The notes beneath the pieces are model-generated. The model did no database searches and was not told the DNA's origin. It saw only the letters and a program-made list of their open reading frames with translations. Shown here one piece after another: positions 1 through 64,000 of a DNA stretch of 64,000 bases (the first letter of the stretch is position 1; every line of letters starts with the position of its first letter). Source of the DNA: Planctomycetaceae bacterium (GTDB taxonomy: Bacteria; Planctomycetota; Phycisphaerae; Phycisphaerales; SM1A02); NCBI GenBank assembly GCA_947490615.1, contig CANLHK010000002.1, forward strand, positions 248,001-312,000, given 5' to 3'. Position numbers and translations under genes: made by a program.

Positions 1-728
1 GCGCCGCTACCAAAGCGTGGAAGCGTGGTGTTGGTCGCGTTGCCACCGCCGTCCACGGTGGTGGGCAAACCGTCGGTTCCCATGAGGGTCGCCAGACGCA
101 CCAACGGCCAGAGACTCGCCTTGGTCAGCGGAAGATTGCCAGGAGCTTGCGCGGCACCGTCGGTCCAACGCGCGAGTTCCACGCGTCCACCAACCCACGG
201 CACCACGGGCGCGTTGGTGTTGTCGTAGGAGGTCGGTCCAGTTCCAATCGGAACCGACGGAGCCTGCACGCCATGCCCGTAGTAGATGCGCGCGACGGCG
301 CTCTCAGGAGTCCATGTCGAAGCGACATTGCCAATGGCGGACGCTTCTTGCGAGCCCGTGTACGCAGTCGTGGTGCGCACACCGCGGGTGAAGAACGCGA
401 TCTGGTCTGCGCGAATCTCTGCGGTGCCAAGCGATGGATCGACGGACTGGTTTGCGCCGAAGGAGTTCACTTCGACCTGCTGCAGCACCATGAATGCGTT
501 GCGGGGAAGGTTGGCGAAATCGGCGCGAACCTGCTGCTCAATGGCGGTTGCCGTCTGAATGAGATCCGCGTTGGCTTCAGCGACGGCAGAGACTTTGCTT
601 GCCGCCGAGAAGATCTTCGCGGCAGCAAGCACCACAACGACAAGCACCGCGACCGCGATGAGCATCTCGGTGAGCGTAAAGGCGCGCAGAGCTTGAATGA
701 GGCGTGAAGGTCGTGGGTGGCGGCGCAT
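1..728 (-). CDS. Prepilin-like protein, 3' end outside window
   Basis: The gene starts at ATG 728 and runs off the left edge, so about 242 residues are visible. Residues 1-16 are a basic leader ending RA, followed by FTLTEMLIAVAVLVV, the type III (prepilin) signal: cleavage before Phe17, Glu at mature position 5, then a hydrophobic helix. The rest is a soluble domain that I cannot assign beyond a GspJ/PilW-like position in the operon. Its ATG overlaps the stop of the upstream prepilin gene in TGATG, so translation is probably coupled. Inferred role: minor pseudopilin of a type II secretion or type IV pilus machine. Confidence 0.8.
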   Translation of the reverse strand, partial: MRRHPRPSRLIQALRAFTLTEMLIAVAVLVVVVLAAAKIFSAASKVSAVAEANADLIQTATAIEQQVRADFANLPRNAFMVLQQVEVNSFGANQSVDPSLGTAEIRADQIAFFTRGVRTTTAYTGSQEASAIGNVASTWTPESAVARIYYGHGVQAPSVPIGTGPTSYDNTNAPVVPWVGGRVELARWTDGAAQAPGNLPLTKASLWPLVRLATLMGTDGLPTTVDGGGNATNTTLPRFGSG

Positions 729-2080
729 CACAGTTCCTCCACCGTCACATACACGGGAGTAATCACATTGCCGTTTCGATCGGTGTTGGGCACGAACCAG
801 ATCGCGCCGATGCCAGCGTGAAATGGCGGAGTCGACGCGGTGCCTGCGGCAAACGGATCGTCAACCCAGAAACCGTTCACGGGCGCAGCAGGCACGATTG
901 GAATCGGCCGCTGCAACTTCACGGGTCCTTGATTGGGGAAGGCAGAACCCGCCGCACCAGCGACCAATCGCCCGCGCAACACCTCATGGGTGTTGCCGTT
1001 CTGGTCAACCCAAATCTGGCCAGGCGCCATCCAGTCATCCCAGATGCGACCGGGACCGAATGGCTGACCCGCGTGCGTGTTGGGAATCTCATCGGCGGCG
1101 GGCGCAGCGGAGTAACCGTTGGCAGTCGTCATGCCGCCAGCAGCTGCGCCCGTTCGGTTGGGCCAGGAGAGGTTGGTGCCGGGTGTCGGCGCGTAGTAGA
1201 CGAGTGGGATCGGCGGTGAAACTGGATCAGCATCAAAGCTTCCAGCAGGCGCGGTTCCAACGATCGCGGGATCGATGCGCGCAGGCGAGTAGCTGCGCAG
1301 ATCTCCACCAGGCGCAGTCACGCGGTAGACGAACACCGCAACCTGTACACGCCCACCCGTGCGGCGGAACATGCATTCCCAGTAGTACTGCGGTGCTCCT
1401 GGAGGAAGCACCGACGCGCCGAAAGTCTGCGGTCCTTGCGGGAACGAACGCTCCGCAGAGGTGAAGGTGACCGCAGGCTCAAGAAGCCGCTGCGTGACCG
1501 CGTTGGCATTTGCCGCAGCGTCGAGATCCGTGAAGAGCGGGTACTTGCGATAGTTGTACGGAAGCCCGTAGACCGCTTCGTCGGGCGTTGCCGAGCCTGG
1601 CGTGAAGAACAGGCCATCGTTGACTTCATTGGCCATGTTCAGATTGCTGAACGGTTGCAAGCCCGCCTGCTGACGCGTGAAGTTCGCGCTAAAGATGTCG
1701 ATGGCACCTTCGTCGCCTGCGGTCGCGGGATTGTCGAAGACGAACCCAGGACGCATCCAACACCAGTCGCCGCTCGGCACGAGAAGCCGCGCGCCGTTCG
1801 AGGTGTCGAAAGTGCCCGCGATGCCAGGGCCGAGGTAGCTGTTGGCCAGACCGAAGTCTTGGAAGCTCCCGAAATCATCCTGCGAAAGTTTGCTGCGCAG
1901 CGTCGCCAACGCGTTCTTGGCGACGATCGGACCGACGACATCGTCGTTGGCGATGCGCTGCAGGACGATGCCCGCAGGAAAGAGCGCCGAGATCGAGATG
2001 ACGCCGATGCCGAGGATGAACACGGCGAGCAACATCTCGACGAGTGAGAAACCACGATGCCTTGAATCACGCCAACGCAT
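728..2080 (-). CDS. Prepilin-like protein, GspI/PilV type leader
   Basis: 450 residues. The leader MRWRDSRHRG ends in Gly10, then FSLVEMLLAVFILGIGVISI follows, a clear prepilin peptidase site with Glu at mature position 5 and a hydrophobic assembly helix. The FSLVEMLLAVFILGIG signature resembles GspI/PilV minor pseudopilins, but the body is far longer than typical GspI (about 120 residues), so the class is uncertain. It is rich in Pro, Gly and Asn with aromatic clusters, as in many planctomycetal prepilin proteins. The start codon touches the stop of the upstream prepilin gene at 2080, which supports both the start and a single operon. Confidence 0.8.
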   Translation of the reverse strand: MRWRDSRHRGFSLVEMLLAVFILGIGVISISALFPAGIVLQRIANDDVVGPIVAKNALATLRSKLSQDDFGSFQDFGLANSYLGPGIAGTFDTSNGARLLVPSGDWCWMRPGFVFDNPATAGDEGAIDIFSANFTRQQAGLQPFSNLNMANEVNDGLFFTPGSATPDEAVYGLPYNYRKYPLFTDLDAAANANAVTQRLLEPAVTFTSAERSFPQGPQTFGASVLPPGAPQYYWECMFRRTGGRVQVAVFVYRVTAPGGDLRSYSPARIDPAIVGTAPAGSFDADPVSPPIPLVYYAPTPGTNLSWPNRTGAAAGGMTTANGYSAAPAADEIPNTHAGQPFGPGRIWDDWMAPGQIWVDQNGNTHEVLRGRLVAGAAGSAFPNQGPVKLQRPIPIVPAAPVNGFWVDDPFAAGTASTPPFHAGIGAIWFVPNTDRNGNVITPVYVTVEEL

Positions 2081-3009
2081 CAGCGGACCTTCCTCTCGGG
2101 GATGCCGCTGAAGCGGTTGAAGTTGATGCGATCACCAAACTGCGCGATGAAACCCTTAGGGCCCGTGAGTTCGCTGAGCATGTTCGCGTCGACCGACCAG
2201 TCGAGTCCCTTGATTTCGCGCGCGGCCTTGTCGTCGTAGATCGAGAGAAACGGCACGAACATCAGGTTGTTCTCGTCGTCGGGATGGTCCTGCAGCCAGA
2301 ACTGTTCAAACAGCCCTGACGCGCAGCCGCCGAGCAGCACATCTTGCGGATCCGCAGGCGGCGGCACCAACGCGCCGTTGTCGTTCCAATCGACATAGGC
2401 CTTCATCTCATCGATGGACGAGTCTGGTGGTCGAGTGAGGAACTGACCTTCGGGTCCGTAGAGAACGGCGATGGTTCGGTTGAACTCGATCGACTCTTTG
2501 CAACCACCGAGCGTGCTGATCTCAACCTGTGTCGAGTAGACATCCTCGGCCGCGAACGCGCCGAAACTTCCTGGTGGGTCGTACATCGGGCCCGCGATCT
2601 TGATCCCCTCTGGAAGCACGACCGACGGCATGCCGCGCACTGGGCGGTAGCGCTCGGCCATGCGCACACCGATGGCGGTCTGGCCAAAGGTCGATCGCTC
2701 GCCCGTTGTGCGAATCGTCACGAGTTCGACACGCTGTGGCAGTTGCGGCTTGGTGGGATCGAAGGTGGCGCGGAAGACGACACCTGTCACCATCGCGTCC
2801 TTGATCGCAGCAGCGCGCGCGTTCCCGAGTGCGCTGGTCACGGCGTTGGTCGCCGAGGCGAGGCGCGAACCTGCGGTGAGGCGGCGTGCACCGAGAGTCG
2901 TGAGCAGCGAGAGAATCCCGATCACGCCGATCACGACGAGGAGTTCGACGATCGTGAACGCGCGCTGGTGCGTGTTGCGTGAGGTTGTCGATGGTCGTGG
3001 CGCGTGCAT
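2080..3009 (-). CDS. Prepilin-like protein
   Basis: 309 residues from ATG 3009. A reading frame extends further upstream, but this ATG places the prepilin signal correctly: basic leader MHAPRPSTTSRNTHQRA, then FTIVELLVVIGVIGILSLLTTL with Glu at mature position 5. The residue before the cleavage site is Ala rather than the usual Gly, as in two other prepilins of this operon. The region after the helix (SRLASATNAVTSALGNARAAA) looks like the N-terminal part of GspH-type pseudopilins. The stop overlaps the next gene by one base. Probable minor pseudopilin; exact class not certain. Confidence 0.8.
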   Translation of the reverse strand: MHAPRPSTTSRNTHQRAFTIVELLVVIGVIGILSLLTTLGARRLTAGSRLASATNAVTSALGNARAAAIKDAMVTGVVFRATFDPTKPQLPQRVELVTIRTTGERSTFGQTAIGVRMAERYRPVRGMPSVVLPEGIKIAGPMYDPPGSFGAFAAEDVYSTQVEISTLGGCKESIEFNRTIAVLYGPEGQFLTRPPDSSIDEMKAYVDWNDNGALVPPPADPQDVLLGGCASGLFEQFWLQDHPDDENNLMFVPFLSIYDDKAAREIKGLDWSVDANMLSELTGPKGFIAQFGDRINFNRFSGIPERKVR

Positions 3010-3034
3010 GGTGAGACTCAAGAGAACAGGCCGA

Positions 3035-4039
3035 TCACGGCTGGTAGCTGTAGAGGTTGTCGTTACTCGGGGTGTAGACGGTGCCCGCTTGCACAGTGAA
3101 GCGCGCGTCATTTCCAGCCGAGACAAAGAGGATCTTGCGATCGCGGCAAGAGACCTGCAGTCCGCCTTGCGCGTTGGCACTTCCCCACTCGCTGTCGCAC
3201 CGAACCGTGCCGTCCTTGTCGATGAAGTTCGGGTTGTCGGCCGCGCCCGTCGCATCAGCCACCAACCGCGCATCGCGCCCTGGGAAGATGGCGACAATCG
3301 GAGTGTCCCAAGCATCGATGCAGTGGCGAACGGCGGTGAAGCTGTTGGTGTTCGCTGCGGGCTTGACGCCGCGGAAGATTGCATCAGGAAGCTTCTGCAA
3401 GATCGCTGCGCACGCAGGCGACTCGCTCATGATTCCGATGAACGACACCGTGCGTCGAAACGGAAGCAACGAGTAGGCAGGAAGCCCGCCAGTGATCGTG
3501 CCATAGGGTGACGCAAGTGTGGTCCACGCTGCAACGCCCGTGTTGGCTGGCGGCAGCGGCGAAGCAGAGCTCACATCAAAGCGCAGGCCGTTGGCTGCAG
3601 TCGGAATCGGATCGGTCACGATGCCGCCCGCCACCGCGCCACTCTGGTAGTTCACGCGGCGATCGACGGTGCGCTCGTACTCCTCAGCGGCCATGGTGAG
3701 GACTTCAAGCGTGTTGCGCGTCGCGCGTTCTTCGCTCGCGCGCACGACGCTCGAACTCACCGCGAGCACGAGACTCGCGACGATGACGATGATGCCAATG
3801 ACGATGAGGAGTTCGAGCAGCGTGAAGCCACGCTTGGGCTTTCGCTCTTTGACGCTGCGGCGCTTGACGGGAGTGGGACTCGCCTCACCCTCCGCAGCCG
3901 CATCCGCGGGCTTCGCCTGGTCTTGTCGGGGGAACCCGCCGACGGGCGCAGCGAATCCGCGCGCCATGCGGCCAAACTGACCACCCGGGCCCTTGCCGCC
4001 CTTGTTGCCGCCTGCTTGATCGCTGATTGGTCGGTGCAT
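3035..4039 (-). CDS. Prepilin-like protein with very long leader
   Basis: 334 residues. The prepilin site lies unusually deep: KPKRG71 then FTLLELLIVIGIIVIVASLVLAV. The 71-residue leader is Gly/Lys-rich, then Ala/Pro/Glu-rich, then strongly basic (VKRRSVKERKPKR). An in-frame ATG at residue 25 could shorten it, but I see no ATG, GTG or TTG closer to the cleavage site (nearby valines use GTC). After the helix comes VVRASEERATRNTLEVLTMAAEEYE, typical of GspG/GspH-like prepilins. The gene lies 3 bases downstream of the previous prepilin gene. Probable pseudopilin of the secretion/pilus system. Confidence 0.78.
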   Translation of the reverse strand: MHRPISDQAGGNKGGKGPGGQFGRMARGFAAPVGGFPRQDQAKPADAAAEGEASPTPVKRRSVKERKPKRGFTLLELLIVIGIIVIVASLVLAVSSSVVRASEERATRNTLEVLTMAAEEYERTVDRRVNYQSGAVAGGIVTDPIPTAANGLRFDVSSASPLPPANTGVAAWTTLASPYGTITGGLPAYSLLPFRRTVSFIGIMSESPACAAILQKLPDAIFRGVKPAANTNSFTAVRHCIDAWDTPIVAIFPGRDARLVADATGAADNPNFIDKDGTVRCDSEWGSANAQGGLQVSCRDRKILFVSAGNDARFTVQAGTVYTPSNDNLYSYQP

Positions 4040-4042
4040 GGA

Positions 4043-5104
4043 TTACCTTCCTGACTGAATCACATTGTCTTTGTTGAACTCGCTCGCATCGCGACGGACC
4101 GTGCGGTTGATCGCGCGATCGCCACCGCGACTCAGGAGCGCGAACGCTGCGCCCTTCATGCTCGCACTCGCTGAGGTGTCAGCGTTGGCATCGGCCGCGC
4201 CCACCGATTGCTCGGACGGATCGATCTCCCATTCGCGCAGGCAATAGATGTCGCCAAGCGTGAGAAACCCGCCTTGCGCCGAGGGCACACTGCTTCGCAA
4301 GTCGGTGCCTGCGTACGGCGCGCGGTAGTAGGCAATCGGCTCGCCCCAGTAGTCGAGGATGCACTTGGGCAACTCGTCAAAGTTGGCGAGGCCTTGATCG
4401 TTGGTCACGATGGTCGGACGACCCGAGGCATCGAAGCCCGTGAGTCCGCCGAGCAACCGCTCATCGATCTGATCGATGTAGGGGCCGTACACACGACCTT
4501 CAACAGCTTGCGTGTTCCACGCCGTGTTGCCCACACCAGGCGGCGAAGCCAGACGCGCGGGATTGCGAGCGCGGTAGTAGCCAGGAAAGTTCACGAAGCC
4601 TGGTTGCGGCGCATCGATCGCGCCCCAACATCCGTCCGAACCAGGAGAGCGAATGCCAAAGGGCGGCGCTTCCTTGTCCCCTGCTCCCGCAGGTCCGCCG
4701 CGCACGATGCCAAACCCATCTTCACCACGATGGCCATATCCAATGAGGAAGTCGGCCAGCGTCGTGTAGCTGTAGAAGTTCTGCTGAGCAGCGACTCCCG
4801 TAAAGGGCACGACATCACGCGCAAAACCCGAGACAGGAGAACCGTTGTCGCGCACGCCAAGGACTGGCGGCATGTAGCCGAAGTCGGTTTGGAACTGCGC
4901 AAGCCCCGTCGCGATCGTGTTCATCAGGAACTGCGTCTTGGCCACTTGCGCGCGCTTACTTGCCGCGCTGATCGCGACAAAGAGCGTGCCGAGCAGCATC
5001 ACGATGATGGCGACGACCACGAGCAGCTCAGTGAGCGTGAACGCGGAAGAACGAGATCGGGAACGAGCACCGTGGAGCATGGAGGGCACGAGCATGAGGT
5101 TCAC
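4043..5104 (-). CDS. Prepilin-like protein, GspG-like
   Basis: 353 residues. The leader of 21 residues (with RSRSRSSA) is followed by FTLTELLVVVAIIVMLLGTLFVAI, with Glu at mature position 5. After the helix, SKRAQVAKTQFLMNTIATGLAQFQTDFGYMPP resembles the start of GspG major pseudopilins, where the helix leads into an alternating pattern and a YP-type motif. It is longer than GspG (about 145 residues), so it may be a planctomycetal variant. It is the first prepilin after the platform protein, where a major pseudopilin often sits. Its ATG overlaps the stop of the GspF-like gene by 4 bases (5101-5104). Confidence 0.8.
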   Translation of the reverse strand: MNLMLVPSMLHGARSRSRSSAFTLTELLVVVAIIVMLLGTLFVAISAASKRAQVAKTQFLMNTIATGLAQFQTDFGYMPPVLGVRDNGSPVSGFARDVVPFTGVAAQQNFYSYTTLADFLIGYGHRGEDGFGIVRGGPAGAGDKEAPPFGIRSPGSDGCWGAIDAPQPGFVNFPGYYRARNPARLASPPGVGNTAWNTQAVEGRVYGPYIDQIDERLLGGLTGFDASGRPTIVTNDQGLANFDELPKCILDYWGEPIAYYRAPYAGTDLRSSVPSAQGGFLTLGDIYCLREWEIDPSEQSVGAADANADTSASASMKGAAFALLSRGGDRAINRTVRRDASEFNKDNVIQSGR

Positions 5105-6408
5105 TTCTTGGTCGTGTTCGACACCGACTCGATCATGGAGACGAGCGGAAGGAAGAGCGCAAGAACGATGAGGAGCACGATGCCACCGAGCACAACGACC
5201 ATGAACGGCTCGAGCAGCGACAGGAGGCTCGCGACCGCGACATCGACCTCTTCGTCGTAGTTGTCGGCGATCTTCATGAGCATCACATCGAGGTCGCCTG
5301 TCTCCTCGCCGACATCGATCATGTTCACGACGATGGCGTCGCAGACCTTGGCTTCACGCAAAGGACCCGCAAAAGTCTCGCCTTCACGAATCGAGTCGTG
5401 CACCTTGGTCAGCGCCCGCTCAAAGACATAGTTTCCTGAGGTGTCGCGGGTGATGAGGATCGCCTCGAGAATCGGAACACCCGCGCTGATGAGCGTGCCG
5501 AGCGTGCGGGTGAAGCGCGCAATGGCCGTCTTTCTGAGCATGGTGCCGAGCACAGGTACCTTGAGAATGACGATGTCGGTGAACGCTCTTCCTGGCCCTG
5601 TCTTTCGTACCAACTTGAAGAACAGGAAGAGGAGAATCGGCGACGCGAGCACCCAGACCACGCCAGGGACCACCTGATCTTTCGTGGATGTTCCTGCGAC
5701 CCACTTCGAGATCGCGATCATGGTGAGCGTGAGGTCAGGGAGCTTGACATCGAAGTCCTCGAAGATCTCTTGGAACTTCGGGATGACGTAGTACATGATG
5801 CCCGTGACGATGAGCACGGCGATGAAGATGACGACCGCGGGATAGATGAGCGCGCCGATGATGCGGCGCTTGAGTCGCTGGCCCTTCTCCATGAAGTCGG
5901 CCAAGCGCTGCAAGATCACATCGAGCACACCGCCGACCTCGCCTGCAGCGACCATCTTCGAATAGAGACGATCGAAGCACTTGGGGAACTTCGCCATCGC
6001 CTCGGAGAGGCTGGTGCCCGATTCGACTTCCTCGCAGACACCCTGCAGCACCGTCTTGAGCGCGCTGGGCTTCTGCTGGCTTTCGAGGATCTGCAACGAG
6101 CGCAAGAGCGGAAGACCTGCATCTTGCAGCGTGGAAAGCTGTCGCGTGAAGAGCGTGAGTGTCTTGGTGCTCACACCGCCGAAGCTGATGTTGAAGCCGC
6201 CACCCTTGCGCTTCTTCTTGCCTGGCTCGCGGACCTTCTTGGCAGCAGGACCACCGCCACCACCAGCGATCTTCTGCTCCTTGACGCCGCTGGGAAAGAG
6301 CCCTTGCGAGCGAATCTTCTTGAGGGCCTCGTCGGCGCTGGTCGCGTCGACGGTTCCGCTCTGCTTCTTGCCTGCATTGTTCACTGCGTCGTATGCAAAG
6401 GTCGGCAT
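5101..6408 (-). CDS. Type II secretion / type IV pilus inner-membrane platform protein GspF/PilC
   Basis: 435 residues, the usual GspF/PilC length. It begins PTFAYDAVNNAGKKQSGTVDA, the family opening, followed by a Lys/Gly-rich linker and two GspF repeats separated by membrane helices (about 183-210, about 250-272 and 400-425). Conserved features include LSTLQDAGLPLLRSL, GALIYPAVV and the second-repeat motifs GTLISAGVPILEAI and EPFMVVVLGGIV. The platform protein couples the cytoplasmic ATPase to assembly of the pseudopilus. It lies 83 bases downstream of a PilB/GspE ATPase gene and overlaps the first prepilin gene. Confidence 0.93.
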   Translation of the reverse strand: MPTFAYDAVNNAGKKQSGTVDATSADEALKKIRSQGLFPSGVKEQKIAGGGGGPAAKKVREPGKKKRKGGGFNISFGGVSTKTLTLFTRQLSTLQDAGLPLLRSLQILESQQKPSALKTVLQGVCEEVESGTSLSEAMAKFPKCFDRLYSKMVAAGEVGGVLDVILQRLADFMEKGQRLKRRIIGALIYPAVVIFIAVLIVTGIMYYVIPKFQEIFEDFDVKLPDLTLTMIAISKWVAGTSTKDQVVPGVVWVLASPILLFLFFKLVRKTGPGRAFTDIVILKVPVLGTMLRKTAIARFTRTLGTLISAGVPILEAILITRDTSGNYVFERALTKVHDSIREGETFAGPLREAKVCDAIVVNMIDVGEETGDLDVMLMKIADNYDEEVDVAVASLLSLLEPFMVVVLGGIVLLIVLALFLPLVSMIESVSNTTKK

Positions 6409-6491
6409 GGTTCGCTCGGGTTCTCGCTGTCGCGTACTTCGTCGGAAGGGCTGCTGGAATCAACTGGCGTGCAAGGTCTCGTGTCGCGCGA

Positions 6492-8249
6492 TCACTCTTC
6501 AGTGATCGTCTCGCGCACGACTTCGTCGATGGTGGTCTGGCCGTCGTAAATCGAGAGCAGGCCGGTCTCGCGCAGCGTGCGCATACCGCGCTTGCGCGCT
6601 TCGGTGCGCAGCACGCGGGTCGAGGCCTGCTTGATGACCAGCTCGCGGAGCTCGTCATCCATGATCATGATTTCAAAGAGCGCGAGTCGGCCCTTGTAGC
6701 CCGACTTCAGACACTCATCACAGCCGCGACCGCGCGCAAACTTGCGGCCTTCGACATCGGCACTGCGCAGGGCAAGTTCCATGAGATGCTCTTCGTTGGG
6801 CACGAAGAACTCCTTGCACTTGCGGCAAACGCGACGCGCGAGGCGCTGGGCGATGATCACTTCGATGGTGGCGGTGAGAAGGAAGGTCTCGACGCCGAGG
6901 TCGACGAGACGCAGAATCGTGCTCGGTGCGTCGTTGGTGTGCAGCGTGGTCAACACCAAGTGGCCTGTGAGCGACGCCTGAATGGCGATCTGCGCGGTCT
7001 CAAGGTCGCGGATTTCGCCGACGAGAATGATGTCGGGGTCCTGACGAAGGAAGCTGCGCAGCAACTTGGCGAAGGTCAACTCCTGATCGGTGTTGACCTG
7101 GCACTGCACGAGGCCCGCCACGTCGTATTCGACGGGATCTTCCGCGGTGAGGATCTTGACCTCGACGCTGTTGAGTTCATTGAGCGCTGCATAGAGCGTC
7201 GTCGTCTTTCCTGAACCAGTTGGACCAGTGACGACCACGATGCCGTTGGGCTTGTTGATCATCGCGCGCACAAGCACCAGCTCATCATCACGCAGACCGA
7301 CCTTGTCGAGCGAGAGCTGGACATTGGAACGATCAAGCACGCGGAGCACGACCGACTCACCGAACATCGTTGGAAGCACTGCGACGCGAAGATCGACAGG
7401 CGCTTCGCCAAGGTGGAGTTCGATGCGGCCGTCCTGCGGCAGACGGCGTTCGGCGATGTCGAGCTTCGACATAACCTTCACGCGCGAGACCAACGCCGTG
7501 GCGAGTGCCTTGGGAATCTGCTGCATTTCGTACAGCACGCCGTCGATGCGGTAGCGGAGTTTGAACTCGTCTTCGAAGGGCTCGAAATGCACATCGCTTG
7601 CCTTGTCGCGAATCGCGATCATGAGAATCGACTGCACGAGCTCGACGACCGCGTTGTCGTTGGCCGCGTTGGCGATGGCGCTGAGATCGAGCGAATCCGT
7701 CGTCCGCGCTTCGAGCATTGCAACGCCGGCACTCCTGGCCGCCTGCGTAAAGTCGAGTCCCGAGCGTCGTCCCGCGTACCGCGCTGCAAGAATGGCGTCG
7801 ATCTTGGCGGGGTTCGCGACAAACGCGCTGACGCGGAAACCGAGAAGTTGCTTGAGGTCGTCAACCGCCTGGAAGTTGTCCGGACTCTTGATGACGATCG
7901 AGATGCGATTGGTGGCCGCGTCGAAGGCGATCGGGACGATGCCGAAGGCCGTCGCGGTTTCGGGCTTGAGCTTGCCGAGCACTCCGTCGTCGAGTTCCAC
8001 CTCGTCGAGATTCACGAACGCAAGTCCGCGCTGCGCGGCGAGGCAGACCTCCAGTTGGTCCGCGGTCAGCAATCCCATCTTGATGAGGATCTCGCCGATC
8101 CGCGTGCCCTTGTGCTCACCCTCTTGCAGTTTCAATGCTTCGTGCACTTGCTCACGGGTCACATAGCCAAGCTTGCGGACGACGCGCCCGAAGTGGCTGT
8201 CCTTCACTTGCTTGATCAGGGTCGGATCATGGGCTGTTGAGATCGTCAT
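6492..8249 (-). CDS. PilB/GspE-type assembly ATPase
   Basis: 585 residues from ATG 8249. The frame stays open to 8396, but that extension shows no family similarity. Residues 1 to about 160 are a T2SSE_N/MshEN-type domain; the secretion ATPase core follows, with Walker A GPTGSGKTTT near residue 343, Asp box DPDIILVGEIRD, His box TGHLVLTTLHTNDAPST and a four-Cys zinc site (CRKCKEFF and CDECLKSG). It powers pilus or pseudopilus extension. Genes for PilT and a second PilB-like ATPase lie upstream in the same operon, and the GspF/PilC platform gene lies directly downstream. Confidence 0.93.
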   Translation of the reverse strand: MTISTAHDPTLIKQVKDSHFGRVVRKLGYVTREQVHEALKLQEGEHKGTRIGEILIKMGLLTADQLEVCLAAQRGLAFVNLDEVELDDGVLGKLKPETATAFGIVPIAFDAATNRISIVIKSPDNFQAVDDLKQLLGFRVSAFVANPAKIDAILAARYAGRRSGLDFTQAARSAGVAMLEARTTDSLDLSAIANAANDNAVVELVQSILMIAIRDKASDVHFEPFEDEFKLRYRIDGVLYEMQQIPKALATALVSRVKVMSKLDIAERRLPQDGRIELHLGEAPVDLRVAVLPTMFGESVVLRVLDRSNVQLSLDKVGLRDDELVLVRAMINKPNGIVVVTGPTGSGKTTTLYAALNELNSVEVKILTAEDPVEYDVAGLVQCQVNTDQELTFAKLLRSFLRQDPDIILVGEIRDLETAQIAIQASLTGHLVLTTLHTNDAPSTILRLVDLGVETFLLTATIEVIIAQRLARRVCRKCKEFFVPNEEHLMELALRSADVEGRKFARGRGCDECLKSGYKGRLALFEIMIMDDELRELVIKQASTRVLRTEARKRGMRTLRETGLLSIYDGQTTIDEVVRETITEE

Positions 8250-8499
8250 GCGTTCAGTCCTTGCATCCGAGTCGCCCGACGCGACTGGATCACACACTCG
8301 CTCGTCTGCTACTCGCCGCACGCTGCCCATGCCCCCGTGGCCACAATGGCGGGGTCCATGAACTGCTATACGGCACGCTGCGGCCCCCAAGAACACGGCC
8401 GGGAGGGGGTTTTGGTCAGGACACTTGGATTGACGCGCACGGCTCGCTGCGCCAGAACGCAGTTTCGCGTCCCGATGCGACCGCCGCGCTTACGCCGCG
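8250..8499 (-). other. Intergenic region between pilT and second pilB-like gene
   Basis: This 250-base gap is the longest in the pilus operon. I see no convincing gene in either direction. It holds G-rich and C-rich tracts around 8390-8415 that could pair imperfectly, and a short hairpin with arms GTCG and CGAC close to the downstream start. A promoter or processing site for the downstream part of the operon is possible but not demonstrable by eye. Confidence 0.35.
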
Positions 8500-9609
8500 T
8501 TACTCGTGCTCCTCGTCGAGCTCGGTGCGTCCGATCACACCGCCTGCGCGATGGATCTTGTCCTTGAGATCGCCTGGGTTCTTGCACTTATCGATGCACT
8601 CTTCGGGCGAAATCTTGCCGTCGGAGTAGAGCTTCCAGAGGTGGTCGTCGAGGAGCTGCATGCCGAACTTGCGACCCGTTTGGATCGCAGAGTCGATGCG
8701 GAAGGTCTTGCTCTCGCGGATGAGGTTGGAGATCGCGGGGGTCACCACGAGGAACTCGTAGGCGGCCACGCGGCCAGGCTTATCCGAACGCGCGCAGAGC
8801 TGCTGCGACAGGACCGAGATGAGCGAGGTCGACAGCTGCACACGGACCTGCTCCTGCTGGGTCACGGGGAAGGCGTCGATGATGCGGTTGATCGTGCTCG
8901 CGGCGCCCGAGGTGTGCAGGGTCGCGAACACAAGGTGGCCGGTTTCTGCCGCGCGGATCGCCGATTCCATGGTCTCGAGGTCGCGCATTTCGCCGACGAG
9001 AATCACATCGGGGTCGGAACGAAGCACGCGTCGCAGCGCCTCGGAGAAGCTTGGAACATCGCGCCCCACTTCACGCTGGTTCACCACCGACTTCTTGTGG
9101 TAGTGGTAGTACTCGATCGGGTCTTCGATCGTGACAATGTGTCGGTCGTAGAGCCCGTTGATCCAATCGACCATGGTCGCGAGGGTCGTCGACTTACCCG
9201 AACCCGTTGGCCCTGTGACGAGGAAGAGTCCGCGCGGACGGCGGCAGAGTTCCGCAACGATCTTGGGCAGGCCAATCTCGTCGAAGGTCAGAATCTTGTT
9301 GGGGATCAGACGAAGCACCATGGAGATGTCGCCACGCTGACGGAAGATCGAAGCGCGGAAACGCGCTGCGTCGCCGAAGGCAAAGCCGAAGTCGGTGCCT
9401 CCCACTTCAGCAAGTTCCTGCTGGTTCTTCTCTGGAGTGATCGACTTCATCAGCGCCGTGGCGTCGTCGGAGTCCACAACCTTGGTCGCGAGACTCTTGA
9501 GCTTGCCGTGCAAACGAATCGTCGGCGGACGGCCCGTCGAGATGTGAAGGTCGGACGCACCGTTCTTCACGATGGTGTCGAGGAGGCGGTCAATCTGCAT
9601 CGCGGACAT
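8500..9609 (-). CDS. pilT: Twitching motility / pilus retraction ATPase PilT
   Basis: 369 residues, typical of PilT. Visible motifs: GASDLHISTGRPPTIRLHG near the N-terminus, Walker A GPTGSGKSTT near residue 131, the Asp box DPDVILVGEMRDLET, the His box TGHLVFATLHTSGAAST, and AISNLIRE, close to the AIRNLIRE motif that marks PilT retraction ATPases. There is no four-Cys zinc site, which separates it from PilB/GspE. PilT depolymerises type IV pili, so the operon probably encodes a retractile pilus, or a hybrid system, rather than a pure type II secretion system. It lies 84 bases downstream of the first PilB-like gene. Confidence 0.95.
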   Translation of the reverse strand: MSAMQIDRLLDTIVKNGASDLHISTGRPPTIRLHGKLKSLATKVVDSDDATALMKSITPEKNQQELAEVGGTDFGFAFGDAARFRASIFRQRGDISMVLRLIPNKILTFDEIGLPKIVAELCRRPRGLFLVTGPTGSGKSTTLATMVDWINGLYDRHIVTIEDPIEYYHYHKKSVVNQREVGRDVPSFSEALRRVLRSDPDVILVGEMRDLETMESAIRAAETGHLVFATLHTSGAASTINRIIDAFPVTQQEQVRVQLSTSLISVLSQQLCARSDKPGRVAAYEFLVVTPAISNLIRESKTFRIDSAIQTGRKFGMQLLDDHLWKLYSDGKISPEECIDKCKNPGDLKDKIHRAGGVIGRTELDEEHE

Positions 9610-9670
9610 AGGGGGATCTCGCTGGTTCGGAACTTCGTCGGCGTCAGGCGCCGCTGCTGGTCACTGCTTC

Positions 9671-9707
9671 ACTTCGCGTCACTTCACTTCACGTCACTTC
9701 ACTTCAC
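9671..9707. repeat. 15-base tandem repeat across the end of the first PilB-like gene
   Basis: Two 15-base units (9671-9685 and 9686-9700, one mismatch) and a partial third (9701-9707) built from ACTTC and CGTC blocks. The minus-strand stop codon of the PilB-like gene at 9694-9696 lies inside the array, so the last codons (S-E-V-K-stop) are made of repeat. Slippage here would change the C-terminal residues or the downstream spacing. Confidence 0.85.
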
Positions 9708-11448
9708 TGGGGTCGTAGCCCTCAACCTGCGCGAAGTTGGCGATCTCGGTCGGCGTGGTGTTTCCACGGAGAATCTTGATCTTGCCGTCGGCGACAAGGC
9801 TGCGCATGCCGCCGCGAATCGCTGCGGCACGAACCCTGGAAACGCTGGCACGGTTGAAGGCGAGATCGCGGATCTCGGCGTTCATGGTCATGAGTTCAAA
9901 GATGGCGCGTCGACCGCGATAGCCCGTGCCGTCGCAGTTGTCACAACCAACAGGGCGCATGATGGTGCCCATCGCGGCCTCTTCGGGCGTAATGCCGACG
10001 AGGCGCATCATCTTCGGGTCAGGATTGGGGTCGGGCGCCTTGCACTTCTCGCAGAGCACACGCGCGAGTCGCTGGCCCATGATTGCTTGAATCGAACTCG
10101 CGACAAGGAACGGCTTCACACCCATGTCGATGAGACGGGTGATCGCGCTCGGTGCGTCGTTGGTGTGGAGCGTCGAGAAGACCATGTGGCCTGTGAGCGC
10201 TGCCTGAATGGCAATGTCGGCAACTTCGCGATCGCGGATTTCGCCGACGAGAATGATGTTGGGCGCTTGACGCAACATCGAGCGCAACACCGCGGCGAAG
10301 GTCAGACCAATGTGCTCACGCACCTGCACCTGATTGATGCCAGTGAAGGCGTATTCGACGGGATCTTCCGCAGTGATGATCTTGCGATCAGGCGTGTTGA
10401 GATCGTTGAGCGCCGAGTACAGCGTGGTCGTCTTGCCTGAACCGGTCGGACCAGTCACGAGGAAGATGCCGTTGGGTCGGCGAATGATGCGATTGAAGCC
10501 TGCGAGGTTGTCCGCCTCAAACCCAAGGCCTTTGAGACCGATGCGCGCGCTATCGGGTCGGAGAATACGAAGCACCACCGACTCGCCATGCACCGCGGGG
10601 CAAGTCGAGACACGGAAGTCGACCACCTTGCCGTCGATGACCTTCTTGATGCGGCCGTCCTGCGGAATGCGGCGCTCGGCGATGTTGACGCCTGCCATCA
10701 GCTTGAGACGGGAGAGCAACTGCGCTTGCATGCCCTTGTTGAGCTTGTCGCGCTCAAGACAGACACCGTCGATGCGATAGCGGATGAGCACATCGGTCTT
10801 GCGCGGCTCGACATGGATGTCCGAGCCTCGGCCGATCACGGCCTGGTCGATCATCCTGTCGATGAGCACAACGATCTTCGAGTCACCCGTGTCTGCGTCG
10901 ACCGATCGATCGCGGCTCCTGTCGGAACTCTTATCACTCGATCGATCCTGAGACTTGTCCTTCGATTGGTCGAGCGAATCGGTGTAAAGCCGCTTCTGCA
11001 GCGTTGGTGCGACTTGCGTGCCAAGCACAAAGGTCTGCAACTGGCTGCGGGCGGCAATGCCACCCGCGGCAACACGCATGTTCGACATCATGCCGAGCAT
11101 GTCGAGCGTCTCGATGTCGGATGGATCGTGCACGCAGACCAAGAGCGTGCCGCGCTCCTTGCGCATCGGGGCGACGGTGTACTTCTGCTGCACCTCGGAC
11201 TTCAGGAGAGTCCGATCGGTCCGCGCCAGCGCCTCGGGGCTGCCGAGATCAAGGAACTCAATGCCGTATTGGAGCGCCGTGGCCTTGGCCACATCGGTGT
11301 CCTTACAGGCGCCCTGTTCGATCAGCGCCTCGCCGACGCGCTTCCCCGTGCTCTCGGCCTCAGCCTTCGCCGCCGCAACCTGTGTTGCAGTAACAAGTCC
11401 AGACTCGAGGAGGATCTCTTCGACTTTCTTGTCGCTCTTCTTGGCCAA
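9694..11448 (-). CDS. pilB: PilB-type pilus extension ATPase
   Basis: 584 residues from a TTG start at 11448. I chose TTG because CGGAG sits seven bases upstream and it gives an N-terminus (MAKKSDKKVEEILLESGLVT) matching the MshEN/T2SSE_N domain start; the frame is open to 11619 without family similarity. The N-terminal domain spans about 5-150. Residues 158-190 are a low-complexity Ser/Asp/Lys/Arg linker. The ATPase core has Walker A GPTGSGKTTT (about 333), NIILVGEIRD, TGHMVFSTLHTNDAPSA and a zinc site (CEKCK and CDNCDGTGY). First gene of the pilus operon; assignment as pilB rather than gspE rests on the adjacent pilT. Confidence 0.88.
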   Translation of the reverse strand: MAKKSDKKVEEILLESGLVTATQVAAAKAEAESTGKRVGEALIEQGACKDTDVAKATALQYGIEFLDLGSPEALARTDRTLLKSEVQQKYTVAPMRKERGTLLVCVHDPSDIETLDMLGMMSNMRVAAGGIAARSQLQTFVLGTQVAPTLQKRLYTDSLDQSKDKSQDRSSDKSSDRSRDRSVDADTGDSKIVVLIDRMIDQAVIGRGSDIHVEPRKTDVLIRYRIDGVCLERDKLNKGMQAQLLSRLKLMAGVNIAERRIPQDGRIKKVIDGKVVDFRVSTCPAVHGESVVLRILRPDSARIGLKGLGFEADNLAGFNRIIRRPNGIFLVTGPTGSGKTTTLYSALNDLNTPDRKIITAEDPVEYAFTGINQVQVREHIGLTFAAVLRSMLRQAPNIILVGEIRDREVADIAIQAALTGHMVFSTLHTNDAPSAITRLIDMGVKPFLVASSIQAIMGQRLARVLCEKCKAPDPNPDPKMMRLVGITPEEAAMGTIMRPVGCDNCDGTGYRGRRAIFELMTMNAEIRDLAFNRASVSRVRAAAIRGGMRSLVADGKIKILRGNTTPTEIANFAQVEGYDPSEVK

Positions 11449-11453
11449 ATGCA

Positions 11454-11495
11454 GACTCCGAAATCCTTGGGTCCTCCGCGAGACACGGAGTCTCG
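11454..11495 (-). promoter_or_regulatory. Alternative hairpins covering the pilB ribosome binding site
   Basis: On the minus strand GACTCCG (11492-11486) can pair with CGGAGTC (11460-11454), which contains the CGGAG ribosome binding site of the TTG-start gene. A competing hairpin, CGAGAC with GTCTCG around ACGGA (11479-11495), uses part of the first arm. The two structures exclude each other, so one would hide and the other free the binding site. This is inference from base pairing only. Confidence 0.4.
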
Positions 11496-11594
11496 TAGTA
11501 TCGCGTTTCGAACCCTTCGCCGCAACCGTCTGCTCCCCCGCACCTTGACGATTTCGAGGGTGTGCGAGCTTCGGCAAATCAAGCCCATCGCCCC

Positions 11595-12305
11595 ATGACC
11601 TCCCTTCAGTCCCAAGCACTGCCCAACCAGCGCCCCACCGTCGCGCTGGTGACTGCAGGGCCGACCGAAGAGCCCATCGACGCCGTGCGATTCCTTAGCA
11701 ATCGCTCATCAGGCCGCATGGGAATCGCCATCGCGCAGGCCCTCGTCGACCGTGGCATCGAAGTCATCCTCGCGCTTGGTCCTGTGCGAAACCCACCTGC
11801 TGCGGCCGTCTTGGAAGGCCAGCCGCACTTGCAGGTGCTGCGCTACGGCTCTGCTGGCGAGCTTGAAACGCTTCTGCGCAGCGAATTGCCGAAAGCCGAT
11901 CTCGTGGTCATGGCGGCGGCCGTTGCGGATTTCCGTCCCCGCCAACAGCATCATGAAAAACTTCGGCGCACTGACCAAGGCATGACCCTCGAGCTCGAAC
12001 CCGTGCCCGATCTGTTGGCCACGACAAGGGACGCGCGCAAACTTGGCGCTGCGGTCTATGGGTTCGCACTTGAGCCACGAGAGCGGCTCGAACGCTCAGC
12101 CCTTGAGAAACTCACACGCAAGGATCTCGCGGGAATCGTGGCCAATCCGCTCGAGACGATGGAGAGTCCTGACATCGACGGCGTGCTGTTTCTGCGGGAT
12201 GGTTCGATCGCCTCACCAGGCAAGCCGCTGACGAAAGAGGCGTTCGCCGCATGGCTCTCTGAGCGGCTTCTCTGCGGACTTTCCCCATGCACGGCCCACG
12301 CCTGA
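11595..12305 (+). CDS. Phosphopantothenoylcysteine synthetase domain protein (CoaB-like), stand-alone
   Basis: 236 residues from ATG 11595. It matches the C-terminal (CoaB) half of Dfp: the nucleotide-binding start VALVTAGPTEEPIDAVRFLSNRSSGRMG (the TAGxTxExID...xNxSSGxMG motif), VVMAAAVADFRP and YGFALEP. CoaB joins cysteine to 4'-phosphopantothenate in coenzyme A synthesis, using CTP in bacteria. The usual fused N-terminal CoaC decarboxylase domain is missing, so CoaC must be encoded elsewhere, as in organisms with split coaB and coaC. It is divergent from the pilus operon and 18 bases before gnd. Confidence 0.85.
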   Translation: MTSLQSQALPNQRPTVALVTAGPTEEPIDAVRFLSNRSSGRMGIAIAQALVDRGIEVILALGPVRNPPAAAVLEGQPHLQVLRYGSAGELETLLRSELPKADLVVMAAAVADFRPRQQHHEKLRRTDQGMTLELEPVPDLLATTRDARKLGAAVYGFALEPRERLERSALEKLTRKDLAGIVANPLETMESPDIDGVLFLRDGSIASPGKPLTKEAFAAWLSERLLCGLSPCTAHA

Positions 12306-12310
12306 TTCGA

Positions 12311-12316
12311 TAGAGT
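12311..12316 (+). promoter_or_regulatory. Possible -10 element of gnd
   Basis: TAGAGT lies seven bases before the ATG of gnd, so transcription would start at or next to the start codon. No clear -35 element. It belongs to a recurring pattern in the window. Confidence 0.35.
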
Positions 12317-12323
12317 CCCGCTC

Positions 12324-13334
12324 ATGCAACTTGCAATGATTGGCCTCGGGCGCATGGGCGCGAACATGGTCCGCCGACTCATCAAGGGCGGTCACACCGT
12401 CGTGGTGTTTGATGTGAACGCCAAGGCCGTCGCTGAGCTCGCCGCTGAAGGCGCCACCGCCGCATCGAGCATCGCTGATCTCTGCGCCAAGCTCCAAGGC
12501 CCGCGCCATGTTTGGCTGATGCTTCCTGTGGCGTTTGTCGACAGCACCATCACCGCATTGACGGCCCATCTCAAAGCCGACGATTGCATTATCGATGGCG
12601 GCAACAGTTACTACATCGATGACATCCGTCGCGCCAAAGAGCTCTCTGCCCAGAACATCCACTATGTCGATGTCGGCACCTCTGGAGGCGTGTGGGGTCT
12701 CGAGCGCGGGTACTGCCAGATGATCGGTGGCGACGCAACCGCGGTGAAGCGGCTCGATGGTGTCTTCAAGACGCTCGCGCCAGGCCTTGGCGATGCACCG
12801 CGAAACCCAGGCGCCTCTGCACGAGGAACCAGCGAACTCGGCTACCTCCACTGTGGCGGCGTGGGTGCAGGCCACTTCGTCAAGATGGTCCACAACGGCA
12901 TTGAGTACGGCCTGATGGCCGCCTACGCCGAAGGCCTCAACATCCTTGAGCACGCGGACATCGGCAAGCACGCCTACGAGAAGGACGCCGAGACGACGCC
13001 GCTGCGAAACCCAGAGCACTACCAGTACGAGTTCGATCTCGCAGCGATCACCGAGTTGTGGCGTCGCGGCAGCGTCGTGGGTTCGTGGCTGCTTGACCTC
13101 ACGGCACAAGCAATGGCGGACGACCCGAAGCTCGCGAAGTTTGGCGGCAAGGTCAGCGATTCGGGCGAAGGCCGCTGGACGCTCGCTGCAGCCAACGATG
13201 AGGGTGTGCCCGCGCCCGTCCTCGCTGCGGCGCTCTTTGGACGCTTCCAATCGCGCGGCAATGCGGAGTTCATGAACAAGGTGATGTCCGCGCAACGCTT
13301 CGCGTTTGGTGGACATCTTGAGAAGGCCCACTGA
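12324..13334 (+). CDS. gnd: 6-phosphogluconate dehydrogenase (decarboxylating), short GndA/YqeC type
   Basis: 336 residues, the length of the short dehydrogenase class rather than the 470-residue canonical enzyme. The dinucleotide-binding motif is MQLAMIGLGRMGANM, followed by FDVN, which suits NAD better than NADP. Also visible are LMLPV, IIDGGNSYY and DVGTSGGVWGLERGYC (substrate loop), then HCGGVGAGHFVKMVHNGIEYG, with the catalytic Lys of GHFVKMVHNGIEY. It oxidises 6-phosphogluconate to ribulose 5-phosphate and CO2. It stands between coaB and a potassium channel gene without obvious pathway partners. Confidence 0.93.
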   Translation: MQLAMIGLGRMGANMVRRLIKGGHTVVVFDVNAKAVAELAAEGATAASSIADLCAKLQGPRHVWLMLPVAFVDSTITALTAHLKADDCIIDGGNSYYIDDIRRAKELSAQNIHYVDVGTSGGVWGLERGYCQMIGGDATAVKRLDGVFKTLAPGLGDAPRNPGASARGTSELGYLHCGGVGAGHFVKMVHNGIEYGLMAAYAEGLNILEHADIGKHAYEKDAETTPLRNPEHYQYEFDLAAITELWRRGSVVGSWLLDLTAQAMADDPKLAKFGGKVSDSGEGRWTLAAANDEGVPAPVLAAALFGRFQSRGNAEFMNKVMSAQRFAFGGHLEKAH

Positions 13335-13347
13335 GCGGAGCGAGCGC

Positions 13348-14037
13348 ATGTCGAATCACCGAACTACAGCACTCCGCTGGCTGATCGGCCATCCGCTGCG
13401 CACCTTCCTGTGGATGACGCTCGCGCTCTTTGCCATTCGACCTGCAGTGGAGCATGGTGCGCTCCTCGTCGTCGTCGATGCGATCTTTACAGTGGTCCTC
13501 GTCGCGGTCCTTCATCAGCTCGTGCAATCGCGCGCGGTCTTCTACGGCTTGCTCGGACTCGTGATGGTAACGGTGGGTCTGCGACTCGCCGAAGGCACCG
13601 AGACCATGAACTGGGTCACGGGCATCGCGAACATCGTCTCCGCGCTGCTCATCGCACTGGTCATCGTCTGCCTGCTGGTCTATGTCTTGCGCGCGGCGCG
13701 CGTCACCCACAACACGGTGCTCGCTGCGATCTGCGTCTATGTGCTGTTAGGAGTCTTGTGGGGATTCATCTTCCTCATCATCCACCACGCCAACGCCGAT
13801 GCGTTCGACCTCGGCGATGGCAAGGCACACCCCGAGACGCAGCTGCGTTACTTCTCGATGATCACCCTCACGACTGTCGGCTACGGCGACATCGTGCCCA
13901 AGAGCCCTGAAGCGCGAGCTTTTGCAGCACTCGAAGCGCTGCTTGCGCAGATTTATCTCGCGGCCATCGTCGCGCGGTTGGTCGGCATTGAAGTGGCGCA
14001 CTCGGTCAGCGAAGCGAACGCGTCCGAACCCAAGTGA
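13348..14037 (+). CDS. Two-pore-domain-like potassium channel protein (Ion_trans_2)
   Basis: 229 residues from ATG 13348, which has GCGGAGCGAGCGC just upstream; an in-frame ATG at 13306 would overlap gnd. Hydrophobic helices lie at about 19-34, 38-58, 63-80, 90-116 and 122-146. A pore loop and the selectivity filter TTVGYGD (175-181) follow, then the last helix (192-213). The filter with the following DIVPKSP is diagnostic of potassium channels. No RCK domain is attached. It probably forms a tetrameric potassium channel in the inner membrane. It lies 13 bases after gnd. Confidence 0.88.
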   Translation: MSNHRTTALRWLIGHPLRTFLWMTLALFAIRPAVEHGALLVVVDAIFTVVLVAVLHQLVQSRAVFYGLLGLVMVTVGLRLAEGTETMNWVTGIANIVSALLIALVIVCLLVYVLRAARVTHNTVLAAICVYVLLGVLWGFIFLIIHHANADAFDLGDGKAHPETQLRYFSMITLTTVGYGDIVPKSPEARAFAALEALLAQIYLAAIVARLVGIEVAHSVSEANASEPK

Positions 14038-14045
14038 CCTGCGGG

Positions 14046-14051
14046 TATGAT
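14046..14051 (+). promoter_or_regulatory. Probable -10 element for tRNA-Leu
   Basis: TATGAT, five of six bases of the consensus, ends ten bases before the first base of the mature tRNA. I see no good -35 box at 16-18 bases. Confidence 0.5.
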
Positions 14052-14061
14052 CGACCTCGTT

Positions 14062-14143
14062 GGGCCCGTGGCGGAACTGGCAGACGCAGCGGACTTAAAA
14101 TTCGCAGCCGCAAGGCATGTGGGTTCGATTCCCACCGGGCCCA
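14062..14143 (+). tRNA. tRNA-Leu (anticodon UAA)
   Basis: 82 bases forming a full cloverleaf. The acceptor stem GGGCCCG (14062-14068) pairs with CGGGCCC (14136-14142) and A14143 is the discriminator. The anticodon stem GCGGA/TTCGC closes the loop CTTAAAA, giving anticodon TAA. There is a class II variable arm (GCCGCAAGGC region), and the T arm GTGGG-TTCGATT-CCCAC is canonical. The 3' CCA is not encoded. The tRNA reads UUA, a rare codon in this GC-rich sequence. Confidence 0.96.
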
Positions 14144-14202
14144 CTCACCTCAGAAAAACGCCGGGAGCGAACCCGAGCGCCAAAGCCTCGTAGGGCACCG
14201 CC

Positions 14203-15396
14203 ATGATTCGAAGCCTCTGCCAACTTCCCGTTCTCTGCGCCCTGACGCTCTGCGTGGTCCCGATGGCCGCGCAGGCCACGCCCCAAGGAACGGCGCCCTC
14301 CCCAAGCACACAAACTCAAACTGCGCCGCACGATCCGACCAAGAGTCCCGCCTCTGCGCAGACGACCACGAGCAATCCCACCATGAAGAAGTACTCGCAC
14401 GCTGGTTTCGACATCACTCCGCTCACCCGTGCGCGCATCGAAGAGTTGGCCAAGAAGCTCGATCCAGAGGCGTATCGAATCACCCAGCGCGCAGGAACCG
14501 AGCCCGCGTTCTGCGGCACGCTTCTCGACAACCACAAGGATGGCGAGTACTGCTGTGTGGTCTGCGGGCTTCCACTCTTCTCGAGCTCTGGCAAGTTCAA
14601 CTCAGGTTCAGGCTGGCCGAGTTTCTTCGCGCCGTCGGACCCTGCGCATGTGGTGAACACCGAGGACAACTCGCATGGGATGCGGCGCGTCGAGATCAAT
14701 TGCGCACGCTGCACCGCGCATCTTGGCCATGTCTTTGATGATGGACCAAAGCCGACGGGCCTGCGCTACTGCCTCAACGGCGCTGCACTGAAGTTCTACG
14801 AGAAGGGTGCGGCGCGCCCGCCTGAGTCGTTGCCCATTCCCACGGAGACCGCGTACTTCGCTGGTGGTTGCTTCTGGGGTGTCGAGCACTATTTCCAACT
14901 CGCGCAGGGCGTGATTTCCGCTGAGAGCGGCTACATGCAGGGTTCGAGCGCCAAGCCTGATTACAAGGAAGTCTGTTCGCAGGATGGAGTGTCCTCATCG
15001 CAGCGCGCTGCGGGATTTGTGCCGCACGCCGAAGCGGTCAAGGTCGTCTTCGATCCGACCGCGATCTCCTACAAGGAACTGCTGCGAGGTTTCTTTGAGA
15101 TGCACGACCCGACGCAGCTCAATCGCCAAGGTCCCGATGACGGCACGCAATACCGCAGCGGGCTCTACACGGTGAACGATCAACAGGCCAGCGTGGCGAA
15201 AGCGTTCGTGGCCGAACTCAAACTCCATAATCAGTTCAAGGGACGAACCATCGTCACCGAGATCCAGCCCGCGAAGCCCTTCACCTTTGCTGAGGAGTAT
15301 CACCAGGACTACCTCGTGAAGCACCCCGATCGTGGCTGCCACATCGGTCAGCCGTGGTGGTTGAGTAAGCGCCCCGCCGCTGCCGCGCATCCGTGA
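14203..15396 (+). CDS. Secreted bifunctional methionine sulfoxide reductase, MsrB-MsrA order
   Basis: 397 residues. Residues 1 to about 25 look like a Sec signal peptide, then a Thr/Pro/Ser-rich linker to about 60. The MsrB domain (about 62-205) has the zinc cysteines Cys118/Cys121 and Cys167/Cys170 and the catalytic motif RYC190LNGAALKF. The MsrA domain (about 215-385) has GGCFWG with catalytic Cys223, HAEAVKV and EEYHQDY. MsrB reduces the R and MsrA the S sulfoxide of methionine, repairing oxidised periplasmic or surface proteins. MsrB comes first, the reverse of the Neisseria-type MsrA-MsrB fusion. An insert follows VCS in the MsrA domain compared with the usual short VCSGxTGHAE stretch. 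Confidence 0.93.
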   Translation: MIRSLCQLPVLCALTLCVVPMAAQATPQGTAPSPSTQTQTAPHDPTKSPASAQTTTSNPTMKKYSHAGFDITPLTRARIEELAKKLDPEAYRITQRAGTEPAFCGTLLDNHKDGEYCCVVCGLPLFSSSGKFNSGSGWPSFFAPSDPAHVVNTEDNSHGMRRVEINCARCTAHLGHVFDDGPKPTGLRYCLNGAALKFYEKGAARPPESLPIPTETAYFAGGCFWGVEHYFQLAQGVISAESGYMQGSSAKPDYKEVCSQDGVSSSQRAAGFVPHAEAVKVVFDPTAISYKELLRGFFEMHDPTQLNRQGPDDGTQYRSGLYTVNDQQASVAKAFVAELKLHNQFKGRTIVTEIQPAKPFTFAEEYHQDYLVKHPDRGCHIGQPWWLSKRPAAAAHP

Positions 15397-15403
15397 GAGT
15401 CCC

Positions 15404-16390
15404 ATGCGTCTGCGCTTGACCCTTTGGCTTGTCGGAGTCGTCGCAACGCTCGGAATCCTTGGCGGCTGCGCGAGCGTCTTCGCTGCGCCACGGGCAGTGA
15501 GACAGAGTTTCACTTCGACGACGATGGGTTGCGTCGTGACGATCACCGTCGACGATGACGATCCCGTTCGCGCGCGCAACGCAGCCCGCATGGCGCAGCT
15601 TGAACTCGATCGTCTCGATGGCGTGCTCTCCGATTGGAAGGCGAATTCGGAACTCACCGCGCTCAACAGTTCGTCGTCGCTGCGCGTGCGCGCGTCGCCC
15701 GACCTTTGCGCCGTTCTCAGGCGTGCGCTCGAGATTTCCCGTGCGACCAACGGACGGTTTGATCCGACGATTGCGCCGTTTGTTGCGCTCTGGCGGACGA
15801 CGCGAGAAAGCGACGTGCTTCCCTCAAACGACGCGCTCGCGGCTGCGAAGACGCGCGTCGGCGCAGCACACTGGACCGTCGACGGGTCAGAAGTCGTGCG
15901 CGCTCGTAACGATCTTCAGCTGGACTTTGGCGGCATCGGCAAGGGCTACGGCGCGATCTGTGCGCTGCGCGTTCTGCGTGACGCAGGTTGTCCTCGTGCA
16001 CTCGTGGCCATCGCGGGAGATCTCGCGGTCGGCGAAGCACCGCGTGGCGAGTTGGGCTGGAGCGTGGCCATCGCCGCGGAAGCGAACGACGAGTCGTCGG
16101 AGCAACTCATCGCGTGCAACCAAGCGATCAGCACTTCAGGCGCGTCACAACAGTTCGTGGAAGTGGATGGAGTTCGTTACGCGCACATTGTCGATCCACG
16201 CACGGGCCTCGGCGCGACGGCGATCGCGCAGGTCACAGTGGTTGGGCCACTCGACTGCGCCGTCGACGCGCTGGCCACGGCACTGACGCTCTGCAACAGT
16301 GATGCAGAGGCGGCCGCGATCCTTCGCGCGTCGTTCCCCGGGTTTCGCGCCCGAATCGAACGCAATGAAAAAGCGCACTGGCTGCCGTAG
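15404..16390 (+). CDS. apbE: FAD:protein FMN transferase, ApbE lipoprotein
   Basis: 328 residues, the family length. The signal peptide ends in a lipobox LGGC (Cys22), so a membrane-anchored periplasmic lipoprotein is expected. ApbE motifs: TTMGCVVTIT near the N-terminus, LDFGGIGKGYG, VAIAGDLAVG, ISTSGASQQF and HIVDPRTG. The enzyme transfers FMN from FAD to a Thr of target flavoproteins such as Rnf or Nqr subunits. No target protein is encoded in the window. It starts 7 bases after msrBA, and the shared redox theme suggests co-transcription. Confidence 0.93.
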   Translation: MRLRLTLWLVGVVATLGILGGCASVFAAPRAVRQSFTSTTMGCVVTITVDDDDPVRARNAARMAQLELDRLDGVLSDWKANSELTALNSSSSLRVRASPDLCAVLRRALEISRATNGRFDPTIAPFVALWRTTRESDVLPSNDALAAAKTRVGAAHWTVDGSEVVRARNDLQLDFGGIGKGYGAICALRVLRDAGCPRALVAIAGDLAVGEAPRGELGWSVAIAAEANDESSEQLIACNQAISTSGASQQFVEVDGVRYAHIVDPRTGLGATAIAQVTVVGPLDCAVDALATALTLCNSDAEAAAILRASFPGFRARIERNEKAHWLP

Positions 16391-16403
16391 AGGCAGCCAG
16401 TGC
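16375..16403. terminator. Bidirectional stem-loop between convergent genes
   Basis: A perfect 12-base inverted repeat, GCACTGGCTGCC (16375-16386) and GGCAGCCAGTGC (16392-16403), with a five-base loop. It overlaps the apbE stop codon and lies 32 bases before the end of the convergent oxidoreductase gene. A run of A precedes it on the plus strand (T on the minus strand), which fits termination of minus-strand transcripts best. Confidence 0.75.
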
Positions 16404-16434
16404 GGATGGATCATTGTGCTGAACAGCAAGTGCG

Positions 16435-17697
16435 TTACGCGCGCGGCTTTCCTGGAATCGCCACGGGGGCCTGCGGACGCGAAGTGAACTCGAGCGTCTC
16501 AGGCATCAGCACTTCCTCGTCGTTGAGCGCTTGCTCCCACGAGACATCCTTCCCGCTGTAGGCAGCCATGCGTCCCATGATGGCGCAGAGTGTGCTGTGC
16601 GCGACTTGCTGGGCCTCGTTGAGTTCGGTGCCGCGCACGATCGCGTTCTGGAGATCGACATGTTCCTGCGTGTACGGGTCGACTTGCTTGCCCGCGAATT
16701 TCCACGGCTTCGCGCCCGTGAGTTGTGCGCCACCTGAGTGGAAGCGCGCAGCGCCGTCACAACCGATGAACATCTCTTCGACCTTCCCGTCGGTGCCATC
16801 TTGCTGACGGCACATCGAGAAGACGAAGCGATCGCCCGAGTACTGGAACTCCAAGCCAAAGTGATCGAAGATGTGGCCGTACAGCGCTTGGTCGGTGCGA
16901 ACCTGACGACCACCCACGCCGCGCACGAGCTCGGGATGACCACCCATCACCCACTGCATGACATCAAGTTGGTGGACATGCTGCTCGACGATGTGATCGC
17001 CTGAAAGCCACGCGTGGTAGAGCCAGTTGCGCACTTGGTTCTCGACATCGGACTTGCTCGCCGCGTGCGGCACATTCCAAAGACTGCCCATGTTCCAGTA
17101 GACGCGTCCCGCGACGACCTTGCCGATGTCACCCTGCGCGACGCGGCCGATCCCTTCGAGGTAGCACGCCTCATGACGACGCTGCGTGCCCGCGACGACC
17201 TTGAGGTTCTTCGAGCGGCTCACCGCGGCGGCTTCGAGAAAGCGGCGCACGCCTGGACCATCGACGGCCACGGGCTTCTCGCAGAAGACATGCTTGCCCT
17301 TCTCAGTGGCTTCCTTGAAGTGAATCGATCGGAAGCCTGGTGGCGTCGCGAGAATCACGATGTCGCAATCGGTGGCGCACGCCTTCTTGTAGGCGTCAAA
17401 GCCTGTGAAGAGACGCGAGGCGTCGAGCGCCTTCTTGCCCTGCTCGACGAGCGCGTTGTTGGCGTTGGCGACGCGCTCAGGAAAGAGATCCGCCAGCGCA
17501 ATCACATCGATGGTGCAGCCCGAACTCTTGCCTGCGTTGATGGCGTTAACCATCGCGCCAGTGCCGCGTCCGCCGCAACCAATGACGGCAATCTTGAGGA
17601 CAGGCGCCTCGGCAAAATGCGCGAATGCGCTTGGAGCGCCAAGCAGAACGGGGGAAGCCGCAGCGGCGGCAACGAAGGTGCGTCGGTTGAAGTCCAT
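16435..17697 (-). CDS. Tat-exported Gfo/Idh/MocA family oxidoreductase
   Basis: 420 residues. The N-terminus NRRTFVAAAAASPVLLGAPSAFA is a twin-arginine signal, so the protein is exported folded with its cofactor. A Rossmann domain follows, with KIAVIGCGGRGTG and CDIVILATPPGFRSIHFKEATEKGKHVFCEKPVA, the EKP motif of the family. The C-terminal part contains NWLYHAWLSGDHIVEQHVHQLDV, common in planctomycetal members. The family catalyses NAD(P)-dependent oxidation of sugars or aldose-aldose interconversion; the substrate here is unknown. It is transcribed alone, converging on apbE. Confidence 0.9.
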   Translation of the reverse strand: MDFNRRTFVAAAAASPVLLGAPSAFAHFAEAPVLKIAVIGCGGRGTGAMVNAINAGKSSGCTIDVIALADLFPERVANANNALVEQGKKALDASRLFTGFDAYKKACATDCDIVILATPPGFRSIHFKEATEKGKHVFCEKPVAVDGPGVRRFLEAAAVSRSKNLKVVAGTQRRHEACYLEGIGRVAQGDIGKVVAGRVYWNMGSLWNVPHAASKSDVENQVRNWLYHAWLSGDHIVEQHVHQLDVMQWVMGGHPELVRGVGGRQVRTDQALYGHIFDHFGLEFQYSGDRFVFSMCRQQDGTDGKVEEMFIGCDGAARFHSGGAQLTGAKPWKFAGKQVDPYTQEHVDLQNAIVRGTELNEAQQVAHSTLCAIMGRMAAYSGKDVSWEQALNDEEVLMPETLEFTSRPQAPVAIPGKPRA

Positions 17698-17781
17698 TGG
17701 TCTCTCGGAGTCGTTCGTGGCTGCACTTTGGATCGTGTGCAGCGGTCGGGCAGGTTCGTACTTCGCAGACTCAGGTGGTCA

Positions 17782-18600
17782 TCACTTGCCAGGGCAGATC
17801 ACGCGGAAACCCACGAATCCGCCGCTGGAGTACCACCACTTGCTCTTGGGGAATTGCGGATCAATCTCGTTCCACTCGACAGGCTTGCAGGGTGAGAGCT
17901 TGCCGCAGGCGAGATCGCTCATCGCATCGAGGTAGCAACCACCCGCAACGGCGCCGAGCTTCGAGCCATCGTCGACCCACTCACAAGCGTTGCCGTAGAG
18001 GTCGAAGAGTCCAAGCTTGTCAGCCTTGCGCGAGGCGAGCTTGTGGGTCTTCTCATCGGCGTTCTCTTTGGTCCACGCGTAGGCGGCGCAGTCCTTGACA
18101 TCGATGCCTGATTGTTCGCAGAGCGCTTTCGATTCCTCGGCGTTGGGAAGTCGATAGGTCCGCCCAGTCTTGGCGCTCAGCCACTCGCAGAACTGCTTCA
18201 CCGAAAGAAACGACGGCGAGATCGCGGGAAATCCCACATGACCAAACTCGCGATCCATGCCGATGTAGGGCTTGGTCGGTTTGGTGACGGCGTCCGATGC
18301 TGCGGTGCTCTTGCCATCGGTCTTGTCGCTGCCGTAGACGAACACATCAAAGAGCTCCCACGGGATCTCCGTGGTCGAGACATAGAGCGTCTCACCCTTG
18401 GCGTTCTTGAACGGCACGAGATCGAGTACGAAGGTGCTGCCCGCAACCTCTTGCTTGAACGCCTCAGGCTTGGGATCGTCGGCTGACGGCGCGGCGCCAA
18501 ACAGCGTGGTCAGCGAGACCAAAGAAAAGGCGGCGAGCTTGCGCGCGCCGCCTTTGGTGGATGGGTATCGAGTGAGGATTCCGTCGAGGTGCTTGTGCAT
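17782..18600 (-). CDS. Formylglycine-generating enzyme-like (SUMF1/FGE-sulfatase domain) secreted protein
   Basis: 272 residues from ATG 18600; a TTG at 18639 is an alternative. The N-terminus has a hydrophobic stretch (ARKLAAFSLVSLTTLFGAAPSA) that may be a signal peptide. The FGE fold is suggested by GSTFVLDLVPFKN, STTEIPWELFDVF, AISPSFLSVKQFCEWLSAKTGRTYRLPNAEE, GLFDLYGNACEWVDD and the closing GFVGFRVICPGK. Many bacterial members are not sulfatase activators but bind or modify other partners. I cannot confirm the two catalytic Cys of true FGE, so function is open. Confidence 0.78.
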   Translation of the reverse strand: MHKHLDGILTRYPSTKGGARKLAAFSLVSLTTLFGAAPSADDPKPEAFKQEVAGSTFVLDLVPFKNAKGETLYVSTTEIPWELFDVFVYGSDKTDGKSTAASDAVTKPTKPYIGMDREFGHVGFPAISPSFLSVKQFCEWLSAKTGRTYRLPNAEESKALCEQSGIDVKDCAAYAWTKENADEKTHKLASRKADKLGLFDLYGNACEWVDDGSKLGAVAGGCYLDAMSDLACGKLSPCKPVEWNEIDPQFPKSKWWYSSGGFVGFRVICPGK

Positions 18601-18655
18601 CGCAGCGGAGATTCTGACGCTCACCGCGAGCAAAAGCAACCGTCGGTCTCGTGTC

Positions 18656-20938
18656 TCAGGTCCAAGCGTTCACGAGGATCGCCAAGTCTGCTGCATTCAC
18701 GGTGCCACTGTTGTCGAGGTCAGCGGCCCCGCCTGCCGCGCCCCAGTTACCCAGGAGCAACCCGAGGTCAACCGCGTTGACCACGCCATCGCCGTTGATG
18801 TCGCCGACCACCGTGTTTGGAGTGCAGTCGATGTTGGTGACCCTGAAGTCGTCGATCGCTGCTTCAACGAGCGAGCCTGTAGCGAGGTCGCGTGCCACAA
18901 AGCGCACGCGCATGTTGGCCGTCGGCGTCACAAAGTCGCGCACGCGCCAGGAGTGCTTGACCCAGGCCGAGGTGCTCAGCGCAACATCAGCAAGGAGCGT
19001 CCATGTGGTGCCGCCGTTGGCAGAGATCTCGATGGGCATCGAATCGGCGTTGGGAGCGCCGCCGAGGTTGTTCGAATACCAGTACCAGTACTCGATGACG
19101 GGCTCGTCAAGACCCGTGAGATTGAGCACAGGCGAGAGGAGCGTGGTGAAACCAGTATCGACATCGGCGGTGCCGTCGGCCGCGCCGACTGCAGCGTTGG
19201 CCGTGACCCAGCATTGGGTTCCGACCGCCGAGTTGTCGTTCTCAGGCTGCGCGATCGTGCCGACGGGGTCGGCGCGAACCCAGATGCCCGAGACTGCAGT
19301 GTCGCCAGCGACGCCGCCAGTCCAACCGTCCGCCGTTTCAAAGTTGCTCGAGACAGCCACGGTCTCCCCAATCGCGGAAAGCGCCGTGTGCGAGTTGGTG
19401 TCAGTGCTGACCTCACCCGTGATATCGGTGATCTCAAACTTGTACGAGGCGATCTGCGTGCAAGGCACAGCAGGGAATGTGCCCCGATAGGTCGTGCCGC
19501 TGAGAAGCGTCATCGGAGTCACAACACCTGCGGCAGTACCGACGGCGGTGATCATCTTGGCTGTCGCTGGATTGAGCGTGTGTCCAGCGCCTGCCGTCAC
19601 AACAACATCCACAGTCGTGCCGCCCTGCGGATTGATGAGCGCTGGCGGCGCCGCAACGCCGAAGGTCGCCACTGGAGTTCCGAGGGTCCAGACAAAGAGC
19701 CCTCGCTCAATGTCGCTGCCAATGATGGTGCCGCTTGGAAAGAAGGGCCAGACATTCCACAGGCCGTTGAAGTTCGCGGCGTCCGAACCTGGATAGGTGT
19801 CGAAGAACGCGACTTCGGGCGGACTGGTGCGATTGACCGCGAGATCAAACACGCGGAAGCCCGAGCGGTAGTTGGCCTCGAAGAGCTTGGTGCCCTTGAC
19901 GAAGAGGTTGTGACCGATGGCGGTGTTGCCGTTGTCGAAGGTTCCCACGAGCGTGGGCACACTGAGATTCGACACATCCATCACGATGGTGGTCGTGGTG
20001 AAGACCGTCGCACCCTCATCAAGTTCGTCGTCGATGTAGAAGTACTTGCCCTCTTCATCGATCCAGCCCTGGTGGCAGTAGCGCGCGTTTGGATAGGTGA
20101 GAAACGAAAGCTGCGTTGGGTTGGCCTTGTCCGTCACATCGACGATGTAGAGGCCAGTGTTCACATTGCCGTTGTTGGCGCCGCCGCAGCAGAAAGCGAT
20201 CTGCTTGCCTGCGTAGGGACCACTGGTGAAGGTCTTGATCTGGAGCTCGTGGACATAGATCGGCGTCCAGGTGTTCACATAGGTCGGATTGCCTGGATCG
20301 GCGTTGAGGTCGTAGATACGCAGACCGTTGGCGCCGCCACCCGCGCGATAGAGGTAGCCACTGATCTCGTCGAGCGCGAGCGTGTGCGTCGCAGCAGTCG
20401 TCGTGGTCGGAGCCGTGACGGTGTTCGTCAGCGTGACCGCGCCCGTGGCGTCAAGCTGAGAAATGTCCATGACCTGCACGCCGCTGCCACCTTCGGAGGC
20501 CGCGTAGCAACGCGTGCCGTACACACGAACATCGCGCCACAGGCTGGTCGGCCCAACGATGTGCGCCTTGAGCACTGCTGCACCTGGATTGGTGATCTCG
20601 ACGAACGCCGTGCCGTCGGAGAGACCGATGATCGCGTACTCGCGGCCAGCTGGAGAGATGTAGCCCCAGCAGGAGTTTGCGTTCGTGGAAGCTGGAGAGA
20701 GTTGCGGCAGGCTGAGCCAGCTGCGCAGCGCCACGCCGTTGGAGTCGAACGCACCAGCGACCGATCCTTCGATCGGCTTACCGTCGACTTCGCGCCAACC
20801 CGGGCCGCGGTAGTGCTTCTGACGATCGCGGATCTTGCCGTCGTCATCGTGAGCGGAGACGGGCGACACGAAGGTCGAGAGGGCCGCAAGAGAAAGAAGA
20901 CCGACGAGGCATGACTTGATGGTGACCAGTTTCATCAT
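18656..20938 (-). CDS. Secreted choice-of-anchor B family protein with dockerin-like C-terminus
   Basis: 760 residues with a Sec signal peptide (about 1-29, ending VSA). Residues about 40-440 match the choice-of-anchor B type beta-propeller/LVIVD-like region: CWGYISPAGREYAIIGLSDGTAFVEITNP, SLWRDVRVYGTRCYAASE, NARYCHQGWIDEEGKYFYIDDELDE, GHNLFVKGTKLFEANYRSGFRVFDL and GSDIERGLFVW. A jelly-roll-like region follows. The last 50 residues carry GDINGDGVVNAVDLGLLLGNWG and DLDNSGTVNAADLAILVNAW, two calcium-binding dockerin type I segments that are frequent at the ends of planctomycetal secreted proteins. Surface or extracellular; ligand unknown. Confidence 0.85.
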   Translation of the reverse strand: MMKLVTIKSCLVGLLSLAALSTFVSPVSAHDDDGKIRDRQKHYRGPGWREVDGKPIEGSVAGAFDSNGVALRSWLSLPQLSPASTNANSCWGYISPAGREYAIIGLSDGTAFVEITNPGAAVLKAHIVGPTSLWRDVRVYGTRCYAASEGGSGVQVMDISQLDATGAVTLTNTVTAPTTTTAATHTLALDEISGYLYRAGGGANGLRIYDLNADPGNPTYVNTWTPIYVHELQIKTFTSGPYAGKQIAFCCGGANNGNVNTGLYIVDVTDKANPTQLSFLTYPNARYCHQGWIDEEGKYFYIDDELDEGATVFTTTTIVMDVSNLSVPTLVGTFDNGNTAIGHNLFVKGTKLFEANYRSGFRVFDLAVNRTSPPEVAFFDTYPGSDAANFNGLWNVWPFFPSGTIIGSDIERGLFVWTLGTPVATFGVAAPPALINPQGGTTVDVVVTAGAGHTLNPATAKMITAVGTAAGVVTPMTLLSGTTYRGTFPAVPCTQIASYKFEITDITGEVSTDTNSHTALSAIGETVAVSSNFETADGWTGGVAGDTAVSGIWVRADPVGTIAQPENDNSAVGTQCWVTANAAVGAADGTADVDTGFTTLLSPVLNLTGLDEPVIEYWYWYSNNLGGAPNADSMPIEISANGGTTWTLLADVALSTSAWVKHSWRVRDFVTPTANMRVRFVARDLATGSLVEAAIDDFRVTNIDCTPNTVVGDINGDGVVNAVDLGLLLGNWGAAGGAADLDNSGTVNAADLAILVNAWT

Positions 20939-21024
20939 GGGTGGGGATCCGCTGACGGGGACATCGATGAGGGTTCACGCTCAGACCATCAGGAGCTTGG
21001 GGCACTCCGCGATGGGTCTAGTTG

Positions 21025-21045
21025 TCGAAGCGGCGAGCGCTTCGA
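21025..21045. terminator. Perfect hairpin downstream of the di-haem peroxidase gene
   Basis: TCGAAGCG (21025-21032) and CGCTTCGA (21038-21045) form an 8-base stem with a five-base loop. It lies 72 bases past the peroxidase stop and upstream of the choice-of-anchor gene. No T-run follows on the minus strand, so it may be a terminator or an operator. The rest of the 178-base gap (20939-21116) shows nothing I can name. Confidence 0.4.
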
Positions 21046-21116
21046 ACAGGAGAATCTACTGCAGGATGGCGCAGGCTTCCTCGAAATCTGCTGCGCCCAT
21101 GAAAAGACACGCGGTG

Positions 21117-22427
21117 TTACCGACCGAGCGTCGAGGCGGACCTACGCACCGATGGCGCGATCGGATCCACCTCCCACACGCCAAGTTTCGATTCATCGGG
21201 CGTGAGCGCCTCTAGAAACGCCACGAGATCGGACCTTCCTTCGGCGCCAAGGCCTAGTGGCATCAGGACCAACTCACCATGATGACCCGTGGGACTCGCG
21301 CCTTCGAGCGTGTCGTAGAAAGTGGCCACTGCCGAGAGATCGGCCATCCGTCCATCGTGCATATACGGCTTGGTGCGCGCGACACCCCGCAAGGACGGCG
21401 TGCGAAACTGCCCAAAAAGCTCGGGAAAGCGACGCAAGCCTCTCACCATCGCGGCTTTGGGTGCGTTGGGCGCATCGCTGAAGCTACCCGCAGCATTGAA
21501 CGGATTCGTCTGCACGAAGTCCACCGCAGCAAGGCGCGCTGGATCATCAGGGACACGGCCGTTGGCGCCCGCGAGTCCGAGCGCGTGAAACTCCTCATCG
21601 GTGAAGTTCGCCCCGCGATGGCATTGGTAGCAACCACCTTGAGAGACAAAGATGGCGAGCCCTCTTCGCGCAGCAGGTGTGAGCGCATCGATCTTCGCCG
21701 TCGTGGTGACTGGCTGCTTCGACCGCAATTCCTCCACGAACCGATCAATCGGCGCGCGACCTGAAATCAGCTTGCGTTGATAGGCACCAAACGCCTTGAG
21801 AAGGTCCGCGGTGGTGCGATCGATGAGCGATTGCAAGGCTGCGTCCCGTGGCGTCGGCGAGTGCAGCGGATCGTTGGCGCTTGCGCACAGTGCCGCAGGG
21901 AACGGACCAAAGACCAATTCGTAGAGCTTGCGCAATTCGACATCGTCCCGCACGACGCGGACGAGTGTTGTGCGGTCGCCACCCATCTCCGCGGGGTTCT
22001 CGATCGGTGCGAGCGCCTGCGACCAGAGCGAGTCAAACTTCCCATCCCAACCAGTCCAGCGTCGACGCGCTGCATCGAGAACCGTCGGCGTGTTGCGCCG
22101 CGTGGTTCCGATTCCTTGCGCGAGTTTCTTGCCGTCGGTGAAGGTGCGCGCGGGTTCGTGGCAAGTTGCACAGGAGATTTCCTTGGGCGACAGGCGCGTG
22201 TCAAAGAAGAGGCGATGCCCGAGCCGCGCCGCGTTCTCATCGTCGGCGACGCGATTGGTGGGGTCGGGCGCGAGTGGCGGAAGCGGCGACATCCGCGCGA
22301 TGCGTCCGAGCTCCTCATCGCTCAGCGCCGCGAGTTCTGGCGGAAGGCGATCGCGCGCGAGTGCAGGAAGGTCCTGCACCAGGATCGAGTTCACGAGGAT
22401 TGCCACAAGCAGCGCGCTACCGAACAT
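21117..22427 (-). CDS. Di-haem cytochrome c peroxidase / MauG family protein
   Basis: 436 residues from ATG 22427, which overlaps the upstream gene by 11 bases. A hydrophobic N-terminus (FGSALLVAILVNSILVQ) suggests export. Two c-type haem sites are visible, CATCH (86-90) and CYQCH (266-270), plus family motifs LGHRLFFDTRLS, GIGTTRRNTPTVLDA, FGQFRTPSLRGVARTKPYMHDGR and the NP/AEM stretch after the first haem. The first haem normally carries electron transfer or catalysis and the second handles peroxide. Members reduce hydrogen peroxide or, as MauG, modify proteins. It is last in a three-gene coupled operon with a YtkA-like lipoprotein and an NHL propeller. Confidence 0.9.
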   Translation of the reverse strand: MFGSALLVAILVNSILVQDLPALARDRLPPELAALSDEELGRIARMSPLPPLAPDPTNRVADDENAARLGHRLFFDTRLSPKEISCATCHEPARTFTDGKKLAQGIGTTRRNTPTVLDAARRRWTGWDGKFDSLWSQALAPIENPAEMGGDRTTLVRVVRDDVELRKLYELVFGPFPAALCASANDPLHSPTPRDAALQSLIDRTTADLLKAFGAYQRKLISGRAPIDRFVEELRSKQPVTTTAKIDALTPAARRGLAIFVSQGGCYQCHRGANFTDEEFHALGLAGANGRVPDDPARLAAVDFVQTNPFNAAGSFSDAPNAPKAAMVRGLRRFPELFGQFRTPSLRGVARTKPYMHDGRMADLSAVATFYDTLEGASPTGHHGELVLMPLGLGAEGRSDLVAFLEALTPDESKLGVWEVDPIAPSVRRSASTLGR

Positions 22428-22887
22428 CGACGAACCATTGGGTGCGTTCAAGCACGCCGTCTTCTTCGATGTCGAGTGAGAGCACCCACCGTCCTGGCAT
22501 GTGGAAGAGCAGTCCGTTCGCGAGCACGCGGGCCTCAGTAGCACTCGATTCAGAAACACGCTGCGTCGTCGGGATCATGTTCATGCCGTGACCGTGCTGC
22601 GGCATCTCACCGTCGACGATGAATCGCGCATCGCTCGCCAACGCCGCTCCATCAGCGCGACGAACTCCGAATCGAATCGCAAACGGTTCCGCATCGGGAA
22701 TCTCGCCAAGCGCGGGTTCAAAGCGCGCGAGGTAGGTTCCATCGGCCGACTTCGCTTCGATCGCCTTCGCGGAGAGAGCCCACGATTCCGCCGCCGCCGT
22801 GGAATCCGATGATGTTGGTTTCGGTGCGATTTCATCACAGGAGAACGCGCACGCAAGAAACGCGACGATGCACAGGCGCGCGATCAT
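22417..22887 (-). CDS. YtkA-like lipoprotein
   Basis: 156 residues from ATG 22887, which has the strong binding site GGGAGGTG six bases upstream and overlaps the previous stop (ATGA). The signal peptide ends ACAFSC (Cys17), a lipobox. The body fits the YtkA-like/FixH-like domain: FRVGVRRADGAAL-type strand, then GEMPQHGHGMNMIPTT, with a HGHGM segment resembling the metal- or ligand-proximal motif of that family, and HMPGRWVLSLDI. Such proteins are often linked to copper or cytochrome functions. Function here is inferred only from the neighbouring haem protein. Confidence 0.75.
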   Translation of the reverse strand: MIARLCIVAFLACAFSCDEIAPKPTSSDSTAAAESWALSAKAIEAKSADGTYLARFEPALGEIPDAEPFAIRFGVRRADGAALASDARFIVDGEMPQHGHGMNMIPTTQRVSESSATEARVLANGLLFHMPGRWVLSLDIEEDGVLERTQWFVDVR

Positions 22888-24881
22888 GAAGCACCTCCCC
22901 GAGTCCCACGCGATTCGGGCGTGCTCGCGGGCGCAGCGCCGGGGGAGCCTCGCCGCTTGCGGTCGTAGTAGCGGCCCATGCTGCCCGTGAGATTCCACTG
23001 ACCATCGACACCGAATCGTTGGAAGCGATGATTGCCGCGATCCACCACAATGAATCCGAGGTCGGATGCTGCGATCGCCTCTGGATCGAAGAACTGCTCA
23101 TCGAGAATCCCCCGCTCACCGAGCAACCGCGCGCGGCCGTTCCTGTCGAGAAAGACACACGCATCACGCGCTGCGTCGCTCACGACCATCGCATCGCCGC
23201 CCAGGAAATGAACGCCCGTCGGACGCGCGAGCGTGAAGTCGCCAAGTGCGGTCTGCGTTGTCCATCCACCATCCGCGCCGCGCAAGAAGAGTGCGCGCGC
23301 AACAGGATCGACGACTGCCATGCGACCGTCGGCGGCGATGGCGAGCTCTTCAGGCGCGCGCGCAGCATCTGGCAAGGGCTCCGCGAGAGCACTGCGCAAG
23401 CGCGGTCCCGTGAAGATGAGCGCGGCATTGGCCGCGTCAAGCAGCACCACTCGGGACGAATGCCGTGGATCGAAGGCGATATCGACGATCTTCGGCACGC
23501 GACGCAGGACGCCCTTCGCCACGGCGTCCCACTGACGCGAGCACGCGCCGAGGTCCATCGATCGTGCGAGTTGCGGGATGAACATGTCGACGACGGGCTG
23601 CTTCCTGCGATCCCACACGGTGTCAAAGACATCGATCCGCGCGCGCAGAGCGTCTGCCACCCAGACTCGCGCCGACAAGGGCTCGACGGCGATCGCAGAG
23701 ACCTCGCCAAAGCGCTGCGGCAGCGCGCCCGACCCACCGATGATCGCCATGTGAATCGGCGGAGTCGTGCGCGCGTCGAGGAGCGCCACGCCCTGCGTCT
23801 CACGATCGAGGAGCGCGAGCAAATCACCCGCGCAACCAACCTCGGAACCAAAGTGACTGGTGATGAACTCCGACATCCCTGCGGTTGGGTCAACCTCATT
23901 GGGTGGTTCACGCAGCGCGAAGAGTTGGACGCGATCTTCGAACGCCTCGGCGACGGCGATGAGCGTGCCGTCGGCATTGATCGCCATGCTGCGCGGATAG
24001 TGGATGCGACCCTCGCCCTGCCGCGGAATCAGCGCATGCATGCCGAAAAACCCCACGAAACGCCCCTCGAGATCGAGGATCTGAATGCGGTGGTTGAGTT
24101 CGTCGGCCACGAACAGGCAGCCCGTGGTTCCGCGTTTCAGGAACGCGACATCGCTCGGTGCCCGCAGTTGCCCAGGATTTGCGCCGCGCTCGCAGAGAGC
24201 GCGACCGACCTGCAGAAGCGTGCCATCGGGTTGCGACGCATACAACCAGAGACAGTCGCGCAGGCGATCAGTCACATAGAGCGAACCATCGGTCGACACC
24301 GCGAGCCCGCTGGGATCACCAACTTGACTCTCGCCAAGGCGCGCGCGTTCGGTGCCGTCACGCGCTAGAAGCACGATGGCCGAAAGCCGTCGATCGCTCA
24401 CAGCCAGCACGCCATCGTTGAGCCAGCACACGCCGCTGGGACTTTGCAGGATCCCCGCGCCGACTGTCTGCTGGGATCCATCACGCATCAGCAAGCGCAC
24501 GACTCCCGATGCATCGGCCACGGCGATCGTTCCGTCGTTGGCGACCGCGATGTCCGCAGCAAAGTCCACTGTGAGGTCGACCGCGCTGCGTTCGGGTTCG
24601 ACGGCGGGCGGGCGGACTTCAGCGCCCTCTACTGCATCGCTTGCCGACGGCCACAGCGTGGGGTCGAGATCACCAACTGCTGCGCGCATCACCTGAGACT
24701 GTGCGCCATCGACGACTTGCTCAGGCGCGCAGACCAGAAGCGAAGGTCCGTCAAACGCAACCGCGCATGCACCGTTGAGCGAAGTGATGGTGACGAGGTA
24801 TTCCGCTCCCTGCGGACAGGTCGGTGGCTCGTGCGCTAATGCCAGCGCACCTGCAACGAGAAGCAGTCCAAAGCCGTGCAT
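22884..24881 (-). CDS. Secreted NHL-repeat beta-propeller protein
   Basis: 665 residues with a short signal peptide ending AHE near residue 18. Repeated strands of the NHL/SMP-30 type are visible: DIAVANDGTIAVADASG, GVCWLNDGVLAVSDRR, GLAVSTDGSLYVTDRLRDCLW, DVAFLKRGTTGCLFVADELNHRIQIL, SMAINADGTLIAVAEAFEDRVQLF and, near the end, FIVVDRGNHRFQRFG. They suggest one or two six-bladed propellers. Propellers of this kind bind ligands or partner proteins; no catalytic residues can be assigned. It is first in an operon with the YtkA-like lipoprotein and the di-haem peroxidase (4-base overlap), and divergent from the antiporter gene. Confidence 0.8.
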   Translation of the reverse strand: MHGFGLLLVAGALALAHEPPTCPQGAEYLVTITSLNGACAVAFDGPSLLVCAPEQVVDGAQSQVMRAAVGDLDPTLWPSASDAVEGAEVRPPAVEPERSAVDLTVDFAADIAVANDGTIAVADASGVVRLLMRDGSQQTVGAGILQSPSGVCWLNDGVLAVSDRRLSAIVLLARDGTERARLGESQVGDPSGLAVSTDGSLYVTDRLRDCLWLYASQPDGTLLQVGRALCERGANPGQLRAPSDVAFLKRGTTGCLFVADELNHRIQILDLEGRFVGFFGMHALIPRQGEGRIHYPRSMAINADGTLIAVAEAFEDRVQLFALREPPNEVDPTAGMSEFITSHFGSEVGCAGDLLALLDRETQGVALLDARTTPPIHMAIIGGSGALPQRFGEVSAIAVEPLSARVWVADALRARIDVFDTVWDRRKQPVVDMFIPQLARSMDLGACSRQWDAVAKGVLRRVPKIVDIAFDPRHSSRVVLLDAANAALIFTGPRLRSALAEPLPDAARAPEELAIAADGRMAVVDPVARALFLRGADGGWTTQTALGDFTLARPTGVHFLGGDAMVVSDAARDACVFLDRNGRARLLGERGILDEQFFDPEAIAASDLGFIVVDRGNHRFQRFGVDGQWNLTGSMGRYYDRKRRGSPGAAPASTPESRGTRGGAS

Positions 24882-24887
24882 GCCTCG

Positions 24888-24893
24888 AGTGTA
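24888..24893 (-). promoter_or_regulatory. -10-like TACACT before the NHL gene
   Basis: On the minus strand TACACT is followed by six bases and then the ATG at 24881. Transcription would begin at or next to the start codon. One of three exact TACACT-N6-ATG sites in the window; no -35 match seen. Confidence 0.45.
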
Positions 24894-24915
24894 TCGAACG
24901 ACTCAGGCAAACTGA

Positions 24916-24921
24916 TACCTT
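24916..24921 (+). promoter_or_regulatory. -10-like TACCTT before the antiporter gene
   Basis: TACCTT sits six bases before ATG 24928, back to back with the TACACT site of the divergent gene. The whole divergent gap is only 46 bases, so both promoters must be compact and leaderless transcripts are likely. Confidence 0.4.
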
Positions 24922-24927
24922 GATTGG

Positions 24928-26400
24928 ATGAGCACAACGCCCGAGTTCGAACAGGTCCCGCAGTCTCCGAGTCTGCTTCCGAGGGCTCTCGCCCTGTTCG
25001 GTTCCATCGCGCTCGTACTCGGCCTCCTGTTCGCTCCGCACACTCTCGGCGCCACCATAAACAGCGCCGCCAATGCTGCACCCGCTTTGATTCCAGCCAA
25101 TTGGATTCTCGGCGTGCTGCCATTTGCGGGACTTCTCCTCTGTATCGCGGTTCTGCCGCTGATTCCCGCCACGGCGCATTGGTGGCACTCGAATCTCCAT
25201 CGGTACATCGTCTCGTTGGCTGCAGCGGCGCTCGCGCTGACCTACCTCGGACTTGCCCAAGGTGGAAACGCCATCGGCGACGCGCTGCACCACGCTATCC
25301 CAAGCGAGTTCGTGCCGTTCATCTGCCTCTTGTTCACGCTCTATGTGATCGCGGGTGGCTTGCGCATCGAGACGCCCTTTGACGGGCGTCCGCGAGAGAA
25401 CCTCAGCATCCTGACCCTTGGTGCGCTTCTGGCAAGCGTGATCGGAACCACGGGCGCCGCGATGCTCTTGATTCGGCCGTTGCTTGAGTCGATTCGTGGG
25501 CGCCGCTCCCGCGCACATTCGGTGGTGTTCTTCATCTTCATTGTCTGCAACTGTGGAGGCTGCCTGCTTCCGATTGGCGATCCGCCTCTCTTCATGGGCT
25601 ACCTGCGTGGCGTGCCTTTCGGTTGGACGCTCACACTCTGGAAGGAGTGGCTGATCGTCAACGGGCTCTTGCTCTTTGCCTACGCGTTGGTCGATTCGTT
25701 CCTGTTTCGCCGTGAAACGCGGGAGATCCAGCGCGCCGACGCGCACCGACGATTTCATCTCGAAGGCGGAGTGAACATCCCGCTGCTCGCGTTGGCGATC
25801 GCGGCTGTGGCGCTCGTGGTCCCTGGAAAAGTGATCGTGGGAACCTCGTTCGTAGCGCCCGAGTTTCTCCGCGAGGGGATTCTGCTTGCGCTCTGCGGGG
25901 TGAGTTGGATGCTGACGCCAACGCCCGTTCGGCAAGCCAACCGATTTGAGTTTGGCGCGATCATCGAAGTGGCGGCGATCTTCCTCGGGATCTTCATCTC
26001 GATGCAGCTCCCGCTGGCAGTGTTGTCCGCCAAAGGCGCGCAGCTCGGTCTCACTTCGCCCTACGCGTTCTATTGGATCACGGGTGCGCTCTCGAGTTTC
26101 CTCGACAACGCGCCGACCTATGTGGTCTTCTTTGAAGTGGCCAAGACGCTGCCACTCATCCCTGGCGAGGAAACGATTGCCGTGACCAACGGCGTCATCC
26201 GCACCGATCTGCTCACGGCGATTTCACTCGGCGCCGTGTTCATGGGCGCGAACACCTACATCGGCAACGGCCCGAACTTCATGGTGAAAGCGATCGCGGA
26301 GAGCGAGGGTGTCCCGATGCCGAGTTTCTTCGGCTACATGGCGTGGTCGGTCGGCATCCTCGTGCCGCTCTTGGCCGTGGCGGAGTTGGTGTTTCCCTAA
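24928..26400 (+). CDS. Sodium:proton antiporter-like membrane protein (ion transporter superfamily)
   Basis: 490 residues with about twelve hydrophobic helices. It resembles the putative Na+/H+ antiporter / citrate transporter-like branch of the ion transporter superfamily: LGVLPFAGLLLCIAVLPLI, NLSILTLGALLASVIGTTGAAMLLIRPLL, FFIFIVCNCGGCLLPIGDPPLFMGYLRGVPF, and near the C-terminus GALSSFLDNAPTYVVFF and GANTYIGNGPNFMVKAIAE. The paired GDPPLF and SSFLDNAPTY segments are typical of the two re-entrant loops that form the ion site. It probably exchanges sodium for protons, but the substrate is not proven. It converges on the next gene with a 9-base gap. Confidence 0.82.
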   Translation: MSTTPEFEQVPQSPSLLPRALALFGSIALVLGLLFAPHTLGATINSAANAAPALIPANWILGVLPFAGLLLCIAVLPLIPATAHWWHSNLHRYIVSLAAAALALTYLGLAQGGNAIGDALHHAIPSEFVPFICLLFTLYVIAGGLRIETPFDGRPRENLSILTLGALLASVIGTTGAAMLLIRPLLESIRGRRSRAHSVVFFIFIVCNCGGCLLPIGDPPLFMGYLRGVPFGWTLTLWKEWLIVNGLLLFAYALVDSFLFRRETREIQRADAHRRFHLEGGVNIPLLALAIAAVALVVPGKVIVGTSFVAPEFLREGILLALCGVSWMLTPTPVRQANRFEFGAIIEVAAIFLGIFISMQLPLAVLSAKGAQLGLTSPYAFYWITGALSSFLDNAPTYVVFFEVAKTLPLIPGEETIAVTNGVIRTDLLTAISLGAVFMGANTYIGNGPNFMVKAIAESEGVPMPSFFGYMAWSVGILVPLLAVAELVFP

Positions 26401-26409
26401 GGGCGTGCG

Positions 26410-27213
26410 TCAGCGCTTACCCTTCATCGAGGCGTAGATCACGCTCTGCACGACCACGCTCTCACCGAGAAGTCTTCCGACACGCTCGCTGGCTTGGTCA
26501 AGCGTCTTGAACTTCCCAGCATCGAGTTCGCTCTCAAACATCAAGAGCGAGTTCTCCACGCCGAGCAGAACACTCGCAAGCACCGCCCACTCGTGACGCG
26601 TCTGCGGCCAGTACTCGTTGGATTGCACGAGTTCAAACGGCGCGGTCACGCGCCAGCCGTCACCTGTCTCGATCAGCGCGATGAATCCGCCCGCAACAGG
26701 CGCCTCGTTGTAGAGAAGCGCCGCGGTGCCATCACCAAGATCAACAGCCTTGAGCTTTGCACGCGACTCGTCGAGAAACGCAAAGGGCTCGGTGACGGCG
26801 CGCTCGACGATGGGCCCGAAACCAAATCGATCTGCCAGGCGCTGCGCCTGCGTCATCGGACTGGCGTGACTCTTGGCGAGGTCCTTGGCAAAGCGCGCCT
26901 TCAACTTCGAACTCACGCGGCCGAGCTGGCCGAGCATCGTCGACAATTTGCCTTTGACATCACCGATGGCGCTGGCCTCGGTGACTCCATCGTCAAAGGT
27001 GATGTCGCGCGCAGCGATCTCGATGAACTGCGGCAAGTCCTCGGGACGACCGTCTTTGACAGCCTTCTGAACCGCATCGAGTAACGCGTCAGGGGTTGAG
27101 GTGTCGTAGATCGGGTCCGCACAGCCAGGAACTGCGACTCCGACCAACAACGCCGTGACCATCGCGAGGAATCTCGCGATCTGCGTCGTAGGGAATCGTG
27201 CCAACAGCTGCAT
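26410..27213 (-). CDS. Lipoprotein of unknown function
   Basis: 267 residues from ATG 27213. The signal peptide ends VAVPGC (Cys31), a lipobox. After the anchor come STPDALLDAVQKAVKDGRPEDLPQFIEIAARDITFDDG, predicted mostly helical, and a C-terminal part with WRVTAPFELVQSNEYWPQTRHEWAVLASVLLGVENSLLMFE. I do not recognise a family. The start is supported by a TACACT-N6-ATG sequence and by the Cys position. It is divergent from thiS, with a 62-base gap. Confidence 0.7.
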   Translation of the reverse strand: MQLLARFPTTQIARFLAMVTALLVGVAVPGCADPIYDTSTPDALLDAVQKAVKDGRPEDLPQFIEIAARDITFDDGVTEASAIGDVKGKLSTMLGQLGRVSSKLKARFAKDLAKSHASPMTQAQRLADRFGFGPIVERAVTEPFAFLDESRAKLKAVDLGDGTAALLYNEAPVAGGFIALIETGDGWRVTAPFELVQSNEYWPQTRHEWAVLASVLLGVENSLLMFESELDAGKFKTLDQASERVGRLLGESVVVQSVIYASMKGKR

Positions 27214-27219
27214 GGACGC

Positions 27220-27225
27220 AGTGTA
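27220..27225 (-). promoter_or_regulatory. -10-like TACACT before the lipoprotein gene
   Basis: Minus-strand TACACT, six bases before ATG 27213. It is part of a 15-base sequence (27215-27229) that occurs identically at 63384-63398, again just before a minus-strand ATG. Confidence 0.45.
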
Positions 27226-27275
27226 CGACCGCGCATGAGCGCGTAGCATCGCCGACGATCCACGAAACACGCGCC

Positions 27276-27494
27276 ATGACTGCTTCTACACAGACGACTC
27301 TTGAACTCAACGGACAGCCGATCTCGGTGCCGAGCGGCACCTCCATCGCTGAGCTCGTGGCTCAGACGCTGCCCAACGCCCGCGCCTACGCCGTTGAGGT
27401 CAATCGTGCGGTTCTTTCCCGCCGCGATCACGCCACGCGGATCATTGCTTCGGGTGATCGCGTTGAAATCGTGACCCTCGTCGGTGGCGGATAG
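27276..27494 (+). CDS. thiS: Sulfur carrier protein ThiS
   Basis: 72 residues from ATG 27276, the family size. It has the ubiquitin-like pattern LELNGQPISVPSGTSIAELVAQ, AVEVNRAVLSRRDH, GDRVEIVTLVGGG, ending in the Gly-Gly tail that is adenylated and thiocarboxylated. ThiS donates sulfur to the thiazole ring of thiamine. thiG follows 30 bases later. No TPP riboswitch (THI-box) is visible in the 62-base leader. Confidence 0.92.
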   Translation: MTASTQTTLELNGQPISVPSGTSIAELVAQTLPNARAYAVEVNRAVLSRRDHATRIIASGDRVEIVTLVGGG

Positions 27495-27524
27495 TCGTTT
27501 CACTGGCCCGACTTGCTTGCTCCC

Positions 27525-28433
27525 ATGTCTACGCAACCATCCACCCGCCCCGCTCCCGCCCCGCACGCCGCGGGAATCGCGCCCAACGCCTTTGCGATTC
27601 CGCCGCTCAAGATCGGTGGTTTCACGCTCACGAGCCGCCTGGTTACGGGTACTGGGAAGTACCGCGACTACGCGACCATGCAGCAGTCACTCGAAGTCAG
27701 CGGGTGCGATGTGGTGACCGTCGCGGTGCGCCGCGAACGACTCGTGGATGCCGAAGGGCGCTCGCTGTTGGACTACCTCGACCTCGCGCGCTACACGATC
27801 CTTCCCAACACAGCAGGTTGCTTCAACGCCGACGATGCCGTGCGCGTGGCGCGTCTTGGCCGCGAGATCCTCGACTCAGTGGACAACGCGGGAAAAAACT
27901 GGGTCAAACTCGAAGTCCTCGGCGACCGCACCACGCTCTTGCCTGATCCCGTCGGCACGCTTGAAGCCTGTCGCGAGTTGGTGAAGGACGGATTCACCGT
28001 GCTCTGCTACTCGAGTGATGATCCGATCATGGCCGTGCGTCTGCGCGATGCGGGCGCGGCGAGCGTCATGCCTGCGGGCAGTCCGATTGGTTCTGGTCGC
28101 GGCATCAGTAATCCAGCGAACATCCTGTTGATTCTCGAGCTCCTCAAGAGTGCGTCCGCAGGCGGCGAACCGTCGTACCCAGTCATCGTCGACGCAGGAG
28201 TCGGCACGCCGAGCGACATCACACTCGCGATGGAACTCGGCGCCGATGGCGTGCTCCTCAACACAGGCATCGCCCACGCGCAGGATCCTGTGCGCATGGC
28301 CCACGCGATGCGTCTCGCACTCGAGAGTGGCTACCACGGACTGCGCAGTGGACGCATTGGGCGAAAGCTTCACGCCAGCGCTTCGAGTCCATGGACGGGT
28401 TCCATCGCCTCGACGGTGATTCCTGGCGAGTGA
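27525..28433 (+). CDS. thiG: Thiazole synthase ThiG
   Basis: 302 residues from ATG 27525. The TIM-barrel enzyme joins 1-deoxyxylulose 5-phosphate, dehydroglycine and the ThiS sulfur into the thiamine thiazole. Motifs: [38 protein letters not shown] with Schiff-base Lys128, [12 protein letters not shown], and [35 protein letters not shown] 25-residue Pro/Ala-rich N-terminal extension is additional to the usual start. thiO/thiH and other thi genes are not in the window. It converges on the phosphohexomutase gene with a 12-base gap. Confidence 0.95.
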
Positions 28434-28445
28434 CGCGATCTGAGG

Positions 28446-29843
28446 TTAGTGCGCGACGCGATGACCGAGGTATTGCGAGAGTTCGGCAACGGTCGCGTCC
28501 ACAGTCTTCTGATCGCGCGCTTCGAGATTGAGCCGCAGGAGTGGCTCGGTGTTCGAGAGTCGGATGTTGCCCCACCACGAACCTGCGTCGATGGAAAGAC
28601 CATCGAGTTCATGGGTCTTGGCCTTCGGGTATGCGGCTTTCAACGCCGCGAGCGCACCGAGCTTGTCCTCGTTCTCAAAGTTGATCTCGCCCGATTGCGC
28701 GTAGCGCACGCAGGGCTTGATGAGCGCCGAGAGCGGTTGCTTCGTGGTCGCGAGCGCACTGACGACAGCAGCAAGCGTGCGCGCCGCAGAGTCGGTGTTC
28801 CACATGTCGGCAAAGTAGAAGTGCCCGCTGAGTTCGCCGCCAATCACACCGCGGGCCTCCGCGAGTTTCGCTTTCATGAAGACATGCCCGACGCGACTCT
28901 CGATGGGAACACCGCCATGCTCACGAATGAGTTCGACCACGCTGCGTGAACTGCGCAGGTCATACACCACGGCCTTTCCTGGTGCCTTCAACAGCGCATC
29001 CTGCGTGAGCCATCCAAGCAAGAGATCACAGCCAATCGGCGCGCCGCGCTCATCAAGCACGATGCAGCGATCGGCGTCGCCATCAAAGCAGAAGCCTGCA
29101 TCAAACTTTCCCGTGGCCATGAGCGCTTGCAGGTCGCGGAGATTCGACTCCACCAACGGATTCGGCTCATGGACGAACTCGCCCGACGAGTTGTCGAAGT
29201 AGAGCTTCTCGATCACGAGCCCCTTCACGCCTTCGAACACGCGGGGAATCATCGTGCCCGCCATGCCGTTGGAAGCGTCGATGGCGATGCGCAAGACGCG
29301 CGTGCCCGCAATCAACGCTGGATCGAGGAAGGAAAGCAAGTGTGCGCGGTAGTCGCTCCAGAGGTCGCGCGCTTCTTCACCACCGCCTTGCGGAGTGATG
29401 CGCGTGGCTTCCACAAGCGAAGCGAGTCGCTGGATCTCGCCGAGTCCTGTCGCCTGACCAACGGGCCTCGCCTCGCGGCGCGAAATCTTGAAGCCGTTGT
29501 ATTGCGCTGGATTGTGGCTGGCCGTGACCTGCACCCCACCTGCGCAGCCAAGATGATTGATCGCGAAATAGACCATCGGGGTATCGACGAGGCCGAGATC
29601 GATGACCGAGGCCCCCGCGTCGCGCATGCCCTGTTTCAGCTGCGCCGAAAGACTTGGCGAACTCTTGCGCATATCGCGTCCGACGCAAATCGAGCGGGAC
29701 ATCGGGTCGATGAACCCCGCCGCGGCGCCTTCTTGGAGCAACAGTTGTGCGGTGCCGTAGCCGATCTGCCAGGCCAAAGCCTCATTGAGAGGCTTGGGAT
29801 AGAGGGCGCGGACGTCGTAGGCCTTGAAGACTTTCGAGAGCAT
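28446..29843 (-). CDS. Phosphomannomutase / phosphoglucomutase
   Basis: 465 residues from ATG 29843; the open frame extends upstream without similarity. Alpha-D-phosphohexomutase signatures: FKAYDVRALYPKPLN at the N-terminus, the phosphoserine loop VTASHNPAQYNGFK, the metal site FCFDGDADRC, sugar-specificity loop GGELSGHFYF, and the phosphate-binding SNTEPLLRLNLEA. It interconverts mannose or glucose 1- and 6-phosphates, which may feed the glucose-1-phosphate used by rfbA in the polysaccharide locus. A TATACC hexamer lies seven bases before the ATG. Confidence 0.93.
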   Translation of the reverse strand: MLSKVFKAYDVRALYPKPLNEALAWQIGYGTAQLLLQEGAAAGFIDPMSRSICVGRDMRKSSPSLSAQLKQGMRDAGASVIDLGLVDTPMVYFAINHLGCAGGVQVTASHNPAQYNGFKISRREARPVGQATGLGEIQRLASLVEATRITPQGGGEEARDLWSDYRAHLLSFLDPALIAGTRVLRIAIDASNGMAGTMIPRVFEGVKGLVIEKLYFDNSSGEFVHEPNPLVESNLRDLQALMATGKFDAGFCFDGDADRCIVLDERGAPIGCDLLLGWLTQDALLKAPGKAVVYDLRSSRSVVELIREHGGVPIESRVGHVFMKAKLAEARGVIGGELSGHFYFADMWNTDSAARTLAAVVSALATTKQPLSALIKPCVRYAQSGEINFENEDKLGALAALKAAYPKAKTHELDGLSIDAGSWWGNIRLSNTEPLLRLNLEARDQKTVDATVAELSQYLGHRVAH

Positions 29844-30129
29844 GGGGAGGGGTATATCGGACGGGAAGCGACCTCGCCGCGATCCGAGCGCTCCCGCCTG
29901 AAAACCCCGAAGCGCCGAGATTCCCCTCTGCAAGCTCGCGCGGCTTTCGTTAGGATCGCCGATCCCCCTGAAGGCGATGGTCGCCTGATGGATCAACCCC
30001 GCGCACAGTGGCAGCGCGGAACAGTTTGCGACGCAAAGTTCGGCAGCAGCCGCACTCGCGTCACCCACAAGCGCCCTTTGACGGGTGGGCAAGCCACGCC
30101 CGCTGCGTCGGTGTCGCTGGAGAGCAATC
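29844..30129. other. Divergent region upstream of rpsB and the phosphohexomutase gene
   Basis: 286 bases without a gene. On the minus strand TATACC (29856-29851) lies seven bases before the phosphohexomutase ATG. On the plus strand AGGCGA (29972-29977) and TCGCCT (29981-29986) form a short hairpin in what would be the rpsB leader, and TAGGAT at 29952-29957 could be a -10 box. I cannot match a known rpsB leader RNA. Confidence 0.35.
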
Positions 30130-31023
30130 ATGGCATCTCTCGTTCAAGAACTCATCGAAGCCGGCATTCACTTCGGGCAGCGCCGCAGCAATTGGAACCC
30201 GAAGATGGCGCCGTATATCCACGGCGTCCGCAACCAGATCCACATCCTCGATGTGCGTGAGTCGATCAAGGGCATGTTGCTCGCCAAGCGCTTCCTCGAG
30301 AAGTGCGTCAGCGACGGCAAGGATGTCTGCTTCATCGGCACCAAGCGCCAAGCGCGCGGACCGATCGAGCAGTACGCCGCCGAAGCAGGCATGCCGTTCG
30401 TCACTGAGCGTTGGCTCGGTGGCACGCTGACCAACTTCCGCACGATTCGGGAGCGGCTCCGTCGCCTTGAAGAACTCGATCGCCTCGTCGAGAGCGGCGA
30501 GATGAAGAACTACTCCAAGAAGATGGAATCGCAGCTCATGCGTGAGCGCAAGAAGATCCAGCGCAACCTCGGCGGCGTCCGCAACATGACCAAGCTTCCT
30601 GGCGCGTTGGTGGTCATCGACACCAACCGCGAGAAGAACGCGCTTCTTGAAGCGAAGTCTCTTGGCATTCCCACCGTGTGCCTCGTCGATACCGACGGCG
30701 ATCCCGATCTCGTGAACATCCCGATTCCTGGCAACGACGACTCGATGCGCACGATTGACATCGTGGTGCGCGAGCTCTGCGATGCGATCAAGAAGGGTAA
30801 GGAAGGCCGTTCGACTTCCGCGGGCGAAAACCCGGCGAATGAAGGCCGTGAGCGTGGCGAAGGTCGCGAACGCGGCGAGGGTCGTGGAGAGCGCGGCGAT
30901 GGCCGTGGCGAACAACGCCGTCGTTCGAGCCGAAGCTCCTTCCGCGCCGATGGACCCGTTGCTGCAGGCGCTGAAGCAAGCGCCGCTAGCTCAGCCGAAG
31001 CTGGCGCAGCGCCGTCGGCCTGA
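30130..31023 (+). CDS. rpsB: 30S ribosomal protein S2 with long charged C-terminal tail
   Basis: 297 residues from ATG 30130 with GGAGAGCAATC upstream. The S2 core (1 to about 225) is clear: LIEAGIHFGQRRSNWNPKMAPYIHG, RNQIHILDV, GTKRQA, RWLGGTLTNF, LGGVRNMTKLPGALVVID, EAKSLGIPTVCLVDTD. After residue 225 comes a 70-residue tail with repeated RGEGR/RERGEGRGERGDGRGE blocks, then an Arg/Ser patch and an Ala-rich end. Most bacterial S2 proteins end near residue 240-260 without such a tail. It forms an operon with tsf, 42 bases downstream. Confidence 0.97.
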   Translation: MASLVQELIEAGIHFGQRRSNWNPKMAPYIHGVRNQIHILDVRESIKGMLLAKRFLEKCVSDGKDVCFIGTKRQARGPIEQYAAEAGMPFVTERWLGGTLTNFRTIRERLRRLEELDRLVESGEMKNYSKKMESQLMRERKKIQRNLGGVRNMTKLPGALVVIDTNREKNALLEAKSLGIPTVCLVDTDGDPDLVNIPIPGNDDSMRTIDIVVRELCDAIKKGKEGRSTSAGENPANEGRERGEGRERGEGRGERGDGRGEQRRRSSRSSFRADGPVAAGAEASAASSAEAGAAPSA

Positions 31024-31065
31024 GTCGCACCATCACGAATCCCACACGAGAAACGAGCACCCACA

Positions 31066-31887
31066 ATGAGCACTGTGAGCATCAGCCCCAAGGACGTGAT
31101 GAAGTTGCGTGATCGCACTGGTCTTGGCATGGGCGAGTGCAAGAGCGCACTGGTCGAAGCCAACGGCGACATCGAAGCAGCTGAGAAGATCATCCGCGAG
31201 AAGATGAAGGGCAAGATGGACGCGCGCACCGATCGCGCCGCTGGCGAAGGTTGCATCGCTGTTGCCATCAGCAACGGCAAGGCCGCCATCGTCGAGATCC
31301 GATCGGAGACCGACTTCACCTCGCGCAACGAAGAGTTCCGCGCCATGGCCACGACGGTGTCCAAACTTGCGCTCGGACACAACGCTGGCTCGATCACCGC
31401 CGACAAGGCGATGGTGGACGCGGTCGATGTCGTGAGACTCAAGTCAGGCGAGAACCTTTCCTTCGCGCGCGGCACGGTTCTGCAAGGCGGCTCGTTCGCC
31501 TTCTATGTCCACCACGACGCGAAGCTTGGCGTGCTCCTCCAGTACACCAAGGCCGATGGCGCCGAAGATCTCGCTGCCGATGTCGGCACGGGAATCTGCC
31601 AGCACATCGCTGCAGCGGTGCCCACGCCCGCCGCAATCGATTCGGCTGGTTTGGACGCTGCGGTCGTGGCCGCCAAGCGCGCTGAAGCCATCGCCGAAGC
31701 GCAAGCCTCAGGCAAGCCCGCCCAAATCGCTGAGAAGATGGCAGAAGGCAAGATGCGCAAGTACTTCGAAGAGGTCACCCTCCTCGGCCAGCCCTATGTC
31801 CGCGATGACAAGATGCAAGTCGGCCAGATCATCCCCAAGGGCATCACCTTGGTGAAGTTCGTCCGTCTGCGCCTTGGTCAGGACTGA
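31066..31887 (+). CDS. tsf: Elongation factor Ts
   Basis: 273 residues. The N-terminal UBA-like domain has the signature VMKLRDRTGLGMGECKSALVEANGDIEAAEKIIRE. The core has the EF-Ts motif VEIRSETDFTSRNEEF, where Thr-Asp-Phe contacts EF-Tu, then GICQHIAAAVP and the C-terminal LLGQPYVRDDKMQVGQII. EF-Ts exchanges GDP for GTP on EF-Tu. It follows rpsB as in most bacteria and is ended by a strong terminator. Confidence 0.97.
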   Translation: MSTVSISPKDVMKLRDRTGLGMGECKSALVEANGDIEAAEKIIREKMKGKMDARTDRAAGEGCIAVAISNGKAAIVEIRSETDFTSRNEEFRAMATTVSKLALGHNAGSITADKAMVDAVDVVRLKSGENLSFARGTVLQGGSFAFYVHHDAKLGVLLQYTKADGAEDLAADVGTGICQHIAAAVPTPAAIDSAGLDAAVVAAKRAEAIAEAQASGKPAQIAEKMAEGKMRKYFEEVTLLGQPYVRDDKMQVGQIIPKGITLVKFVRLRLGQD

Positions 31888-31909
31888 GTCGCTTTCGAGC
31901 TGCACACCC

Positions 31910-31949
31910 CACGCGGGAGGTCCACCTTGGACCTCCCGCGTGTCTTTTT
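31910..31949 (+). terminator. Rho-independent terminator of rpsB-tsf
   Basis: A perfect 15-base stem, CACGCGGGAGGTCCA (31910-31924) with TGGACCTCCCGCGTG (31928-31942), a three-base loop and then TCTTTTT (31943-31949). It starts 23 bases after the tsf stop codon. Confidence 0.95.
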
Positions 31950-32018
31950 CGGCAGCGAAGCGGCGCGTCAGGCACGCTCGATTGCGGGCGCATGCAGGAG
32001 TTTGCCGAAGAGCAACCC

Positions 32019-32951
32019 ATGCAGGTGAGCGTTCTCATTGTGGGCTATCAGAATCTCCGTCATCTCGAGGCGTGCATCGGTGGTGCCATCGCCTCAATGC
32101 GCGGAGTGACGGGTGAGATCCTCTTCATCGATTGCTCGAACGATGGGAGCAGTGCGTTCGTCCGCGAGCGCTTTCCCTCGGTGCGTGTGCTTCCTTCGGC
32201 GGGCAATCTTGGATTCGGCCGCGGCAACAATCATCTCGCACGCTCTGCGACGGGCGACTTCCTTCTCCTGCTCAATCCCGACACCGTTCCAAAGTCAGAC
32301 GAGATCGCGCGACTCGTGCACTTTGCCCAAGCGCATCCGCGCGCGGGCATCTGCGGCGGACGGTGCGTCTTGACAAGCGGTGCGCACGATCTTGGCTCAC
32401 ACCAACCGATGCTCGATGTTTGGGGGATGATTCTCGTCGCACTCGGACTCGGTCGGTTTCGTCGCGGCGCCCTCCCACTTGCTGCGCAATCGCCGCAGCG
32501 CGTCGAGGTCATCTCGGGCGCGTTTCTCTTGGTAGAGCGCGCGCTCTGGGAACAGCTCGGCGGCTTTGATGAGCTCTTCTTCATGTACACCGAAGAGGTC
32601 GACCTCTGTCGCCGCGTTTCGGATGCTGGACGAGAGATCTGGTCCGATCCGTCGATCGTGATGATCCACGACGCAGGCAGCGGAGATCCCGACAATCCAC
32701 GCAAGCGGCTGCAACTGCTGCGCGGCAATGCCACCTTCTTTCACAAGCACTACGGGCCCGTCGCCGCGACGATTGGTTGCGCAGCGATCTATGTCAACGA
32801 GGCGATTCGTCTCTGCTATGCGCGCACCTTCTTGCGTCTCCTGCGGCCTGCGCGCGCCAACACACTTGGCGAACGCTGCCTGCACGCCTTGCGTCACCGT
32901 CACGAGTGGTGGAATGGTTGGCCAGTCGGGATGCGCTTCGAGAGCAACTAA
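32019..32951 (+). CDS. Glycosyltransferase family 2 (rhamnosyltransferase-like)
   Basis: 310 residues from ATG 32019; an in-frame ATG at 31992 is an alternative. GT-A fold motifs: MQVSVLIVGYQNLRHLEACIGG, LFIDCSNDGSS, NLGFGRGNNHLARSATGDFLLLLNPDTV (the metal-binding DxD-like NPD), then ISGAFLLVERALWEQLGGFDELFFMYTEEVDLCRRV, the usual acceptor/catalytic region. Such GT2 enzymes often transfer rhamnose in cell surface polysaccharides, which fits the nearby dTDP-rhamnose genes. It overlaps the convergent methyltransferase gene by four bases. Confidence 0.88.
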   Translation: MQVSVLIVGYQNLRHLEACIGGAIASMRGVTGEILFIDCSNDGSSAFVRERFPSVRVLPSAGNLGFGRGNNHLARSATGDFLLLLNPDTVPKSDEIARLVHFAQAHPRAGICGGRCVLTSGAHDLGSHQPMLDVWGMILVALGLGRFRRGALPLAAQSPQRVEVISGAFLLVERALWEQLGGFDELFFMYTEEVDLCRRVSDAGREIWSDPSIVMIHDAGSGDPDNPRKRLQLLRGNATFFHKHYGPVAATIGCAAIYVNEAIRLCYARTFLRLLRPARANTLGERCLHALRHRHEWWNGWPVGMRFESN

Positions 32952-33628
32952 CGGCTCGTCGGGGCGAGATCTGCGACAAAGAACCGATGCCACTGCAATT
33001 CGCGCACGCGAAATGTCTGGATCGAGGCGAAGCCGACGGCGCGCAGTGCCCGCACAATCGTCCGCGCGCTGATGCCGTCGACGCCGATCTCCCAGTAGTG
33101 CCCCATGGTTTCAAGCCGCTCTGCTCGCCACGCCGCATTGGGCGCACGCGTCGGAATCACGCACGAGAACCGCTTCAAGCCAATGCGTGGGAGCACGAGT
33201 GCGCACTCGAAGCCGCGCGTTGTATCGGGAAGTGAGAGCACGAGCCGCGTGCGCGTCACTCGATGCAACTCACGGACCGCAGGAACAAACTGGTCAAAGG
33301 GAAGATGCTCGAGCACTTGGCAGCAGCTGCTGACTTCGAAGCTCTGCGCCTCGCGCGGAATCGCCCGCACATCGCCGAGGATGTCAGGACTGAGTGCTGC
33401 TTGCACATCGAGTGTGGTGACTGTGACACCCAGACGGCGCATCGCCAGCGCGCAGATTCCTGTGCCAACTCCAACTTCGAGCACGCTCATCGGGCTCACC
33501 GAGAGGACAGCATCCAGCTGCGCGGCGAACGAATACGCCCGCCCATGGCTCATATAGGTCGGGTCGTAATGCTCGACCCCAGGAACATGTTCGTCGATTT
33601 GGTTCACGCAAGTCTCGATACAGCGCAT
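32948..33628 (-). CDS. SAM-dependent class I methyltransferase
   Basis: 226 residues. The Rossmann-like core has motif I VLEVGVGTGICALAMRRLG, an acidic end of strand 2 (TTLDVQ) and a post-motif CCQVLEHLPFDQFVPAVRELHRVTR typical of type 11/23 methyltransferases, followed by LVLSLPDTT. The substrate cannot be told; sugar O-methylation in the polysaccharide is likely from position. It is the last gene of the eleven-gene minus-strand operon, 3 bases after rfbB. Confidence 0.85.
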   Translation of the reverse strand: MRCIETCVNQIDEHVPGVEHYDPTYMSHGRAYSFAAQLDAVLSVSPMSVLEVGVGTGICALAMRRLGVTVTTLDVQAALSPDILGDVRAIPREAQSFEVSSCCQVLEHLPFDQFVPAVRELHRVTRTRLVLSLPDTTRGFECALVLPRIGLKRFSCVIPTRAPNAAWRAERLETMGHYWEIGVDGISARTIVRALRAVGFASIQTFRVRELQWHRFFVADLAPTSR

Positions 33629-33631
33629 CGC

Positions 33632-34753
33632 TCACCGCGTCGCGTAGTTGTGAGTGATCCAGTCACGGTAGCTGCCGTCCATCACGGCGCGCCACCAACG
33701 CTCGTTGGCGAGATACCAGGCAATGGTCCGCGTCAAACCCGCATCGAAGGTGATCTGCGGGGTGTAGCCGAGTTCGCGTTGCGCCTTGCGAGGATCGATG
33801 GCATAGCGCCGATCGTGCCCAGGACGGTCCTTCACATAGGTCACGAGCGACCAGCACGGACGCCCCTCAGCGGCGGGCGAGTCAGGAAAGCGCCGCGCCA
33901 ACGAGCGATCCGCTGCAAAGGCTGCATCGATAGAGGCCGTGATGCGCTCGACGATCTCAAGGTTGGGACGCTCATTCTCGCCGCCGATGTTGTAGACCTC
34001 GCCGACACGGCCAGTGTCCAGCGCAAGCGAGATGCCGCGGCAGTGGTCGTCGACATGAAGCCAGTCGCGCACATGCTTGCCGTCGCCGTAGATCGGAAGC
34101 GGCTTGCCATGCAGGCAGTTCAGCAGCATGAGCGGAATGAGCTTCTCAGGAAACTGAAATGGCCCGTAGTTGTTCGAGCAGTTGGTGGTCGTGACTTCAA
34201 GATGGAAAGTGTGGTGGTAGGCGCGAACGAGATGGTCGCTCGCAGCCTTACTGGCCGAGTAGGGCGAGTTCGGCTGGTACTGGTGCTCCTCGGTAAAGGG
34301 AGCGTCACTCATACCAAGCGAGCCATAGACCTCATCGGTCGAGACATGATGAAAGCGATGCGGCCGCCCTGAACCCGCGAGCCACACGGTGCGCGCGGCC
34401 TTGAGCAGGGAGTGCGTGCCTTGCACATTGGTTTCGATGAACGCGTCAGGGCCAGTGATCGAGCGGTCGACATGGCTCTCGGCTGCAAAGTGCACGATGG
34501 TGCTCAGGTCATGCTCCCGCAGCAGTCGTTCCACGAGTGGCGTGTCGCGAATGTCACCATGCACAAATTCGCAGCGGCTTGGATCGATGTCGGCGAGATT
34601 GGCGCGGTTGCCCGCGTAGGTCAGCGCATCGAGCACCACGATGCGGCACGACTCGTCGCCGCTCAAGCGCTGCCTGATGAAGTTGGCGCCGATGAACCCT
34701 GCGCCGCCTGTCACCAGCATGTTGGAGGTCGTCTTGCACGAGAGCGTCATCAT
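33632..34753 (-). CDS. rfbB: dTDP-glucose 4,6-dehydratase
   Basis: 373 residues. Extended SDR enzyme with NAD-binding TGGAGFIG (15-22), the active-site STDEVYGSLG and YSASKAASDHLVRAY (YxxxK), plus NCSNNYGPFQFPEKLIPLMLLN and GKHVRDWLHVDDHCRGI, all conserved in RmlB. It converts dTDP-glucose into dTDP-4-keto-6-deoxyglucose, second step of dTDP-L-rhamnose synthesis. The ATG overlaps the rfbD stop in ATGA. An insert (FPDSPAAEGRPCWS) precedes the VTYVKDRPGHDRRYAID motif. Confidence 0.97.
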   Translation of the reverse strand: MMTLSCKTTSNMLVTGGAGFIGANFIRQRLSGDESCRIVVLDALTYAGNRANLADIDPSRCEFVHGDIRDTPLVERLLREHDLSTIVHFAAESHVDRSITGPDAFIETNVQGTHSLLKAARTVWLAGSGRPHRFHHVSTDEVYGSLGMSDAPFTEEHQYQPNSPYSASKAASDHLVRAYHHTFHLEVTTTNCSNNYGPFQFPEKLIPLMLLNCLHGKPLPIYGDGKHVRDWLHVDDHCRGISLALDTGRVGEVYNIGGENERPNLEIVERITASIDAAFAADRSLARRFPDSPAAEGRPCWSLVTYVKDRPGHDRRYAIDPRKAQRELGYTPQITFDAGLTRTIAWYLANERWWRAVMDGSYRDWITHNYATR

Positions 34754-35664
34754 GTTCCCTTGGTCGTCGTTCTCTCGGTCACGGCTTGAACGCTTGCCAC
34801 GAATTCCGAAAGCGTCTCGCGCAAACCCTCGCGCCAGTGCGGACTAGGGGCGCCGAGCAGCTCCCAAGTCGCCTCTTTCGAGAGGATCGACATCGCGGGC
34901 CGACGCGCGGGCGTCGGATAGTCCACAGTGCGAATCGGGACCACCGCCGCGCGACCACCGTGGAGCCCGAGGGCTGCTGATTCCTCGCGAATCGCCACCG
35001 CAAAGTCGTACCAGCTCGCGACACCCGCGTCCGTCCAATGATGGATGCCTGCGGCGCCCTTGGCTTCAAGATCCCAAATCGCGCGGGCGAACCCTGCGGC
35101 GGTTGTCGGCGAGCCGATCTGATCGGCGACGACGCGAATATCAGTTCCAGCGTCATCGCGCTCTTGCATGAGTCGCACCATGGTGCGCATGAAGTTCTTC
35201 CCACTCGCGCTGTACAGCCACGCGGTGCGCACGACCAGCGCCTGGGCTGAACGCAACGCAGCGGCTTCTCCGTCGCGCTTACTCGCGCCATACACCGAGA
35301 GTGGATTGGTCGCGTCTCCCGCGAGGTACGGTCGAGAGGAACAACCATCAAACACATAGTCGGTGGAGATGTGCACCAAGCGCGCGCCGTGTCCATCACA
35401 GGCTTCGCGCAACAGGTCCACGGCGTGGTGGTTCACGCGGTGCGCCTCATCGGCGTGAGTTTCTGCAAGATCGACTGCGGTGTAGGCGGCGGCGTTGATG
35501 AGCACATGCGGTCGATACTGCGCCAGAGCAGCGTCAATCTGCGCCGTGCGGGTGATGTCGAGCTGCTCCAACGAGAGCGCCACGACCTCGAGATTGTCAG
35601 GAGCCCATCGACCGAGCTCATCGGCGAGCTGTCCCCCCGCACCCGTGATCAACGCGCGCTTCAT
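34750..35664 (-). CDS. rfbD: dTDP-4-dehydrorhamnose reductase
   Basis: 304 residues. The SDR pattern is LITGAGGQLADEL, LINAAAYTAVDLAETHADEAHRVN, LVHISTDYVFDG and PLSVYGASKRDGE (YxxxK), then VVADQIGSPTTAAGFA, typical of RmlD. It reduces dTDP-4-keto-L-rhamnose to dTDP-L-rhamnose with NAD(P)H, the last step of the pathway. It overlaps rfbC (4 bases at 35661-35664) and rfbB (4 bases). Confidence 0.96.
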   Translation of the reverse strand: MKRALITGAGGQLADELGRWAPDNLEVVALSLEQLDITRTAQIDAALAQYRPHVLINAAAYTAVDLAETHADEAHRVNHHAVDLLREACDGHGARLVHISTDYVFDGCSSRPYLAGDATNPLSVYGASKRDGEAAALRSAQALVVRTAWLYSASGKNFMRTMVRLMQERDDAGTDIRVVADQIGSPTTAAGFARAIWDLEAKGAAGIHHWTDAGVASWYDFAVAIREESAALGLHGGRAAVVPIRTVDYPTPARRPAMSILSKEATWELLGAPSPHWREGLRETLSEFVASVQAVTERTTTKGT

Positions 35665-36221
35665 GCGAACGCCTCGGCCTCGGCAAAGGTCCGCGCTCCG
35701 TGACGATCCTTCTCACTCAAGACCACGGATTCGATTCCACCGATCAGTTCAAACGGCCAGACCACACCAACAGCGGGATCATCAAAGGCCACGGTGCGCT
35801 CATGGTGTGGCGCATAGAGCTCAGTGCACTTGTAGACGAAGTCGGTGTCGTCCTCGAGTGCGAGAAATCCGTGGGCAAACCCAGGGGGAATCCACAGGGC
35901 GCGGTGGTTGCTGCCGCTGAGAATGCGACCGCTCCATCGCCCGTAGGTCGCGCTGCTCTTGCGCATGTCGACCGCGACATCGAAGACCGACCCACGAACG
36001 ACTCGGACCAACTTGCCCTGCGCGTTCTGCACTTGGTAGTGCAAGCCCCGCAGAATCCCGCGACGCGAGCGGCTCCAGTTGTCCTGCACGAAGCGCGCGT
36101 CGATCCCCGCGGCCTGAAAGGCGTGCTCGTTCCAGGTCTCAAGGAAAAAGCCTCGCGCGTCACCAAAAACCTTGGGCACGATCTCCAACACATCGGGGAT
36201 TTCAGTGGGCACGATCTGCAT
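35661..36221 (-). CDS. rfbC: dTDP-4-dehydrorhamnose 3,5-epimerase
   Basis: 186 residues from ATG 36221, the family length; the upstream extension of the frame overlaps rfbA and is not used. Cupin enzyme with GDARGFFLETWNEHAF, FVQDNWSRSRRGILRGLHYQ (catalytic His region), GSVFDVAVDMRKSS, LWIPPGFAHGFLALED and VYKCTELYAPHHE with the conserved Tyr. It epimerises C3 and C5 of dTDP-4-keto-6-deoxyglucose. Gene order here is A-C-D-B. Confidence 0.96.
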   Translation of the reverse strand: MQIVPTEIPDVLEIVPKVFGDARGFFLETWNEHAFQAAGIDARFVQDNWSRSRRGILRGLHYQVQNAQGKLVRVVRGSVFDVAVDMRKSSATYGRWSGRILSGSNHRALWIPPGFAHGFLALEDDTDFVYKCTELYAPHHERTVAFDDPAVGVVWPFELIGGIESVVLSEKDRHGARTFAEAEAFA

Positions 36222-36234
36222 AGTGGTCTGTCCG

Positions 36235-37116
36235 TCACGCGCGGTCGTTGAGCAGTCCAAGGAGATACTGACCGTACTGGCTCTTGCCGATCTCGTGGCC
36301 AAGACGCTCGAGTTGGGCATCGTCGATCCAGCCGTTGCGCCAGCAAATCTCCTCGGGGCAGCAGATGCGAAGCCCCTGCCGCGCCTCAAGCGTCTGCACA
36401 AACTGCGCGGCCTGCAACATGGTGTCGAAGGTTCCCGTGTCGAGCCAGGCGCTTCCGCGGCCGAGGAGCTCCACATCGAGCGTGCCTCGCTCAAGGTAGG
36501 CCTGGTTCACACTGGTGATCTCGAGTTCCCCGCGCGCGGATGGCTTCACCGCGCGGGCGATGTCCACCACATCGCTGTCGTAGAAGTAGAGGCCGGTCAC
36601 GGCGTACTTCGACTTCGGGGCAATCGGCTTCTCTTCAATGCTCTTGGCGCGCTGGTTGCGATCAAACTCCACGACGCCGTAGGCCTCGGGATTTGAAACG
36701 TGGTACGCGAAGACCGTCGCGCCCTTTTCCTGGGCGCTGGCGATGCGAAGCCGCCTCTGAAAATCCGTCGCGTAGAAGATGTTGTCACCAAGCACCAGCG
36801 CGCTGCGGCGTCCACCGAGGAAGTCTGCACCAATGTGAAACGCCTGCGCGAGACCCTCGGGCTTTGGCTGCACTGCGAAACGCAAGTCAATTCCCCACGC
36901 GCTGCCGTTGCCGAGGAGCGCGTGGAACATCGGCGCATCGTGCGGAGTGGTGATGATGAGGACTTCACGAATGCCCGCGAGCAGCAGCGTGCTCAGTGGG
37001 TAGTAGATCATCGGCTTGTCGTAGACAGGAAGGAGCTGCTTGCTCACACCCTTGGTGATCGGGTGCAGGCGCGTTCCGCTTCCACCAGCGAGAATGATGC
37101 CGCGGCGTTGGTTCAT
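36235..37116 (-). CDS. rfbA: Glucose-1-phosphate thymidylyltransferase
   Basis: 293 residues. Nucleotidyltransferase signature [37 protein letters not shown] (shown from residue 6), then [44 protein letters not shown] and [16 protein letters not shown]. These are all conserved in RmlA. It makes dTDP-glucose, the first step to dTDP-rhamnose. The ATG overlaps the stop of the long TPR gene by four bases, tying rhamnose synthesis to the exosortase/TPR genes in one transcript. Confidence 0.97.
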
Positions 37117-40100
37117 CGGTCGTTCCTCGAGGTCGAGGCCTCTGCCTTGCGTCGCACATTCAACAGCGCCGTCTCGATGCGGGCCATCCGCTCGGCAAGA
37201 GTGCGTGATGGCGCAAAGGACGCCTGCACGCGCGCGTCCGCCCGGCTGAGCGCGCGCCGCGCTTCTTCAGGAGATTGTCGCGCCAGTTCAATCTCGGCGA
37301 TTTCGACGGCCGACAGCACGGGATCAGGATTGCGGGTCGCCTCAGCCATCGCCTCGCCAAATTGTCGCGCCGCCACGAGTGCGCGGACCAACGTATCGGT
37401 GAGATCGATCGAGTCGGGCATCGCCGCACAGGCAAGGGACGCAAGAGCCACGGCTCTCTCGCCGTCGCGTCCTGCACGCAACATCGTGTCCGCGGCGTTG
37501 TTCAACGCAACGATCGCGACGGGCGTGCGTCGAAGTGCCAAGCCGATGTCCGCTTCGTTGCGCGCGCGGCGAGCCAACGACACAAGATCGAGGTTCGCGC
37601 CGCGTGCCCATGGTTGCAGGACGGGTTGATAGAGCGTCTCGTACAGTGCGAGCGCCGTCGAGTGCTCTCCACGCGCCGACGCGAGGTCCGCGCGCAGAAT
37701 CGCCACAGGGACCAAGGCTGAGTGAAACGCTGCGAGGGCAGTCTCGGCTTTGACGCAGGCCTCGCTGCTTCCAGCGCGACACAATGAGGTCCACGCCGCG
37801 ATGCACGCTGCGGAAGAAATCGCATCATCCTCCGTCGAAGCACTCACCAGACTCGCGATCGAATCCATCGCCGCCATCGCTCCGTCCACGGGGAGTGTCT
37901 GCGCAACCTCAATCCACACACCGACGAGTTCCCCGCGACGAGCCACGGGCGCCGTCTCAAGCCACGGGCGAAGCTCACTCCAACGCCCTCCTTGCACCGC
38001 GCAGACAATGAGCGTGCGGGCAGCATCGGTGTTTCCTTGCTGGGTCAGAATCTCGCGCGCCATCGGCTTGAGAAGTTCGAACCCTCGACCAGGGCGTCGC
38101 TGCAGGAGCTCGATGGAGGCGCGAGCCAAGTCGACTTCAAACGCATCGGCCGTTGCCATGCGCTGCCATGCCAGCGCGGAGCTCGCAGCTTCGTCCATGC
38201 GACCAGCCGCGATGGCTGTTTCGGTGGCAAGTTTGCCAATCGACTCTTCACCAGGCAACCGCGACAACGCGCGTTGCCCGATGCGAAAGGCGTCGTCCTT
38301 GCGCTCGGCCAAGAGATGCAACTGCGCAGCGACTCGCCATGCCAAGGCACTTCCCGAGTATTCCGTCGTCATCGCCTGCGCGCGGGTGAGCGCGGATTCT
38401 GTCGGCTCGATGCGACCCTCTGGCGTCGTCACGGAGTCAAGCAGCGCGATCGACGCCGCGAGATCGGGTCGTTGCGTGCTCGCTGCAGCGAGACTTCGCT
38501 CGAGCAGCGCACCACCGCTCGGATCTCCCACAAGCAGTGCCGCCGCCACGGTGGTGGCGTCCGGATTGTCAGGTTCGGCGACAAGCGAACGCGTGAGTGC
38601 TTCCCGCGCCCGCGTGAGATCACCCGAGCGGATCAACGCGCGAGCCAACAATAGTTCATGCGCACCCGTGGCTTCACGCGCCACGAGTTCCTCAGCCAAA
38701 CGCAGCGCTGCGACGACCTCACCATGCGCGAGTTCAAGATTGGCGCGCACTTCATCGAGTCGAGGTCCGCGCAGACGCTCTTGCGCAGCGTCAAGCGAAG
38801 CCCGCGCCTCTTCAAGGCGCCCATCGCGCGCGCAGAGCAGCGCAGCTTCGCGCTCCACAAGAAGCTCACGGCTATAGGCATCACCCACGGGCGGCTCCGC
38901 GCTGGAACGCAACGATGTTCGCATGTCGCTGAGCAATGCTGCGGCTTCGGCGACAGCGCCCATGCGCTGACGAATGCGCGCGAGGGCCACTGCGTCAACG
39001 ACTTCCTTGCTACGACCAACAAGCCGCTCACGGATCTGTGCCGCCTCAGCGAGGTGACCCTGTCGTGCCTTGAAGTCCGCTACATGACGAGTGGATTGGA
39101 GATCGTCGCCAACGACGCGGATGTACGCCTCGAGCGCGTCTTCCGCGCCATCGAAGTCACCAATCTGCTGGAGCGCGTTGACCAGCTGCGGATAGACCGT
39201 CGCCGATGCTGGTTCCGCTTGAACCGCCCGCGCAAGAAGCTTGGCTGAGCGTTCATACAACGGCGGCGACTGCCGCTCGAAGAGTGCAGCCAGTGTGGTC
39301 AACACACTGGTGGAATCGGGCGAGCGAAGTGCAGCCGCATCAAGAGACGCGATCGACGCGGCCAAGCGAGAGCGGTCTTCCGCATGGAAGGTCATGACCA
39401 TGGCAGCTTCCGCCACGAGCACGCGCAATGAGTCAGCACCGATGGCTGCCTTCATTTGTTCAAGCGCAGCGCGCACCAGCGCGTCGTCGGCAGCCGACCA
39501 CGACTCTGGGCGCGACAACACAAAGCTCGCCGTCTCCAAGCCTGCATCGGACTTCAGTTGCCCTTCAAGCCATTGGGCGATGCCATCGGGTTGAAGCAAG
39601 GGGTGACGCAGGCGCTCGAGCCTTCGTCGCGCCAGTGCGTCTCCAGCAACATCTCTTGGAGCCAAAGACAACGCGCGATCGATCGTTCGCAAGGCCGCCT
39701 CTCGCTGTCCCTGAGCGAGCAATCGCTCGGCGACCAATCCTGCGAGTTCTGCATCAACTTCGCCGGCCTCCAACTGTCCGAGGATGGAGCGCTGAAGCGC
39801 AGGATCGAATGCGGACGCGCTCTCAAGCGCACGGGAGAGTCGACCGAGGCCGACGGCGCTCGCTGCGGAAGGCTCGGTTGCGGCCTCACCGGAGACCATG
39901 ATCGCCGCTTCAAGCAACTCGCGCGCGGTCTCGCGGTCTCCGCGAGCAACAAAGACATCAGCAATCACAGGAGCGAGCGATGCAGGACCGTGAGTGGCAT
40001 CAGGACCTGAAAGAGCCGTCCAATAGCGACGGAGTGCTTCGGGCGAGTCCGCGCCAAAGACGCCGCCACGAGTGACAGGTCGGTAGTTGGCTTCGAGCAC

Positions 40101-41495
40101 AGCCGCCCACGCTTCGACCGCGAGGAGCGCCACCGACGGATCACCCGAGGGTCCGTAGCGCACAAGAAGTTCCTGAGCAATGCGAAACGCGTCACGCACG
40201 CGACCAAGCGACAGACTGGCGCGCACCGCGCGAATGCCCACTGGTTGGAAGCACTCGCCTGAGTGCTCGAAGGAGTGCACGAGGATCGATTGCGCCTCGT
40301 CAAAGTCACCCGCTTCCATCAGGATGTCTGCCAACAGGATGGCAACGATTGGATCCTTCGGACAGGCACGATGGGGTCCTGCGATGGCCTCAATGCGGGC
40401 TTGTGCCGTCGCGTCGGAATGAAACGCCTGCACAGAGGTGGTGAAGAGATCGCGCGTGCTACTCGTCCGAGCCAACTGCGCGGCCTCGTCACGATGACCC
40501 GTCAGGTACTTCGCCGCGTAGCGCAGGCGGAACACCGCGGCATCGCCCGAGCTGTCATTCCCAAAGCGTGTTTCAATTTCAGCAAGGCGACCGGCGCGCA
40601 AGAGTCGCTGCCCCTCAATCTCGCTGGCGTCCTTCGAACTGCCGAGCGCTGCGCGCGATGCAGTGATCGCGCCTTCGACAAGACGATCACGCTCCGCCGT
40701 CTCAAAGCTTCCTGACTCAATCGCGCCGACGAGTGTTTCGAGTTCGAGCCTCGAAGAGACCCCTGTTTGTGCGAGAGTTCGCAGGATTCCGCGTGCTTCC
40801 TCGTTCTTACCGATTTCACGCAAGAGATCGGCTTCCAGCAACCGCAAAGTTGAAGATGCCGCGAGCGCCGCGTCGGTCCGCCACGCGCGCACGCGCGTCA
40901 GGCGACCTTCGGCGTCCGCGCCAGCACGCTCGAGGCTCATCAATTCTGCCGCGCGCCATCGGCCGTTCTGCGGCTCGAGTTTCTGCAGTTCGCGCGCATG
41001 GAGTGCCGCCTCATCAAATCGGCCGGTGAGATTGAGCACTTCAAGTTCGATCTCTCGCGCGCGCACATCGGTGGGCACGAGCTCCAAGAGTCGATGCACC
41101 AAGGGCGGAATCTCAGGGAGATGACCGAGTGCGATGTAGGTTTCCAACAAGCCGCGCATCGCGCGGGGGTTCTGCTGTTCGCGCGCGAGGACGGCACGGA
41201 AGTAACTCGCGGCAGTCTGCCAGTGGCGACCATTGGATTCAGGGACATGGAGTCGGCACTCGGCCAGCGCGAGCACAACCTCCGAGTCTTCGTTGTTGCG
41301 CGCGGCAAAGGCCAGCGGCTCAAGCGCCTCGGCAAAGGCTTCTGTGGAAAAAAGCGCAAGGCCGACGCGACGCTTCTCGGCAAGTTGCGTCGAGCGGTAC
41401 CAGGCACGCGACAGCACGCCACCGACAACGACGACGGAGAGGGTGCCGATCAAGGCGGTCGAAAGGACGAGACGACGCTTGGTTCTCGGGTTCAC
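37113..41495 (-). CDS. Very large TPR-repeat protein, membrane-anchored
   Basis: 1460 residues. A single membrane anchor lies near the N-terminus (about 9-29), followed by helical TPR-like repeats along almost the whole length, visible as recurring A-x-x-x-L/F-x-x-A-L and LxxPxxxxA patterns, for example [35 protein letters not shown] and [15 protein letters not shown]. Large TPR proteins (PrsT/PEP-CTERM system TPR-repeat proteins) accompany exosortase and polysaccharide loci in other bacteria, probably as scaffolds for secretion or assembly. I infer a similar role by position. It begins 9 bases after the sugar transferase and overlaps rfbA. Confidence 0.8.
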
Positions 41496-41504
41496 AGCAA
41501 TGGC

Positions 41505-42989
41505 TCACTTCTTGGTCATGGTGCCTGTGGTGTCACTCGTCAAACTGTTGGTTGCTTCGGCGGCTCGCGCGGGCTTTCGCCCGATGTGCAGCACGGTGAG
41601 CACGGTGAGGATGAAGATGCGCAGGTCCAACAACGGTCCCTTGCGCGCGACATACTCGATGTCGTACTGAATCCACTCTTGAAAGTCTTTGCCAGGAGCG
41701 CGGGTCCGCATGACTTGCCAGAGGCCCGTGATCCCAGGTCGCACCGAGAGACGCTTCTCGCGCCACGCTGGGCAGAACTGGTTCTCATTCTCAGGGCTTG
41801 GACGCGGGCCCACGATCGACATGTCACCCGCGAGCACATTCCAGAACTGCGGAAACTCATCGAGTTGGAACTTGCGGAGATACTTGCCGATGCGCGTGAC
41901 GCGGGGATCGTCTTGGATCAACACCTGAGGTCCATCGCAGAGATTTTGCTTTCGCAGTTCTGCCATGAGCGCCTCAGCGTTTCGACGCATGGTGCGGAAC
42001 TTCCAGCAGCGGAAGAGCCGACCTCCTTGCGCCTGTCGGCGATGACCAAAGAAGATGGGGAACCCATCGTCGAGGTAGACGGCCAACGCAATGAGCGCAA
42101 GCATGGGAGCGAGCACGACGAGCGTCACCGCCGCGACAGTAAAGTCGATCGCGCGCTTCAAGGGGTCGTACCAATCTCCGTGCGCGTGCGGCTCACGCGA
42201 GCTCTTGGCGAACTCAGGACTGAAGATCTCCGAGATCGGACGGACGCGGACCGTCTTTCCTGGCACGGAGTCCCACATCACCGATGGACCAATCTCCTCG
42301 ACCCGCCCCCCGCCACTTCGCGCACCAAGCCAGAGCGGACCGACGCAGCGATCCTGTTCCGTGAGCGCATCACCTTCGAGTCCATAGACGCCCGTCGAGA
42401 GTTGGCAGATGCCCTCGAGAACACGCTCTGGATTGGCCCACACTTGAGCGATCGCGCGGATGACTCGCTCACGCTCGCCAGGGTGCGCGGCGTGAAATCG
42501 GCGACCACTGCATTCGATGGCGTCGATGCGCAGACGACGATGCCGACGCATCGCTCCGATGGCTGCAGTCGGCGAGTCACTGCCAGCCCAGATCTCCGCA
42601 TCGCCGCGCCGTTGCGCGACGAGCAGTTGACCACTGACTTGTCGTTCCGCCTTATAGATGCGCTCAATCTTTGCGACACAGCCGTCTGCAGCGAAGACGA
42701 TGCGTTCCCGGTAGCCGCTCTGGCCAGGCTCGATCAGTTGCACGCGCGTCAAATCCGCTGCGTTCCAGAGCAGTGTCTCGGCGATGCGTCGAAGATCAAA
42801 CACCACGATCTGTTCCGGCTCAAGCAGCAGAAAGACATCAGCACCAGAGTCTGGGCCAACGCCGCTTCCCAGCCGAACGCAACTGACCCCCACGGACGCC
42901 CAGTAGGCATCGTGGATCTCGATGGCGCCGAGTCCCCACACGCGGCCAGCGACGGCCGTTGTTTCTTCTCCCCGAACCGCGATCATCAC
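41505..42989 (-). CDS. Polyprenyl-phosphate sugar transferase with unusual N-terminal domain
   Basis: 494 residues. The C-terminal half (about 270-470) is a bacterial sugar transferase: RAIDFTVAAVTLVVLAPMLALIAL membrane helix, FRCWKFRTMRRNAE, QLDEFPQFWNVLAGDMSIVGPRP and VRPGITGLWQV. It would load the first sugar phosphate on undecaprenyl phosphate to start the polymer. The first 250 residues lack the four helices of WbaP-type enzymes and the CoA-binding fold of WcaJ types. They are soluble and end with CVGPLWLGARSGGGRVEEIGPSVMWD, reminiscent of a left-handed-helix coil of nucleotidyltransferases. It overlaps the Wzz/BY-kinase gene by four bases. Confidence 0.88.
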   Translation of the reverse strand: MMIAVRGEETTAVAGRVWGLGAIEIHDAYWASVGVSCVRLGSGVGPDSGADVFLLLEPEQIVVFDLRRIAETLLWNAADLTRVQLIEPGQSGYRERIVFAADGCVAKIERIYKAERQVSGQLLVAQRRGDAEIWAGSDSPTAAIGAMRRHRRLRIDAIECSGRRFHAAHPGERERVIRAIAQVWANPERVLEGICQLSTGVYGLEGDALTEQDRCVGPLWLGARSGGGRVEEIGPSVMWDSVPGKTVRVRPISEIFSPEFAKSSREPHAHGDWYDPLKRAIDFTVAAVTLVVLAPMLALIALAVYLDDGFPIFFGHRRQAQGGRLFRCWKFRTMRRNAEALMAELRKQNLCDGPQVLIQDDPRVTRIGKYLRKFQLDEFPQFWNVLAGDMSIVGPRPSPENENQFCPAWREKRLSVRPGITGLWQVMRTRAPGKDFQEWIQYDIEYVARKGPLLDLRIFILTVLTVLHIGRKPARAAEATNSLTSDTTGTMTKK

Positions 42990-45316
42990 GCCGCTCCCTT
43001 CGCCTCGTCACGACTTTGCGTTGGACCGAACCGACCCATGGCCAGAAGCGGGTGCCGATGCACAATGTTGCCGCCCTGTTCGAGGGCCAGCGCCACATCA
43101 CTCGACATCGATGAGATCGAGCCGTAACGCACGCAGTCCGCGTGTTCCGCATCGTTGAGCACGAGTCCGAGGTACTCGGCACCAGTGCTGCGAATCTCAC
43201 CAATACTCTCGGTGAGTCGACGACGCGAGCGTCCGCGCCGCAAGACCAACACGGCGCCATCGCAACTTGCCGCGACAGGAATCGCTTCGACGCTGGCCGT
43301 CACTGGTCCCGCGTCGACGATGATGATGTCAAACCGATCGCGCAGGGTCCGCAGGAGTCGGCGCATGGCACCAACCTGAAGATTGCTCGCAGAGACTTCT
43401 GCATCCACACCAACGGGAAGCAGCCAGACTCCTGGCTGTGCCTCCACGAGATCTTCGGGCAAGAGCGCGCCGCGCCGCAGCACTTCACGAACACCTGGAG
43501 CGTGCAATTGATCGAGGACACCGCTGAGCGCGCGTCCGATGAAGTCGCAGTCCACAATGACGGGACGATGCCCTGCGCGGGCGTAGCTAATGGCCAGCGC
43601 GAGTGCCACGGTGGTCTTACCGTCGCCCTGCGAAGCGCTGGTGACCATCATCGCGTACCCGTCACCTGGAGTTCGTCGTGCTTCGACCTTGTTGCGCAGG
43701 CGATCGATGCAATTCAATGAGAGCTCATGGGTGAACGCGTCCACGGACGCGTTGGTCATGTCTGGAATCACGCCGAGCCAGTTGAGACCTCCCGCATCGT
43801 TGGCCAACTGTGCCGCACGGAAAGCGCGCGGGCTGACGGTTCCCACCACAAAGAGTGCGGCGAACGAGAGGCCGAAACCACCGAGGAGTCCCAGCGCAAC
43901 AAACTGCCCGCGCTTGTCCGAGTCCGGCAACGGGAGCTGGCTAGCGTAACGCGCCACGCCGACGCGCCCTCGACGAATTGAGTCCTGTTCACGCTCGAGT
44001 TCTCCAATACGCATCGCGAAGCTCTGCTCAGCTTCACGCGACTCGCTGATCCTTCGGTCGGTGTCGGAGAGTCGCGCCATCAACATGTTGGCCTGGTCAA
44101 TTTCAGTGCGCAGCGCCGCGCGCTCAGCGTCGAGCCGTCCCTGTTGACGCGTAAGAGCGCCGTAACAAAGATCGCGACCAGTTCCCTCTGCCCACATCAA
44201 GCGCGCGCCGTTGCGGCTCGCGCTGAGACGCGATTCAAGGTTGGCCACGGTCCGAGACGCCGACTCATAGATGCGATGACCTTGTCGATAGGTCCGCGGC
44301 AACCCCGCAAGCGTGATACGGGCGGATTCGAGTTCACGACGGAGCCTCACCAGCGAAGGATCGATGGCATCCAACTCCGCGGTGGTGGGCTCGAGACGCA
44401 TGTCCGCAGGGACCGCGCCAAGGTTCGCGAGTTCCGCGGGCAAGGCACCATCACGGAGCATCGTCTCTTCGCGTTGACGCTCGATGTCCTTCTGCAGCGT
44501 GCTGTTGTCGCGGAGTTTCTCCTCGACCATGCTCATACGCTCAACGCGCTCCTCCACAAAGCTCGCGAGATTGGCGCTGCCGTAGGGAGTGTCCTTGAGG
44601 ACGGCGATGCGCTCCTCGACAAACTTGCTCTCGTCGCGGCGCGCTTGTGTCATCATCTCGCGCAGAGCAGTGATCTTGCGGCTGTAGATGGTCTCGGCGC
44701 TTGGTCCGTAGATGTCGAGATAGGCGTCCGCAACCCAGTTGGCCATAGGCGCTGGAATCGATTTGTCGGGTGATTCAAAGCGAATCTCAATCATGCTCGA
44801 GCCGCGAGGGCTCACGACGAAGAGCCCTTCATCGAGCATTTGCACTCCCATCACCGGCCCGTAGTCGGCGAAGAAGCGATGCACTGCCTCGAACTCTGCT
44901 GCAGCCTCTGTCGGACGCTCACTGCGCGCGCGCACAGAGGGCTCTTTGGCCCGAGCAGCTTCGGCGACCGCCTCGAAGACGCGTGGATCGTTGACCAGCA
45001 CGACTTGCTGCGCCACATACGCCTCGTAGTTGTCCATGGCAGCGGTCTCGGGCATCTCCTGCGCAAGAATCGTGTCGAGCTTCGCGTCAATGCGCAGATA
45101 GGTGCTCGCTGCATACTTCACGGGCGCCGTGAAGTACGCGGTGGTGGCCAGCACAACGCCCAGGCCAAGACCGACGATCGCGCAGAGGCGCCATCGATTT
45201 TGGAGCCTGTCCTGCACGAGCACAAAGGGGTTCGGTGCCACCGCAACCGGCGTGGCCGCGGGTGCGGACAGCGTCGAAAGCGCGGTGGAAGGCGAGGGAT
45301 GTTCGTGGTCGATCAT
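42986..45316 (-). CDS. Wzz chain-length protein fused to BY-kinase-like ATPase
   Basis: 776 residues. Membrane helices at about 45-63 and 472-492 bracket a long periplasmic coiled-coil region (about 210-450), as in Wzc-type co-polymerases. The cytoplasmic ATPase has Walker A TSASQGDGKTT (559-569), Walker A' PVIVDCD and Walker B IIIVDAGP. The C-terminal tail has only one Tyr (731) and no tyrosine cluster, so classical BY-kinase autophosphorylation is doubtful. Role: control of polymer length and export. It lies 12 bases after the EpsI gene. Confidence 0.92.
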   Translation of the reverse strand: MIDHEHPSPSTALSTLSAPAATPVAVAPNPFVLVQDRLQNRWRLCAIVGLGLGVVLATTAYFTAPVKYAASTYLRIDAKLDTILAQEMPETAAMDNYEAYVAQQVVLVNDPRVFEAVAEAARAKEPSVRARSERPTEAAAEFEAVHRFFADYGPVMGVQMLDEGLFVVSPRGSSMIEIRFESPDKSIPAPMANWVADAYLDIYGPSAETIYSRKITALREMMTQARRDESKFVEERIAVLKDTPYGSANLASFVEERVERMSMVEEKLRDNSTLQKDIERQREETMLRDGALPAELANLGAVPADMRLEPTTAELDAIDPSLVRLRRELESARITLAGLPRTYRQGHRIYESASRTVANLESRLSASRNGARLMWAEGTGRDLCYGALTRQQGRLDAERAALRTEIDQANMLMARLSDTDRRISESREAEQSFAMRIGELEREQDSIRRGRVGVARYASQLPLPDSDKRGQFVALGLLGGFGLSFAALFVVGTVSPRAFRAAQLANDAGGLNWLGVIPDMTNASVDAFTHELSLNCIDRLRNKVEARRTPGDGYAMMVTSASQGDGKTTVALALAISYARAGHRPVIVDCDFIGRALSGVLDQLHAPGVREVLRRGALLPEDLVEAQPGVWLLPVGVDAEVSASNLQVGAMRRLLRTLRDRFDIIIVDAGPVTASVEAIPVAASCDGAVLVLRRGRSRRRLTESIGEIRSTGAEYLGLVLNDAEHADCVRYGSISSMSSDVALALEQGGNIVHRHPLLAMGRFGPTQSRDEAKGAA

Positions 45317-45328
45317 GGCTGTTTCCTA

Positions 45329-46129
45329 TCACTCGTCGGAGCGCGAAGCGTCGGAGACACCTCGTGGCCCAACACGAATTCGTTCTGATCCAACACTGCG
45401 CGCGGTGGCGGTCACACCAACTTGTCCCTTCAGCGCCCGCGTGCAGTCCATTGGGATGAAAGCGAGGAGTTCTCGCGTGGTCTTTCCAACCAGTTCGGTC
45501 GACGGCCATCCGTCGAGCACGACCTGGATCTGTCCAACACCCATGCGGGAAATCTCCCGCTTCGCGGCGCGCGGCCGCAACTGCTCCATATCCGAGGTCA
45601 CCGTTCCATCAGGCAAGATGAAGAACGCCACCACGGTGAGTTCGCGACGCGCGCCAAGCGCGTTGGAGGAACTAAATCGATAGACGCTCGCGCGAAACGG
45701 CTCGCCTTCCATGGCGAGGTCAAGTTGATCGTGACCAGTCTCCCGCGGCAGCCATCCCGAGGCGGGATAGCACGAAGGCGGATGATGCCCATGCATGTCG
45801 CGCACATCACCGCAGTGGATGATGCCAAGCAACGCGCGTCGTCCAGTACCAAGCTCGACATACCGACGCGACAGAACCGCAGTCGGCATGAGAATCTCGG
45901 TTGCACCCGCAGGAAGCGGACAATCGGATCCCACCCAGTTTCCAGCGAGAAATGGCACACTCTCGAGATTGGTTCGAATCGTCCGGGCGCGAGCGCCCGC
46001 ATTCGAGCGATCGCTCTCTCCGAGTTGCGTGAGCAACAGCCCCGCGCCAAGGAGAGACACCAAGCACGCCACAGGAGCGGCCTGGTTGACGCGATGCACG
46101 AGTCGAACCGTGGGGATCGAGAACCTCAT
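45329..46129 (-). CDS. Exosortase-associated EpsI family protein
   Basis: 266 residues from ATG 46129, chosen because it overlaps the exosortase stop as ATGA; ATG 46147 is an alternative. One membrane anchor (about 17-35) is followed by the EpsI domain, with the core DMHGHHPPSCYPASGW (111-126) matching the HSPxxCxPxSGW type motif of the family. EpsI proteins accompany exosortases in polysaccharide loci; their biochemical role is not settled. The Cys-containing motif may be catalytic or structural. Confidence 0.88.
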   Translation of the reverse strand: MRFSIPTVRLVHRVNQAAPVACLVSLLGAGLLLTQLGESDRSNAGARARTIRTNLESVPFLAGNWVGSDCPLPAGATEILMPTAVLSRRYVELGTGRRALLGIIHCGDVRDMHGHHPPSCYPASGWLPRETGHDQLDLAMEGEPFRASVYRFSSSNALGARRELTVVAFFILPDGTVTSDMEQLRPRAAKREISRMGVGQIQVVLDGWPSTELVGKTTRELLAFIPMDCTRALKGQVGVTATARSVGSERIRVGPRGVSDASRSDE

Positions 46130-46995
46130 GCTTGGAGGAACCTCCATGTAAAGACAGGAAGATCCAACCAGCGCATGAAGCGAAGGAGCCCAAAGAGCAT
46201 CGCGATGGCCAGCGGAAGCATCAGCCAACCAGCGATGTCGTGGAATCGTTCCGCGTCGGCATTGGAGGCATAGGCGTAGGCCAACGCCGTCGGCACCAGC
46301 CGCACAACATTGCACACCACCGCGATCAATGGACTCGCAGCAAGCAAGGCGATGCGAGCGTGGGTTCGCAGCGGCACACTAAAGACAAACGCGAAGAAGG
46401 TCAGCATCAGCGCAAACACCATGCGCATGCCATCGCAAGCCTCGCCCACAAAGATGGAGCGTCCTGCAATCTGAATGGAGTTTCCCGCGCGCTCCGTCGC
46501 GATACCGAGCACATCAAGCACTTCCTGCGTCACCACCACGGCGAGGCTCTGCAATGGGCCCGCGAGCATCTTGCGCACCTCGGCAGGCACGGGAATCAAG
46601 AAGAGCAGCGTGAGATAGACGGGGAAAAACTGGCGGATGACTTCGGTGCCCGCCATGGCGACGGTGCAGGAGACCAGCCCAAGAATCGCGCCGGCGTGAA
46701 TCGCCACGCGCGTGTCGGTCTGGTCACCCCACCACGCCAGCGCGATGGCGAAGAAGACCAACGGCAAGGCGGTCAAACTCGGTCGGCGATGGACAAACCG
46801 AATCCGCGACCGGCGCAACCAGGCGAGATACGCAGCCACAAACGGAACTAAGAAGACATAGCCGTTGTCGGTGCGCCTCGAGGCCTGCAGGTAGATGTCC
46901 ACCCACGCGGACCAAAACGCCAAGACCGCTGCGGCCAGCAGTGCTCCGAAGATCCAGAGGTCGTTTCGTTTCCAGACGCGGGTGCTCGTCATCAC
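46126..46995 (-). CDS. Exosortase / archaeosortase family transpeptidase
   Basis: 289 residues with about eight membrane helices. The predicted catalytic triad of the family is visible: Cys187 in VGEACDGMRM, Arg232 in NVVRLVP and His252 in RFHDIAGW. The family motif is usually EACSG, so Asp replaces the residue after Cys here. Other family features are the opening DNGYVFLVPFVAAYLAW and FFPVYLTLLFLIPVP. Exosortases cleave and transfer PEP-CTERM proteins to a surface acceptor. A candidate substrate with a VPVGAP tail is encoded at 53421-54143. It overlaps both neighbours by four bases. Confidence 0.92.
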   Translation of the reverse strand: MMTSTRVWKRNDLWIFGALLAAAVLAFWSAWVDIYLQASRRTDNGYVFLVPFVAAYLAWLRRSRIRFVHRRPSLTALPLVFFAIALAWWGDQTDTRVAIHAGAILGLVSCTVAMAGTEVIRQFFPVYLTLLFLIPVPAEVRKMLAGPLQSLAVVVTQEVLDVLGIATERAGNSIQIAGRSIFVGEACDGMRMVFALMLTFFAFVFSVPLRTHARIALLAASPLIAVVCNVVRLVPTALAYAYASNADAERFHDIAGWLMLPLAIAMLFGLLRFMRWLDLPVFTWRFLQA

Positions 46996-48032
46996 GAACT
47001 CCCCTCTGTCCCCGATTTTTCAGGAGAACCCAGTGCGCCGAAGATCTCGTCGACGACGAGGTAGCCACAGGGAACATGCGTTCCTGGCGGAACGACGCTG
47101 CGTGCAACGACCGCATCCGCACAAACGCGCGCACCAGGCAGGATGGCAGAGTCCACCACCAACGCACCGCGCTCAACCACCGCGCCGCGACACACAATGC
47201 TGTTCCCGCGCACCGTGCAGCCAGGTTCGAGAATCGCATCAGCGGCTTGCGCAGGTGCGCCCGACGCGAGCATGAGTGCGATCGCCTTCAAATAGCTCAG
47301 ACGATCGGAGATGCGGCAAGACTCCTGCGCACCAACGCAGGCAGCCACCGACATGCCCGACGCAACAATCGCTGGGATGAGTTGTTCCTTCAGATCGAAG
47401 AAGCCGATCGCGGGAACGAGTTCGAGCGCCGCACCTGCGATCCACATCGCACCTGCCGGCGCAGAGTTCAGAGCAGCTCCAATGAGCGCACCCTGCGTCG
47501 AATCGATCGCTGCAAGAAATCGCGGGAAGTCGAGGTCGGAGGCTTTGGATGCTTCGATGAGCACGATGCCACCGCGCTGCGCGGCTTCGGTCATCGCGCC
47601 GCGGCGTTCACGCCACACATCGCCGATGGTCCCGCCAGCGCCGCGATGCTCGGTGCTATCGACACGCACCTCAAGGGTCAGACCCTCGGGCATTGCGGTC
47701 CGCTCATAGAAAGCACGCTCGGCAGAACTGGCCACGGCAAGCACGACGGTTCCACAGAACCCAGCTTCAGCCAACCGCTGCATCCAGCATTCCGTCGCGC
47801 TGCGCTCTGCATCGATGGGAAGCGCCGCGATCGGAAGCCCAAGGCTTGTCGCCAAGCGCGCAGTCCGACTCGCCACGCGTTGACCCGCGAGAAGAATGGC
47901 GACCGTCGCTGGACACGAGCCTGTCACTGAACCAACACCGCGCACCACTGTGGGTGCGTGTTGCGTGCTGTTGGTGGTCGACAAAGGGCTCACGACGAGA
48001 GTTCTCCAGGTCCGCAGCGAAAGTGGGGACAT
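46992..48032 (-). CDS. Nucleotidyltransferase-like protein with left-handed helix C-terminus, degenerate active site
   Basis: 346 residues from ATG 48032; the start is uncertain because similarity begins only near residue 35. The N-terminal part looks like the sugar nucleotidyltransferase fold (VAILLAGQRVASRTARLATSLGLPIAALPI), but the GGxGTRLxPLT signature is not preserved. The C-terminal part (ILEPGCTVRGNSIVCRGAVVERGALVVDSAILPGARVCADAVVARSVVPPG) shows hexapeptide repeats of a left-handed beta helix. It may bind rather than make a nucleotide sugar. It is the first gene of the eleven-gene polysaccharide/exosortase operon. Confidence 0.7.
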   Translation of the reverse strand: MSPLSLRTWRTLVVSPLSTTNSTQHAPTVVRGVGSVTGSCPATVAILLAGQRVASRTARLATSLGLPIAALPIDAERSATECWMQRLAEAGFCGTVVLAVASSAERAFYERTAMPEGLTLEVRVDSTEHRGAGGTIGDVWRERRGAMTEAAQRGGIVLIEASKASDLDFPRFLAAIDSTQGALIGAALNSAPAGAMWIAGAALELVPAIGFFDLKEQLIPAIVASGMSVAACVGAQESCRISDRLSYLKAIALMLASGAPAQAADAILEPGCTVRGNSIVCRGAVVERGALVVDSAILPGARVCADAVVARSVVPPGTHVPCGYLVVDEIFGALGSPEKSGTEGSS

Positions 48033-48069
48033 CGACTCATCGACCCGCTGCGAGAGCGAGTTGCCTCTA

Positions 48070-48148
48070 AGCGCGGCTTTCCCCTGCTGAATGCGGGTTT
48101 TGGCCACTTCTGAGTAGTGAAACACCAGGCGATCGGGGCGTCCGCCCC
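48070..48148 (-). promoter_or_regulatory. Intergenic region upstream of the exosortase operon
   Basis: The 122-base gap holds two signals. GGGGCG (48135-48140) and CGCCCC (48143-48148) form a tight hairpin just after the stop of the polymerase-like gene. On the plus strand TTCCCC (48079-48084), nine bases, CGGG and then TGGCCA (48101-48106) recur in the same layout upstream of the asparagine synthase-like gene. A shared regulator is possible. Confidence 0.35.
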
Positions 48149-48154
48149 AGTGGT

Positions 48155-49570
48155 CTAGCGGCCAAACGGCAAGGTCGGACGCGTGAGCGCCGGGAGAATC
48201 GGACCTACCGGGCGCGCGCGATCTTCTGGCGCGCGAGGCAACGACCGTTGCGCCTGCACTGCAGCCGCTGCGCGCGTCCGTGCACTTTCGGTCGCGGCAC
48301 TCTCCGCAAGGAAGGCGCCCATGGCAATCGTGAGATACCAGATCATCGTGGTCTGACCAAAATAGCTCACGGCCAGGAAGATCAACATCTGCGCGAAGAT
48401 CGATGCCCCAACGCCAAAGACGGTGAGATGGTCGGCGCTTGAGCGTGGCAAGCAACGCAGCCAGAAACCGCAGGCGCGGAAGGCGAGAAGGATCGAAGCA
48501 ACCAGCGCGAGCGTGGCCCAAACTCCACCGCGCACACCTTCGAGGATGTACTGGTTGGTGACATCTTGCAGCCCCCAACCCCAGTGGCGCGTCGAAATCG
48601 TTCCCGCAAGCCACCACTCATCGAGCCGCTTGATCGCCTGATCGATGAGATGGAAACGGTGATAGCCCGTACTTCCACCCACGAAGTCGATGCGCGCGAT
48701 GAGGTGCCAGATTCCGTGAGTCATCAGGAAATGCAGCACTGTTCCAAGCAGCAACCCTGCCAACCAAACGAGGCGCAGATGCATCCAGAAGGGATAGGTG
48801 ATGCACGCAGCGCCGACGAAGAGCAGCGCGGCCACAGGCGTACTTGAGGCGCAGCAATACACGATGGAGAGCGTGAGGGCGGAGCCGCCCACAGCGATCC
48901 ATTTTCCCGCTGAAGTTCCCCGCCATCGTGCGAGCCACAGAGGCAAGAGTGCCACAAAGAAACAGCCCGCGAGAATTGCGTGGGCAAACGCGCCTTGACA
49001 GCGCAGTTTGCCTTCGCGCACATCGGTGAGGTACGGCACGCCACCAAAGACCGCGAGCATGTTGCGGCCCGTGGCCGCCTCGATGCCGAAGATCAACGCG
49101 ACAGGAAGACAGACCAGCAAGGACTCCGCGGCAAACCGTCGGAGATCCTCGATCGATCGAAAACAAGCCCGGGCAACGATGTACATGCCGAGCGTGTCAA
49201 AGGCGCTGCCGATCTGCTGGACAAGGATGCCCAGTTGCCCTGTCGTCGCAGGCATCAGGGCCAGCTTCGCCAAGGTGCCGCCAAACACCAACCAATCGAT
49301 CGGCCCGATTCGGAACCCCGTCACTCGCGAAGTGGCTGCAAGCCGCGTGAGCGCGACGATGACGCCGAGCCGCAGAAACGCAAAGTCCGCACCTCCGAGC
49401 ACGATGCGTTGAGCGTTGGGGATGTAGACGGCGATCCCGAGGAGCACCAATGGAATCGTGCGGATCGGACCGAACGCCAGCAGCGCGCATGCGAGCAACA
49501 GCGCCACGAGACCCACGGGATGCACCGTGTTCTGGTTCACATAGTCAAAGCTGCTTGCTGCGAAGTCCAT
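48155..49570 (-). CDS. O-antigen polymerase/ligase-like membrane protein
   Basis: 471 residues from ATG 49570 with about eleven hydrophobic segments. The pattern (VGLVALLLACALLAFGPIRTIPLVLLGIAVYIP, IGPIDWLVFGGTLAKLAL, KLRCQGAFAHAILAGCFFVALLPLWLARW, STPVAALLFVGAACITYPFW) and the large loop containing GYHRFHLIDQAIKRLDEWWLAGTISTRHWGWGLQDVTNQYILEGVRGGVW resemble Wzy/WaaL-type O-antigen polymerases and ligases. These polymerise or attach lipid-linked polysaccharide in the periplasm. It precedes the operon of eleven genes by 122 bases and may be its first member. Confidence 0.8.
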   Translation of the reverse strand: MDFAASSFDYVNQNTVHPVGLVALLLACALLAFGPIRTIPLVLLGIAVYIPNAQRIVLGGADFAFLRLGVIVALTRLAATSRVTGFRIGPIDWLVFGGTLAKLALMPATTGQLGILVQQIGSAFDTLGMYIVARACFRSIEDLRRFAAESLLVCLPVALIFGIEAATGRNMLAVFGGVPYLTDVREGKLRCQGAFAHAILAGCFFVALLPLWLARWRGTSAGKWIAVGGSALTLSIVYCCASSTPVAALLFVGAACITYPFWMHLRLVWLAGLLLGTVLHFLMTHGIWHLIARIDFVGGSTGYHRFHLIDQAIKRLDEWWLAGTISTRHWGWGLQDVTNQYILEGVRGGVWATLALVASILLAFRACGFWLRCLPRSSADHLTVFGVGASIFAQMLIFLAVSYFGQTTMIWYLTIAMGAFLAESAATESARTRAAAAVQAQRSLPRAPEDRARPVGPILPALTRPTLPFGR

Positions 49571-49875
49571 GAGGCGTGAGGCTGCCGATCGAGCGGCACT
49601 GGTGCACCACGGCAACAGCGCGACCTCGGTTCATCGGCCGAGCGATCGACGCGCGTGAGATTCACTCCAAGCCTGAGGAAACGAGATCGGCCAAGTTCGC
49701 GCCGACGGGCTTGAAGCGCGTTGTCGAATCCAATTGGGGTGATTGTGCGGGCAGGTCCGTCTCGCAAAAACTGTCGACACGCTGAAGGCGGTTTCCCCAT
49801 GCAGGCCGCGAAAAATGTCGATGAATCGCCGCAGTCTCCGCACCGCCCGCCTTGGCAGGCACGGGCCTTGAATGA
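49571..49875. other. Divergent intergenic region in the polysaccharide locus
   Basis: 305 bases between the polymerase-like gene (minus) and the acyltransferase gene (plus). I find no protein or RNA gene. It contains TTTCCCC at 49792-49798, reminiscent of elements upstream of two other genes of the locus, and an A-rich stretch after 49810. Promoters for both directions are expected here but cannot be pinned down. Confidence 0.4.
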
Positions 49876-50598
49876 ATGAGCGAGCGATCTGTGAAACCGA
49901 CCGGCCCACGACAGCAACCCGTTCCCGCACACCGCGGTGAAGTGCGCCTCATGACTCGATCGCAACGAGGTCCGCGCGTCCTGCGCGCATGGCGAAGAGT
50001 TCGCGCCATGCTGCACACACTTTGGCTTGGGGCACACGGAGCGCACATTGGTCGCGGCGTCTTCTTCGGCAAGGACTCACAGTTCTACGGTCACGCGGGC
50101 ATCAACGTCGCCGACGGCGTGAACTGCGGGCACCGCGCACGACTTGAGTCGCATGCAACGGAGCATGGACAGGCGCAACTCACCATCGGTTCGGGCACGC
50201 ACATCGGCAACGACTTCCATGCTGGTGCCGCGCTGCGCGTGCTCATTGGACGAAACTGCATGCTCGCCTCGGGCTGCACGATCCTCGACCACGATCATGA
50301 CTTCTCGAATCCGTTTGATCCGCACCGGTCGCGCGATGGCGTGGTCGCCGCGCCGACGGTCATTGAGGATTGCGTGTTTCTCGGCGAGCGCGTGGTGATT
50401 CTCAAGGGTGTGCGCATCGGTAACGGCAGCGTCATCGGCGCCAACAGCGTCGTCTGCCACGACATCCCCCCGCTCACCATGGCGGCCGGCGCGCCCGCGC
50501 GTCCGCTGCGTCGATGGAACGAGGTGACGGGCATCTGGGAGCGCCTCCCGCACGATCCCGCATCAGCGAATGCTCATCGTCCTGGAGCGCGCCACTGA
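49876..50598 (+). CDS. Hexapeptide-repeat acyltransferase (WcaF/NodL-like)
   Basis: 240 residues from ATG 49876; ATG 49951 is an alternative, giving 215 residues and removing a Pro/Arg-rich start. The left-handed beta helix is seen from GAHIGRGVFFGKDSQFYGHAGINVADGVNCGHRARLES through LTIGSGTHIGNDFHAGAALRVLIGRNCMLASGCTILDHDHDFSNP, with the catalytic-type His in DHDHDF, and VIEDCVFLGERVVILKGVRIGNGSVIGANSVVCHDIPP. These enzymes O-acetylate sugars with acetyl-CoA. It overlaps the next glycosyltransferase gene by one base. Confidence 0.88.
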   Translation: MSERSVKPTGPRQQPVPAHRGEVRLMTRSQRGPRVLRAWRRVRAMLHTLWLGAHGAHIGRGVFFGKDSQFYGHAGINVADGVNCGHRARLESHATEHGQAQLTIGSGTHIGNDFHAGAALRVLIGRNCMLASGCTILDHDHDFSNPFDPHRSRDGVVAAPTVIEDCVFLGERVVILKGVRIGNGSVIGANSVVCHDIPPLTMAAGAPARPLRRWNEVTGIWERLPHDPASANAHRPGARH

Positions 50599-51914
50599 TG
50601 CGTGTGCTGCTCATCGCGCACTACTTCCCGCCCGATGGTGGTGCTGGCAGTCAGCGACCCGCATCGCTCGCGCAGCATCTCCCAGAGCTCGGTGTTGAAC
50701 TCACGGTGGTTTGTCGCGCGCTTCCTGAAGCCGTGCGAGGCACCTACGACCCTGCCGATGCGTCGTTGGTTCGCCGCACCGCGCAAGCCGCCGTGCGGAG
50801 AGCAAGCCTCCAGCCTGATGAATCGTGGACCACGGCGCTGTTGCGAACTGCGCGTGAAGTGTGCGAAGAACAACGGCCGGACATCGTGCTCGTCACGCTG
50901 AGTCCCTTCGAACATGCTTCGATCGCCTTTGAACTGCAGCGCGAGTTCTCGCTGCCTGTGGTGCTCGATCTGCGCGACCCGTGGGCTCTCGATGGCTGGC
51001 ATACCTATCGCGATCCTTGGCAGTGGCGCGGCGCTCTGCGCACGATGCAGGAGGCCTTGGAGCGCGCTGACGGCGTCGTCATGAATGTGCCAGGCGCACG
51101 CGCGGCGGCTCAGTCCCTCGCGCCTCGCCGCGGCAAGACTCCTTACGAAGTCGTCACCAACGGATGGGAGGAATCGGACTTTCCGAAACCTCTCGATGTG
51201 CCCGTGGGTGACGCGATGCGCATTCGGTTCGCGGGGACCTTCGTTTGTCGGTTTGTGCGTGATCGCTCGCCTTGGCGCCGATTTCGAGCACTCCTGCGCG
51301 GACGGGGCGAGAGCATCGACGAGCGCGGACGGTCGCCACTCTTTCTGCTCGCTGCGATGCGGCGATTGCGCGACCAACATGGCGGCGATGCCTTTGGCAA
51401 CATCCGTCTTGAGATCGCGGGTGCGCGAGAGCCAGAAACTACACAGCTCATCGAGGAGAGTGGCTGCGCCGACGCCGTGGACCATCTCGGCTATCTCCCT
51501 CATGACCAGAGTGCGCAGTTCATTGCCCAAGCCGACCTGCTCCTGCTTCCCATGCATGGATTGCCGCGGGGCGGGCGGGCTCGCATGGTGCCTGGAAAGC
51601 TCTATGAATACTTCGCAACCGGCCGACCGATTCTCGGGCTCTGTCCCATGGGTGAAGCGCGCGATTGGATTCTGCGCGACGCGCGATCGCGGGTGAGTCC
51701 TCCGACGGATGTCGCGTCGATCACTGCAAGTCTGCGCGAGATGCACGCGTGTTGGACGCGCGGCGAGTTCGTGCGCTCTCAGCGCGGTGCTTGGACCAAC
51801 GAGTTCACGCGCGCCGCACAAGCAGCCCGCATGCTGGAATACCTCGCGCTGGTCTTGCAACAGCGCGCGCCGATGGCAACGCAGCGCGTGCCCTCAACCG
51901 TGCGTGCCGCCTGA
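50598..51914 (+). CDS. Glycosyltransferase family 4
   Basis: 438 residues from ATG 50598, which overlaps the upstream stop (TGATG). The N-terminal Rossmann domain has LIAHYFPPDGGAGSQRPASLAQHLPELGVELTVVCR and VVLDLRDPWALDGW. The C-terminal donor domain has IRFAGTFV, DHLGYLPHDQSAQFIAQADLLLLPMHGLPRGGRARMVPGKLYEYFATGRPILGL, where the PGKLYEY segment stands for the EX7E-type donor site. Such GT4 enzymes are often fucosyl- or mannosyl-type transferases in polysaccharide loci. The 3' end overlaps the convergent asparagine synthase-like gene by 21 bases. Confidence 0.9.
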   Translation: MRVLLIAHYFPPDGGAGSQRPASLAQHLPELGVELTVVCRALPEAVRGTYDPADASLVRRTAQAAVRRASLQPDESWTTALLRTAREVCEEQRPDIVLVTLSPFEHASIAFELQREFSLPVVLDLRDPWALDGWHTYRDPWQWRGALRTMQEALERADGVVMNVPGARAAAQSLAPRRGKTPYEVVTNGWEESDFPKPLDVPVGDAMRIRFAGTFVCRFVRDRSPWRRFRALLRGRGESIDERGRSPLFLLAAMRRLRDQHGGDAFGNIRLEIAGAREPETTQLIEESGCADAVDHLGYLPHDQSAQFIAQADLLLLPMHGLPRGGRARMVPGKLYEYFATGRPILGLCPMGEARDWILRDARSRVSPPTDVASITASLREMHACWTRGEFVRSQRGAWTNEFTRAAQAARMLEYLALVLQQRAPMATQRVPSTVRAA

Positions 51915-53189
51915 GCGCGACAAGAAGCCTGTCGAACGATCAAGCGAGGCCAACAGCCCAAGCGCAGCGCGATCAAAGCAACGACGATCGCCAGTTGACG
52001 CGTCCGCCACACGCGCGAGATGCTGCAACACTGGCGAAAGTCGACGAGTGAACGCCATCCAACCTGCTCGTGACTGCAGCACGCGCGACGGTGCGCGCAA
52101 CCAACGCGGAATCAGACTGCTCTCACCTGTGGCAAAGGGAATTCCGCTGTCATCGAGGCGCTCGAGCACGATGTCGCGCCAATCGCTCTCCAAGGCCATC
52201 TCCATCGGATACGCGGCGACGGCGCGGCAGAGCTCGTTCTCAAAGAGTGGAGTGCGCACGCGGTCCTGCGGCAGCAAGCCGTAGGCCGATGCGCCGATCC
52301 CGCGCCGCGTCCAGTGCATCAAGCTGTACATCCCCAGCGGATTCGGTGTCGTGGCGAGTTCACGCAGGACACCAGCAAACTCGTGGAGAACCTCATCGCG
52401 TGAAGCCAACGGGACGCCGACCGATCGCGCCGCCTCTTGAAAGCGTCGCGAGGCGAATCCTCCGCGTGCGGCAGTCCACTCACACAGCGCATCGAAGTGC
52501 CCCGCGCGATAGAGCGCTACAGCCTCCGCCTCCAACAGCGAACCAGTCGCGAGCACGCCAGCGCCGATACCGTCGGTTACGCCACCGTCAATGAGTCGTG
52601 CGCGAGCAGCGATCGCCACAAACCACTCGTGTTCGAGCGATTGAAAGGACTGCATCGCGTGACGGTCGAGCTCGCGCGCGCCATCAAACGGCAGTGGCGC
52701 CACGCGCTGGAATGGCTCATCCACGAAGCGCGCGAGGCGCTCGGCGATGGCTGCGTCGGAGTGTCGACCGTACTGGTCAAGCGTGATGAGCGCACGCGGT
52801 CGCAGTCCGAGTTCGCGCATCGCTAGAAGAATCAGGCGAGAGTCGCGGCCTCCGCTCAGGATCACTGTGGTCCCGCCGCGACCGATCGCGCTGCGCACCG
52901 CTTCGATCGACAGTTCGATGAGCTCCGCATCGCTCGGCGGACGAGCTGCCGCAAACTGAGCGACATCCACTTCGTCGGCGCGCACACCCTGTAACACGGT
53001 GCGGCCGCCGATGGCGTAGCCGAGACTCAGCACGGTGGCGAGCCCGATGGGATCGATGGCGGCCGCGTGATGGGCGAACGCGTTCAGGTTCGGTTCGTTG
53101 GCGAGCCCTGCTTCGTGCGAATGAAACCGCGGCCGGAGATCAACTCCAGCCGTCGCGCGCGGTGCGGTTGCGGCCGTTCGTGCGTTCAA
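51894..53189 (-). CDS. Asparagine synthase-like ATP-pyrophosphatase without glutaminase domain
   Basis: 431 residues from a TTG start at 53189, supported by GAGGAAACAGT just upstream. The PP-loop ILSGGRDSRLILL (SGGRDS at 112-117) binds ATP pyrophosphate, followed by ALITLDQYGRHSDAAIAERLARFVDEPF and a long C-terminal part with RTPLFENELCRAVAAYPMEMAL. The N-terminal Ntn amidotransferase domain with Cys2 is absent; residues 20-80 only vaguely resemble its end. Full-length relatives are typical of exosortase loci. It may amidate a sugar or protein using another nitrogen donor. Confidence 0.8.
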   Translation of the reverse strand: MNARTAATAPRATAGVDLRPRFHSHEAGLANEPNLNAFAHHAAAIDPIGLATVLSLGYAIGGRTVLQGVRADEVDVAQFAAARPPSDAELIELSIEAVRSAIGRGGTTVILSGGRDSRLILLAMRELGLRPRALITLDQYGRHSDAAIAERLARFVDEPFQRVAPLPFDGARELDRHAMQSFQSLEHEWFVAIAARARLIDGGVTDGIGAGVLATGSLLEAEAVALYRAGHFDALCEWTAARGGFASRRFQEAARSVGVPLASRDEVLHEFAGVLRELATTPNPLGMYSLMHWTRRGIGASAYGLLPQDRVRTPLFENELCRAVAAYPMEMALESDWRDIVLERLDDSGIPFATGESSLIPRWLRAPSRVLQSRAGWMAFTRRLSPVLQHLARVADASTGDRRCFDRAALGLLASLDRSTGFLSRSGGTHG

Positions 53190-53215
53190 ACTGTTTCCTC
53201 AGCGGACTCCACAAC

Positions 53216-53302
53216 GATCCCCCAGACTGCTGCGAGATCCCCTCAGACTCGTCGGCGAATTCCCCAGTCCGCTTCGGGCTTCTTGGCCAAAACACTGGGG
53301 AA
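53216..53302 (-). repeat. Imperfect direct and inverted repeats upstream of the asparagine synthase-like gene
   Basis: Three plus-strand copies of a GATCCCC-AGAC-like block start at 53216, 53236 and 53257, about 20 bases apart (one per two helical turns). In addition TTCCCCAGT (53260-53268) is repeated inverted as ACTGGGGAA (53294-53302). The arrangement looks like cooperative operator sites ahead of the minus-strand gene at 53189. Confidence 0.5.
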
Positions 53303-53342
53303 ATCAAGCCTGAGGTGGCCTTGCGAGGGTTCCGCGTCCATC

Positions 53343-53383
53343 AAAAAGAGAAGCGGTCGCCGTTCCGTACCGGCGACCGCTTC
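53343..53383 (-). terminator. Rho-independent terminator of the PEP-CTERM-like gene
   Basis: A perfect 13-base stem, GAAGCGGTCGCCG (53350-53362) and CGGCGACCGCTTC (53371-53383), eight-base loop, with AAAAA at 53343-53347 that becomes a T-run on the minus strand. It lies 38 bases after the stop of the minus-strand gene. Confidence 0.9.
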
Positions 53384-53420
53384 AAAGGTCAAGAAATGCA
53401 AGAGCGATGCGGCCTTTGGA

Positions 53421-54143
53421 TTACTTGAGACGACGACGCATGAAGCCAAGGCCAATCAGGCCGAGACCAGCGAGCATGACTGGGGCGCCGACAGGAACCA
53501 CCAAGAGTTGGTCCTGGGCTGAGGCGTTGGTGAGGCCGAGGAGATTCGGGCCCATCGTTCCGAATCCGCCCTGACCAAGCGATGCGAGCATCTGCGAGGC
53601 CGTGGCGTAGAGGCCACCTGGCTTGTTGGCTTGGAACGCACCCTTATCGAGCGCGAGCTGTGCGACCGCATCAGCAGCGGTGGTCGCAGTGAGATTCTCG
53701 TGCGAGATTTCGTAGAGCGCGAGCTGGAAGGCACCAGCGGCCGCAGGGCTGCTGAGTCCAGCGTAATAGCGGCGATAGAGATCACCGAGAAGCTGCGCCT
53801 TGACGGCACCCATCGGGCCTGGCGAGTTCGCGGGATCATCACCATCGGGGACCTGTGAAGGATCCACGACGTTGTAGGTGTACGAGGTTCCAGCCGTCAC
53901 GCCTTCGAAGAGCTGCACGCAGAAGGTGGTGCGCTCCTGTCCGTAGGCGGTCCAGCGGTGCGGTCCAACGAGAATGTTGGTGTAACCCGCAGCAGTGCGC
54001 GCGTCCCAACCGAGGCTCGCGTTGTAGCGAACACCAGCGGTGACGGGGTTGCCGAACCCGAGGAACGAAAGCGTCATGGACTCTGCTGAGGCGGCAGCCG
54101 ACAGAGAGAGAGCAACAGCGATGGCAAGGCCAGTGGTTTTCAT
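53421..54143 (-). CDS. Secreted PEP-CTERM-like protein, likely exosortase substrate
   Basis: 240 residues from ATG 54143 with GGGAAG upstream. Signal peptide MKTTGLAIAVALSLSAAASA. The middle (FCVQLFEGVTAGTSYTYNVV, AVKAQLLGDLYRRYYAGLSSPAAAGAFQLALYEISHE, NLLGLTNASAQDQLLVV) resembles secreted planctomycetal and cyanobacterial PEP-CTERM proteins that carry one or two cysteines. The tail has the tripartite sorting layout: VPVGAP, a hydrophobic helix (VMLAGLGLIGLGF) and MRRRLK. VPVGAP replaces VPEP of the classic motif. With an exosortase gene 6.4 kb away, it is the best substrate candidate in the window. It has its own terminator. Confidence 0.82.
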   Translation of the reverse strand: MKTTGLAIAVALSLSAAASAESMTLSFLGFGNPVTAGVRYNASLGWDARTAAGYTNILVGPHRWTAYGQERTTFCVQLFEGVTAGTSYTYNVVDPSQVPDGDDPANSPGPMGAVKAQLLGDLYRRYYAGLSSPAAAGAFQLALYEISHENLTATTAADAVAQLALDKGAFQANKPGGLYATASQMLASLGQGGFGTMGPNLLGLTNASAQDQLLVVPVGAPVMLAGLGLIGLGFMRRRLK

Positions 54144-54151
54144 CTTTTCTT

Positions 54152-54163
54152 CCCTTAAAAGGG
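54152..54163 (-). promoter_or_regulatory. Short palindrome containing the ribosome binding site
   Basis: CCCTT-AA-AAGGG lies 9 bases before the ATG of the PEP-CTERM-like gene. On the mRNA its second arm is the AAGGG of the ribosome binding site, so a weak hairpin could damp translation. Confidence 0.3.
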
Positions 54164-54376
54164 TGTGACTGAGGCTGCGCCGATCTCGAAACGGAGACCG
54201 CCGCACGCCGCAACAGTAACTCGATCACAAGTCCCGTCAAACACTGAGGTTAGAGTTCTTCCAACTTCGCCATTCTGCTGCACTTATCACGCACCCGAGG
54301 GATGGCCGATACTCTGCGGACCCTCATCGTGAGTCGGTCGGGGATGGCACCACAGTGAGCAAGGAGCAAGAGCTTG

Positions 54377-55927
54377 ATGTTTTCAGGACCTCGTTTCGCG
54401 TCGTTGGTTGTTGGAACGCTGTGCTTCGGACTCTCGAGCGTCACGCTTCACGCTGGCGATCTCGCCTCCGATGTCCGTGAAGCGCTGCGTGCGTCGACGC
54501 TGTCGGACCACGGTGTTGCCTACTCCATCGTGGAGCTCGACACCAAGGCCGTGCTCGCGCAGCACAACGAGCAGAAGCCCTTTCTTGGTGCGAGCAATGT
54601 CAAGGTGCTGACGACTGGTGCTGCACTTCTCACGCTCGGCGCCGACTTCGCGTTTCAGACCAAGTTGATTCTCACCCAGACGGCGGCGGGAGCCTCCACG
54701 CTCACACTCGTTGGTTCAGGCGATCCTGCGCTGTTTGATCCTGAAGCGATCCGCGCCGATGGCACACACGGCAATTGGTCGACCGTCAGTCACGCGGTCG
54801 CGTCGTGGGCGAGCGCGTTGCGCGATGCGGGCATCACTCGCATCCATGAGGTCGTCATCGACGCGCGCATCTTTGACGGCGAAGGGATGCCCGAAGGCGA
54901 CGGCAAGTGGAAGAGCAACGCGTTTGGAACCTACGCCGTTCCAGTCCACGGACTCAACCTCGCCGCGAATGTTGCGGTGATTGATCCAGAGTGGCACGGG
55001 AAAGGCGCACCAACGCTTGGAAGCGTGAATCCCCCGCTGCCACTGACGCTGGTAAAGAACTCCGCGTCCTGTACGACCAAGAGCGCGTCGACCTTCGTGA
55101 TCCATCGCGGCGCGCGCGCGGACGAGATCACTTTTCAGGGTGCTCTCCCGAAGTCGCACGGGAGTTTCGCCGTTTCAGTCTCCGATCCAGTAGCGCTCGC
55201 GGGCCCGATGCTTGTGCGCGAGTTCGGTCGCGTTGGCGTAGAGATCGCGGGCTCCCGCATCGCCACTGCACAAGATCCCGCCGCTGAGGGAACGATCGTG
55301 CTTCCCGTCTTGACCACGCCGATTGCGACGGTTCTGCGCGGCGCCAACACCGACAGTAAGAACATCTACGCAGAGGCGCTCACCAAGCGCATGGGTGCGG
55401 CCTTGGCCAACGGTCGTGATGCGATCGTGGGACCGAACTCCAAACCTGGCTCATGGGATCTTGGGTTTCAAGCGCTCGGAGCAGCGATCAACGCTCGTGT
55501 TGGACCGCGCTGCGACGCGTCGGTGTGCCTCGTCGATGGCTCAGGCCTCTCAGACAAGAGTCGCATGACCTCTGACACGACCGCGCGCTGGCTTGCAGCG
55601 CTCGCGAGTGATCCGACCAACGGCCCGACCTACTTCGCCAGCTTCGCCAGACCAGGTCAGGCAGGCACGCTGAAGAACCGATTCAAGGGCACGACTTTCC
55701 AAGGTGTCGAGGTCTACGGCAAGAGCGGCTACATCGCTGGCGTGAGTTGCCTGAGTGGCATCGTGGTGGCCTCGGAGTCGGGCCGCACCCTCGTCTATTC
55801 GATTCTCTGCAACGGCGTCGGCGACCGTGTCGCCGCAGCCAAGACGCTGCACGAGACGATCGTGCGACGGCTTGCTGCAGAGTTGACACCTCGCTCGACG
55901 CGCACCGCTAACGCGGCAGGACACTGA
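54377..55927 (+). CDS. dacB: D-alanyl-D-alanine carboxypeptidase / endopeptidase, PBP4 (S13) family
   Basis: 516 residues from ATG 54377, with AAGGAG ten bases upstream; a TTG directly before it is less likely. Signal peptide ends near LHAGD. The three penicillin-binding motifs are present: SxxK as SNVK (73-76, within GASNVKVLTTGAALLTLG), SxN as SKN (327-329) and KTG replaced by KSG (449-451, GKSGYIAGVSCLSG). The long insert between the first two motifs is typical of PBP4. It trims or cleaves peptidoglycan cross-links in the periplasm, so it is relevant to the view that planctomycetes keep a peptidoglycan wall. Confidence 0.92.
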   Translation: MFSGPRFASLVVGTLCFGLSSVTLHAGDLASDVREALRASTLSDHGVAYSIVELDTKAVLAQHNEQKPFLGASNVKVLTTGAALLTLGADFAFQTKLILTQTAAGASTLTLVGSGDPALFDPEAIRADGTHGNWSTVSHAVASWASALRDAGITRIHEVVIDARIFDGEGMPEGDGKWKSNAFGTYAVPVHGLNLAANVAVIDPEWHGKGAPTLGSVNPPLPLTLVKNSASCTTKSASTFVIHRGARADEITFQGALPKSHGSFAVSVSDPVALAGPMLVREFGRVGVEIAGSRIATAQDPAAEGTIVLPVLTTPIATVLRGANTDSKNIYAEALTKRMGAALANGRDAIVGPNSKPGSWDLGFQALGAAINARVGPRCDASVCLVDGSGLSDKSRMTSDTTARWLAALASDPTNGPTYFASFARPGQAGTLKNRFKGTTFQGVEVYGKSGYIAGVSCLSGIVVASESGRTLVYSILCNGVGDRVAAAKTLHETIVRRLAAELTPRSTRTANAAGH

Positions 55928-55931
55928 ACGC

Positions 55932-57737
55932 ATGCCGACCGATGCACCATCCATCGCCGCAGGCGGAATCGGAACGGACGGCCTGCTGGCCATTGGATGC
56001 GTCGCCGTCACGCTGATCGCACTGATCCGCGGGCGAATGGGCAGTGATCTCGCGATGGCAGGTGGCATTGGCCTTCTCGTCCTCACCAAGGTGCTCGCCC
56101 CCGAAGAAGCGTTCGCTGGCCTCGCGAGTCCATCGATCCTCACGATCGCTCTCCTGTTGGTCGTCTCGCAGGGAGTGATTGAGACGGGTCTCATCCAGTG
56201 GATCAGCCCGACGCTTTTTGGACGAACCTCGAGTCCAGCACTGGCGCGGCTGCGACTCATGGCGCCCGTCGCAGTGTTCTCGGCGTTCATCAACAACACG
56301 CCATTGGTGGCGATGTGCATTCCAGTCGTGCAGGACTTTTCGCGGCGTTCGAAAGTGGCGCCTGGAAAACTCTTCATCCCGCTCACCTACGCCGCGACAC
56401 TCGGCGGCGTGTGCACCTTGATCGGGACGAGCACGAACCTCGTGGTCAACGAAATGTGGGTCGGCTCGGGTCATCCCTCGTTCTCGCTGTTTGATCTCGC
56501 ACCGATTGGAATTCCTGTCGCGCTCGTTGGGATCATCTACACCGTCATCGCTGGACGCTGGCTTCTGCCTGAGAGCGGCCGTGGCGCGTTAGCCAAGGTC
56601 GATCCGCGGGCGTATTCGGCGGAGATGCGCGTCACGGGTGCACCCATCGCGGGCAACACCGTGGAAGGCGCGGCGCTGCGCGGACTCGAAGGGCTGTATC
56701 TCTCGGAGATTCAGCGCGGCGAGGAGATCATCGCACTCGTCGAGCCAACGACACGCCTTGAGCAAGGCGACCGACTCTTCTTCGTGGGCGATGTCACGAG
56801 CGTCGTGTCACTCCACAAGATGCGCGGTCTGTCGGCAGAACGCGAGCAGCTCGCCAAACTCAGCAACGAACGATACAAGCGCTTCCTCGTCGAGGTCGTC
56901 GTCTCGGATTCGAATCCTTTGCTTGGACGCACCATCCGCGAGTCGCGCTTTCGCAGCGTCTATGACGCCGTGGTCATCGCCGTAAGTCGCAACGGCGAGC
57001 GACTCACGAATGTGAAGCTCGGTTCGGTCACGCTGCGCGCGGGCGATGTCTTGCTGCTCGAGACGCAAGAAGCGTTCGTGAACGCGTACCAACAATCGCG
57101 CGACTTCCTCCTTGTGAGCAAGCTCGAAGATTCCGCGCCCGTGCGCCACGAACGCGCACCGATCGCGCTTCTCATTCTCCTCGGCGTCATTGCTACGGCG
57201 GCGTTCGAGCCGTTCGGGCTCACGATGTTCCACGCAGCGCTTGTCGGCGCCGCCTTGATGATCGCCACGCGCTGTTGCACGGGGCCACAAGCGCGCAAGG
57301 CACTCAACGCGCGCTTGATCTTCGTCATCGCAGGATCGCTCGCTCTCGGTACCGCGCTGGCTAAGACGGGCGTCGCCAAGGTCTGCGCCGATCATCTGAT
57401 CTCCGCAGGTCAAGGCAGTCCGATCCTGACCTTGGCTGCGATCTACCTCATCACCGCCTTGCTCACCGAACTGCTCTCCAACGCCACCGCCGCGGCCTTG
57501 GTCTTCCCCATCGCGATGTCCGCGGCACAGGCACAAGGGCTAGACCCGAAGTACACCGCCATCGTTGTGATGATCGCCGCCAGCGCGAGCTTTGCGACGC
57601 CGATTGGATATCAAACCAATCTCATGGTGCAGGCTCCTGGTGGCTATCGCTTCACGGACTACATGAAGATCGGTGCGCCCTTGGGGATCCTGACTGGCGC
57701 TGTCACCATGATCGTGGTGTGGATGCGCATGCCATGA
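55932..57737 (+). CDS. SLC13 family permease with two RCK/TrkA-C domains
   Basis: 601 residues. Membrane halves (about 14-215 and 410-600) flank two soluble TrkA-C domains: EGLYLSEIQRGEEIIALVEPTTRLEQGDRLFFVGD and VEVVVSDSNPLLGRTIRESRFRSVYDAVVIAVSRNGERL. SLC13 signature stretches include FSAFINNTPLVAMCIPVV, TYAATLGGVCTLIGTSTNLVVNE and, in the second half, TELLSNATAAALVFPIA and ATPIGYQTNLMV. Several bacterial and algal members with this layout transport sulfate. The next genes handle sulfate activation, so I infer sulfate uptake. It overlaps the PAP phosphatase gene. Confidence 0.9.
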   Translation: MPTDAPSIAAGGIGTDGLLAIGCVAVTLIALIRGRMGSDLAMAGGIGLLVLTKVLAPEEAFAGLASPSILTIALLLVVSQGVIETGLIQWISPTLFGRTSSPALARLRLMAPVAVFSAFINNTPLVAMCIPVVQDFSRRSKVAPGKLFIPLTYAATLGGVCTLIGTSTNLVVNEMWVGSGHPSFSLFDLAPIGIPVALVGIIYTVIAGRWLLPESGRGALAKVDPRAYSAEMRVTGAPIAGNTVEGAALRGLEGLYLSEIQRGEEIIALVEPTTRLEQGDRLFFVGDVTSVVSLHKMRGLSAEREQLAKLSNERYKRFLVEVVVSDSNPLLGRTIRESRFRSVYDAVVIAVSRNGERLTNVKLGSVTLRAGDVLLLETQEAFVNAYQQSRDFLLVSKLEDSAPVRHERAPIALLILLGVIATAAFEPFGLTMFHAALVGAALMIATRCCTGPQARKALNARLIFVIAGSLALGTALAKTGVAKVCADHLISAGQGSPILTLAAIYLITALLTELLSNATAAALVFPIAMSAAQAQGLDPKYTAIVVMIAASASFATPIGYQTNLMVQAPGGYRFTDYMKIGAPLGILTGAVTMIVVWMRMP

Positions 57738-58738
57738 GCACTCCGTTGCCTCTCCAGGACATCCTCCTTCTCGCAGTGCGACAAGCGTCGCGAGCAACAC
57801 GGTTCGTGCAGGCGGCTGCGGGAATCGATGGGATGGCCAAGGAAGATCGCTCGCCCGTCACCGTGGCGGATTGGGCGAGTCAGGCAGTCGTGGCACTGAC
57901 ACTTCGAGCGCACAGCGCGACGCACGCGATTCCACTCGTCGGTGAAGAGGACGCCTCTCTCTTGCGCAGTGCAGAATGTGCGCCGCTCCTTGAACGCGTC
58001 GTTGACGCCGTGTCCCACGCGCTGTCACGACGCGTTGAGACAACAGAGTGCCTCGACGCCATCGACGCGGGACGCGCCGCGCCCTGTGCGCGCTTCCTCA
58101 CGCTCGACCCTGTCGATGGCACCAAAGGGTTCCTACGCCGACAGCAATATGCGCTCAGTCTCGCGCTGATTCAGGATGGCGTCGTCGTGCATGGAGTGGT
58201 CGGATGTCCAAATCTCCCTGAAGCCGATGGCAACTACGACCACGCCGATCCCATTGGATCCATCGCGTGGGCGTCGCGCGGCAGCGGCGCGTGGATTGCT
58301 CAAGGTGCGACAGACGCCCACGCACACGCTCGACGCCTCGCCATCGCGCCGTGGAAGTTGGGCGATGCCGTGCGCGCCTGCGAGTCCGTAGAGAGCGCGC
58401 ATTCCAAGCAGGATCTTTCCGCGGAACTTCTGCGTGATCTTGGTGCAGCGGGCACTCCAGCGCGCCTCGACAGCCAGTGCAAGTATGTCGTTGTCGCGCG
58501 CGGTGGTGCCGATGTCTACCTGCGGCTTCCCGTGAAAGCTGAGTATCGCGAGAAGATCTGGGATCACGCAGCAGGCGCACTCGTGGCTTCTGAAGCGGGC
58601 GCGTGCGTCACCGATGTCGATGGGAAACCGCTTGATTTTGGCTGCGGACGCGAACTCCTCCACAACCGTGGAGTCATCGCAGGGCATCCGTTGATGGTGG
58701 AGCGACTCGTGACGGCCTACGCGGCGCGCGTCAAGTGA
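57734..58738 (+). CDS. 3'(2'),5'-bisphosphate nucleotidase (HAL2/CysQ-like)
   Basis: 334 residues from ATG 57734, overlapping the permease stop as ATGA. Inositol monophosphatase-fold motifs: KEDRSPVTVADWASQA, VGEEDAS, LDPVDGTKGF (metal-binding DPxDGT) and KIWDHAAGALVASEAG (WDxAAG). The long form with GFLRRQQYALSLALIQDG is typical of HAL2-type enzymes. It converts PAP, the by-product of PAPS use, into AMP and phosphate. That fits the neighbouring APS kinase and sulfate adenylyltransferase genes, and implies that PAPS is consumed. It overlaps convergent cysC by 8 bases. Confidence 0.93.
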   Translation: MSTPLPLQDILLLAVRQASRATRFVQAAAGIDGMAKEDRSPVTVADWASQAVVALTLRAHSATHAIPLVGEEDASLLRSAECAPLLERVVDAVSHALSRRVETTECLDAIDAGRAAPCARFLTLDPVDGTKGFLRRQQYALSLALIQDGVVVHGVVGCPNLPEADGNYDHADPIGSIAWASRGSGAWIAQGATDAHAHARRLAIAPWKLGDAVRACESVESAHSKQDLSAELLRDLGAAGTPARLDSQCKYVVVARGGADVYLRLPVKAEYREKIWDHAAGALVASEAGACVTDVDGKPLDFGCGRELLHNRGVIAGHPLMVERLVTAYAARVK

Positions 58739-59342
58739 TCAGCCCACGCGCACGCAACTCAGCCACAACGAGTTCCGCGCTCGCATCGATGGCCAACGAA
58801 CCACTGTCGACGACGACCTCCGCTTGCTCAGGTACTTCGTAGGGCTGGTGAATCCCTGTAAAATCGCGGATCTCTCCTGCGCGTGCCTTGCGATACAGCC
58901 CCTTGGGATCACGGGACTCCGCCACTTCGAGTGGCGCGTCGATGTAGGCCTCTAGAAACGGAAGCTTCCAGTCGTCGTGCAGCGCGCGCACCATGGCGCG
59001 ATCGACACGCGACGGACTCACGAGACTCGCGAGCACGATGATGCCCGCGTCGGCGAGGATGCGGCAGACTTCCCCTGTGCGTCGGACATTTTCGGTGCGA
59101 TCATCCGCTGAGAACCCGAGGTTTCGGTTGAGACCATGGCGCAAGTTGTCACCATCAATCCGATAGCAGAGTCGCCCACCGGCGACGAGGCGCGCTTCGA
59201 CAGCGACTGCGATCGTGCTCTTGCCAGAGCCCGAGAGGCCAGTCAGCCAGACCGTCCCGCCCCGCTGCCCAAGCAACCGCTCGCGGTCAAGCCGAGAGAC
59301 CAGACCGTTGTGCCAGACCGTGTTGGCGGACTTGTCCTGCAT
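58731..59342 (-). CDS. cysC: Adenylylsulfate (APS) kinase, stand-alone
   Basis: 203 residues. All APS kinase motifs are intact: P-loop GLSGSGKST (35-43), RIDGDNLRHGLNRNLGFS (61-78), the phosphoserine region SLVSPSRVDR (Ser109) and DPKGLYRKARAGEIRDFTGIHQPYE. It phosphorylates APS to PAPS. Its presence next to a CysNC whose kinase domain looks inactive suggests that this protein does the work. It is divergent from cysD with an 83-base gap containing a palindrome. Confidence 0.96.
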   Translation of the reverse strand: MQDKSANTVWHNGLVSRLDRERLLGQRGGTVWLTGLSGSGKSTIAVAVEARLVAGGRLCYRIDGDNLRHGLNRNLGFSADDRTENVRRTGEVCRILADAGIIVLASLVSPSRVDRAMVRALHDDWKLPFLEAYIDAPLEVAESRDPKGLYRKARAGEIRDFTGIHQPYEVPEQAEVVVDSGSLAIDASAELVVAELRARGLIT

Positions 59343-59393
59343 CGCGAACCCTCAGCAAAGCCTGAAACGACGGGAGCATCCTGCGCCGAATCG

Positions 59394-59408
59394 CCGATAC
59401 CGTATCGG
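59394..59408. promoter_or_regulatory. 15-base palindrome between cysC and cysD
   Basis: CCGATAC (59394-59400) and GTATCGG (59402-59408) around a single C form a perfect palindrome in the divergent gap, ending 17 bases before the cysD ATG. The position suits an operator for a dimeric regulator of sulfate activation, or overlap with a -10 box. Confidence 0.5.
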
Positions 59409-59425
59409 TCCATCGGAACGCCTGC

Positions 59426-60352
59426 ATGGAAGAAACCCGGCTGACTCACTTCGCCACGACCCACCTCAGGCAACTCGAGGCTGAGAGCATCCAGATCTTC
59501 CGTGAGGTGGTCGCGAGCTTCGAGCGTCCCGTGATGCTCTATTCGATCGGCAAAGACTCCGCAGTCTTGCTGCACTTGGCGATGAAGGCATTCTTCCCTG
59601 CGAAGCCGCCCTTTCCGCTCCTCCATGTCGACACCGGTTGGAAGTTCCGCGACATGTACGCGCTCCGCGATGAGTATGTCGCCAAGGAACTCGGCCTGAC
59701 GCTCTTGGTGCACATGAATCCTGAGGGCGTCGCAGCAGGCATCAATCCCATCACCCATGGTTCGCGCAAGCACACCGATGTGATGAAGACGCAGGGACTC
59801 AAACAGGCGCTCGACAAGTACGGCTTCGACGCCGCCTTTGGTGGCGCGCGCCGCGACGAAGAGAAGTCGCGGGCAAAGGAGCGGGTCTTTAGTTTCCGTG
59901 ACGCGCAGCATCGCTGGGATCCGCGCAATCAGCGGCCCGAGTTGTGGAACCTCTACAACACCGAAGTCAACGCCGGCGAGTCGATCCGCGTCTTCCCGCT
60001 CTCGAACTGGACTGAGCTCGATGTCTGGCAGTACATCTGGCTCGAGAAGATTCGCATCGTGCCGCTCTACCTCGCCGCGCCGCGCCCCATCGTCTACCGA
60101 CACGGCGTGCCGATCATGGTCGATGACGATCGACTTCCACTTGAGCCAGGCGAATCGCCACAGACCAAGGTGGTGCGCTTTCGCACGCTTGGTTGCTATC
60201 CCCTCTCGGGTGCAATCGAGTCCGCGGCCGCCACGATCCCCGAGATCATTCGCGAGATGTTGAAGGCCACGCAGAGTGAGCGACAAGGACGAGTCATCGA
60301 TCACGACGCAGCGGGCAGCATGGAAGAGAAGAAGAAGGAGGGCTACTTCTGA
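59426..60352 (+). CDS. cysD: Sulfate adenylyltransferase subunit 2
   Basis: 308 residues, the CysD length. It shows the PP-loop-like [82 protein letters not shown], and the C-terminal [10 protein letters not shown]. With CysN it makes APS from ATP and sulfate. Its stop overlaps the start of cysNC (TGATG), so the two subunits are co-translated. Confidence 0.98.
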
Positions 60353-62316
60353 TGCCGCAGAATGCCCATGCTGCCGAGAACGAACTGATCGATCGGGACA
60401 TCGAGGCGTACCTCGCGCGTCACGAGCACAAGAGTCTCCTGCGGTTTCTCACCTGCGGCTCGGTCGATGACGGCAAGAGCACGCTCATCGGCCGCCTGCT
60501 TCATGACACCCACATGATCCACGAGGACACGCTCGACGCTGCGGTGCGCGACTCGCGATCCATGGGCACGCAGTCGGGCGAACTGGACCTCGCCCTCCTC
60601 GTCGACGGTCTCAAGAGCGAACGAGAACAAGGCATCACCATTGATGTCGCCTACCGCTACTTCACCACGGCAGCGCGTAAGTACATCATCGCTGACACTC
60701 CTGGACACGAGCAGTTCACCCGCAACATGGCCACAGGCGCGAGCACTTGTGATCTGGCGATTCTCCTTGTCGACGCGCGCCATGGGATCGCGATGCAGAC
60801 GCGTCGCCATGCCTACATCACGAGCTTGTTGGGCATCAAGGAGATCGTCGTCGCCATCAACAAGATGGACCTCGTTGGTTGCGCGCAGTCACGCTTTGAC
60901 GAGATCGTGCGCGAGTACGAGGCCTTCGCCACCAAGCTGCCCGCGCGCCACACCCGGTTCATTCCGATGTCGGCGCTCCACGGAGACAATGTCGTCCACA
61001 AGAGCACGGCGATGCCTTGGTACACAGGCCCGACCTTGCTTGAGCATCTCGATGGGGTCCCACTCGACGCCCAGCAGAACCGCGTGGACTTTCGCTTCCC
61101 TGTGCAGTGGGTCAATCGGCCCAACCTCGACTTCCGCGGCTTCATGGGTACGGTCGCTGGCGGTTGTGTGCGAACGGGTGACCGCGTCATGGTGCTGCCT
61201 TCACGAAAGACGAGCACGGTCCAACGCATCGTGACCTACGACGGTGATCTCACCGAGGCAACGCCGCCGCTCTCGGTCACGCTCACGCTGAAGGATGAAG
61301 TCGACTGCGCGCGAGGCGACATGCTGGTGCATCTCGGAAACGAACCGCACCAAGCGCAGGATGTGCATGCGATGGTGGTGTGGATGGACGACCAGTCGCC
61401 ACTGGTTCCCGGCAAGGAGTACTTGCTCAAGCACGGTCCGCACAAGACTCCAGCGTCGATCGTGCGCATCGCGCACCGCGTGGATGTGAACACGCTCGAA
61501 CACGCCTCGGCACCCGCACTCGCGCTCAACGACATCGGACAAGTGCAGATCCGCACCCAACGGCCGTTGGTCTACGACGCCTACAACCGCAATCGCCAGA
61601 CGGGTGCTTTCATCCTGATTGATCGGCTCACCAACGCCACCGCAGGCGCGGGGATGCTGCTTGATCCTGGAGAGGTCGAAGGGCACTGGACCGACTCGCC
61701 GCACATTGATCGTGCGCGCCCTGTCCGTTCCGCGGTCACCGCCAATGAGCGGCAGGCACGACTCGGACAGAAGCCGTTCACGCTGCTGCTTGTTGGACTT
61801 TCTGGCTCAGGAAAGGGCGAAATCGCGCGGGCGGTTGAGCGTCGACTCTTCGATCTTGGACGCCTCGCTGCGGTCGTCGATGGCATGAGTCTGCGCGCAG
61901 GCATGAGCCGCGACCTTGGCTTCTCGAAGGGCGAACGCAGCGAGAATCTGCGGCGCGGCATGGAACTCGCCAAAGCGATGAACGACGCGGGGCTCATCAC
62001 GCTCGCGGTCTTCACGGCGCCCGAAGCTTCCGTTCGGTCACGCGCCCGCGAACTCGTGGGTCGCGATCAGTTTGCGATCGTGCATGTGTCCACGCCGCTG
62101 GCTGAGTGCCGCAAGCGCGATCCCTCGGGCCTCTACCGCGATCTCACGGCGGGCAAGATCGTCGGCGTGCCTGGAGTTGACTTCGAGTACGAAGCGCCGA
62201 CCGACGCCGAGCTCACCATCCCGTTGCACGAACTCGGTCTCCCCGATGTGGCGCTGCGCACCGCTGTCGAACGGGTGATGGCGCTCCTTGAGTCGCGTCA
62301 AATCATCGTGAAGTAA
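60352..62316 (+). CDS. cysN: Sulfate adenylyltransferase subunit 1 fused to degenerate APS kinase domain (CysNC)
   Basis: 654 residues. CysN GTPase motifs are intact: GSVDDGKST (36-44), DTPGHEQ (115-121), NKMD (170-173). It regulates CysD by GTP hydrolysis. The C-terminal domain (about 474-654) aligns with APS kinase, but key residues are lost: P-loop GLSGSGKGE (482-490) lacks the Ser/Thr after Lys, the DGDN motif is DGMS (510-513), and the phosphoserine position reads TAPEAS (555-560, Ala for Ser). The fold markers GFSKGERSENLRR and DPSGLYRDL remain. I infer a pseudokinase domain, perhaps structural or APS-binding. Confidence 0.93.
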   Translation: MPQNAHAAENELIDRDIEAYLARHEHKSLLRFLTCGSVDDGKSTLIGRLLHDTHMIHEDTLDAAVRDSRSMGTQSGELDLALLVDGLKSEREQGITIDVAYRYFTTAARKYIIADTPGHEQFTRNMATGASTCDLAILLVDARHGIAMQTRRHAYITSLLGIKEIVVAINKMDLVGCAQSRFDEIVREYEAFATKLPARHTRFIPMSALHGDNVVHKSTAMPWYTGPTLLEHLDGVPLDAQQNRVDFRFPVQWVNRPNLDFRGFMGTVAGGCVRTGDRVMVLPSRKTSTVQRIVTYDGDLTEATPPLSVTLTLKDEVDCARGDMLVHLGNEPHQAQDVHAMVVWMDDQSPLVPGKEYLLKHGPHKTPASIVRIAHRVDVNTLEHASAPALALNDIGQVQIRTQRPLVYDAYNRNRQTGAFILIDRLTNATAGAGMLLDPGEVEGHWTDSPHIDRARPVRSAVTANERQARLGQKPFTLLLVGLSGSGKGEIARAVERRLFDLGRLAAVVDGMSLRAGMSRDLGFSKGERSENLRRGMELAKAMNDAGLITLAVFTAPEASVRSRARELVGRDQFAIVHVSTPLAECRKRDPSGLYRDLTAGKIVGVPGVDFEYEAPTDAELTIPLHELGLPDVALRTAVERVMALLESRQIIVK

Positions 62317-62344
62317 GTGCGCTGCGGACCGACCTCGGCGTCAA

Positions 62345-63382
62345 TCATTCCTTCACGACGCGCATCGCGATGAGGTCCTGCACATCGACAAGACCAACGG
62401 GGCAACCATCGCGTCCCACGACAGGGATCTCATCGAGACGCTTGGACTGCACGAGTTGCACCGCGTCCTGCACCAGCGAATCAACGGTGAGGACCGTCGG
62501 GTGCCGAGTCATGACACCAGCGATCGGCGCATCGAGCGCAGCGATGCCACCGTTGTTGACCTGTCGGCGCAAATCACCGTCGGTGAAGATCCCGCTGAGC
62601 TTGCCCTTTTCATCGACAAGAACGATCGCTCCCGCACGCCGACCCTCACCCGCTGCGCGCAGCGCTTCACGGACGGTGCTGGTGTCGGAGACCGTGGCGA
62701 GGTTGTGGCCCACGCGAAATCGCAGCACTTCCGTCACGGGACGCAGACCCGCACCGAGCATGCCGCCCGGATGATGCCGATGAAAATCGTCCTTGCCGAA
62801 ATCGCGTCGTTGCGCGAGACCGAGCGCGATTGCATCACCGACTGCAAGCGTGAGCGTGGTGGAAGCCGTTGGCGCGAGATTGAGCGGGCACGCTTCCGTG
62901 ATGTCGCCGAGGTCCACATGAACCGTACAGGCGCGGGCGAGACTCGACTCGCGCTTGCCTGAAAGTCCGAGGGTCTTGATGCCGTCCATCTTCAGAATGG
63001 TCGCCAGAGCCACGACCTCTTGCGTTTCGCCCGACCAGCTCAGGAGGAGCGCGACATCTCCCGTTCGAATCGAGCCTAGGTCGCCATGCACCGCTTCCGC
63101 AGGATGCACAAAGTGTGAGGGCTGGCCGAGACTCGAGAGACTTGCGGAAATCTTCGCGCCCACGAGGCCCGACTTCCCCATCCCGCTCACGACCACATGA
63201 CCTGTGCACGCCTCGAGGAGATCAAGCGCGGCGTGCAGACTGGTGAGCTCGCCGTTGCGTAGGCGCGCGGCGAAACCAGTGATGGCGGCTGCCTCGGTCG
63301 CCAGAACTTCGCCGAGAAACGCCGTCTCGACCGAGCGTGTGTGTGGGTCGATCGAAGTGGAGACGGTGCGGGAGTCAGCCAT
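62345..63382 (-). CDS. Arabinose-5-phosphate isomerase, KpsF/GutQ family (SIS plus two CBS domains)
   Basis: 345 residues from ATG 63382; the open frame extends upstream without similarity. The SIS domain has VVVSGMGKSGLVGAKISASLSSLG, FVHPAEAVHGDLGSI, LLSWSGETQEVV and LAPTASTTLTLAVGDAIALGL. Two CBS domains follow (about 210-345: GIFTDGDLRRQV and IPVVGRDGCPVGLVDVQDLI). The enzyme makes arabinose 5-phosphate, a precursor of Kdo, so it points to an LPS- or Kdo-containing surface polymer. Its start has a TACACT hexamer six bases upstream. Confidence 0.93.
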   Translation of the reverse strand: MADSRTVSTSIDPHTRSVETAFLGEVLATEAAAITGFAARLRNGELTSLHAALDLLEACTGHVVVSGMGKSGLVGAKISASLSSLGQPSHFVHPAEAVHGDLGSIRTGDVALLLSWSGETQEVVALATILKMDGIKTLGLSGKRESSLARACTVHVDLGDITEACPLNLAPTASTTLTLAVGDAIALGLAQRRDFGKDDFHRHHPGGMLGAGLRPVTEVLRFRVGHNLATVSDTSTVREALRAAGEGRRAGAIVLVDEKGKLSGIFTDGDLRRQVNNGGIAALDAPIAGVMTRHPTVLTVDSLVQDAVQLVQSKRLDEIPVVGRDGCPVGLVDVQDLIAMRVVKE

Positions 63383-63388
63383 CGACGC

Positions 63389-63394
63389 AGTGTA
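63389..63394 (-). promoter_or_regulatory. -10-like TACACT before the kpsF-like gene
   Basis: Minus-strand TACACT six bases before ATG 63382, inside the 15-base sequence (63384-63398) shared with the lipoprotein gene at 27213. Confidence 0.45.
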
Positions 63395-63421
63395 CGACGA
63401 CGCTCCACAGGCGAAAACTGC

Positions 63422-63427
63422 TAGATT
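63422..63427 (+). promoter_or_regulatory. -10-like TAGATT before scpA
   Basis: TAGATT lies eight bases before the scpA ATG, so the transcript would have almost no leader. No ribosome binding site is visible between them. Confidence 0.4.
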
Positions 63428-63435
63428 CCGCGGCG

Positions 63436-64000
63436 ATGTCGCAGACCGACTGGCTCGTTCGCCTTCCCGTTTTCCAAGGTCCCCTCGACCTGTTGCTGTT
63501 CCTCGTCCGTCGCGCCGAGGTCGACATCCACGACATCGAGATCCACACGCTGACCGATCAGTACCTCGAATCAGTGCGGCACATTGCCAGACTCGACATC
63601 GATCTCGCGGGCGAGTTTCTCGTGATGGCTGCGACACTTGTCGAGTTGAAGTCGCGCGCGCTGACTCCGTCAGCACCTTCTGAGTTTGGCGAGACCAGCA
63701 GTTCTTCGGCGCCAGGCGACGACCCGAAGAGCGAGCTCATCCGCCAATTGCTTGCGTACCAGCGCTTCCGCACCGCCGCGGAAGGACTCGACGCTCGTCG
63801 GCGCGAGTTTGGTCAACGCGGCGCTGCACGCGCGCGCCCTGGTGTGCCCGATCCAACCGCCGAGAGTGCGGAGGACGCCAACGCTGACGGCGTTCCTTCC
63901 GACTGGGAACTCGAGGATCTCCATCTTGGCGATCTCTTTGCAGCATTCGAGTCGGTCGCTGCATCGATCGATCTCACTCGAATCGGCGATCACCAAGTCG
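63436..64000 (+). CDS. scpA: Segregation and condensation protein A, 3' end outside window
   Basis: 188 residues visible from ATG 63436. The kleisin start is diagnostic: VRLPVFQGPLDLLLFLVRRAEVDIHDIEIHTLTDQYLE, then ARLDIDLAGEFLVMAATLVELKSRALTP. After this comes a Ser/Pro-rich linker and LIRQLLAYQRFRTAAEGLDARRREF. ScpA bridges SMC and ScpB in the chromosome condensin. scpB is expected downstream outside the window. Confidence 0.95.
   Translation, partial: MSQTDWLVRLPVFQGPLDLLLFLVRRAEVDIHDIEIHTLTDQYLESVRHIARLDIDLAGEFLVMAATLVELKSRALTPSAPSEFGETSSSSAPGDDPKSELIRQLLAYQRFRTAAEGLDARRREFGQRGAARARPGVPDPTAESAEDANADGVPSDWELEDLHLGDLFAAFESVAASIDLTRIGDHQV

Follow-up and report, generated by a model that had tools for sequence, protein, structure and literature searches.

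The sulfate-activation cluster at the end of the window, by which we mean the whole 64,000-nucleotide stretch of planctomycete DNA that was analyzed, raises the question of what the APS kinase domain at the C terminus of CysNC is kept for. A preliminary description of this DNA had noted that the domain departs from the kinase motifs, with GKG in the P-loop, DGMS, and an Ala at the phosphoserine position in TAPEAS, and that a divergently encoded CysC of 203 residues is intact (GKST, DGDN, and SLVSPSR). The first reading was borne out by translation of the open reading frame and by alignment, and the second was confirmed as well. As judged from the aligned residues, loss of catalysis in the CysNC C-terminal domain is well supported. 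We place about even confidence in the explanation that this APS kinase is dead and has been retained to bind sulfonucleotides and regulate the CysDN ATP sulfurylase.

The genes of the cluster are listed in Table 1. The CysD stop codon (TGA) and the CysNC start codon (ATG) overlap by one base (sequence at positions 60350 to 60354). The whole CysNC protein matches the profile NF004035 (891.3 bits; cut-off, 715), its CysN part matches TIGR02034 (619.4 bits; cut-off, 336.1) and qualifies as CysN, and its Pfam matches include PF00009, PF22594, and PF01583. The last of these, over residues 475 to 623 (147.3 bits; cut-off, 21.1), places the C-terminal domain in the APS_kinase family, and TIGR00455 also recognizes it (145.4 bits; cut-off, 138.7). 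Since NF004035 and TIGR00455 both pass their cut-offs, annotation based on them would treat the window protein as a bifunctional CysN/APS kinase and give it, and probably its relatives, a kinase activity that is likely absent. At an E value of 0.001 or less, only CysNC and CysC match PF01583 in the window genome, and the motifs of this CysC are canonical (GLSGSGKSTIA, DGDNLRHG, and SLVSPSR). The PAP phosphatase gene adjoins the cluster in congeners too. The gene order that includes the transporter, likely a sulfate importer, is repeated in several relatives (for example, L033 to L037) in the locus comparison. Planctomycete MAGs make up most of the closest named contigs; two with the label Candidatus Kuenenia were taken as mislabelled. 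A plasmid search returned 1538 records, all with less than 60% identity.

Table 1. Features of the sulfate-activation cluster and of the CysNC C-terminal domain (positions in the window)
Feature	Position	Strand	Basis or remark
CitMHS/DASS-type transporter with TrkA-C domains	55932..57737	+	PF03600, PF02080
HAL2-type 3'(2'),5'-bisphosphate nucleotidase (PAP phosphatase)	57719..58738	+	TIGR01330, 283.8 bits (cut-off, 267.05)
Stand-alone CysC, all motifs intact, divergent from cysD	58731..59342	-	203 aa; TIGR00455, 226 bits (cut-off, 138.7)
CysD, ATP sulfurylase catalytic subunit	59426..60352	+	TIGR02039, 506.5 bits (cut-off, 396.6)
CysNC: CysN GTPase subunit of ATP sulfurylase plus degenerate APS kinase domain	60352..62316	+	ORF, 654 aa
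Pseudo-APS-kinase domain, unit modelled	61720..62313	+	AlphaFold2 mean pLDDT 95.2, 198 residues
Altered P-loop GLSGSGKGEIA (usual GKS/T)	61795..61827	+	Motif reading
DGMSLRAG: catalytic Asp (Mtb D480) is Met; phosphosulfate Arg (R483) kept	61879..61902	+	Alignment
VFTAPEASV: Ala at phosphoserine position	62008..62034	+	Alignment; not diagnostic of inactivity
Lid: RDPS (K562 lost) and VPG (F576, T577 lost)	62116..62193	+	Alignment

Residue numbers are those of Mtb CysC, placed on the alignment by our own mapping. In the available text of PMC4373884, Lys456 and Ser457 belong to the P-loop, Asp478 to a Mg water, Lys562 to the transition state and the 2'-OH, Arg483 and Arg497 to the phosphosulfate, and Phe492 and Phe576 to the adenine; Asp480, which lies close to the 3'-OH and bonds with the 2'-OH, is the proposed base, and mouse mutagenesis cited there made this Asp essential. 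By alignment, the window domain has lost D480 (now Met), K562 (Ser), F576 (Val), T577 (Pro), and the P-loop hydroxyl and retains K456, D478, R483, F492, R497, N500, and R503. Among the features expected of a competent kinase, D480, K562, and a Walker A GKS/T are therefore absent, and the arginine pair R483 and R497 is present. The lid changes (RDPK to RDPS at K562 and FTG to VPG at F576 and T577) had been overlooked in the preliminary description, and the start that it gave for the domain, 61798, falls inside the domain; the modelled unit begins at 61720. Sequencing error is unlikely because the sister contigs L033 and L034, with about 86% protein identity, carry GKG, DGMS, and TAPEAS identical to those of the window. 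Recent decay and assembly error were rejected, given these shared motifs and strong selection.

The sequence supports the earlier proposal of a pseudokinase with possible APS binding, through the loss of D480 and K562, the retained arginines, purifying selection, and a partner kinase present in nearly every genome, while two of the three arguments first offered for it are weak. Ala at the phosphoserine position is no sign of inactivity: 3cr8 and 23vk read APIAPY at this site, and we discarded Ala as evidence of death after finding it together with both catalytic residues in L118 to L121, L141, L143, L146 to L148, and the Chelatococcus loci L094 and L096. The GKG P-loop is a recent and local change, found among the sampled domains only in the window, L033, L034, and the distant L130 and thus, within the congeners, in L033 and L034 alone besides the window.

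AlphaFold2 modelled the domain (59 sequences) as a complete APS kinase fold with high confidence. The best structural match of this model was Arabidopsis APS kinase (4fxp; Z 28.8, rmsd 1.5, 191 aligned). In the model of full-length CysNC (pLDDT 84.3), a low-confidence stretch lies near residues 441 to 460, between the two halves. The Pfam match, the model, and the structural match agree on a C-terminal APS-kinase-like fold of the kind found in the fungal enzyme discussed below; because the fold is shared, it says nothing about activity.

Loci from relatives were sampled by their likeness to the window CysNC or picked by hand, and because they were gathered in this way, the sample is rich in the dead form and its counts are not a phylum frequency. 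The counts cover nonidentical domains with at least 110 matched residues; L190, a piece at a contig edge, was counted as fused by hand. Among 101 distinct fused CysNC domains, 30 have D480 and 71 lack it in an alignment that leans to CysC because it was fitted to a profile of CysC rows. K562 is present in all 30 domains with D480 and is changed or unaligned in 67 of the 71 without it. These 71 domains retain K456 (70 domains), R497 (67), R483 (66), and D478 (66). GKS/T is retained in 57 of them, Ala stands at the phosphoserine position in 53, and Glu replaces D480 in 10. Four domains of the dead class keep K562, three of them with Glu at D480, and these four might retain activity. The three losses named in the preliminary description are thus not fixed together in relatives; it is D480 and K562 whose loss is nearly fixed as a pair.

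Several further observations were made in these loci. Several Pirellulaceae and their relatives each encode two different dead CysNC paralogs (L051/L088, L060/L173, L062/L176, L063/L178, L064/L180, L065/L182, L070/L185, and L090/L190). One Bacteroidales contig carries, some 4 kb downstream, another copy of the dead kinase domain that is only partial (L076:12230-12694). In gammaproteobacterial bins, dead CysNC (L053, L055, and L191) is found beside active CysNC (L168, L170, and L084), which suggests gene transfer or misbinning. The congener MAG contigs L044 and L071 have CysNC spread over more than one reading frame, through either assembly error or true breaks.

In a tree of 182 kinase-domain rows, 66 of the 71 domains without D480 fell behind one branch (SH-aLRT, 99). 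The five remaining domains, much more degraded, formed a second group. This tree was built by a quick search from which nonfused rows of fewer than 150 residues and three unclassified rows were omitted and in which long rows and the motif columns were kept. The 66-row clade is mostly planctomycetotal, with one member from Fidelibacterota, one from Bacteroidota, and three from contigs binned as gammaproteobacterial. Residue counts for the clade, which exclude the aberrant L136 and the five extreme remnants, gave D480 in none of 66 by alignment, K562 in 4, T577 in 5, and F576 in 30, with R483 in all 66, R497 in 97%, Ser or Thr in the P-loop in 57, and Pro at the T577 position in 50. It had been proposed that relatives with intact motifs would point to recent decay; for D480, no clade member has the Asp. 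In five members (L052, L056, L057, L092, and L134), no lid segment was aligned.

A tree of the CysN half (100 rows; fused rows with fewer than 380 residues before the domain omitted; the branch of L071 artefactually long) needs four changes of the dead label, at least three of them forced by starred branches, and its deep branches are weak. A single origin of the 66 kinase halves is therefore likely, whereas for the whole gene the sequences do not establish one, and exchange of CysN and kinase halves or repeated loss is possible. In one genome of the same family (G020), the active CysNC L135 groups with SAR86 and there is no other APS kinase match; this active CysNC is apparently a replacement.

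Dead fused domains occur in 63 genomes, of which 62 were searched for a partner (the genome of L086 was left out). Another APS kinase domain with D480 and K562 was found in 59 of the 62. The partner is mostly a stand-alone CysC; in three cases it is the end of a Sat-type frame, a label given by location within a long frame that has no CysN match and not by a Sat model, and in four (G211, G213, G229, and G244) it is a second, active CysNC. Congener contigs were judged by their own locus. The CysC of G057 is intact, and L132 of G107 is probably a CysC in its own right that lies downstream of the dead CysNC. Fused domains beyond the first in G247, G248, and G250, and a partial match of 64 bits in G248, were left unread. 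An intact partner was not demonstrated in G060 (91% complete), G150 (99% complete; 5% contamination), or G230, which has a 74-aa CysC-like piece that is intact as far as it reaches. In G150, the only candidate was an aberrant 447-aa frame, which was rejected as an intact kinase. A strict rule of one intact partner for every dead CysNC thus does not hold (G060 and G150; G230 is incomplete). Among genomes with only active CysNC, 2 of 26 (G149 and G143) have a separate intact kinase; since most of the 26 are labelled Proteobacteria, descent confounds the contrast between dead and active forms.

The dead domain is under purifying selection by these sequence comparisons and evolves no faster than CysC. 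Across 66 pairs (the window and 11 congener contigs), median dN was 0.117 for CysN, 0.197 for the dead domain, and 0.200 for CysC, and the dead domain had changed less than CysC in 33 pairs. Between the window and L033, the dead domain has a dN of 0.082 and a dS of 0.850. Many dS values are saturated, and therefore only the close pairs, with a dN/dS of 0.07 to 0.14, are safe. The fused domain looks like an old, maintained sensor or scaffold rather than a decaying domain.

Ligand sensing is the best reading of these data because the chemistry has been lost, the phosphosulfate site has been kept, the domain is under selection, and the kinase is encoded elsewhere. PAPS (or APS) would bind in the old substrate pocket of the pseudokinase module and, through the fusion of this module to the GTPase subunit, would lower or tune APS synthesis, so that the supply of PAPS for sulfation would come under feedback control. 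In an active kinase, the Asp and the Lys touch the ribose 2'-OH, next to the 3'-OH that reacts; without them, the pocket could accommodate the 3'-phosphate of PAPS. Regulation by the fused domain is what we infer from this arrangement; counting against a PAPS or APS pocket, the window has Val in place of F576, which forms one side of the adenine sandwich.

The conserved arginines and the fold could equally serve dimerization, and the main alternative, possible though distinctly less probable than sensing, is that the domain is a scaffold or docking surface that senses no ligand. Its kept dimer surface would pair with itself in CysDN assembly or with CysC, bringing in the active kinase to receive APS. 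APS kinases do dimerize through this domain, as described in the available text of PMC13213808, and the open-dimer Gly described there falls, in our mapping, at G61 of the A1 numbering, conserved in at least 90% of the 59 sequences. The divergent placement of cysC beside cysD-cysNC in the congeners and in L047, L052, L056 to L058, and L092 is also consistent with docking. However, CysC is distant or on another contig in many other genomes, the four genomes with a second CysNC pair the dead form with an active CysNC, and a mere scaffold would need neither the phosphosulfate arginines nor the P-loop lysine.

It is improbable that the fused domain is still an APS kinase with another residue as its base. 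The Glu replacements, the four domains with K562, and the 57 with GKS/T leave some room for activity among the 71, and the curated model TIGR00455 still calls a kinase, but the window domain has lost D480, K562, T577, F576, and the P-loop hydroxyl jointly, the Asp is essential according to the mutagenesis cited in the available text of PMC4373884, and 59 of 62 genomes have another intact kinase. A domain that has gained a different chemistry or ligand, such as PAP or another nucleotide, is similarly doubtful: new conserved residues (Pro at the T577 position in 50 of 66 clade members) and the adjoining PAP phosphatase gene of the congeners would fit it, but nothing specific points to another reaction and the best structural matches are APS kinases. 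Least probable, and disfavored, is neutral decay of a once active CysNC kinase domain after CysC had assumed its role, for although five extremely degraded C-terminal remnants on CysN, a separate group, lack even the anchor motifs (L086, L087, L131, L142, and L147) and the lid is unaligned in L052, L056, and L057, the low dN/dS of close pairs, a dN like that of CysC, the breadth of the clade, and its invariant pocket residues all speak against decay.

The likely use of PAPS was examined in the window genome (G000; 96.9% complete). Seven Sulfotransfer_3 frames, the only sulfotransferase family counted, exceed the Pfam cut-off; they lie on contigs C3, C5, and C6, three of them within about 7 kb on C5. 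No NIR_SIR (sulfite reductase) match was found in this genome, and besides CysD its only PAPS_reduct match (20.5 bits) is under the cut-off. None of 15 congeners, seven of them less than 90% complete, has a full-length second PAPS_reduct match, although pieces occur in G002 (49.7 bits) and G010 (33.6 bits). On these matches, PAPS in the window genome probably serves sulfation only, with no reductive branch. In six order-level relatives that carry the dead form (G041, G044, G049, G056, G057, and G060), a further PAPS_reduct protein is present, and therefore sulfation-only use is not general in the clade; L054 carries a PAPS reductase beside its dead CysNC. A profile of six window-genome sulfotransferases found three frames in loci L033 to L152 (L053, L081, and L141), of which only L053 is a dead-CysNC locus, and Pfam scans of ten chosen neighbors detected a sulfotransferase domain in L047 and in L053. 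The proximity of sulfotransferases to dead CysNC genes is thus only suggestive.

We put forward tentatively, with somewhat less confidence than the regulatory role itself, that an old CysDN family, mostly of Planctomycetota, has its GTP-driven sulfurylase throttled or tuned by a PAPS-gated pseudokinase, that in the genus of the window this enzyme would serve sulfation only, and that bacteria would here have arrived independently at an equivalent of the fungal PAPS-sensing domain. PAPS sensing, if real, would mean that an APS kinase was convergently turned into a feedback sensor for a sulfurylase of unrelated origin, and it would open the question of how GTP-driven sulfate activation is controlled to direct study. 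The window genus is a clean system for this question, since its sulfate activation apparently serves sulfation alone. In the open-licence PMC literature, we found no report of an inactive CysNC kinase domain and no paper on planctomycete sulfation; the available text of PMC1780047 treats CysN/NodQ without mention of an inactive kinase domain.

The closest likeness among known systems is to fungi, in which ATP sulfurylase carries a dead APS kinase domain that regulates it and binds PAPS, according to the available portions of PMC3734648, PMC13213808, and PMC2275785. Like the window CysNC, the ATP sulfurylase of Penicillium chrysogenum (1i2d and 1m8p) has an APS kinase fold at its C terminus; the fungal domain is described as lacking kinase activity and binding PAPS (PMC3734648, in the part available), and 1m8p matches the window domain with a Z of 25.9 (rmsd 2.5, 186 aligned). 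The motifs of 1i2d are GKD, LGDT, APIAPY, and SDKRG; as in the window, the P-loop is altered, Ala stands at the Ser position, and the anchor Arg is kept. By our alignment reading, however, the fungal domain has D478 changed to Leu and K562 to Arg and keeps D480; it has lost other residues, and therefore the parallel does not hold residue by residue. The window protein has no homologous Sat-type sulfurylase, its partner being an EF-Tu-like CysN with no Sat among six Pfam matches. CysDN is unrelated to the fungal sulfurylase, and the resemblance is therefore one of likeness and not of membership; PAPS allostery is demonstrated in P. chrysogenum and would be expected here by analogy. Active CysNC/NodQ (4bzp) has the same order of CysN followed by APS kinase (Z 26.0, rmsd 1.4, 171 aligned, 39% identity), but in the window the catalytic Asp and Lys are missing from this domain and CysC is present as an intact gene of its own. 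Finally, the two-domain APS kinases of Entamoeba histolytica and Thiobacillus denitrificans (structures 3cr8 and, by inference, 23vk) also have one noncatalytic partner in a sulfurylase/kinase fusion, as described in the available text of PMC13213808 and, for T. denitrificans, in a reference title, although in those fusions it is the sulfurylase that is dead and the kinase that is active.
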